Shown here one piece after another: positions 1-31,772 of a stretch of DNA of 31,772 bases; the first letter of the stretch is position 1, and the number at the start of each line of letters is the position of its first letter. The notes under the pieces are model-generated. The model was not told where the DNA came from and did no database searches. It worked only from the letters and a program-made list of their open reading frames with translations. Source of the DNA: a bacterium (lineage in GTDB: Bacteria > SZUA-79 > Acidulodesulfobacterales > Acidulodesulfobacteraceae); the NCBI GenBank assembly GCA_021784835.1, contig JAJYHI010000089.1, positions 1-31,772 of the forward strand, written 5' to 3'. The translations under genes and the position numbers were made by a program.

Positions 1-1506
1 TCTTGCATCGAATAGCGACGAATAAAGCTTCATCGCATACATATCGGTCATGCCGCTTATGTAATCGGCGCACATTATTTGGAAAGCGGGATTGCCGTTT
101 TTATCTTTTCCGAAAGAATCGTAAAATCCAAACTCGTAAAGTTCCTGAAAGTCGTCGGGATAAAGTTTAATATTATTAATATCGGAAAAAACTGCATAAA
201 GCTTTTTTATTATGTTTTCGGCTTTATATCTGTTTAGAAGAATTTCCCTGTTTTCCATAACGAGACTGTAGGAAATCTGCTTGAGGGCGTTTATTTCCAA
301 ATCCACGCCGTTTTTCCAAATTAACGAATATTTGTAAGAATCGTCGTTATAGTTTAAGGGCATATCGAGTAAAAAATTATCCGATTTAGATTTTAATTTT
401 TTAACTCCTCCTTTTCTTTCTTCTAAATCTATATTTAAAATAAACTTTGAAATATAGTTAGAAAAAAACTCCTTAAGATCGGTCTTGACTTTTATGTGAT
501 GCATAGTCCGGTCTTTTGCTTCTTGTTTATCGGCTGTTTCGCTATGTTTAATTCCCTTAATATTTTCGGAGCAATACGTCCCTTTTTCAAATTTTTTGTT
601 TTCCGGAATATTAAAAATATTTCTTAATTTAAAAAAGAAATTATCGACCCGTTCGGTCATGGTATTAATTGTTTCGGTAGAATCTTTCAAAAAGCGGTCG
701 CTTTCTCTAAGATATTTGTTTACTTTGAAATGCCCGCCTATATTTATGAGCTTAGATTCTACCCCGTCTTCTATGTCGTGCGTGGCATAAGCGATATCGT
801 CGGCGGCGTTTAATATCTGACATTCAATGCATCTTGAAAATTCAAAAAATTTATCTTTGGCGGTTTTATTTTTTTTATCGTTAAAAAAACGGGAATATTT
901 ACTCAGATAATTTACAAAATCTTTTCCGTGGAGTTTTTCGAGTATAAATATATCGTCGTCGTAAATAAAATGCTTGTTTTTATCGGACAGGGAATATGGC
1001 ATCTTATATTTTAAAATTCCGTCTATGGTCTTAAGAGAAGGATTAATTCCGTATATTTTATTGTTTTTTGAATCGTAAAACTTTTTTTCGAGAAAATTAA
1101 GTATCCTGATATTTTGGGCATTAGCTTCGAATCCTAGTTTCCAGTCCGTAGCTTTCTTTAACTCTTCGTTTATAATATATTCGCCGAGATGCCCGAAAGG
1201 CGGGTGTCCAATATCGTGGGCCAGCGAAACGGCTTCTATAAGGTCTAAATCTATACTTAAACCGTATTTTTTATTCAAAATAGACGTTAATGCTCTTGCT
1301 ATTTGCGATACTTCCAGAGAATGCGTAAGTCTCGTCCTGTAATAATCCAGCGTAAAAACTCCGAAAACCTGGGTTTTATTCCTCATCCTTCTGAACGCGC
1401 TGGAATGTATTATCCTGTCCCTGTCGATTTGAAAAGGAGACCTTATCCCTTTTTCCTTTTTTTCCTTATCGGCATATCCGTAATCGAATACTCTTTCTTC
1501 TAACAT
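1..1506 (-). CDS. dgt: dGTPase / dNTP triphosphohydrolase (partial, 3' end outside window)
   Basis: This HD-domain phosphohydrolase hydrolyses dGTP (or other dNTPs) to the nucleoside and triphosphate in the cytoplasm. The minus strand is open for 502 codons from the ATG at 1506 to the window edge. The family hallmarks are present: RDRIIHSSAFRRM near residues 28-41, a first metal histidine in THSLEVSQIAR (His62), the HD pair in LAHDIGHPPFGH (His97, Asp98, His101), and a C-terminal stretch with MCADYISGMTD. Known family members are about 440-510 residues, so only the last few residues are probably missing. The start is preceded by a G-rich stretch (1511-1520 on the opposite strand), an imperfect ribosome site. 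A TTG codon immediately upstream is a possible alternative start. It diverges from the DksA-like gene across a repeat-filled intergenic region. Identification is firm; substrate preference cannot be read from the sequence. Confidence 0.93.
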   Translation of the reverse strand, partial: MLEERVFDYGYADKEKKEKGIRSPFQIDRDRIIHSSAFRRMRNKTQVFGVFTLDYYRTRLTHSLEVSQIARALTSILNKKYGLSIDLDLIEAVSLAHDIGHPPFGHLGEYIINEELKKATDWKLGFEANAQNIRILNFLEKKFYDSKNNKIYGINPSLKTIDGILKYKMPYSLSDKNKHFIYDDDIFILEKLHGKDFVNYLSKYSRFFNDKKNKTAKDKFFEFSRCIECQILNAADDIAYATHDIEDGVESKLINIGGHFKVNKYLRESDRFLKDSTETINTMTERVDNFFFKLRNIFNIPENKKFEKGTYCSENIKGIKHSETADKQEAKDRTMHHIKVKTDLKEFFSNYISKFILNIDLEERKGGVKKLKSKSDNFLLDMPLNYNDDSYKYSLIWKNGVDLEINALKQISYSLVMENREILLNRYKAENIIKKLYAVFSDINNIKLYPDDFQELYEFGFYDSFGKDKNGNPAFQIMCADYISGMTDMYAMKLYSSLFDAR

Positions 1507-1530
1507 CAAGCGCCGCCCCCGCTAAAAATT

Positions 1531-1686
1531 AAAAAGGTGTCAGCAACCGTGTTATTGTCAAGTAAAATATTTTACGGAAAAAGGTGTCAGATTTTATTTT
1601 ACGCATACAAAAAGAAACAATGAAATATAAAAGATGTGCGTAAAATTAATCTGACACCTTTTTCCAAATTAATCCGACACCTTTTT
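1531..1686. repeat. Outer partial terminal repeats enclosing copy A
   Basis: AAAAAGGTGTCAG at 1531-1543 faces TTAATCCGACACCTTTTT ending at 1686. These match the ends of the palindromic element but carry no second core of their own. The arrangement looks like one element inserted into, or recombined with, another and then decayed. Confidence 0.6.
1576..1665 (-). repeat. Palindromic repeat element, copy A (about 90 bp)
   Basis: The imperfect inverted repeat has arms of about 30 nt: GGAAAAAGGTGTCAGAT plus TTTATTTTACGCAT on the left, and the complement of GGAAAAAGGTGTCAGAT plus TAATTTTACGCA on the right, differing by one indel. The centre (AAAAAGAAACAAT then AAAAGAT) is not palindromic and is conserved in copies B and C on the opposite strand, so A is inverted relative to them. 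It lies between divergent dgt and the DksA-like gene. As RNA it would form a long hairpin ending in a U tract. Confidence 0.85.
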
Positions 1687-1762
1687 ATTAAATATTTTTT
1701 TAGTCATTATAGCATATTAGGGAATGTTTTTGTTGTTCTATTGCAGTATTAAAGTTTTAATC

Positions 1763-1791
1763 TTGCATTTATATTTAATTAAATATATACT
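1763..1791 (+). promoter_or_regulatory. Sigma-70-type promoter of the DksA-like gene
   Basis: TTGCAT at 1763-1768 and TATACT at 1786-1791 are separated by exactly 17 nt. Transcription would start near 1798, giving a leader of about 34 nt with a GGAGG ribosome site at 1819-1823. A TTGACA at 1804-1809 has no -10 box at a usable distance. Confidence 0.55.
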
Positions 1792-1831
1792 ATTCACACA
1801 TTTTTGACAAATAATATCGGAGGAATCGTTT

Positions 1832-2311
1832 ATGAAAAATACGGATAAAGAAAATAAAGACGAACACTCATTTTCAAAAGCAGAAATAGAATCGGCAAAA
1901 AAAGTACTAATAAAAATGAAAAAAGATATTTTTAAGGAAATAGATGCCGGCATAAAGGAAGGTTCTTCAAAAGACTCGACGGAATACCGCGGCGATAATT
2001 ACGACATCGCTTCCAGCGAAAGGGACCGGGAGCTTATGTATATGCTTGGGGACAGAGAAAGGAAAAAAGTCAGGGAAATAGACAATGCGCTTTTGAAAAT
2101 TAAAGAAGGAACATACGGCATATGCGACGAATGCGGCGAACCTATTTCAAAGAAAAGATTAAAAATAATACCTTATTCCAACTTATGCATAAACTGTCAG
2201 TCTAAAGCGGAAGAAGAAGAAAAGAAGCAGTTAAACGAAGATTATATCGACCACCTGAATACGCTTTCTTTAATAAACGACGACGAAACCTTTAAAGATT
2301 CCGACGAGTAG
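1832..2311 (+). CDS. dksA: DksA/TraR family zinc-finger transcription factor
   Basis: DksA-type proteins enter the RNA polymerase secondary channel and alter promoter kinetics, often together with ppGpp. The 159-aa product has a charged N-terminal coiled coil, the coiled-coil-tip acidic motif DNYDIA (Asp55, Asp58, Ala60; the DxxDxA pattern), and a C4 zinc finger of CDEC at 98-101 and CINC at 119-122. The length fits the DksA family. The start is set by GGAGG 8 nt upstream and a promoter at 1763-1791. The 3' end overlaps the 3' end of the convergent ABC ATPase gene by 20 bp. Whether this is the true DksA or a paralogue (DksA2/TraR-like) cannot be decided here. Confidence 0.88.
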   Translation: MKNTDKENKDEHSFSKAEIESAKKVLIKMKKDIFKEIDAGIKEGSSKDSTEYRGDNYDIASSERDRELMYMLGDRERKKVREIDNALLKIKEGTYGICDECGEPISKKRLKIIPYSNLCINCQSKAEEEEKKQLNEDYIDHLNTLSLINDDETFKDSDE

Positions 2312-3116
2312 AGGTCAAAAAAGACATAGATTCAAGAAGAGATTTAGAATAAGGATGCGACGGATTTTTAAAAAAATCGTCCGTTTCGGCAATCTCCATT
2401 ATTTTTCCGCCGTACATAACGCATACCCTGTCTGCAAGGTGCCTGACCAATTTTAAATCGTGGGTAATAAATATATAGCTCATGCCGGTTTCGTTTTTTA
2501 AATCCATGAGCAGGTTTAAAATCTGAGCGGAAACGGAAACGTCCAGGGCAGACACCGGCTCGTCGAGTATAAGCAGTTCCGGACGAACCGACAGGCATCT
2601 TGCTATTCCCACCCTCTGCCTCTGTCCGCCGGAAAGCATATGCGGATAGCTTAAAGCTATTGTTTCAGGCAATCCTACTACCTTAAGCTGTTCTGCGGCA
2701 AATTCCATCCTGTCTTTCTTTTTATTCTTTATAATGTCGTTTCTGACTGCAGGATAAGATATTATTTTATATATCTTCTTTTTTGGATTTAATGACGAAT
2801 AAGGGTCTTGAAAAAGTATCTGTATCTTTTTCCTGAAATCTTTTTTTTTATTTTTATAATCCAGAATTTCGCCTTTAAAATATATCTCGCCGGAAGTTTT
2901 TTCCGTCAGGCCTAAAATTAACTTAGAAAGGGTCGATTTTCCGCATCCGGTTTCCCCGACTACTGCAAATATTTCATTTTTATAAACATCGAACGAAACG
3001 CCGTCAACCGCTTTTATAACGTTCTTTTTTATATCGAATAGCGTTTTATAATACTTATAATGTTTGGAAATGTCGGAAACCGATAAAATTACGTTGTTTT
3101 CCATATTTGATTTCAT
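2292..3116 (-). CDS. Oligopeptide/dipeptide-type ABC transporter ATPase (OppF/DppF-like)
   Basis: This is one of two cytoplasmic ATPases that would power a peptide- or nickel-type importer. The 274-aa protein shows Walker A GETGCGKST (54-62), the Q-loop at Gln103, the signature LSGGQRQR (161-168), Walker B LLILDEP (181-187) and the switch His219. The HPY motif typical of this family is near the C-terminus, but the protein stops about 14 residues later. OppF proteins are usually some 50 residues longer and carry a Cys-rich tail, so this is a short form. The start codon overlaps the stop of the upstream ATPase gene as ATGA, indicating translational coupling. The 3' end overlaps the convergent DksA-like gene. 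No permease or binding-protein genes are adjacent; substrate unknown. Confidence 0.9.
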   Translation of the reverse strand: MKSNMENNVILSVSDISKHYKYYKTLFDIKKNVIKAVDGVSFDVYKNEIFAVVGETGCGKSTLSKLILGLTEKTSGEIYFKGEILDYKNKKKDFRKKIQILFQDPYSSLNPKKKIYKIISYPAVRNDIIKNKKKDRMEFAAEQLKVVGLPETIALSYPHMLSGGQRQRVGIARCLSVRPELLILDEPVSALDVSVSAQILNLLMDLKNETGMSYIFITHDLKLVRHLADRVCVMYGGKIMEIAETDDFFKNPSHPYSKSLLESMSFLTSTRRNL

Positions 3117-4138
3117 TTTGCGCCGCCGGAATTAAATTTTATACATCTTATGTCGCGCCCGTATTTTCCGGCATTTTCGGAATCCCTAAAATTTCTTAAA
3201 GCTATATCGTTTAAACAGGCGTCGTCTCTCTTAAAACATCTGGAATAAAATCTGCATTTCCCTTTTTTAAAATCGTCTTTGGTCAAATAACCGCTTATGT
3301 TAAAAAGTTTCTGCTTTGGAACATAATCCGGAGAAAGAGACGGAATACTTTTTATTAAAGAAATAGTATAAGGATGGGCGGGATTGCTTATTATATTTTC
3401 GGTATTGCCCGATTCCATTATCTGCCCTGCATAAAATACGTAAGTCCTGTCGGAAATGCTTCTTGCGACGGTAAGGTCGTGCGTTATAAAAATAATACCG
3501 ACGTTGGATTTTTCTTTTATTTCTTTAATTAATTTTAAAACCTGAAGCGACGTAGTTACGTCTAAAGCAGTCGTAGGCTCGTCGGCTATCAAAAAACACG
3601 GATTAAGCACCATAGCCATAGCTATCATAACTCTCTGGCGCATGCCGCCGGAAAGCTCGTATGGATAAGAATTAAATCTTGCAAGCCCGTCTATATTCAT
3701 ATAATTTAAATATTTAACGGCAATGTCTTTTGCCTCTTTTTTTGACATTTTTTTATGGACTAAAATTGCTTCGGTTATTTGTTCTCCTATTTTCATTACG
3801 GGATTTAAAGACGTATTGGGATCCTGAAATATCATTGATATAATTTTACCGCGCACATCCGTTAACTCGTCGGGCTTAAGCTTTAAAATATCCTTCTCGC
3901 TATCCTGAGATTTACACTTTATTTTAATTTCTCCTGAAACTATTTTTGAAACGCCCTGCGGATTAAGTTTTAAAATAGATAAGCCCAAAAAAGATTTACC
4001 GCTGCCGGATTCGCCTACTATAGATACTACTTCGCCTTCATCGACCGATAAAAATATAGAATCGACCACGTTGATGCACTCGTTTTCGTCTTTACCCGCG
4101 CATAATTCGACTGTTAAGTTATTTATCTCTAAGCCCAT
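3113..4138 (-). CDS. Oligopeptide/dipeptide-type ABC transporter ATPase (OppD/DppD-like)
   Basis: This is the partner ATPase of the downstream OppF-like protein. The 341-aa product has Walker A GESGSGKS (42-49), Q-loop Gln105, signature LSGGM (162-166), Walker B with ADEP (185-188) and switch His220. Its C-terminal oligopeptide-transporter tail has Cys295, Cys301, Cys308 and Cys332 spaced as in OppD/DppD. The length is normal for OppD. Only 14 nt separate the ATG from the end of palindromic repeat copy B, and no good ribosome site lies in that gap, so translation or transcription may be affected by the hairpin. argS lies upstream on the same strand beyond the repeat. OppD and DppD cannot be told apart from the sequence alone. 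Confidence 0.9.
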
Positions 4139-4152
4139 ATAAAAAAACCATC

Positions 4153-4244
4153 GGAAAAAGGTGTCAGATTAATTTTACGCAAAATATTTTACCTTTAATT
4201 GTTTCTTTTTTTATATGCGTAAAATAAAATCTGACACCTTTTTC
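4153..4244 (+). repeat. Palindromic repeat element, copy B
   Basis: The left arm GGAAAAAGGTGTCAGATTAA (4153-4172) continues as TTTTACGC, and the right arm is ATGCGTAAAATAAAAT followed by CTGACACCTTTTTC (ending 4244). The centre, read on the minus strand, aligns with the centre of copy A: AAAAAAAGAAACAATT in place of AAAAAGAAACAATG. It lies between argS and the OppD-like gene, both on the minus strand, and could terminate argS transcription. Confidence 0.85.
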
Positions 4245-4283
4245 TTGACACCTTTTTCTATTATTTTGTTTGACACTTTTTTT
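4245..4283. repeat. Extra truncated termini of the repeat family next to copy B
   Basis: Two further end fragments follow copy B directly: TTGACACCTTTTTC (4245-4258) and TTTGACACTTTTTTT (4269-4283). They repeat the outer part of the right arm without the rest of the element, like the nested ends around copy A. Confidence 0.6.
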
Positions 4284-4287
4284 AAAA

Positions 4288-6393
4288 TTACATTTTTTCT
4301 AAAACGGGAATACACAACAGATTCAAGACGGAAACTAAAACCGTTTTAACAGAGGACAACATTGCAATCCTAGGCTTTAAATAATTATAATCTCTGCCTA
4401 TAAGCCTGTAATTTTGATAATATTTGTTAAAATGCGAAGCAAGGTCTAAAGCAAAAGAGCTTAATACCGACGGCTCGTTTTGCTCGACCGCCGAATGAAG
4501 AGCCGTCTTAAATCCATAAATTTGTTTGGCTATCAAAAAAATATCGTCAAAATCTGCATCGCTTTTTGAAAACGAAAAACTTTGAGCGTCGTTTTTTAAA
4601 TTCGTTTCATTTCCGCTAAGTCTGTTTAAAAGACTGTTTATTCTTGAAACGGTATATTGAAGATAAGGTCCTGTCTGACCTTCGAAAGACAAAACGTTAT
4701 CCCAGTTAAAATTTACGTCGGTAGTCCGTCTTGTTTTTAAATCGTTAAAAATAACCGCCCCTATGCCTACTTTTAAAGACGTTAAATATATCTGCTTCTT
4801 TTCGGTTTCGGTTCGCTCTTTTTTTCGTTCATTAATTAAACCTTGTTTTTCACCGTTTTCCGTCGCCGCTCTTATTCCTTCCATTCCTTCAGTCAGTTTT
4901 TTGGTTGCATCGTTAATTTCGGCGGAAAGATTATCTTCTAAAATTTTCAGTCTTTCTTCAAGTTTTTCTTGAGCTTTAAGGCGCGCTTCTTCTATATAGT
5001 CTTCCAGAAAAACTAAATTGCCTTTTCTTGTCGACATGCCGATAATTCTGCCGAACTTTACATGAACCAACCTGCCGTCTATCATAGAAGCAAAATATTT
5101 AAAGTTTTTACCGTCTTTTATTTTCTCGGCGTCTTCTTTCAATATGCCGAATATGCCGAATAGCTGGCTGAAATGAAGGGCCTGTTCGGAGCCTACGACG
5201 TAAATCATCTTATCGAAATTATATTTTGCCATTCTAGAAACCGCCGTAACTATATCCCTCGAAAGGTAAAGGGACGTTCCGTCGCTTTTAGCAATCAGGG
5301 CGGGTGCTTTAATGCCTTTTACATTCACTATTACTGCACCTTCGCTTATTTCGGCTATGCCGCTTTCCAGCAAAATTTCTTTAATATCTTTTGAAAATTC
5401 CGCGCTTTCGGCTTCTCCTTCATACGAGTCGAACTCTATTCCTATAGATTGATAAATTCTTTTAAATTCTTCTATGCTTAGTTTTCTAAAAATTTTCCAT
5501 AAATTATACTGCCCCTCCGCGGTCCCGCAAAAAAAATTTTTATTTTCTTCGGAAAGCATTATGTTTTCCGATGCATTGGCGGCATCGGTTTCTGCGGCTA
5601 AACCGCTATCGATATTTTTCGTCATTGTATCGTCTAAACCGTTTATTGCGCCGAGATATTCTTCAAAACTGCGTTTATTTACCGACATAAAATCTTCAAG
5701 CGTTTTAAACCTGTTTTTAGCCTCTTCTTCGACGGTTAAATCGGTTTGTTCGTCTTTGTGTATTCTGACGTAAAGTTCGTATAAAACTTTTACCGGGTCT
5801 TTTTCAAATTCGGAAAAATTTATATCGCCGTAACGGCAAAACGCCGCAATAAGTTTTCCGAACTGAGTTCCAAAATCGCCCAGATAATTTATCTTTATAA
5901 CTTTATGTCCGCAAAATTCATAAATTTTCGACAGACTCATCCCTATTACCGTAGAACGCAGGTGTCCGACTCCAAAAGGTTTCGCTATATTAGGGGACGA
6001 AAAATCTATAACGACTGTAAGCGGTTTTTCCTGAACGTCTCTGCCGTAATCGAAACCCGAATCGACTGCTTCCTTAAATACTTCCGAAACAAATATTTCT
6101 CTTTTTACAAAAAAATTGACGTAAGCACCTTTTATTTCTATTCTGTCGAAAAGACCTGCTATTTCGCTAAACCGACCGCTACATAAATTGTATAAATCGA
6201 CGGCAGCCGTTTCCGGTTTGCCTTGAAATCCGTAATTTTGCATATAATAAGCCGCAAAACAATAATCGCCGAAAGAATCGTCCGGCGGATTTTTGATTAA
6301 TTTTTCGGCTTGCGGCTTTGAAACGTCTATTTTTTTCTCCGCCTCAATAACGTTTACGATGAAAGTTTTCAGGGTTTCCTTAAATATATCCAT
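4288..6393 (-). CDS. argS: Arginyl-tRNA synthetase
   Basis: This class I aminoacyl-tRNA synthetase charges tRNA-Arg. The 701-aa protein has the N-terminal ArgRS-specific (Add-1) domain, the HIGH-equivalent GVGHLRS (141-147), a KMSKS-equivalent GMSTRKG (452-458), and a C-terminal DALR anticodon-binding domain. Typical bacterial ArgRS is about 550-590 aa. The extra length comes mainly from two segments: roughly 248-290, rich in Ala/Asn/Glu, and roughly 484-535, highly charged and Glu/Lys-rich, just after the KMSKS loop. The ATG at 6393 has AAGGAA five nt upstream. It is divergent from the rubredoxin genes, and repeat copy B follows its stop. Confidence 0.96.
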   Translation of the reverse strand: MDIFKETLKTFIVNVIEAEKKIDVSKPQAEKLIKNPPDDSFGDYCFAAYYMQNYGFQGKPETAAVDLYNLCSGRFSEIAGLFDRIEIKGAYVNFFVKREIFVSEVFKEAVDSGFDYGRDVQEKPLTVVIDFSSPNIAKPFGVGHLRSTVIGMSLSKIYEFCGHKVIKINYLGDFGTQFGKLIAAFCRYGDINFSEFEKDPVKVLYELYVRIHKDEQTDLTVEEEAKNRFKTLEDFMSVNKRSFEEYLGAINGLDDTMTKNIDSGLAAETDAANASENIMLSEENKNFFCGTAEGQYNLWKIFRKLSIEEFKRIYQSIGIEFDSYEGEAESAEFSKDIKEILLESGIAEISEGAVIVNVKGIKAPALIAKSDGTSLYLSRDIVTAVSRMAKYNFDKMIYVVGSEQALHFSQLFGIFGILKEDAEKIKDGKNFKYFASMIDGRLVHVKFGRIIGMSTRKGNLVFLEDYIEEARLKAQEKLEERLKILEDNLSAEINDATKKLTEGMEGIRAATENGEKQGLINERKKERTETEKKQIYLTSLKVGIGAVIFNDLKTRRTTDVNFNWDNVLSFEGQTGPYLQYTVSRINSLLNRLSGNETNLKNDAQSFSFSKSDADFDDIFLIAKQIYGFKTALHSAVEQNEPSVLSSFALDLASHFNKYYQNYRLIGRDYNYLKPRIAMLSSVKTVLVSVLNLLCIPVLEKM

Positions 6394-6515
6394 TTTTATT
6401 CCTTATTATAAATAATTTTAATTCATATTAATATTATTAATATTAAATTATTAAGAATTGTTTTAATTATAACAATTATACCAATTAAAAGACTTTAAAA
6501 AAATAATTAATTTGA

Positions 6516-6521
6516 TATAAT
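6516..6521 (+). promoter_or_regulatory. Possible -10 box for the rubredoxin genes
   Basis: TATAAT at 6516-6521 lies 41 nt before the first rubredoxin ATG in a very AT-rich divergent region. No convincing -35 hexamer is present at the right distance, so support is weak. Confidence 0.3.
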
Positions 6522-6562
6522 TAAAAATAGATGAATTTATTTCTTAAGGATATTGATTAATT

Positions 6563-6742
6563 ATGGACAGCGAAAATAAAGATAAATATGTATGCGAAGC
6601 GTGTCCCTATATTTACGACCCCAAAAAGGGCGATCCTGAAGGCGGAATACCGCCGGGCACGCCTTTCGATGATATACCGGACGATTGGCTGTGCCCTATA
6701 TGTAAAGTAGACAAGACTCATTTTAAAAAAATAGACAAATAA
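6563..6742 (+). CDS. Rubredoxin (first of two)
   Basis: This is a 59-aa one-iron electron carrier of the cytoplasm. The two Cys pairs that bind Fe(SCys)4 are CEAC (11-14) and CPIC (44-47), with the family residues [16 protein letters not shown] and the C-terminal KTHF. The first knuckle reads CEACPY where most rubredoxins have a Gly after the second Cys. An AAGGA at 6546-6550 is 12 nt from the ATG, a rather long spacing. It sits 45 nt upstream of a second rubredoxin and is probably co-transcribed with it. Rubredoxins pass electrons to superoxide reductase, rubrerythrin or flavodiiron proteins in anaerobes; no such partner gene is in the window. Confidence 0.92.
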
Positions 6743-6787
6743 ATAAACTAAATTTAATTGATTAAGATTTAAAACAGGAGATTTTTA

Positions 6788-6976
6788 ATGGCTTCAACTG
6801 AAGAAATTGCTTTGCCAAAGTACCAGTGCGACGTTTGCGGATATATCTATGATCCTGAAGTAGGCGACTCCGTAGGAGGAATAGAGTCAGGAACTCCTTT
6901 CGAAAAACTTCCGGACGATTGGGTTTGCCCCATATGCGGCGCAGACAAAACTCATTTCCATCATTTCGCAGGTTAA
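6788..6976 (+). CDS. Rubredoxin (second of two)
   Basis: This 62-aa rubredoxin has CDVC (14-17) and CPIC (47-50), with the canonical [11 protein letters not shown] and [11 protein letters not shown] segments and a His-containing end, [12 protein letters not shown] at 6776-6780 with 7 nt spacing sets the ATG. It differs from the upstream copy in charge and in the first Cys knuckle, so the pair may serve different partners or potentials rather than being a recent duplication. Short length and order suggest one transcript with the first copy. Confidence 0.95.
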
Positions 6977-7015
6977 ATTTTATTTACATATAAGATAATA
7001 ACGTCCATAGCGATA

Positions 7016-7043
7016 TTGACATTATTCATAAATATGATAAAAT
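7016..7043 (+). promoter_or_regulatory. Promoter of the DsbA-like gene, predicted leaderless start
   Basis: TTGACA (7016-7021) and TAAAAT (7038-7043) are spaced by 16 nt. The -10 box ends 6 nt before the ATG at 7050, so transcription should begin at or next to the start codon. Confidence 0.6.
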
Positions 7044-7049
7044 TAGGTT

Positions 7050-7694
7050 ATGCGTTTAATGAAGTTAATTTTTTTAACGGTTTTAGTCTTTGCGGCAGTT
7101 GCTTTTTCGGCTCAAAATTATGCCGAGGCGATGCCATACCGGAATTTTGTCAAAAAAGTAAACGCCGACAGGCAGATAGGCAATCCTAATGCGGCGGTAA
7201 CTATTATTGCATACACGGATTTTCAGTGTTACTGGTGCAGAAAATTTGAAGAATACGACTTTCCCTACATATTAAAACATTATATTAAAAACGGCAAAAT
7301 ATACTTAGAATTCAGGGATTTCCCCCTTACCCTTATACATAAATATGCTTTTAAAGGAGCCGAATATGCCGACTGCGCCGCTCTTCAAGGAAAATATATG
7401 CCTGTAAGGAGCCTTCTTTATAAAGACCAAGACTTTTGGAGCAGTATAGGAGATATTTATTATTTCCTTAAAACGCATGCAGGAAAAATAATCAATATGT
7501 CTGAAGAAGAGTCCTGCGTTAAAAGCGGACTGCCGAAAAGGCTTATTAAAAGCAATATAAATTCCGGTATGAGCGCAAAAGTAACCGGAACGCCGACTTT
7601 TTATATATACAGAGGACTAATTCTTTATAAAAAAGTAGTGGGATATAAGCCTCTGCCGTTAATGATTAAAATTCTTAACGGAGCATTGCAATAA
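7050..7694 (+). CDS. Exported DsbA-like thiol-disulfide protein (Thioredoxin_4 type)
   Basis: This 214-aa protein begins with a hydrophobic signal peptide (about residues 1-27, cleavage likely after an Ala-rich AEA). The thioredoxin fold carries active-site CYWC at 60-63 and the cis-proline loop TGTPTF (Pro182). A second Cys pair (Cys109, Cys156) lies in the helical insert, as in some DsbA/BdbD-type proteins. It probably oxidises or isomerises disulfides in the periplasm. No Shine-Dalgarno sequence precedes the ATG at 7050, and the promoter geometry implies a leaderless mRNA; Met4 (7059) is an alternative. No DsbB-like partner is visible. Repeat copy C follows its stop by 7 nt. Confidence 0.88.
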   Translation: MRLMKLIFLTVLVFAAVAFSAQNYAEAMPYRNFVKKVNADRQIGNPNAAVTIIAYTDFQCYWCRKFEEYDFPYILKHYIKNGKIYLEFRDFPLTLIHKYAFKGAEYADCAALQGKYMPVRSLLYKDQDFWSSIGDIYYFLKTHAGKIINMSEEESCVKSGLPKRLIKSNINSGMSAKVTGTPTFYIYRGLILYKKVVGYKPLPLMIKILNGALQ

Positions 7695-7701
7695 TAATAA
7701 A

Positions 7702-7789
7702 GAAAAAGGTGTCAGATTAATTTTACGCAAAATCTTTTATCGTTGATTGTTCTTTTTCGAATGCGTAAAATTAATCTGACACCTTTTTC
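7702..7789 (+). repeat. Palindromic repeat element, copy C (probable bidirectional terminator)
   Basis: This is the most perfect copy. The left arm GAAAAAGGTGTCAGATTAAT plus TTTACGC pairs exactly with the right arm GCGTAAA plus ATTAATCTGACACCTTTTTC. The centre is in the same orientation as copy B and opposite to copy A. It lies between the convergent stops of the DsbA-like gene (7694) and thiD (7794). With an A tract before and a T tract after the stem it can act as an intrinsic terminator on both strands. Confidence 0.88.
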
Positions 7790-7793
7790 TTTT

Positions 7794-8609
7794 CTATATA
7801 TTCCCCGTAATATAATTTATTTTTTCCTGCGAGTTATCCTGAATTTTTTTAATATCTTTTAAAATTTTAGAAATAAATTTTTCCGTTTCGGCGACGGCGG
7901 ATTCCATTTTTATTCCTAAAGCAAGATATGACGCCATACAGCCTGAAAAAGCGCATCCGGTTCCATGCACCTGTTTTCCGATATTTATTCTTTTGCTTTC
8001 GTATATATAAAATTCGTTTTTTGAGTTTAAAAGTAAATTTTTTATAACATTTTCTCCCGATTCTTCGTTAATATGCGAACCTTTAATTAAAATATTTTTA
8101 ATTTCAGGAAATTTTTTTCTTATAATTTTTGCCGCATTTTTCATTTCTTCCAAGTTTTTAATTTCCGTTCCTGAAATAAGTTCGGCTTCTTTAACGTTGG
8201 GCGTGATTACGGATGCATGTTTAAACAAAGGTATTAAAAAATCGGGATAGCGGTTTTTATTCACTATTATAGAGTTGGAAGTGGAAACATATACGGGATC
8301 GACCACTAAAATTTTTACGCCGTATTTATCTATGAAACCGGACAGCATAGAACTCTGTCTATCGTCGTAAATTAAACCGGTTTTTACCGCATCTACTTTA
8401 AAATATTCAAATACGGCTTCCAGCTCCGCCGAAAAAAAAACGTCGGAAACCCGTTCTATTTTATATATTTTATCGGGATTCTGGGCAGTCATAGCCGTAA
8501 CGGCGGATAAACCGAAAATTCCAAGCTTAGAAAAAATCTTAGCATCGGAAGTTATACCGGCTCCGCCGGAACCGTCAAAACCTGCAACGGATAAAATTTT
8601 TAACGTCAA
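7794..8609 (-). CDS. thiD: Hydroxymethylpyrimidine/phosphomethylpyrimidine kinase
   Basis: ThiD phosphorylates HMP and then HMP-P to HMP-PP, the pyrimidine half of thiamine. The 271-aa ribokinase-fold protein has the N-terminal GFDGSGGAGITSDAK and QNP segments, VDPV near the middle, and the C-terminal anion-hole region GTGCAFSG. The start is a TTG at 8609-8607 whose last two bases begin the polX stop (TTGA overlap). No better in-frame start exists nearby and the family motif begins a few residues in. It is therefore translationally coupled to polX, an unusual partner, while thiE and thiC lie 14 kb away. Repeat copy C follows. Confidence 0.94.
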   Translation of the reverse strand: MTLKILSVAGFDGSGGAGITSDAKIFSKLGIFGLSAVTAMTAQNPDKIYKIERVSDVFFSAELEAVFEYFKVDAVKTGLIYDDRQSSMLSGFIDKYGVKILVVDPVYVSTSNSIIVNKNRYPDFLIPLFKHASVITPNVKEAELISGTEIKNLEEMKNAAKIIRKKFPEIKNILIKGSHINEESGENVIKNLLLNSKNEFYIYESKRINIGKQVHGTGCAFSGCMASYLALGIKMESAVAETEKFISKILKDIKKIQDNSQEKINYITGNI

Positions 8610-10408
8610 AATATTTTCGCCTTCTTTTTTTTAAAATCCCTTATGCTCGTTAAAATATCGTAAACTTCCGAAGCGCTCCCCGTATTTAAAATATCCGATT
8701 TTTTTGCCCAGCCTTTTCTGGCTATACCGATTCCGTAGTTAACGAAGCGTATTCCTTCTGTTTTGTGTGCGTCCGGATTAATTGAAAGCATAACGTTTTT
8801 CGATAAAGCCGATTTTATATGCCTCCAGTCGATATCCAGCCTTTTCGGATTAGCGTTGAGTTCTATAACGGTTTTAAACTCGGAAGCGAAGTCTAAAATC
8901 CGCCCTATATTTAAAGGATATTCTTTTCTTTCTAAAAGGAGTCTGCCGGTAAGATGTCCTATCATAGTCGTGTAAGGATTTTTAATTGCTTTAACTATTC
9001 TTTCCGTCATAAGAGATTCCGTCATATTAAAATTAGAATGCACGGATGCTATGACGAAATCGAGTTTGGACAGGGTTTTTTCATCGTAGTCCAAATTGCC
9101 GTCAGGTAAAATGTCCGATTCTACGCCCTTAAAAATTTTAATTTTATCCGCATATTTTTTATTAAGCCTGTCGATATATTCGATTTGAGATTCAAGTTCG
9201 TCTGCGGAAAGCCCGTTGGCATAATGGGCGGATACCGAATGATCGGAGATGCCGGCGTATTCGTATCCGAGTCTTATACATTCTTCTACCATAGCTTCCA
9301 TACTTTCTTTTCCGTCGGTATAAGTAGTATGAATATGAAAAACTCCGCGCAGGTCTTTTTCTTCTATAAGAGCCGGTATTCCGCCGTTTAACGCCGCATC
9401 GAGTTCCCCCGCTCCTTCCCTTAATTCCGGCGGAATATACTGCATCCCGAAAACTCCGTAAAATTCCCTTTCGTCGTTTACTTCTATTTTATTTGTTTTG
9501 CTTTCGGAAATATCCGCGCCGGAGTCTTCGTTTTTATTCCTTTTAAATATGCCGTATTCGTTTATCTTGTAGCCGTTAGCTTTTTCTAACAACCTCAACT
9601 CTTCGTTATGCATTTTGGAGCCGGTAAAATGATGAAAGGCATAAACGAAATCTTCGCGGGGTACTATCCTTAAATCGACGCGTATGCCGCTCCTTAAAAT
9701 TATGCTTGTTTTAGTTTCTCCGGAAGATTCCGTTCTTAAAATTTCCGGATATTTAAACAGCCTCTCGAAAAACAGCTGTTCTTTCCCTGCGGCGACGGAA
9801 AGCACTATGTCTATATCTCCGACGGTTTCCATTTTTCTTCTTAAGGAACCAGCCGTCTGAATATCCAATATAATTTTCTGCGGCGTATTTTTAAGATAAT
9901 ATTCAAGCATTAGCGCTTGATTTAAAGCGTCCGGATATAAGAATCTGGTTTTAAAAATATTAAATTCTTCCACAGATTTTTTTAAATTTTCTATAGACTT
10001 TTCTCCGAAACCATGGATATCTTTTAATTTGCCTAATTTTAAAGCATTTTCCAAATCGGCCGCGCTTTTAATATTAAAATTTTCATATAAAAGCATTGCC
10101 TTTTTAGGCCCTAATCCCCTTATTTTTAAAAGCTCGAATAAGCCGTCCGGCACCGATTTTAGAAGTTCGTCGTAATAAGCAAGGTTTCCCGTTTCTACAA
10201 GCTCCTTTATTTTAAGATGCAGGTCTTTCCCGATACCCGGGATATTTAAATTTTTTCCCTCTATAATAATATCGGATAAATTTTCTCCCAGCCTGCTTAT
10301 TGCTGCCGAAGCATTTAAATATGCCCTTATTTTAAAAGGATTTTCGCCTTTAATTTCCAGTATTTCGGCTATATGTTCGAAAATTTCGGCAATTTCCGCA
10401 TTAGTCAT
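8606..10408 (-). CDS. polX: DNA polymerase X family polymerase / 3'-5' exonuclease
   Basis: Bacterial PolX acts in gap filling and base-excision repair. The 600-aa protein has helix-hairpin-helix segments in the N-terminal 8-kDa and fingers regions (PGIGKDL near 57, RGLGPKKA near 97, HGFGEKS near 132). The nucleotidyltransferase core has GSLRR (187-191), the metal-binding GDID (Asp198, Asp200) and a third Asp at 245. The C-terminal PHP exonuclease domain has HIHTTYTDG (His358, His360), SDHS (His390), SVHS (His457), GHLTGR (His485) and NPDAH (Asp546, His548), so all expected metal ligands seem present. Length is normal. A TTGAAT/TATATA promoter puts the transcript start only a few nt before the ATG; no ribosome site is seen. 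It overlaps thiD by 4 nt and is divergent from yggT. Confidence 0.95.
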   Translation of the reverse strand: MTNAEIAEIFEHIAEILEIKGENPFKIRAYLNASAAISRLGENLSDIIIEGKNLNIPGIGKDLHLKIKELVETGNLAYYDELLKSVPDGLFELLKIRGLGPKKAMLLYENFNIKSAADLENALKLGKLKDIHGFGEKSIENLKKSVEEFNIFKTRFLYPDALNQALMLEYYLKNTPQKIILDIQTAGSLRRKMETVGDIDIVLSVAAGKEQLFFERLFKYPEILRTESSGETKTSIILRSGIRVDLRIVPREDFVYAFHHFTGSKMHNEELRLLEKANGYKINEYGIFKRNKNEDSGADISESKTNKIEVNDEREFYGVFGMQYIPPELREGAGELDAALNGGIPALIEEKDLRGVFHIHTTYTDGKESMEAMVEECIRLGYEYAGISDHSVSAHYANGLSADELESQIEYIDRLNKKYADKIKIFKGVESDILPDGNLDYDEKTLSKLDFVIASVHSNFNMTESLMTERIVKAIKNPYTTMIGHLTGRLLLERKEYPLNIGRILDFASEFKTVIELNANPKRLDIDWRHIKSALSKNVMLSINPDAHKTEGIRFVNYGIGIARKGWAKKSDILNTGSASEVYDILTSIRDFKKKKAKIF

Positions 10409-10419
10409 AACTTTTTATT

Positions 10420-10447
10420 TATATATAATTTGTATATGCTCATTCAA
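10420..10447 (-). promoter_or_regulatory. Probable polX-thiD promoter
   Basis: On the minus strand TTGAAT (10447-10442) and TATATA (10425-10420) are spaced by 16 nt. The -10 box ends 11 nt before the polX ATG, leaving an untranslated leader of only a few bases. The AT-rich setting lowers confidence. Confidence 0.4.
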
Positions 10448-10493
10448 TTATGTTATATTATATATTAAATTTAATTAAACTAAAACTAAAACT

Positions 10494-10820
10494 ATGGATA
10501 TATTGCTGCTTAAATTTTTAACCGACGTTATAGATGTCGCGAAAGATATTCTTTATATATATATGTGGGTAATCATTATTAAAGCCCTGCTTTCGTGGGT
10601 AAATCCCGACCCTTATAACCCCATAGTCCGCTTCATTAACGATATTACCGAACCGGTACTTAATAAAGTAAGGCTAATACTTCCCGTAGGCTCTTCTTTT
10701 GCTTTCGATTTATCTCCTTTAATAGTCATACTAATAATAATAGCCTTAACTCAGCTGCTAAATTTTATAGAATACAGATATATTATGCAAAATATACCGT
10801 TTATAATTTTGAGGCGCTGA
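10494..10820 (+). CDS. yggT: YggT family membrane protein
   Basis: This 108-aa integral membrane protein has two hydrophobic stretches flanking the family-diagnostic segment ALLSWVNPDPYNPIVRFI and an ITEPVLNKVR motif. YggT proteins are often encoded next to cell-division or DivIVA genes; in some bacteria they affect cell shape, osmotic tolerance or chloroplast/nucleoid organisation, but no biochemical role is established. The order YggT then DivIVA-domain protein, separated by 65 nt, matches that pattern. There is no clear Shine-Dalgarno sequence before the ATG. Confidence 0.9.
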   Translation: MDILLLKFLTDVIDVAKDILYIYMWVIIIKALLSWVNPDPYNPIVRFINDITEPVLNKVRLILPVGSSFAFDLSPLIVILIIIALTQLLNFIEYRYIMQNIPFIILRR

Positions 10821-10885
10821 CTTTTACCTTTTTATATTTATATATTTATATATAATTAATCGATTTTAACGCAGGAGTTAAAATT

Positions 10886-11599
10886 ATGGAACTTTCTCCA
10901 ATAGAAATAAGATCGCAAAAGTTTTCAAAAAAAATTAAAGGATACGACGTAACCGAAGTCGAAAATTTTCTTGAAATAATAGCAAAGGATTTAGAAAAAC
11001 TTTACGGAGAATACTACGGACTGAAAGAAGAACTCGTCAAAAAAAATCAGGAGATTGCGGATTACAAAGAAAAAGACAAGTCTATAAGCGAAGCAATACT
11101 TATGGTGCAGTCGGTTTCAAACGACATCAAGAAAGCGGCTATTATGGAAGCGGAATCTATAAAAAACAGGGCGGTTTCGGAATCCGAAAACATAATAAAA
11201 GACGCAAACAAAAAATATGCCGAGATTGCCAAAAATATCGAGGAACTGTTAAACAAGCGGATAATTATAGTAAATTCTTTAAAAAATCTACTGCAGACTA
11301 ATATTGATATAGTAAACAGGGAATCGGAAAAAAAACTCGAGATTTCTTTACCGGAAGAACCGATAAAAATAGACGCTTCCTCCTATATTAAGGGCAGTGC
11401 GGAACTTAAAGAGGACTCTTCCGGTAATACCGCCGAAGTAAAAAAAACCGGCGAAAATTACGACCTTGCAGATTTTCTAAAAAATAGCGGAATAGAAAAA
11501 AAAGACGGTGAAGAGGAAAAAGAGGAAAGTTCGAAAACGGAAACCGGCGAAAAAAGTATGGAAGAAATGCTGGGCGATATTAATAAATTTTCTTTCTAA
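10886..11599 (+). CDS. DivIVA-domain coiled-coil protein
   Basis: The 237-aa protein starts with the DivIVA membrane-binding signature: SPIEIRSQKFSKKIKGYD followed by EVENFLE (residues 4-30). A long coiled coil extends to about residue 150, then an acidic, low-complexity tail rich in Glu, Lys and Ser, ending in a short MEEMLGDINKF motif that may bind a partner. DivIVA proteins self-assemble on curved membranes at poles or division sites and recruit other proteins; in deltaproteobacteria the role is not well defined. AGGAG sits about 10 nt before the ATG. It is probably in an operon with yggT. Confidence 0.9.
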   Translation: MELSPIEIRSQKFSKKIKGYDVTEVENFLEIIAKDLEKLYGEYYGLKEELVKKNQEIADYKEKDKSISEAILMVQSVSNDIKKAAIMEAESIKNRAVSESENIIKDANKKYAEIAKNIEELLNKRIIIVNSLKNLLQTNIDIVNRESEKKLEISLPEEPIKIDASSYIKGSAELKEDSSGNTAEVKKTGENYDLADFLKNSGIEKKDGEEEKEESSKTETGEKSMEEMLGDINKFSF

Positions 11600-11743
11600 G
11601 ACTTATATTTATTTATATTATGTGATATACTTATTATATATAAAGTATCCGATAGATATTAATTACATGAATATGCGCCGCATTAAATTATTTATCGTTA
11701 ATTTTAATTAACATTAATCATCTAGAGGTAGAGGTGAAGAAAT

Positions 11744-13171
11744 ATGAAAATATTGCTTATTCAACCAAATAATACAAGCACTATAGGATTAAATAACGTA
11801 TCTATAATAGAACCTACAGGATTAGAAGCCATAGGCGGAAGCCTTCTCAGAGACGAGCACATAGTTAAAATAGCAGACTTAAGAGCCGTAGATTACGACC
11901 CCGACAAATACTTAGAAGATAAAATAAAAAGTTTTAAACCGGATGCGGTAGGTTTTTCATGTTCGTTTACTCCGGACGTGTACAGGACTATCGAACTTGC
12001 AAAACGGGTGAAAAACGAATTCGGAATCCGCTACGTTTTCGTCGGCGGACATCACGTTTCGGTATATCCTTACGATTTTAACGTTAAAGAAATAGACGCT
12101 ATAGTAATAGGGGAAGGCGAATATACCGTTAGGGATCTCGTCGGAGCATTTTCTTCGAATACGCCTCTTTCAAACGTTAAAGGCATAATATACAACGAAA
12201 ACGGCAATCAGATAAAAACGCAGGAAAGACCGCTTCTTAAAAACATAGACGACCTTCCTTTCTTTGCAAGGCATCTTACGGAGGAATTCAGAAAAAAATA
12301 TTATCTGGGCATCAGGACTTCGCTGGCATGCTTAGAAACGGCAAGGGGATGTCCCTTTAAATGCGATTTTTGCAGCGTTTGGAATTTTTACGGCGGCTCT
12401 TACAGATCTAAATCGCCTGAGCGGGTAGTATCCGAATTAAAAGAAATTAAGGAAGATTACATACTTGTCACCGACGATAACTTCTTCAGCGACGTTAAAC
12501 GGGCAAAAAAAATAGCCGAACTTTTAAAAAAAGAAAAAATATATAAACTATATACTATACAGGCAAGGAGCGATACGATAGTCAAGCATCCCGAACTTAT
12601 ATCGCAGTGGAAAGAAATGGGGCTGTCAAATATTTTTATCGGGTTCGAAAGCATAGACGACGATAAACTTAGCAGTATAAATAAAAGCAACTCTTCGCTA
12701 AACAATGAAAAAGCATACTATATTGCAAAAAAACAGAATGTCGCCGTAACCGCTTCTTTCATAGTTTCTCCGGATTTCACTAAGATGGATTTTAATAAAT
12801 TGATGGGCTTCGTTAAAAGGCTCAAGATAAGCGTGCCTGTATTCTCCGTACTTACGCCTCTTCCTGGAACAAAACTTTATAACGAATTAAAGGATAAATT
12901 AACCGTTAAAAACTATTCTTATTATGATCTGTTCCATCCTGTTTTAGAAACCGTCTTATCAAGGAACGATTTTTTTAAAGAATTTTCAAATCTGTATAAA
13001 ACTTCGTATAAAAGTTTAAACTTAAGGGCAAACGATATTTTTTTCATTATCAAATACATACTTTCCGGAAAAATGCCGATTACGCATATGTTTAAACTGA
13101 AAAAATCTATGAAAAATATTTCGACCCCTATGACTTATATAAATTCATTGCTTCTGGAAAACAAAAATTAA
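11744..13171 (+). CDS. B12-binding radical SAM protein, HpnR-like (possible hopanoid C-3 methylase)
   Basis: The 475-aa protein has an N-terminal Rossmann-like cobalamin-binding domain (residues 1-135; EPTGLEAIGG, DAVGFSC, VFVGGHH, GEGE), without the DxHxxG histidine motif. A radical SAM domain follows with the 4Fe-4S Cys203, Cys207 and Cys210. The surrounding segment (RGCPFKCDFCSVWNFYGGSYR and SPERVV), the DDNFF motif, the TPLPGT segment and the C-terminal layout resemble HpnR, which methylates hopanoids at C-3. This similarity is from memory of the family, so substrate is an inference; another class B radical SAM methylase remains possible. A GAGGTGAAG ribosome site precedes the ATG. No other hopanoid genes are nearby, and the gene stands between divIVA and the ribosomal protein operon. 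Confidence 0.75.
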   Translation: MKILLIQPNNTSTIGLNNVSIIEPTGLEAIGGSLLRDEHIVKIADLRAVDYDPDKYLEDKIKSFKPDAVGFSCSFTPDVYRTIELAKRVKNEFGIRYVFVGGHHVSVYPYDFNVKEIDAIVIGEGEYTVRDLVGAFSSNTPLSNVKGIIYNENGNQIKTQERPLLKNIDDLPFFARHLTEEFRKKYYLGIRTSLACLETARGCPFKCDFCSVWNFYGGSYRSKSPERVVSELKEIKEDYILVTDDNFFSDVKRAKKIAELLKKEKIYKLYTIQARSDTIVKHPELISQWKEMGLSNIFIGFESIDDDKLSSINKSNSSLNNEKAYYIAKKQNVAVTASFIVSPDFTKMDFNKLMGFVKRLKISVPVFSVLTPLPGTKLYNELKDKLTVKNYSYYDLFHPVLETVLSRNDFFKEFSNLYKTSYKSLNLRANDIFFIIKYILSGKMPITHMFKLKKSMKNISTPMTYINSLLLENKN

Positions 13172-13174
13172 TTA

Positions 13175-13203
13175 TTGCAATTTTTATTTTAAAATATTAT
13201 AAT
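13175..13203 (+). promoter_or_regulatory. Promoter of the rpsF operon
   Basis: TTGCAA (13175-13180) and TATAAT (13198-13203) are spaced by 17 nt, an excellent sigma-70 match. The predicted start near 13210 leaves a leader of about 38 nt containing AAGGAGGG. The -10 box is flanked by two copies of TTTTTATTTTAAA (13181-13193 and 13204-13216). Confidence 0.65.
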
Positions 13204-13247
13204 TTTTATTTTAAATAATAAAAGGACTTTTAAGGAGGGTTTTATAA

Positions 13248-13631
13248 TTGGCTAAGAAAAATTTTTTAAAAGAGATCGTTCACGAATTTTCAAAAAAATA
13301 CGAAACCTTAATTATTTTAAATCCGGATACCGACGAATCGGGTTTAAATAAATTGATCGATAAAATAAAAGACGTTATGTCTAAAAACGGCGCCGAATTT
13401 ATAAATTTTGAAGACTGGGGCGCCAGAAAACTTTCATACGACATTAAAAAGTTAAACAGAGGCAAGTTCGTACTTATCCACTTCAACGCAAAAGGTTCGT
13501 TTATAAAAGAACTCGAAAGAAACTTAAGGATTTGGGACGAATGCATAAGATTTCAAACCGTAGTATTTACTAAAGATATAGAAACAAAAAAAGAAAACGC
13601 GGAAATAATGGAGGAAGCCGTTAATGAATAA
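13248..13631 (+). CDS. rpsF: 30S ribosomal protein S6
   Basis: S6 is a structural protein of the 30S platform that pairs with S18. The 127-aa product has the family core [26 protein letters not shown] and the C-terminal strand region, with a short N-terminal extension and a charged tail. The start is TTG at 13248, set by a strong AAGGAGGG (13232-13239) 8 nt upstream; no ATG exists before the conserved core. It opens the rpsF-rpsR-DUF2232-rplI-dnaB cluster and overlaps rpsR by 8 bp. Confidence 0.96.
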
Positions 13632-13902
13632 TTTCCAAAATAAAAAAAGCTCTAAACCGGCAGGAGCAGGTTTTGCCCGCAGAACATATACCAGGAAGAA
13701 AATATGCAGATTCTGCGCCGACGAAAGTTTAAAAATAGACTACAAAGATTCAAGGCTCATGAGAAATTTCGTCTCGGAAAGAGGAAAAATTATGCCTAGA
13801 AGAATTACCGGAAATTGCGCGTATCACCAGAGAAGAGTTTCCAAGGCTATAAAAATGTCTAGAACCGTTTCGATAATGCCCTACACTTCCGTTAATATTT
13901 AA
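13624..13902 (+). CDS. rpsR: 30S ribosomal protein S18
   Basis: S18 binds S6 and 16S rRNA. The 92-aa protein has [30 protein letters not shown] and the conserved basic block [10 protein letters not shown] likely zinc site is kept: Cys28, Cys31, Cys65 and His68, the metal-binding form of S18. It overlaps rpsF by 8 bp, and its stop shares one base with the next ATG (TAATG), so the three genes are translationally coupled. Confidence 0.97.
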
Positions 13903-14918
13903 TGTTAACGTCAAAAAAAATTATTTTAACAGTACTCCTTTCGATTTTATTGTTTTTATTTACATTAAATTCAATAAACGAAGGAGTATACTCTTTTATA
14001 AATCCTTTTTTTTACTTGTATTACGGAATTACCGTAATACTTTTATTTTCGACGGCAGGCTTGCTTTCATCAGCCGCAATTTTTTTTTCATTCGCGGCGG
14101 GAATGATTTTTTTAATATATTCGGGGGCGGATGCTTTTCACGGCTATTTGAATCACGCATTATTCGGCAATTTTTTTATATCGACGGTACTTATTCAATT
14201 TTTAATTTTCTTAGCAATTCCGTTTTTCTTTTCTTTTTTGATTTTAAAAGGCTATAAAATTGCAAAATCTATTTATATACCGGTTTTAGCGATATTTATT
14301 GTTTTTTATTTGATAGCGGCGATTTATATTTATAATCACGGCATAAACATAATTGAATCCGTTAATTTTTTTTCCGTCCTTATGACTAAAAAACTTATGT
14401 ACACATATGCGAAAATGGGAATGAAATATTTTACGACGGCAAAAATGCAGGCATTAATTTCAAAAACGTTAAAAATTATACTATTCCTCCTACCGTCTAT
14501 ATTAATTATTTTTTCATGGATGAGCATATGGATTTGTTTTGTTTTTTTAAAAAAAATCTCAAAAAAAACAAATTTATTTTTTTACGGTTTAAAAGAAAAT
14601 TTACTGCTTTGGAGGTCTTCGGACTATTTTTTGCTTGTTCCTATAACAGGAATAATAATTTCTATTTTTTCTGTTGGAATATTTAAATTTATAGGATATA
14701 ATATAATTTTATTAGCTTCTTCGGTTTATTTAATTCAAGGATTAACTATTATTTCTTATTTTTTCGGAAAATTTAATATTAATGTTTTTTTAAGAATACT
14801 AGGATATGCAGTAATTTTTATCTTCAGCAATCCGCTTATTATATTTATTATACTAACCGGAATTTTCGATATGTGGTTTAACTTTAGAAAAATAGACACT
14901 AACAAGAAGGAGGTTTAG
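13902..14918 (+). CDS. DUF2232 (YybS-like) multi-pass membrane protein
   Basis: The 338-aa protein is strongly hydrophobic with about eight predicted transmembrane segments and very few charged residues between them. The gene's position between rpsR and rplI is characteristic of the DUF2232/YybS-like family in deltaproteobacteria and firmicutes, which helps identification since the sequence itself evolves fast. No function is established for the family. The start overlaps the rpsR stop by one base, and rplI follows after 8 nt. The amino acid composition (Phe, Ile, Leu, Lys) reflects both membrane location and AT-rich codons. Confidence 0.8.
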
Positions 14919-14926
14919 CGTTTAAC

Positions 14927-15373
14927 ATGAAAGTAATACTTAAAGAAGATGTTCATAATTTAGGATTTATGGGGGAAACCGTTAATGTTGCGGACGGCTA
15001 CGCAAGAAATTTTTTAATGCCTAAAAATCTCGCAATACCTGCAACAAACGCAAATATTAAAACGGTGGAACACGAGAAAAAAATAATAGAAAAAAAGAAA
15101 ATCAAAATAGCCGCCGAACTTACCGAAATTAAAAATAATTTAGAGAAAGCGGATATTACCATTCCCGTTAAAGTAGGAGAAAACGAAAAAATTTTCGGCA
15201 GTATTACTTCTATGGACATTGAAAATAAACTGAAAGAAGCCGGTTTTAATATAGACAGAAAAATAATCGCTCTCGAAAACCCCATCAAAGAGCTTGGCGT
15301 TCAAACGGTTAAAATAAAATTATCTAAAGATATTGCGGCAGACGTAAAAGTTAACGTCGTGCCGGAAGTTTAA
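14927..15373 (+). CDS. rplI: 50S ribosomal protein L9
   Basis: L9 binds 23S rRNA near the L1 stalk and helps hold reading frame. The 148-aa protein has the diagnostic N-terminal signature [19 protein letters not shown] followed by MPKNLA, a long central helix rich in Lys/Glu, and a C-terminal domain with IFGSIT. GGAGG about 14 nt upstream overlaps the end of the DUF2232 gene, suggesting coupling. Length is normal. Confidence 0.97.
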
Positions 15374-15423
15374 GATTATTGCCATTATAACGTTCATTTA
15401 GTTTTCGCCGATTTTATTATATT

Positions 15424-16851
15424 ATGCAGAACAATGAAAGAAAAAAAAGGTTAAAACAAAGTGAACAAATAACTTCTATGAATAGCGGCATTTCTAAAGA
15501 CGGTATTTTAAACATAGTGCCGCCGAATTCCATAGATGCCGAAAAAGCTTTGCTTTCCGCAATACTCATCGATAATTCTCAGGCAAATTCAGTTTTAGGA
15601 ATTATAAATCCGGAAGATTTTTACGACAGCGTTAATGCAAAAATATTCCGGATTATATCTAAATTAAGCGAAAAAAACGAGCCTATCGATATTATCACTA
15701 TTCTCCATAGTTTAGAGAAAGAACAGGACTCGCCGGACAACTCTTCGGACTTTAATTACGGAAATTACCTGACGTCTCTTTTTGAGCTGCCCGCTGGACT
15801 TTTTAATATCGAGCAGTATTCAAAAATAGTAAAAGAAAAATCTACGTTAAGAAATCTTATTAACGCTTCTAATAAAATCAGGCAGAAATGCTATGAGCAG
15901 AACGAAGATATCGAAAATATTATAGATTTTACGGAAAAAACAATTTTTGACGCTACGGAAAAAGATGCGCCTAAAAACTATGCGGAAGTTTATCCGCTGA
16001 TAATCGATTACTTCAAAAAACTTACTTCAAAAAAAAGCGACAACGACGTAATTACCGGTATTCACAGCGGTTTAAACTATTTAGACGAATACACCAACGG
16101 ATTTCAGCCGTCCGATCTGATTATAATAGCGGGAAGACCTTCTATGGGGAAAACTGCTCTTTCTCTTTGCATAGCAAAAAATATAGCAGTAAAAAAAATA
16201 CCGGTGGCGTTTTTCTCTTTGGAAATGTCTAAGGAACAGCTTGCAACGCGTCTTTTGGCAATGACCGCAAAAATAGATTCTTCTTTTCTTCGCAGAGGCA
16301 AAATACATAACCCCGACATTGAAAATATTCATAAAGCGCTTGAGATTCTTGAAGACATACCGATATACATAGACGACAGCGCAGGAATAACCGTTACAGA
16401 ACTTAGGGCTAAAACGCGCAGGTTAAAAAGAGAAAAAAACATTGAATTAGTTATAATCGATTATCTTCAGCTTATGCGGGCTTCACACAATATAGAATCG
16501 AGAGAGCAGGCTATAGCCGAAATATCGCGCTCGTTAAAAGGCCTTGCAAAAGAGCTTAATATTCCGGTAATTGCTCTTTCGCAGTTAAACAGAATGGTGG
16601 AGTCAAGGCAGGACAGAAAACCCCAGCTTGCGGATTTAAGGGAATCCGGAGCGATAGAACAGGATGCGGATTTAATTATGTTCGTTTACAGGGAGGAAGT
16701 TTACAAAAAAGATACGGAAAATAAAGGCGTTGCAGAATTAATAATAGGAAAACAGAGAAACGGTCCTACCGGCATAGTTAAACTTTCTTATATAGACAAA
16801 TATACGTCTTTTGAAAATCTTGCATATGAAGATGGAGAGGCTTATATCTAA
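15424..16851 (+). CDS. dnaB: Replicative DNA helicase DnaB
   Basis: DnaB is the hexameric helicase that unwinds DNA at the fork. The 475-aa protein has the N-terminal DnaB domain (PPNSIDAEKALLSAIL from 33), a linker, and the RecA-like core with Walker A GRPSMGKT (237-244), FFSLEMS, the Walker B region IDYLQLM, SQLNRMVESR, and the DLRESGAIEQDAD motif. No intein is present. There is no clear Shine-Dalgarno sequence before the ATG at 15424; the 50-nt gap after rplI ends in an AT-rich stretch. It closes the rpsF cluster and converges on the ROK kinase gene 30 bp away. Confidence 0.97.
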   Translation: MQNNERKKRLKQSEQITSMNSGISKDGILNIVPPNSIDAEKALLSAILIDNSQANSVLGIINPEDFYDSVNAKIFRIISKLSEKNEPIDIITILHSLEKEQDSPDNSSDFNYGNYLTSLFELPAGLFNIEQYSKIVKEKSTLRNLINASNKIRQKCYEQNEDIENIIDFTEKTIFDATEKDAPKNYAEVYPLIIDYFKKLTSKKSDNDVITGIHSGLNYLDEYTNGFQPSDLIIIAGRPSMGKTALSLCIAKNIAVKKIPVAFFSLEMSKEQLATRLLAMTAKIDSSFLRRGKIHNPDIENIHKALEILEDIPIYIDDSAGITVTELRAKTRRLKREKNIELVIIDYLQLMRASHNIESREQAIAEISRSLKGLAKELNIPVIALSQLNRMVESRQDRKPQLADLRESGAIEQDADLIMFVYREEVYKKDTENKGVAELIIGKQRNGPTGIVKLSYIDKYTSFENLAYEDGEAYI

Positions 16852-16881
16852 CCGTCTCTTATTTGATACAATGAAAATATC

Positions 16882-17838
16882 CTAAACGGATGAAGATAAT
16901 GCGGCGGCGCCGATAATTCCGGCATATTCTCCTAAGGAGGATCTTAATATCTTAAGGTTCGACGAAGATGCTTTAAGAGACCTTTTAAGCGTTTCGGCTC
17001 TTACTATGTCGAATAGTTCCGGAATTCCGTCTAAAACTCCCCCTCCTAGTATTACGGCGCAAGGACTTAATAAATTTACTGCGCTTGCCACGCCGTCGGA
17101 AAGATATTCCCCTGTTTCCTTAATTAAACGGACTGCTTCCTTAGAACCTGCCTTATATGCTTTTGCTATAGATTTTGCGGTTATAGATTCTATAACGCCC
17201 CCGCTTTCGTTTATGACGTCTTGAAAAGCAGGGCGGTCTGCATAGGCTCTTTCTATGGCTATCGACGCAATGCCGTGTCCGCCGGCATATGCCTCCAAAC
17301 AGCCATAATTGCCGCAGGTACACTTTCTGCCGCCGGAAACTATCCTTGTATGCCCTATCTCTCCTGCCGAATTAAAACATCCTGTATATAGACCGCCGTT
17401 TATAATTATACCGGAACCAATACCTGTCCCAACAAAAATACATATCAGATTATTAAAGCCTTTTCCCGCTCCGTATTTCCATTCCCCGTAAGTAATAGCG
17501 GCTAAATCGTTTGCAACTAATATATTATTTAATCCAAGTTCTTCTTCAAGCCCCTTTTTAAGGGGAACATTATGCCAGTTTAAATTAGGAGAAAAAATTA
17601 TGTTTCCGGATTCGGCGTCTATCTGACCTGCTATGCCGATACCAAGCGTTTTTACGTTATATTTTTTGTTATCGTATAAAAATTTCTTAATATTACGTAT
17701 TATAAAATCGACGTCCGCTGCTTCCGGCATTAATATGCGTACGTCAGACTCCGGCTTGCCGCCGCCGCCGAAAATTCCTAATCTTAAATTAGTGCCGCCT
17801 ATATCTACTCCTGCAGTATAAATTGAATTATTGCTCAT
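16882..17838 (-). CDS. ROK family sugar kinase (glucokinase-like)
   Basis: ROK kinases phosphorylate glucose or related hexoses, N-acetyl-hexosamines included. The 318-aa protein has the phosphate-binding DIGGTN (12-17), catalytic Asp111 in ANDLAA, the GTGIGSG loop (138-143), the ROK motif GEIGH (159-163) and the zinc-binding CTCGNYGC (Cys173, Cys175, Cys180). There is no DNA-binding N-terminal domain, so it is a kinase, not a ROK repressor. Its ATG lies inside the 3' end of the diguanylate cyclase gene (11-bp overlap). Glucokinase is the default guess; sugar specificity cannot be read directly. Confidence 0.9.
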   Translation of the reverse strand: MSNNSIYTAGVDIGGTNLRLGIFGGGGKPESDVRILMPEAADVDFIIRNIKKFLYDNKKYNVKTLGIGIAGQIDAESGNIIFSPNLNWHNVPLKKGLEEELGLNNILVANDLAAITYGEWKYGAGKGFNNLICIFVGTGIGSGIIINGGLYTGCFNSAGEIGHTRIVSGGRKCTCGNYGCLEAYAGGHGIASIAIERAYADRPAFQDVINESGGVIESITAKSIAKAYKAGSKEAVRLIKETGEYLSDGVASAVNLLSPCAVILGGGVLDGIPELFDIVRAETLKRSLKASSSNLKILRSSLGEYAGIIGAAALSSSV

Positions 17839-20149
17839 CTTCGGTTATCTCGAATTTTTTGCCGCCGTGCTCGCCGATAATTCTGTTTCTTCCGCTATTT
17901 TTGGCTTCGTATAGAAAGTCGTCGGCTATTTTTAAAATATCGTCAACCGTATTAATATTATCGTCGGGAAGAGAAGCTATTCCTATTGAGACGGTAACTT
18001 CTCCTTGAATCTGGGTAAAATTTTGTTTTCTTATTAAATTTTTTATTTTCTTTGCTGAAATAACGGCTCCGTTAAAATCCGTCTGAGGTAAAATAATAAC
18101 GAATTCTTCGCCGCCGTATCTGACGGCAGTGTCTATAGTTCTTATGTTGCGGTTTAAAATACCGCCTATTTTAGACAGGACGGTATCTCCGGTTTTATGT
18201 CCGTAAAAATCGTTAATACGCTTAAAATGGTCGATGTCTAAAATCATAACGGACAAGCTGTTTCCGTATCTTTTTGCTTTATTAAATTCAAGTTCTATAA
18301 CTTCGCCCATCTTTCGTCTATTATAAAGTCCTGTAAGTTCGTCGGTTATAGAAAGTTCGTTAATTTTACGGTGAATCCTCGCATTATCCAAAGATACGGA
18401 AAGTTCTTTGACGGCATGCTCTAAAAACGCTATATCTTCTTTTTTAAAACCGTAAATAGAAGATACCATCAGTACGCCCACGTTTACGCCGCCTATATAA
18501 AGCGGAAGCCAAACTATATCTTTCGGAAACACTTCACAGAAACCGTAATCTATAGCCATGCCTTCGCCTCCTCTTTCCATAAGCTTTTCCTTAAAAATCA
18601 TAGCGTTTTCCGGAATATCGTGAAACCATATCGTTTTTCTGTCTTTAAGGCAGTGTCCCGCCATTCCTTCGTAAGCGTTTATTTTATTTGCGATAAATTT
18701 TCTTATCCCGTAAAATTGATAGGGTATTAAATAGCCTTCTTCGGCGCTTTCCAAAGTTAAATCGTCGTCCGTACTGCTGCTATCGCCGCTATTTAAATCC
18801 GATTTTTCATTATCGCCTTCATGATTGCCTGATTCAGAATTACCTGCTTTAAATTTTCCGCTTTTACTGTATATATAAATTATTCCCGAAGAAATATTCA
18901 GCAACTCTTCTAAAATATTTAAAGTGGAAGATATTATCTTGTCGAAATCCAAAGACCCGACTAAAAAGTCCGAAAACAAATTATATTTCTCCATTCTTTC
19001 TTCTCTGTCTTTAACGGTAGCGGCCATTTCCGTAAAACCTTTTCCTATCGATTCAAACTCGTCTTTGGTATCGATTATAAGCTTTGTGTTTAAATCGCCC
19101 GAAGTAAATTCTTTAATTGCCGTTCTTAAAGCGGAAATAGGATTTAAAGTGTCTTTTGAGGCAAAGTAAGATATAACGAAAGATATTAAAAGTCCTATAA
19201 ATATTATAAATATAGCATATTCAGCCGTTTTTCTGAACAGCGTTTCATAGCGCCTGTTAGAAATAAATACCGCGATAGAACCTATAGTCTTTCCTTTTAT
19301 ATTTTTTATGGGATGAAAAGCGGCAAAAACGGTTTCTCCATTGTAATTCAACTCTTTTATAAAATCCTTGCCGGACATAATCTTCTCGTGAATATATTCG
19401 GGAAGTCTTGAACCTATGCCGAAAATATTCCCCGGTATTTTCAGGGTGCTTAAACATACCTGCCTGTTAAAAAGAGAGGCAAATACGGCGGTTTTTAAAT
19501 GATACTCGTTATAAATAGTTTCGGGAAGATATCTGTTATTGTTTAAGCTTATCAATCCGAATATAGAACCGACCGTATGTCCGTCGTGTATAAAAGGTAC
19601 GACCGTTATTAGGAACATATTTGAAGTTCCGTTAGACAGTTTAATGCCCATATCGATAAGCGTAGATTTTCTAATAATAGCGGTCTTCACGATAGGAAAA
19701 CCAGTCCTGAACGCTTTAAATATTATGCCGTCTAAAGACGGCTTAAGACCTTTTCCGTCTCCGGTAACAGACGACGTTATATGGCCTTCGCCGTCTGTTA
19801 TTCCTATATAGTCGGCGAAACTAAAAGCTTTTTTGTAAGATTTAATTAAAGAATTTTGAAAAAATATATTTTTATCAATAACCGCTTTTATCAGATAAGG
19901 GTTGTTAGAACTTATCAAAAAAGCATTCTTTAGACGGTTTGCCTGAGAATAGTAAATCCTTTGCGCTCCGCTTAACGTTATACGCACTTTGTTTAAATTT
20001 TCTTTTTTTGTCTGATTTTTAAAAATATAAGTGTTTGCAACGGATAAAAGTATAAGAGGTATTAAAATGGATAACGAAAAAGACAGAATAAGCTTTGTCC
20101 TTATGGACATCTTAGGCCTGTATTTAACGGAATATTTTATTTCAGACAT
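17828..20149 (-). CDS. Membrane diguanylate cyclase with Cache-like, HAMP, GAF and GGDEF domains
   Basis: The 773-aa protein makes cyclic di-GMP. Order: TM helix (about 18-42), periplasmic Cache-like sensor (45-305, with FADYIGITDGEGHI and VVPFIHDG), TM helix (310-330), HAMP (331-383), GAF (about 400-590), GGDEF (600-765). The active site is intact, GGEEF at 679-683, and the inhibitory I-site RTID (670-673) precedes it by the usual five residues, so feedback inhibition by c-di-GMP is expected. The GAF domain contains a Ser/Asp/Gly/Asn-rich insert (433-465). No clear ribosome site precedes the ATG at 20149; Met14 is an alternative. The downstream ROK kinase gene overlaps it by 11 bp. Confidence 0.93.
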   Translation of the reverse strand: MSEIKYSVKYRPKMSIRTKLILSFSLSILIPLILLSVANTYIFKNQTKKENLNKVRITLSGAQRIYYSQANRLKNAFLISSNNPYLIKAVIDKNIFFQNSLIKSYKKAFSFADYIGITDGEGHITSSVTGDGKGLKPSLDGIIFKAFRTGFPIVKTAIIRKSTLIDMGIKLSNGTSNMFLITVVPFIHDGHTVGSIFGLISLNNNRYLPETIYNEYHLKTAVFASLFNRQVCLSTLKIPGNIFGIGSRLPEYIHEKIMSGKDFIKELNYNGETVFAAFHPIKNIKGKTIGSIAVFISNRRYETLFRKTAEYAIFIIFIGLLISFVISYFASKDTLNPISALRTAIKEFTSGDLNTKLIIDTKDEFESIGKGFTEMAATVKDREERMEKYNLFSDFLVGSLDFDKIISSTLNILEELLNISSGIIYIYSKSGKFKAGNSESGNHEGDNEKSDLNSGDSSSTDDDLTLESAEEGYLIPYQFYGIRKFIANKINAYEGMAGHCLKDRKTIWFHDIPENAMIFKEKLMERGGEGMAIDYGFCEVFPKDIVWLPLYIGGVNVGVLMVSSIYGFKKEDIAFLEHAVKELSVSLDNARIHRKINELSITDELTGLYNRRKMGEVIELEFNKAKRYGNSLSVMILDIDHFKRINDFYGHKTGDTVLSKIGGILNRNIRTIDTAVRYGGEEFVIILPQTDFNGAVISAKKIKNLIRKQNFTQIQGEVTVSIGIASLPDDNINTVDDILKIADDFLYEAKNSGRNRIIGEHGGKKFEITEDEQ

Positions 20150-20242
20150 GTTGTTTTTTAATATGTTTCTTTCATATTAATTTAACTTATAATATATTTA
20201 AAGATTTTATAACTTTTATAAAAATTTGCAAGCAATTTTTTT

Positions 20243-21184
20243 TTAATCTTTTATCAAGTTAATTACAAACTGTTTTGCCGTCCTCCCCGATCTGGAACCC
20301 TTAATTAAAGCAAAATTAAGAGCATTTTTTCTGATTTCGTCCATATCGAGGGAAGATATTTTTATACCGTATTTCTTTATATAAAGTTCGACTATTTTTA
20401 AAAACGTATCCTGACTGAAACTGTAAAGCCCATATGACAGACCGAACCTGTCGCTTAAAGAAAGCCCTTCTTCCGCTTCTTCTTCCGGATGAATAAATTC
20501 AGTGGAATTTAAATTTTCTTTTTTAAATTTTTCGGCGGTAAGATGGCGTTTATTGGAAGTCGCATAAATTATAATATTTTCGGGAAGTTCGTCAAGCCCG
20601 CCGTCAAGCATAGATTTAAGCTTTTTATAGAACATAGAATCGGCATCGTAAGCAATATCGTCAAAAATCAATATAAATCGTGATGATTTCGCCTTTAAAA
20701 TTGTAATTAATTCGTATATCATTTCCGCCGTATCTTCGACTACTTCTATAAATTTAATTTTATCGATATAAGGAGGTTCGCCGAAAGATTTTGCTATAGC
20801 CCTGATTAACGAGGACTTGCCCGTTCCTCTGTCGCCCCACAAAAGAACGTTATTGGCGGGTTTGCCGGAAGCAAATTTCATAGTATTCCTGAAAACCTCT
20901 TTTATTATTTGGTCAATTCCGATAAAATCCGAAAGGGAGAGTGAATATCCGGAAGGCGGATGTTCAAGATTGGCTTCAGATAAAGGCTTAAGCATGTAAC
21001 TGCCGTTAACCTTAAAAAACTTAAACGAACCTGATTTATCTAACAGCGTATCGTCGTAACGTATAATACTGCGTTCGCTAATCGTATCCGCATCGTTACC
21101 GCCGTTATATTTATCTTTAAGTTTTAAATAAACTTCCGATATAATAGCGTTAATATTGCGCACTTCTTCAAGGAGTTCATCCAT
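20243..21184 (-). CDS. DUF815 family AAA-type ATPase
   Basis: The 313-aa protein has Walker A GDRGTGKSS (around 118-126), Walker B ILIFDDI, and the downstream YATSNKRHL, SDRFGL and RTAKQFV segments that mark the DUF815 family. The N-terminal third, before the ATPase core, is less conserved. The family is widespread in bacteria as an uncharacterised MoxR/DnaA-like ATP-binding protein; no substrate is known. It lies between thiC (92 nt upstream) and the diguanylate cyclase (93 nt downstream) on the same strand. The start lacks a Shine-Dalgarno sequence; TAATAT ends 6 nt upstream, which could be another leaderless start but is also expected in such AT-rich DNA. Confidence 0.85.
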   Translation of the reverse strand: MDELLEEVRNINAIISEVYLKLKDKYNGGNDADTISERSIIRYDDTLLDKSGSFKFFKVNGSYMLKPLSEANLEHPPSGYSLSLSDFIGIDQIIKEVFRNTMKFASGKPANNVLLWGDRGTGKSSLIRAIAKSFGEPPYIDKIKFIEVVEDTAEMIYELITILKAKSSRFILIFDDIAYDADSMFYKKLKSMLDGGLDELPENIIIYATSNKRHLTAEKFKKENLNSTEFIHPEEEAEEGLSLSDRFGLSYGLYSFSQDTFLKIVELYIKKYGIKISSLDMDEIRKNALNFALIKGSRSGRTAKQFVINLIKD

Positions 21185-21276
21185 AATAATATATTAATAT
21201 TTTTTTATTTTGTTTTAGATGAATTTAAAATAAACGACGAAATTATTTAAACTCGCTTAAATATAAACGACGGATT

Positions 21277-22584
21277 TTATTTAATAAACGAAGAATTTAA
21301 TTTTATAGAGCAGTATGAAGAACACATAGAACACACTTTATCGTCTTTAAGGGGCAGGGAGGCTCTCATTTCTCTGGCTCTTTCGGGATCTAAAGCACAT
21401 TCGTACTGTTTTTCCCAGTTCATAGCCCGCCTATTTTTGCTCATCTCTAAATCAAAATTTGCTGCGCCCTTTATTCCTTTGGCTATATCGCCTGCATGGG
21501 CGGCAATCTTTGCGGCTATAACGCCTTCTTTAACGTCCGATACCGAAGGAAGCCTTAAATGTTCGGCGGGGGTGACGTAGCACAGAAAATCGGCTCCCGC
21601 TCCGGCGGCTATCGCGCCGCCTATGGCGCTGGTAATATGGTCGTAGCCGGGGGCAATATCCGTAACTAACGGACCTAAAACATAAAAAGGAGCGCCGTTG
21701 CATAAACTTTTTTCTAATTTTATATTTTCTTCTACCTGATTTAAAGGAACGTGCCCCGGCCCTTCTATCATTACCTGAACGCCTTCTTCGAGCGCTTTTT
21801 TCTGCAGTTCTCCAAGCGTAATTAATTCGGTAATCTGGGCTCTGTCGGTAGCGTCATGCAGGCATCCCGGTCTTAATCCGTCGCCAAGGCTTAAAACTAC
21901 GTCGTTTTTCTTGGCAATTTTAAGCAGTCTTTCATAATTTTCATATAAAGGATTTTCTTTGTTGTTTCTTATCATCCACGACGCAATTAACGAACCGCCC
22001 CTTGATACTATACCCATAATCCTGGTCTGCATATTCATCGTACTTATAGCTTTTAAAGTTAAGCCGCAGTGGACGGTAATAAAATCCACGCCTTCTTCGC
22101 ACTGTCTTTCTATAACGTCGAAAAGGTATTCGGGGTCGAATTTGTCAATAAAATCAGGTGAATTAGGGTTAACGATACCTTTTTCGACCGCGGGTTGAAA
22201 GGCTTCATAAAGAGGCACCGTACCGATAGGAACGGACGAATTTTTTAATATATACGACCTGAATTCTACTATGTTGCCGCCGGTAGATAAATCCATAACG
22301 GCGTCAGCGCCGCTTTTTATTGCCGCATTTAACTTTTCCAACTCTTCTTCGATGTCGTGATTATCGCCGGAAGAACCTATATTGGCATTTACTTTAGTTT
22401 TTAAATCTTTGCCTACGGCAAGAGGCTTTATATCTCTTAATCTGTTTTTCGTTATGACGGTAAAACCGTTCATAACGTCTTCGCGTATCTTTTCGGGAGC
22501 GACTCCTTCCGCCAAAGCGCACGCTTTCATTTCATCGGTAACAATATTTTGTCTTGCGGCAGATATCTGATTTATATATTTCAT
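21277..22584 (-). CDS. thiC: Phosphomethylpyrimidine synthase ThiC
   Basis: ThiC is a radical SAM enzyme that turns AIR into HMP-P in thiamine synthesis. The 435-aa protein carries family segments such as GADAVMDLSTGG, TVHCGLT, RPGCLHDATDRAQ, IEGPGHVPL and GPLVTDIAPGYDHI. The C-terminal cluster cysteines are CSMCSSYC (418, 421, 425), with three residues between the last two rather than four. Together with the short length this marks the compact ThiC class lacking the long N-terminal domain. It follows thiE by 15 nt on the same strand. No TPP riboswitch was recognised upstream. Confidence 0.97.
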   Translation of the reverse strand: MKYINQISAARQNIVTDEMKACALAEGVAPEKIREDVMNGFTVITKNRLRDIKPLAVGKDLKTKVNANIGSSGDNHDIEEELEKLNAAIKSGADAVMDLSTGGNIVEFRSYILKNSSVPIGTVPLYEAFQPAVEKGIVNPNSPDFIDKFDPEYLFDVIERQCEEGVDFITVHCGLTLKAISTMNMQTRIMGIVSRGGSLIASWMIRNNKENPLYENYERLLKIAKKNDVVLSLGDGLRPGCLHDATDRAQITELITLGELQKKALEEGVQVMIEGPGHVPLNQVEENIKLEKSLCNGAPFYVLGPLVTDIAPGYDHITSAIGGAIAAGAGADFLCYVTPAEHLRLPSVSDVKEGVIAAKIAAHAGDIAKGIKGAANFDLEMSKNRRAMNWEKQYECALDPERAREMRASLPLKDDKVCSMCSSYCSIKLNSSFIK

Positions 22585-22599
22585 AATTTTAAATTTACC

Positions 22600-23253
22600 T
22601 TATTTTCCATTAAGAATCTTTATCATTGCTTTTACTTTTTTGCCTATATCTTTTTTATTTTTATTTAAACTTAACAGCGAAGATTGGACGGCAATAAACC
22701 TGCATCCCGATTTTTTAATTTCCGGTATATTAAACTCGTTTATGCCGCCGAGCGCAAAAACCGGAATTTTCATGGCATTAACAACTTTTTTTAAAACGTC
22801 TGCGCCGTGAAAAAAATCCTGTTTTTTAGTTTTAAAAACGGGACTGAAAGTTATAAAATCGGCTCCGTTTTTTTCAGCATCGACGGCATCTTCTATGGAG
22901 TGAGAAGAATAAAAAATTTTTAAGCCTTTAAATTTTTCTTTAACCGATTTAATCGGCGGAGCGTTAATATTTAGATGTACGCCGTCTGCAGAAAGAACTG
23001 CTGCGGCATCCGCCCTCTCGTTAACAAAAAACTTAACGTCGGGATATTTTTTAAATATCAAGCCTCTTATCTTATCTCCAATTTTTATAAAATCGCGTAC
23101 GGAAACATCTTTCTGCCTGAGCTGAAAAGCTTTTAAACCTGCGCCGAAAGCTTCATCGAGAGCGTCAATATACTCTTCGTCGTTATTAAAAAAATTTTTG
23201 TCCCCTATTAAGTATATATTAAAATTAAACCAAGAAGCATCCGTATTCGGCAT
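22600..23253 (-). CDS. thiE: Thiamine-phosphate synthase
   Basis: ThiE joins HMP-PP and the thiazole phosphate to give thiamine phosphate. The 217-aa TIM-barrel protein has FQLRQKDVS (pyrophosphate site), FFVNERADAA, DGVHL, SSHSIEDA, the FSPVFKTKK loop and the GGIN phosphate-binding loop. TenI, a related isomerase, usually lacks the complete QLRxKD set, so ThiE is favoured. A consensus promoter places the transcription start at the ATG itself and no ribosome site exists. thiC follows after 15 nt and is probably on the same transcript. Confidence 0.92.
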   Translation of the reverse strand: MPNTDASWFNFNIYLIGDKNFFNNDEEYIDALDEAFGAGLKAFQLRQKDVSVRDFIKIGDKIRGLIFKKYPDVKFFVNERADAAAVLSADGVHLNINAPPIKSVKEKFKGLKIFYSSHSIEDAVDAEKNGADFITFSPVFKTKKQDFFHGADVLKKVVNAMKIPVFALGGINEFNIPEIKKSGCRFIAVQSSLLSLNKNKKDIGKKVKAMIKILNGK

Positions 23254-23259
23254 TTTTTA

Positions 23260-23289
23260 ATTATATAATTTTAAGGCTAAAATTGTCAA
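23260..23289 (-). promoter_or_regulatory. Consensus promoter of thiE-thiC with leaderless geometry
   Basis: On the minus strand TTGACA (23289-23284) and TATAAT (23265-23260), both perfect, are spaced by 18 nt. The ATG at 23253 begins 6 nt after the -10 box, so the first transcribed base should be at or next to the A of the start codon. This leaves no room for a riboswitch. Confidence 0.7.
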
Positions 23290-23312
23290 ACGATACGGCA
23301 ATTAATCTTTTT

Positions 23313-23507
23313 TTATTCATCCATAAATCTGCCGTGTCCTTTAGACAAAATTCTTAGCATCTTAATATTATAATGGGCAAATTTTATTAACTGCCAAGGG
23401 ATAAACAATCTCGTAAAAAGCGTGTATTGCGTAGGCGCGATAAAAGATCTGGAATCGCTCGTGTAAGGAACGTATTCCATTAAATCGTCATCTTTTTTAT
23501 TTTCCAT
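23313..23507 (-). CDS. Small hypothetical protein encoded after sqr
   Basis: This is a 64-aa protein I do not recognise. The start chosen is the ATG at 23507, which has AGGAGG (23521-23526 region) about 12 nt upstream; an in-frame ATG at 23549 has none. The product has an acidic N-terminus (MENKKDDDLMEYVPY), then an aromatic, amphipathic helix-like stretch (YTLFTRLFIPWQLIKFAHY), and a basic end (SKGHGRFMDE). The aromatic stretch could lie on a membrane surface. It follows the sulfide:quinone reductase gene by 95 nt on the same strand. A role as an accessory to that enzyme is inferred from position only. Confidence 0.6.
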   Translation of the reverse strand: MENKKDDDLMEYVPYTSDSRSFIAPTQYTLFTRLFIPWQLIKFAHYNIKMLRILSKGHGRFMDE

Positions 23508-23602
23508 AATAAATATAATCCTCCTATTCGTATTGCATTTATATTTCATAATAGATACGGCAATTTATCCTTAAATATAGCTTATTTCTCCAAATATTTT
23601 CA

Positions 23603-25042
23603 TTAATCGGGAATATACTGCCATAAAAATTTTCCTTTCATTTTCCAGATAAATAAATAATGAAGCATATATTTAACCCAGTGTCCGGCAAGACCTATAT
23701 CTCCGAAAGTGTAATTTAAATTTCTGCCGAATTTATATTTATCGTAATTTGGAATTACCGGATACATAGTCAATAAAGCGGCCGATCCGCCGGTCATCGA
23801 TTTGCCCATAGAGGTTATACATATTGCCCCGAATTCAGCCATCGATGCGCTATAGGTGGGTTCTGCCGCTCCGTTCTTTATCATATCGATAATGGAAAGG
23901 GCGACCGTATGGCCTATGATTCCAGACGCCATGCCGGTTCTGGGAGGACTCGGAGCTATAAGAGTACCGTCCGGCGCTTTAAAAGCCTTGCTTATCGGAT
24001 GCGGGGGAGCAAAAGCTATTCCTGCCGCAAATATATTTTTATATAAAGAATTATTGTATTTTTTAGGCCAATCCGAATTTTTCCATTCCTCAAAAGGTTT
24101 TGCGCCGGAGGTATAATCGGCATCTACTTTCATAAAACCGCTAGGCACGCACATTTGGCTTTTAATATCGCTGCCGTCCTTATCTATGTATGAGATGGAA
24201 ATACCGGCAAACGGCGGAATCAGCATGGCAAAATCAAAATCGAGCGACCCTTCTTTTCCTTCAATATTAACGTAATCTAAATAGCCTTCTTTTACGTTTC
24301 TAACGTGCGCCCTGTCCACCCATTTAATGCCCTTTTCCCTAAAAGTAGACTCGGCAAAAAGTTTGCCTGATATAAAGTTTCCGTTCCTTCTTACTACCAC
24401 TCCGCCGACTCCGAAATCGCCCAGCGTAGGTTCGTTGGATATCCAAGTTATGTCCGCCATATTGCGAAGTCCCCGCTTCGCAATTTCAAATTCTAAATTA
24501 TGTATATATTCAAAAGCGGCCCCTTGGCAGGTGGCGGTTCCATGTCCAGTACCGACGACAAACTTTTGCCTTTTGCCCTTTTTCATCTTTTCTACCGCTT
24601 TCAAAAAATTATCCCTTGTTTTAACGGCATGAGGCAAACTACAGACCGAATCAGAATAGCCTTCATCCGGTCCAAGTCCCGGCGTAGCCGCAAAATTGAG
24701 CTTAGGACCCGTAGCGTTTATTAAATAATCGTACTTTACCTGTTCCGTTTTGCCGTCGTTGTATTTTACGACTACATATCGGTCGACGTCGTCCGGATGA
24801 ATCTCTTCCGCCGCTCCGTTTTTAAATTCTATGTCAAACTTTTCATATACCGGCGTAAGATCGAACTGAGTTTTTTCTGGCTTCATAGAACCCACTCCCA
24901 CCCATATCCATGAAGGGATATAAGAAAAATGTTTTCTCGGCGATATTACTACAACTTCATGTTTACGCCCCAGCGCTTTTTTTAAATTTAATGCCGCAGT
25001 GTTGCCGGCAAATCCAGAACCCAAAACTACTATGCGAGCCAT
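23603..25042 (-). CDS. sqr: Sulfide:quinone oxidoreductase-like flavoprotein
   Basis: SQR oxidises sulfide and passes electrons to the quinone pool. The 479-aa protein has the N-terminal FAD dinucleotide-binding GSGFAG (8-13), the second flavin motif YLINATGPKL (106-115), and a third region FAAGIAFAPP near 338. Candidate redox cysteines are Cys134, Cys172 and Cys408, plus Cys298; SQRs use two or three conserved cysteines. The C-terminal hydrophobic and aromatic stretch (HWVKYMLHYLFIWKMKGKFL, ending IPD) fits monotopic membrane binding. A G-rich ribosome site lies about 12 nt upstream. The family also includes flavocytochrome c-like enzymes and type II NADH dehydrogenases; the cysteine set favours SQR, but the subtype is uncertain. 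Confidence 0.82.
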   Translation of the reverse strand: MARIVVLGSGFAGNTAALNLKKALGRKHEVVVISPRKHFSYIPSWIWVGVGSMKPEKTQFDLTPVYEKFDIEFKNGAAEEIHPDDVDRYVVVKYNDGKTEQVKYDYLINATGPKLNFAATPGLGPDEGYSDSVCSLPHAVKTRDNFLKAVEKMKKGKRQKFVVGTGHGTATCQGAAFEYIHNLEFEIAKRGLRNMADITWISNEPTLGDFGVGGVVVRRNGNFISGKLFAESTFREKGIKWVDRAHVRNVKEGYLDYVNIEGKEGSLDFDFAMLIPPFAGISISYIDKDGSDIKSQMCVPSGFMKVDADYTSGAKPFEEWKNSDWPKKYNNSLYKNIFAAGIAFAPPHPISKAFKAPDGTLIAPSPPRTGMASGIIGHTVALSIIDMIKNGAAEPTYSASMAEFGAICITSMGKSMTGGSAALLTMYPVIPNYDKYKFGRNLNYTFGDIGLAGHWVKYMLHYLFIWKMKGKFLWQYIPD

Positions 25043-25310
25043 ATAAATTTATCCCCCCGTTTCTTCATTTTTTACTTATTAATAAATCTTAAAATAAAAT
25101 TTAAAAAATATTAGATTATTTTATATATATGTTTTATAATATTTATGATAGCAAAAATATAAAAATATTTCTATATAATTATAAATATATATTTGCATTA
25201 TCATATATTCATATATAACATATTTTTCTTATCGTACCGCGCATTGCCGGTTTATTGAATAAATTATAAATTTAATAAAATCAAAATATTGATTAATCTA
25301 TATTAACGCT
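25043..25310. other. AT-rich divergent intergenic region between sqr and the globin-PsiE gene
   Basis: These 268 bases are extremely AT-rich, with many alternating A/T runs and short imperfect palindromes. No gene, terminator or clear operator was identified. Promoters for both flanking genes must lie here. Confidence 0.5.
25299..25304 (+). promoter_or_regulatory. Possible -10 box directly upstream of the globin-PsiE gene
   Basis: TATATT at 25299-25304 ends 6 nt before the ATG, the same geometry as thiE and the DsbA-like gene. No good -35 hexamer is found 15-18 nt upstream, and no Shine-Dalgarno sequence is present. Confidence 0.35.
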
Positions 25311-26204
25311 ATGGAAACCCTTGATAAAATAAAGCTTATTTATTCTTTCGACGCCGGAGACGCGTCAAATTTAACGCAAATAAAAGAGCTGATGAATTCA
25401 AATGTAAACGAATTTATTTCCGGCGTTTATTCATTTATATCAAACTTCGACGATTTCAGCAAATTTCTTCCTAACGACGAAATAAGAACAAGACACAGGG
25501 AGAAGTTAAAAATCTGGTTCCTCAATCTTTTTTCCGGAAAATACGACAATGAATATTTAAGACAGTTAAAAAGAATAGGAGAGGTTCATTCGGAAATAAA
25601 ATTGCCTTCGCATTACGTAAGCGCAACAATGAATTATATAAGAAATTTTATTCATAAAATTATTTTAAAAAACATTACGTCCTCCGATAAAAGAAATGAA
25701 ATAATTGAATCCGTAAATAAAATAATAGATATTAATTTAGATATAATCATAAGTTCATATATAAATGAAGGAAAATTTTACATAGCGTCTACAAAATTTG
25801 AAACTAAAATAATAAAATTCAGTTCGAAGTTTTCTTATATGCTTGACCTTGCCCTTGTAATATCTTTAATAATTGCAACTATTATGGTTTTTCTGATGTT
25901 CTTATTTGAAATCTACAGATTCGCCTTCGGCGGCGGCGCTTTTGAATCCACCGTAGTCGATATTCTCGGCGCTATGTTAATCGTTTGGGCAATAAGAGAA
26001 CTGCTTGAAGAAGAAGTTAAAAAGCTGAAGGGGCATAAATTCGCGTTAAGCGCTTTTATAGGTCTTGCGATGGCGGCTCTTTTAAGGAAGATATTAATCT
26101 TTTCTCTGGCTTCGGGAAAATCCAAGGAAGTCGCAATATTAGGTTTCCTCGTACTGGTGCTTGGAATAGTTTACTGGCTTATGAATAAAAGCATGAAGTC
26201 GTAA
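25311..26204 (+). CDS. Protoglobin-like sensor domain fused to a PsiE-like membrane domain
   Basis: The 297-aa protein has two parts. Residues about 1-155 look like a globin-coupled-sensor (protoglobin) domain: helix content, WFLNLFSGKYDNEYL, then IGEVHSEIKLPSHYV, in which His93 sits where these proteins have the haem-ligating proximal His. Residues about 175-293 form four hydrophobic helices with VVDILGAMLIVWAIRELLEEE, matching the PsiE (phosphate-starvation-inducible E) family. The predicted order is a cytoplasmic haem sensor followed by a membrane domain, so O2, NO or CO binding could be relayed to the PsiE part. PsiE itself has no settled function. The gene is divergent from sqr. The globin call is by pattern only and haem binding is untested; confidence in PsiE similarity is moderate to good. 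Confidence 0.75.
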   Translation: METLDKIKLIYSFDAGDASNLTQIKELMNSNVNEFISGVYSFISNFDDFSKFLPNDEIRTRHREKLKIWFLNLFSGKYDNEYLRQLKRIGEVHSEIKLPSHYVSATMNYIRNFIHKIILKNITSSDKRNEIIESVNKIIDINLDIIISSYINEGKFYIASTKFETKIIKFSSKFSYMLDLALVISLIIATIMVFLMFLFEIYRFAFGGGAFESTVVDILGAMLIVWAIRELLEEEVKKLKGHKFALSAFIGLAMAALLRKILIFSLASGKSKEVAILGFLVLVLGIVYWLMNKSMKS

Positions 26205-26313
26205 ATTCGCAGGCGCAAAAGCATAAACAAAAAACTATACAGAGTTATATTTTAATTATAAGTAATTCTCAAGACAAATAATGTACGCCTGACGATTGGG
26301 ATAAAAAATTATA

Positions 26314-26342
26314 TTGCCTGCGCTTCTTATTAGTGATACAAT
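26314..26342 (+). promoter_or_regulatory. Promoter of tRNA-Pro(UGG)
   Basis: TTGCCT (26314-26319) and TACAAT (26337-26342) are spaced by 17 nt; the transcript would start about 25 nt before the mature tRNA. Confidence 0.55.
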
Positions 26343-26373
26343 AAATTACGTAATTAATTTTTCTAAAAACAAA

Positions 26374-26449
26374 CGGGATGTGGCGCAGTTGGTAGCGCAC
26401 CTGCTTTGGGAGCAGGGGGTCGCACGTTCGAATCGTGTCATCCCGACCA
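26374..26449 (+). tRNA. tRNA-Pro (anticodon UGG)
   Basis: This is a 76-nt cloverleaf with encoded CCA. The acceptor CGGGATG pairs with CATCCCG, followed by A and CCA. The anticodon arm is CCTGC / TTTGGGA / GCAGG, giving anticodon TGG. The T arm contains GTTCGAATC. The first nucleotide C1 is unusual for most tRNAs but normal for bacterial tRNA-Pro. Confidence 0.95.
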
Positions 26450-26482
26450 TTCATTAAGTCAAAAAGACATTGCCGAAGAAAA

Positions 26483-26611
26483 TTATACGGTATATGCGGT
26501 TATGCCATGCTCTAATTTGTCCTGAATTTTCTCCAAGTTATCGTTAATTTTCTTTAACTCGTCTAAAATCTGCAGAAATATTTCAGATTCGCTTATTTCG
26601 CTGCCGTCCAT
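26483..26611 (-). CDS. Small coiled-coil protein encoded after the chemoreceptor
   Basis: This is a 42-aa ORF, MDGSEISESEIFLQILDELK then KINDNLEKIQDKLEHGITAY and TV. The central part has a heptad pattern of Ile/Leu (ILDELKKINDNLEKIQDKL) typical of a short coiled coil. AAGGAGAT lies 12 nt before the ATG at 26611, which supports real translation. It starts 37 nt after the stop of the chemoreceptor gene on the same strand and so is probably co-transcribed. The product is unknown; it might pair with the long receptor coiled coil. It could also be a chance ORF, but the ribosome site and heptads argue against that. Confidence 0.6.
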   Translation of the reverse strand: MDGSEISESEIFLQILDELKKINDNLEKIQDKLEHGITAYTV

Positions 26612-26648
26612 ATTAATATCGAATCTCCTTTTATTTTTTATAGTTAAT

Positions 26649-28574
26649 TTATAATCCAAGGGTTTTTGCTATATTTTCAAAATCGCTTTCTTTCGCTTCT
26701 ATAAAAGACGTATAGCCTTTATCTATGGATTTAAGCACATTTAAATCGGCAATATTCATCAAAATATTTTTTATTTTAATTTCGCTTTCTTTATCTACGT
26801 CCGCGTTTATGCATATAGGAAATTGAGGTATGGGGTCGGAAGATGCTATGACTTTTACCGTACTTTTATTTTCTTCCGCGGCGGAATCCATTACGCATCC
26901 GGCATCGAATTCTCCTTCCGCGACAGCCTTTATGACGACGTCGTGTCCGCCAAGATAATCGTAAGAAGCAAGGTCTTCCAATTTTATGCCTGCCGATTTA
27001 ATCATCGCTTTCGGCACCAAAGTAGAACCGGTTGACATTTTTGCGCCGAATGCGACCTTTTTGCCTTTTAAATCGTTTATAGTATTTATCGGAGAATTTT
27101 TTGCCGTTATTATTACGCTCTTATATGTGGGCGAACCGTTTTTTACCGCAAAAACTAAAGGTTTAACTCCGTATTTTTTGCCGGCGCTTAAATATGTAGA
27201 AGGGGTCATATAGCCTAACATTGCAACGCCCTTGCCTATATCTTCAACCGAATCTTCATAACTTGAAGCTACAAACGAACCAAGTTTTATCCCTAAAGAA
27301 TCGCTTAAATATTTTGTCAGAGGTTGAAATTTCGCTTTCATTATAGATGCCGCTTCTAAAGGAGCTATGCCGAATAAATATAATCTGATGTTATTAAACT
27401 CTTTTTGAAGTTCATATGCCGAATTGGAAAGCGACGTACTTATTTCGGTTGATTTTTTTGCCGTTTTTACAGTTTCTCCGGAAACTTTCTGTACGACAAG
27501 TAAATTTTTCTCTACGTCTTCGACCGCTATTTGGAGCTGTTCCGCCGATGAAGATATTATATCTATATTACTTTTCTCTTCCTTTACCGCATTCATTATA
27601 TTTCTAAATATTTCTTCTGCCGTTTTAGTTTTTTCGGATATAGCCTTTACTTCTTCGACGGAATTTTTTATAGCTTCCGCAGTCCTTGAAGTTTCTTCCA
27701 TAAGTCCTTCTATTATCTGCCTTGTGTCGGAAGTCGACTTGCTTGTTCTTTCGGCAAGTTTTTTAACTTCGTCGGCAACTACCGCAAAACCTCTTCCCTG
27801 CTCTCCGGCTCTTGCCGCTTCGATCGCCGCGTTTAAAGACAACAGGTTTGTCTGGTCGGCTATATCGCTGATAAGCGAAATAACGTCGCCTATTTCTTTA
27901 GACCTGTCGTCTAAATTCTGCATTGTTGTTTTAAGATTTTCTATAGAATCTGAAACTTTTTTGATATCGGATATTATTTCTTCTATCATTAAGTTTCCTT
28001 CTCCGGCTTTTTTAAAAGAATCGCTGGAAGAATTTTGGGCAAACTTAGCGCCTTTGGTCATTTCTTTATGAGACATGATAATTTCGTCTATTGCGCTTGA
28101 AATAGAAGAAATTTGACCGACTAAAGATTCGTTTTCTTTGTAAATTTTTTCCATTTCAGCGCTTTCTATTCTTGCATCAACGACGACGTTATTTGTAGAA
28201 TCTACAGATTTTATAAAAATATTATAAAGATTTTTAAAAAGTTCGTTTACCTTGCCGTCTAAACCGAAAAAATTAATTTGCGGCATGTTTTTGCGCAAAT
28301 CTTTATCTTTATAAAGAAAATCGTCTATGAAATTATTGATTATTTCGGCTTTTTTCTTAACAGACCTATTGATTATAAAAATGGAAAAATAAAATACGGC
28401 AGAAAAAATTACTGCAGAAACAATTAATAATTTGTCGTATCGGATTAGCGAAAATACTATAAAAAATATTGCAACTACAGCGAACAATATTGAAGTTATA
28501 ACGGTAATGTTATTAAAACGGTTTGGTTCAGTACGATCGGTATTTTTTTTGCCGGACTTAAATAAACTGCTCAT
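26649..28574 (-). CDS. Methyl-accepting chemotaxis protein with C-terminal PhnD-like binding domain
   Basis: The start is taken at 28574 because GGGAGGGG (28582-28589) lies 7 nt upstream; an earlier in-frame GTG at 28595 would place that site inside the gene. The 641-aa protein has two closely spaced TM helices (about 23-43 and 49-69) with almost no periplasmic loop, a coiled coil without an obvious HAMP, and the receptor signalling tip ([20 protein letters not shown], then [20 protein letters not shown]) near 236-275. After residue 400 comes a type 2 periplasmic-binding-protein fold like PhnD ([48 protein letters not shown]). With this topology the binding domain is cytoplasmic. It probably signals to CheA; the ligand may be phosphate, phosphite or phosphonate-like, but this is inference. 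No CheR pentapeptide is seen at the C-terminus. Confidence 0.88.
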
Positions 28575-28581
28575 AAATTTA

Positions 28582-28589
28582 CCCCTCCC
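28582..28589 (-). promoter_or_regulatory. Strong ribosome binding site that fixes the chemoreceptor start
   Basis: GGGAGGGG on the minus strand lies 7 nt before the ATG at 28574. It argues against the upstream in-frame GTG at 28595. Confidence 0.7.
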
Positions 28590-28816
28590 TCTCACGCCGC
28601 GCTTTTTGATTTTATTATGCTGTTATAAAATAAAATAATTATGACGTATTTTTATTTTCCTTCATATTTAATATATATAATAATATTTATATTAAATTTT
28701 ACAACATATATTTAAAATAATAAAGGTATTTTATTGTATGTTTATTAAAAATTAATTTTTATTTTGACTGACAGATAGGAAATTACTTTGGAATGCTTAT
28801 TTACTGGGGTTTTTAA

Positions 28817-28893
28817 TGGTCGGGACGACAGGATTTGAACCTGCGACCCCCTGCACCCCATGCAGGTGCGCTACCGAGCTGCGCCACGTCCCG
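28817..28893 (-). tRNA. tRNA-Pro (anticodon GGG)
   Basis: This is a 77-nt cloverleaf with encoded CCA. The acceptor CGGGACG pairs with CGTCCCG, followed by A and CCA. The anticodon arm is CCTGC / ATGGGGT / GCAGG, giving anticodon GGG. The T arm contains GTTCAAATC. It is very similar to the tRNA-Pro(UGG) gene 2.4 kb away on the opposite strand. Confidence 0.95.
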
Positions 28894-29221
28894 AAAAACG
28901 ATATTGCTTAATTAGTAGAATGGTTTATTCTATTTATTGTAATATTAATTATACCCTCTTTATTTTAAAAAAGTCAATAAAACTTTGCCGGAATTTTGCC
29001 TGAGCATTACAGTTAAGACATGCAGGCTCTAATCATTATTTTTTAATAAAAATTTAACCGGTCGTTTTTTTATTTATTTTTATTCTTAAATTCATAAAAT
29101 TGTATTATAATTTATAGATATAAAATAAGCATAATATTGCAAAAATATTGTATAATTATTATGGTTGTTCATGTGTTTTTTTATGGTTTAACTAAAATAA
29201 CAAATAAGAGGCTCCCTGTTT
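28894..29221. other. 328-bp AT-rich intergenic region between tRNA-Pro(GGG) and arsB
   Basis: It holds the tRNA promoter on the minus strand and, at 29151-29156, a TATAAT that could be the -10 box of arsB (leader about 65 nt), though no good -35 was found. No gene, ArsR-type operator or terminator was recognised. Confidence 0.45.
28948..28977 (-). promoter_or_regulatory. Promoter of tRNA-Pro(GGG)
   Basis: On the minus strand TTGACT (28977-28972) and TATAAT (28953-28948) are spaced by 18 nt. The predicted start near 28941 leaves a 5' leader of about 48 nt before the mature tRNA. Confidence 0.6.
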
Positions 29222-30529
29222 ATGCACTTTTACGGTTATTTAATAGTAACGTCTGTTATAATATTTTTATTCACGCTTTTTCTGATAATAAAAAAACCTT
29301 ACAATATCGGCATAGGCTGGAGTGCCGTTATTGGAGCCCTGCTGGCGCTTATTTTTAACGTAATAGTTTTAAAAGACGTAATAAAAGTATTCGATATAGT
29401 ATGGGACGCTACTTTTACTTTTGTCGCTATAATTATAATTTCGATAATTTTAGACGAAATAGGATTTTTTGAATGGGCGGCGCTTCATATAGCAAAGCTT
29501 GCCGGCGGCAGCGGCAGAAAAATGTTTGTTTACGTTATTCTGCTTGGGGCTTTAGTGTCGGCTCTTTTCGCAAACGACGGAGCGGCGCTGATTATAACTC
29601 CTATAATTTACGAAAAGATGAAAGCTCTTAAATTCGAAAGAAAGAATATGCTGCCGTTTATTATGGCGGGAGGATTTATTGCGGATGCGGCGAGTATTCC
29701 TTTTAAGATTTCAAATTTGGTCAATATCGTTTCGGCGGACTATTTTAATTTAGGTTTTTTTACATACTTTATAGACATGTATCTGCCCGATATATTTTCG
29801 ATTGTAATATCGGTAATTGTTTTGTTTTTATATTTCAGAAAAGATATTCCTAAAAGTTACGACGTCAATCTGCTGAAAAACCCAAGAGAAGCTATTAAAG
29901 ACCGTTCGATGTTTAAATTTTCATTTTTGATTTTAGCGCTGCTTCTGGGCGGATATTTTTTAAGCGAATTTTTAAATCTGCCGGTTTCTGCTTTCGCGAT
30001 AACTTTTGCTCTTTTGTTCGTTATACTTGGATTTAAAAGCCCTGCCGTTAATTTAAAAACCGTATTCAAAAACGCTCCGTGGAATATAGTAGTATTTTCT
30101 CTCGGAATGTATTTAGTGGTTTTTGGTCTTAAAAACGCAGGGCTTACTTTTCTTTTGGGTAAATCTATCGCGTATATAGCAGGCTTCGGCGGATTCGCCA
30201 TTACGCTTTATACCGGATATCTCGCGGCCTTTATATCGTCTATTATGAACAATATGCCGACGGTCATGATAAATTCTCTTGCGATTCATTCGGCAAATTT
30301 AAAGTCCGTAATGCTTAAACCTTCGGTATATGCTAACGTAATAGGATGCGATCTAGGTCCAAAGTTGACGCCGATAGGTTCGTTGGCGACGCTTTTGTGG
30401 CTTAACGTATTGGAAAGAAAAGGAATTAAAATTACGTGGGGCTATTATATGAAGGTAGGTTTTATTATTACTCTGCCGGTGCTTTTTGTAACTCTGCTTG
30501 GGCTGTATATTAGATTATTTTTGTTCTGA
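29222..30529 (+). CDS. arsB: ArsB-type arsenite efflux permease
   Basis: ArsB exports arsenite or antimonite across the inner membrane, driven by the proton motive force or by ArsA. The 435-aa protein is polytopic with about 11-12 hydrophobic segments and holds the family motifs ALFANDGAALIITPI (after residue 115) and GCDLGPKLTPIGSLATLLWL (around 378), which distinguish ArsB from the wider NhaD/CitM group. Length is normal. AAGAGG lies 10 nt upstream of the ATG. No arsR, arsC, arsA or arsD is adjacent, so regulation and arsenate reduction must be encoded elsewhere. Confidence 0.92.
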   Translation: MHFYGYLIVTSVIIFLFTLFLIIKKPYNIGIGWSAVIGALLALIFNVIVLKDVIKVFDIVWDATFTFVAIIIISIILDEIGFFEWAALHIAKLAGGSGRKMFVYVILLGALVSALFANDGAALIITPIIYEKMKALKFERKNMLPFIMAGGFIADAASIPFKISNLVNIVSADYFNLGFFTYFIDMYLPDIFSIVISVIVLFLYFRKDIPKSYDVNLLKNPREAIKDRSMFKFSFLILALLLGGYFLSEFLNLPVSAFAITFALLFVILGFKSPAVNLKTVFKNAPWNIVVFSLGMYLVVFGLKNAGLTFLLGKSIAYIAGFGGFAITLYTGYLAAFISSIMNNMPTVMINSLAIHSANLKSVMLKPSVYANVIGCDLGPKLTPIGSLATLLWLNVLERKGIKITWGYYMKVGFIITLPVLFVTLLGLYIRLFLF

Positions 30530-30581
30530 TTTTTTAATACATTAATACCGCCCTTTTAAAGCTATTTCAAATTCAACAGTT

Positions 30582-30587
30582 TATATT
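30582..30587 (+). promoter_or_regulatory. Possible -10 box directly upstream of recD2
   Basis: TATATT at 30582-30587 ends 6 nt before the ATG, matching the leaderless geometry seen at thiE and the DsbA-like gene. There is no convincing -35 and no Shine-Dalgarno sequence. Confidence 0.35.
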
Positions 30588-30593
30588 GCGCTT

Positions 30594-31772
30594 ATGGCTG
30601 ATTCGGTTACGACAGATAAAACACATATTGATTCCGGCAACTCGGAAAATGGCAAAAACAATTCCGGCGCTATTTCCGGTAACCCTAAAAATAACGCCGA
30701 CACAGCCGTTATAAACGGCATAATAAAAAAAATTATATTTCAAAACCCGGAAAACGGTTTTACTATATTAAATATTTTTTCGTCCGGAAGATTTATAACA
30801 GCTTCAGGAAATATATTCGATAAACCTATAACGGATTCAAAAATCAAGCTTAAAGGCGAATTTATCCATCATAAAAAATACGGATACCAGTTTAGCTTCA
30901 GCGAATACGAAATATCGCTCTCAAACAGCAAAACGGCCGTAATAGATTATCTTTCTTCAAATATATTTAAAGGCATAGGCAAGGTTTTGGCAAATCAAAT
31001 TTATGAAAAATTTAAGGAAAAAACATTAGAAATAATAGACAACGATCCTGAAAGATTAAGGGAGGTAGGAGGAATTGGCAGAGTAAAACTTTCAACTATC
31101 ATAGAAGGCTTGAAAGAAAGTTACGGATTAAGAAAAGCTATAATGTTTTTTAAGCCCTATCAGTTCAGCGATTATCAAATTAAGTCTATTTATAATCAGT
31201 TTCAGGAAAAATCTATTGCCGTAGCAAAAGAAAATCCTTATTTATTTACAGAAATAAAAGGCATAGGTTTTAAAAAAGCCGATATTATGGCAGAAAAATT
31301 AGGCATTAAAAAAGACGACCCCAACAGAATAAAAGAAGCTGTAAAATATGTTATAGGACAATTATGCGAACAGTCGGGAAACTGTTTCGTTTATTATAAA
31401 GATATTAAAAAAGGGATAAACGAGATAATAATAGAAAACGACGGCATTAATTCGGATAAACCCGATAATTTTAACGGCGCCGATAATAATAATAGGGATG
31501 CGGATAAACGGGATATATCTCTTAGCGGCGAGATTCTCGAGTCTTATATTAACGATTTGGTTAAAGAAAAAAAATTAATTATCGACTTATCGCCCGAAGA
31601 CGATAATAATAAAAAAAATAATAGCCATGTTAATAGCGGCAATGATTACAATTTCCATTATGACCAAATAAACCAATATGACCAATATGATTATAATATT
31701 AATAAAGCAAAAATATATCTGCCGGTTTATTATTACAGCGAAATAGGCGCGGCTAAAGAACTTAAAAGAATA
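30594..31772 (+). CDS. recD2: RecD2-like ATP-dependent DNA helicase (partial, 3' part outside window)
   Basis: RecD2 is a 5'-3' SF1B helicase acting in DNA repair outside a RecBCD complex. The window holds 393 codons without a stop. After a Ser/Asn/Gly-rich N-terminus (1-37) comes the OB-like domain (INGIIKKIIFQNPENGFTIL at 40-59, then LKGEF), and helix-hairpin-helix segments: FKGIGKVLA (125-133), VGGIGRVKL (158-166) and IKGIGFKKADIMAEKL (221-236). This is the RecD2 N-terminal layout; the ATPase motifs would lie beyond the edge. Two Asn/Asp-rich low-complexity inserts (about 283-307 and 335-370) are odd for the family. The ATG at 30594 has no clear ribosome site. It follows arsB by 64 nt. Confidence 0.88.
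   Translation, partial: MADSVTTDKTHIDSGNSENGKNNSGAISGNPKNNADTAVINGIIKKIIFQNPENGFTILNIFSSGRFITASGNIFDKPITDSKIKLKGEFIHHKKYGYQFSFSEYEISLSNSKTAVIDYLSSNIFKGIGKVLANQIYEKFKEKTLEIIDNDPERLREVGGIGRVKLSTIIEGLKESYGLRKAIMFFKPYQFSDYQIKSIYNQFQEKSIAVAKENPYLFTEIKGIGFKKADIMAEKLGIKKDDPNRIKEAVKYVIGQLCEQSGNCFVYYKDIKKGINEIIIENDGINSDKPDNFNGADNNNRDADKRDISLSGEILESYINDLVKEKKLIIDLSPEDDNNKKNNSHVNSGNDYNFHYDQINQYDQYDYNINKAKIYLPVYYYSEIGAAKELKRI

Follow-up and report, generated by a model that had tools for sequence, protein, structure and literature searches.

The window analysed here, a stretch of DNA of 31,772 nucleotides, carries a gene that probably encodes a membrane-bound globin-coupled sensor of the type represented by GsGCS of Geobacter sulfurreducens. 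The open reading frame starts with ATG and encodes 297 amino acids; its neighbours are a tRNA-Pro gene (26374-26449) and, in divergent orientation, a sulfide:quinone reductase-like gene. Its position and those of the other features discussed below are compiled in Table 1.

In Pfam searches with the whole protein, residues 3-155 matched Protoglobin (PF11563; 106 bits against a cut-off of 25, E 2.5e-30) and residues 180-294 matched PsiE (PF06146; 69.8 bits against a curated cut-off of 23.9, E 3.2e-19), and both assignments were unchanged, over the same cut-offs, when each half was run separately. Four hydropathy peaks (residues 180-198, 210-228, 246-267 and 273-292), all within the PsiE half, correspond to four predicted membrane helices. 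Neither a DNA-binding nor a kinase domain was detected in the protein by Pfam. The sequence features of a globin-coupled sensor, namely an N-terminal Protoglobin domain and a proximal histidine (F8), here His93, are thus combined with those of the PsiE family in the architecture of GsGCS, PF11563 followed by PF06146 in a single chain of about 300 aa. A sequence-only reading of this DNA had proposed a globin-coupled-sensor-type globin with His93 as key residue, followed by a PsiE-like four-helix membrane domain; judging by the profile matches, the hydropathy peaks and the invariance of His93 among homologues, this domain reading is right.

Table 1. Features of the window discussed in the text, with positions counted from its first nucleotide
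Feature	Position	Strand	Basis
Sulfide:quinone reductase-like gene, divergent; neighbour only in the window's close kin	23603..25042	-	Solved matches, neighbour census
Protoglobin-PsiE fusion gene, 297 aa	25311..26204	+	ORF, Pfam, homologues
Protoglobin (haem sensor) domain, residues 3-155	25317..25775	+	Pfam
His62 codon, distal side; Leu in GsGCS	25494..25496	+	Alignments
Leu66 codon; equivalent of the GsGCS haem-binding His66	25506..25508	+	Alignment; excerpts of PMC4476040
Proximal His93 codon	25587..25589	+	Invariant, 305/305
His101 codon; 304/305, also in the AfGcHK globin	25611..25613	+	Alignments
Predicted continuous helix, residues 125-206 (linker 153-164, pLDDT <50)	25683..25928	+	AlphaFold2
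PsiE membrane domain of four helices, residues 180-294; Glu230 and Arg259 invariant	25848..26192	+	Pfam, alignment, hydropathy, separate model

At full length, GsGCS (WP_010943923.1 according to excerpts of PMC10724250; P0201 in our set) is the same Protoglobin-PsiE fusion. It shares with the window protein the domain order, the Pfam domains, a similar length (300 aa) and residues Tyr40, His93, His101, Glu230 and Arg259, at an overall identity of 35%, and differs from it in the distal pocket. Its globin domain has been crystallised (PDB 2w31), and haem binding by GsGCS is reported in excerpts of PMC4476040, PMC3520999, PMC4686822 and PMC10724250. Because GsGCS is the same fusion, the earlier claim that no characterised protein of this kind was known falls. 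In a literature collection without the original GsGCS reports, no article covered globin-coupled sensors and PsiE together, and the single one that combined PsiE with globin was unrelated, judging by its title and abstract. The sensor globins of AfGcHK, HemAT and DosC have the globin fold and the proximal histidine in common with the window protein, whereas their outputs are kinase, chemoreceptor or diguanylate cyclase rather than a membrane PsiE domain.

The pairing of PF11563 with PF06146 recurs in 91 of 99 homologues from a homologue search, in 119 of the 120 matches listed in a profile search (the best 120 of 129) and, by reading, in all 120 matches listed when a Geobacter member served as query (the best 120 of 1268). 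Because the two labels recur in this way, the fusion is no assembly accident. The remaining eight homologues comprise six proteins of reduced length (163-259 aa) that bear a single label each (P0036, P0064, P0065, P0066, P0081 and P0100) and two globin-EAL proteins. The globins of the latter, P0098 and P0099, are 42% and 41% identical to that of the window, respectively, which suggests that the same globin branch is also joined to a c-di-GMP output. A contig scan of named genomes confirmed the fusion at 163 places, 80 of which were retained; the titles of the retained loci include Acididesulfobacter, Desulfurella, Hydrogenothermaceae, Aquificaceae, Nitrospirae, Nitrospinia, Deltaproteobacteria, a gammaproteobacterium, Geobacter and Geomonas, and the homologue search added Thermodesulfobium and Thermodesulfovibrio. 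On the evidence of these sequences the Protoglobin-PsiE fusion is spread across several phyla and the family is widespread. Within the nearest genome's phylum, PsiE was found in 23 of 30 genomes and a globin sequence was present at 24 of 25 PsiE places, the twenty-fifth being a 58-aa fragment where a contig ends. The nearest genome (G001) also encodes a second globin-coupled sensor (L003, 3-992, minus strand), in which an HD domain (PF13487) comes after Protoglobin (E 8.9e-27) and whose frame runs off the 3' end of the retrieved sequence.

An AlphaFold2 model built with 98 sequences gave pLDDT block means of 84-93 for residues 11-150 and of 61-84 from residue 171 onwards. The globin fold expected from the sequence is present in it, and fold and structure comparisons match sensor globins, the closest solved globins coming from sensors or free protoglobins. 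Residues 125-206 are modelled as one helix that would join globin helix H, across the linker, to the first membrane helix; its continuity is uncertain because pLDDT falls below 50 in linker 153-164 and the pTM of the whole model is 0.49, and the relative placement of the two halves in the model is not reliable. The PsiE half modelled separately formed four helices (pLDDT 73.5), and a search of solved structures returned no convincing structural likeness to it.

By alignment, conservation of the PsiE half equals or exceeds that of the globin half. Gly220, Leu223, Glu230, Leu231, Phe249 and Arg259 each occur in all of the 305 unique full-length fusions across which residue conservation was counted, and 12 columns of this half, the polar Glu230, Glu235 and Arg259 included, reach at least 99% conservation. 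Among 19 representatives less than 60% identical, mean identity was 0.427 for the PsiE half and 0.388 for the globin half, with the PsiE half the more conserved in 106 of 171 pairs, a modest excess. Stand-alone PsiE domains of the E. coli type (n=40) share PF06146, four helices and Gly220 (36/40), Glu230 (38/40), Arg259 (37/40) and Tyr288 (35/40) with the window protein, whereas Trp226, Glu235 and Phe249 are marks of the fusion branch. The window protein was rejected as an orthologue of E. coli PsiE because it scored 16.9 bits against the 138-bit cut-off of the NCBIfam equivalog NF002763. E. coli psiE is regulated by PhoB and cAMP-CRP (excerpts of PMC4415409), and a heat-resistance locus expresses a PsiE (excerpts of PMC7010813).

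Of 14 well-known control genomes, 6 gave PsiE matches, those of E. coli and B. subtilis included, as did, among the matches listed, at least 112 of the 297 genomes sampled for PsiE partners. A globin was found at none of 30 loci of this sample (L137-L166); 40 further PsiE places comprised 35 globin fusions, four PsiE alone and one without a profile match, and eight PsiE-alone loci with long frames contained no further Pfam domain. In the examined part of the genome sample, which was drawn from the matches listed and omitted short frames beyond the top 30 and the longer frames G268:C171, G232:C36 and G370:C121, no domain other than a haem-type globin was found fused to PsiE. In a Sulfurihydrogenibium sp. 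(G008, the genome of L030), locus L098 carries a 181-aa frame with PsiE and no globin, which scored 64.6 bits with the fusion-type PsiE profile against 20.6-38.7 for the other globin-less PsiE matches in the run; its sequence possibly represents a fusion that lost its globin, or the ancestor type.

These features of the PsiE half bear on a different account of the protein, which we consider rather unlikely, in which PsiE would be a mere membrane anchor and the globin a tethered haem protein that deals with NO or O2 or transfers electrons close to the quinone pool. Many hosts bear the names of lineages whose physiology we take to be sulfur-metabolising or anaerobic, and tblastn within 6 kb of the fusion in 99 sequences found no signalling partner conserved across lineages. 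Moreover, the bis-histidyl haem ligation reported for GsGCS fits a redox protein (excerpts of PMC4476040, PMC3520999 and PMC4686822). A plain anchor is, however, at odds with a PsiE half conserved like the globin half, polar columns included, and with the sensor or free-protoglobin origin of the closest solved globins.

The neighbour census covered the window and 100 loci and located the fusion in 99 of these 101 sequences (L025 and L026 were missed); since many contigs are shorter than the 6 kb searched by tblastn, the counts are lower bounds. No neighbour conserved across lineages was found within this distance, and every set is lineage-specific. NDK (at least 32 of 99), RlmN (at least 26) and MTAP (at least 24) accompany the fusion in delta-proteobacterial and similar MAGs, and PurH (at least 7, counting one purH in Persephonella) and PurD (at least 6) in Nitrospirota. 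A ferrochelatase-like gene was found in at least 10 sequences, adjoining and convergent in eight (Geobacterales) and more than 4 kb away in two, and a HAD protein (at least 8), HypD and HypF (at least 7 each), ArsB (at least 6) and MCP (at least 5) were also counted. Single representatives of NDK, RlmN, MTAP, PurH and PurD each exceeded the cut-off of one or more NCBIfam models; the HemH, HypD, HypF and HAD neighbours were named by eye. Nucleotide metabolism (NDK, PurH, PurD) was rejected as a general partner, each gene being tied to single lineages, and hydrogenase maturation (HypD, HypF) and the ferrochelatase-like gene were likewise rejected as lineage-bound. Given this lineage-bound pattern, the protein most likely functions with no dedicated neighbour.

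Some local arrangements deserve mention. In six Nitrospirota loci (L054, L058, L064, L069, L072 and L076) the fusion is flanked by purH and purD across gaps of 3-40 bases, arranged as if in one operon. Seven loci from the taxonomic order to which Geobacter sp. OR-1 belongs (L219-L223, L225 and L226) have HypD- and HypF-like genes directly upstream and a HAD-like gene downstream. The window itself contains a chemoreceptor gene (26649-28595, minus strand) whose product carries the chemoreceptor signalling domain PF00015 (residues 215-371) ahead of a phosphonate-type binding-protein domain at the C terminus (PF12974, residues 408-639, E 3.1e-58), an odd order because such binding proteins are usually located outside the cell; relatives of this chemoreceptor occur within 6 kb of the fusion in at least five of the 99 sequences, window counted.

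The divergent sulfide:quinone reductase-like gene had been taken in the sequence-only reading as consistent with a role in redox or gas response. The gene does lie head to head with the fusion gene across a gap of 268 bp, but the functional link is weak. Its name is based on the solved matches of its product (best 3hyv, E 1.7e-38); the product itself fell short of the single NCBIfam cut-off tested, scoring 56.2 against 525 bits. Such a gene stands beside at least 9 of 99 fusions, window counted, all nine at least 82% identical to the window's, and tblastn within 6 kb of the fusion found none at the Desulfurella, Aquificota, Nitrospirota and Geobacterales loci; as a general partner it was therefore rejected. 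That the protein is a sulfide or redox sensor controlling this gene is improbable: the recurrence of the close head-to-head pair would suit it, but the pair is confined to these near relatives, Pfam detected neither a DNA-binding nor a kinase domain in the protein, and the 12 promoter-like sites in 24950-26400 are close to the number expected by chance (8.5, sd 2.5).

At the haem site, His93, which aligns with the proximal histidine, is present in all 305 full-length fusions, as is Phe74, with Trp69 in 304 and Tyr40 in 253 (replaced in 52). Tyr40 aligns with tyrosines of HemAT and AfGcHK that we take to be B10. A haem-free globin fold responding to another signal is very improbable: a haem-free sensor globin, B. 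subtilis RsbR, has been described (excerpts of PMC4476040), and sporulation inhibitors of globin-like fold rank low among the fold matches, but the proximal histidine is universal here, Tyr40 is frequent, and the family member GsGCS binds haem according to the four sources cited above.

The distal pocket is not uniform across the aligned family, since 38 of the 305 fusions have histidine at neither position 62 nor 66 and Tyr40 is not constant; histidine occurs at 62 only in 129, at 66 only in 135 and at both in 3. The equivalents of position 62 are HemAT Leu92 and AfGcHK Leu68 (numbering counted from the alignments), presumably distal-side residues, and we are unsure of the helix naming for positions 62 and 66. 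In GsGCS, His66 is the sixth haem ligand, at position E11 (excerpts of PMC4476040; His66 ligation also appears in a title cited in excerpts of PMC4686822). The window protein has Leu66 instead, and its His62 lies one helical turn away from position 66. With His62/Leu66 here and Leu62/His66 in GsGCS, the window protein should therefore not be assumed from its sequence to be bis-histidyl in the GsGCS manner, and because of this pocket the ligand preference of its branch should differ from that of GsGCS. The His62 state is common to the Desulfurella, Aquificota and delta-proteobacterial named loci, and the His66 state was found in Geobacterales loci and one Nitrospirota locus. On a FastTree tree built without the two columns, His62-only and His66-only sequences require a minimum of one change (41 sequences with both or neither omitted), and three states, with 'neither or both' as the third, a minimum of 15; an independent-pairs test yielded four pairs only, too few. 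Repeated switching between 62 and 66 as a sign of function was rejected, the near-exclusive pattern reflecting one split.

Domain identity and conservation are established by profiles and alignments. That PsiE is a signalling output and gas the input we infer from the architecture, since no activity or function assigned to the PsiE family was found in the literature searched. In a membrane-bound sensor of the GsGCS type, the globin would be cytoplasmic, bind haem b through His93 and dimerise like other globin-coupled sensors. Helices G and H would shift when a diatomic ligand (O2, NO or CO) binds or the haem redox state changes, and this movement would travel along the predicted continuous helix to the first membrane helix. 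Around Glu230 in the second membrane helix and Arg259 in the third, the PsiE bundle would then pack differently, and this change would constitute the output. The protein would act in cis, without a partner conserved across lineages.

The link to GsGCS means that a crystal structure of the sensor half of this type already exists, and it offers a laboratory organism as starting point; the points of interest that remain are the role of the PsiE output and the meaning of the changed distal pocket. A haem-type globin is the sole domain found fused to PsiE in the sample examined, which yields a testable prediction on the signal that controls PsiE. We raise, tentatively and as a doubtful extension, that PsiE may be the membrane effector itself, for example a small ion or metabolite gate on the Glu230-Arg259 pair opened or closed by the haem, with the two distal-pocket branches as two tunings of the switch. 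If so, the His62 and His66 branches might be tuned, for example, to gas and redox sensing, and the fusion would give the PsiE family its first known input.
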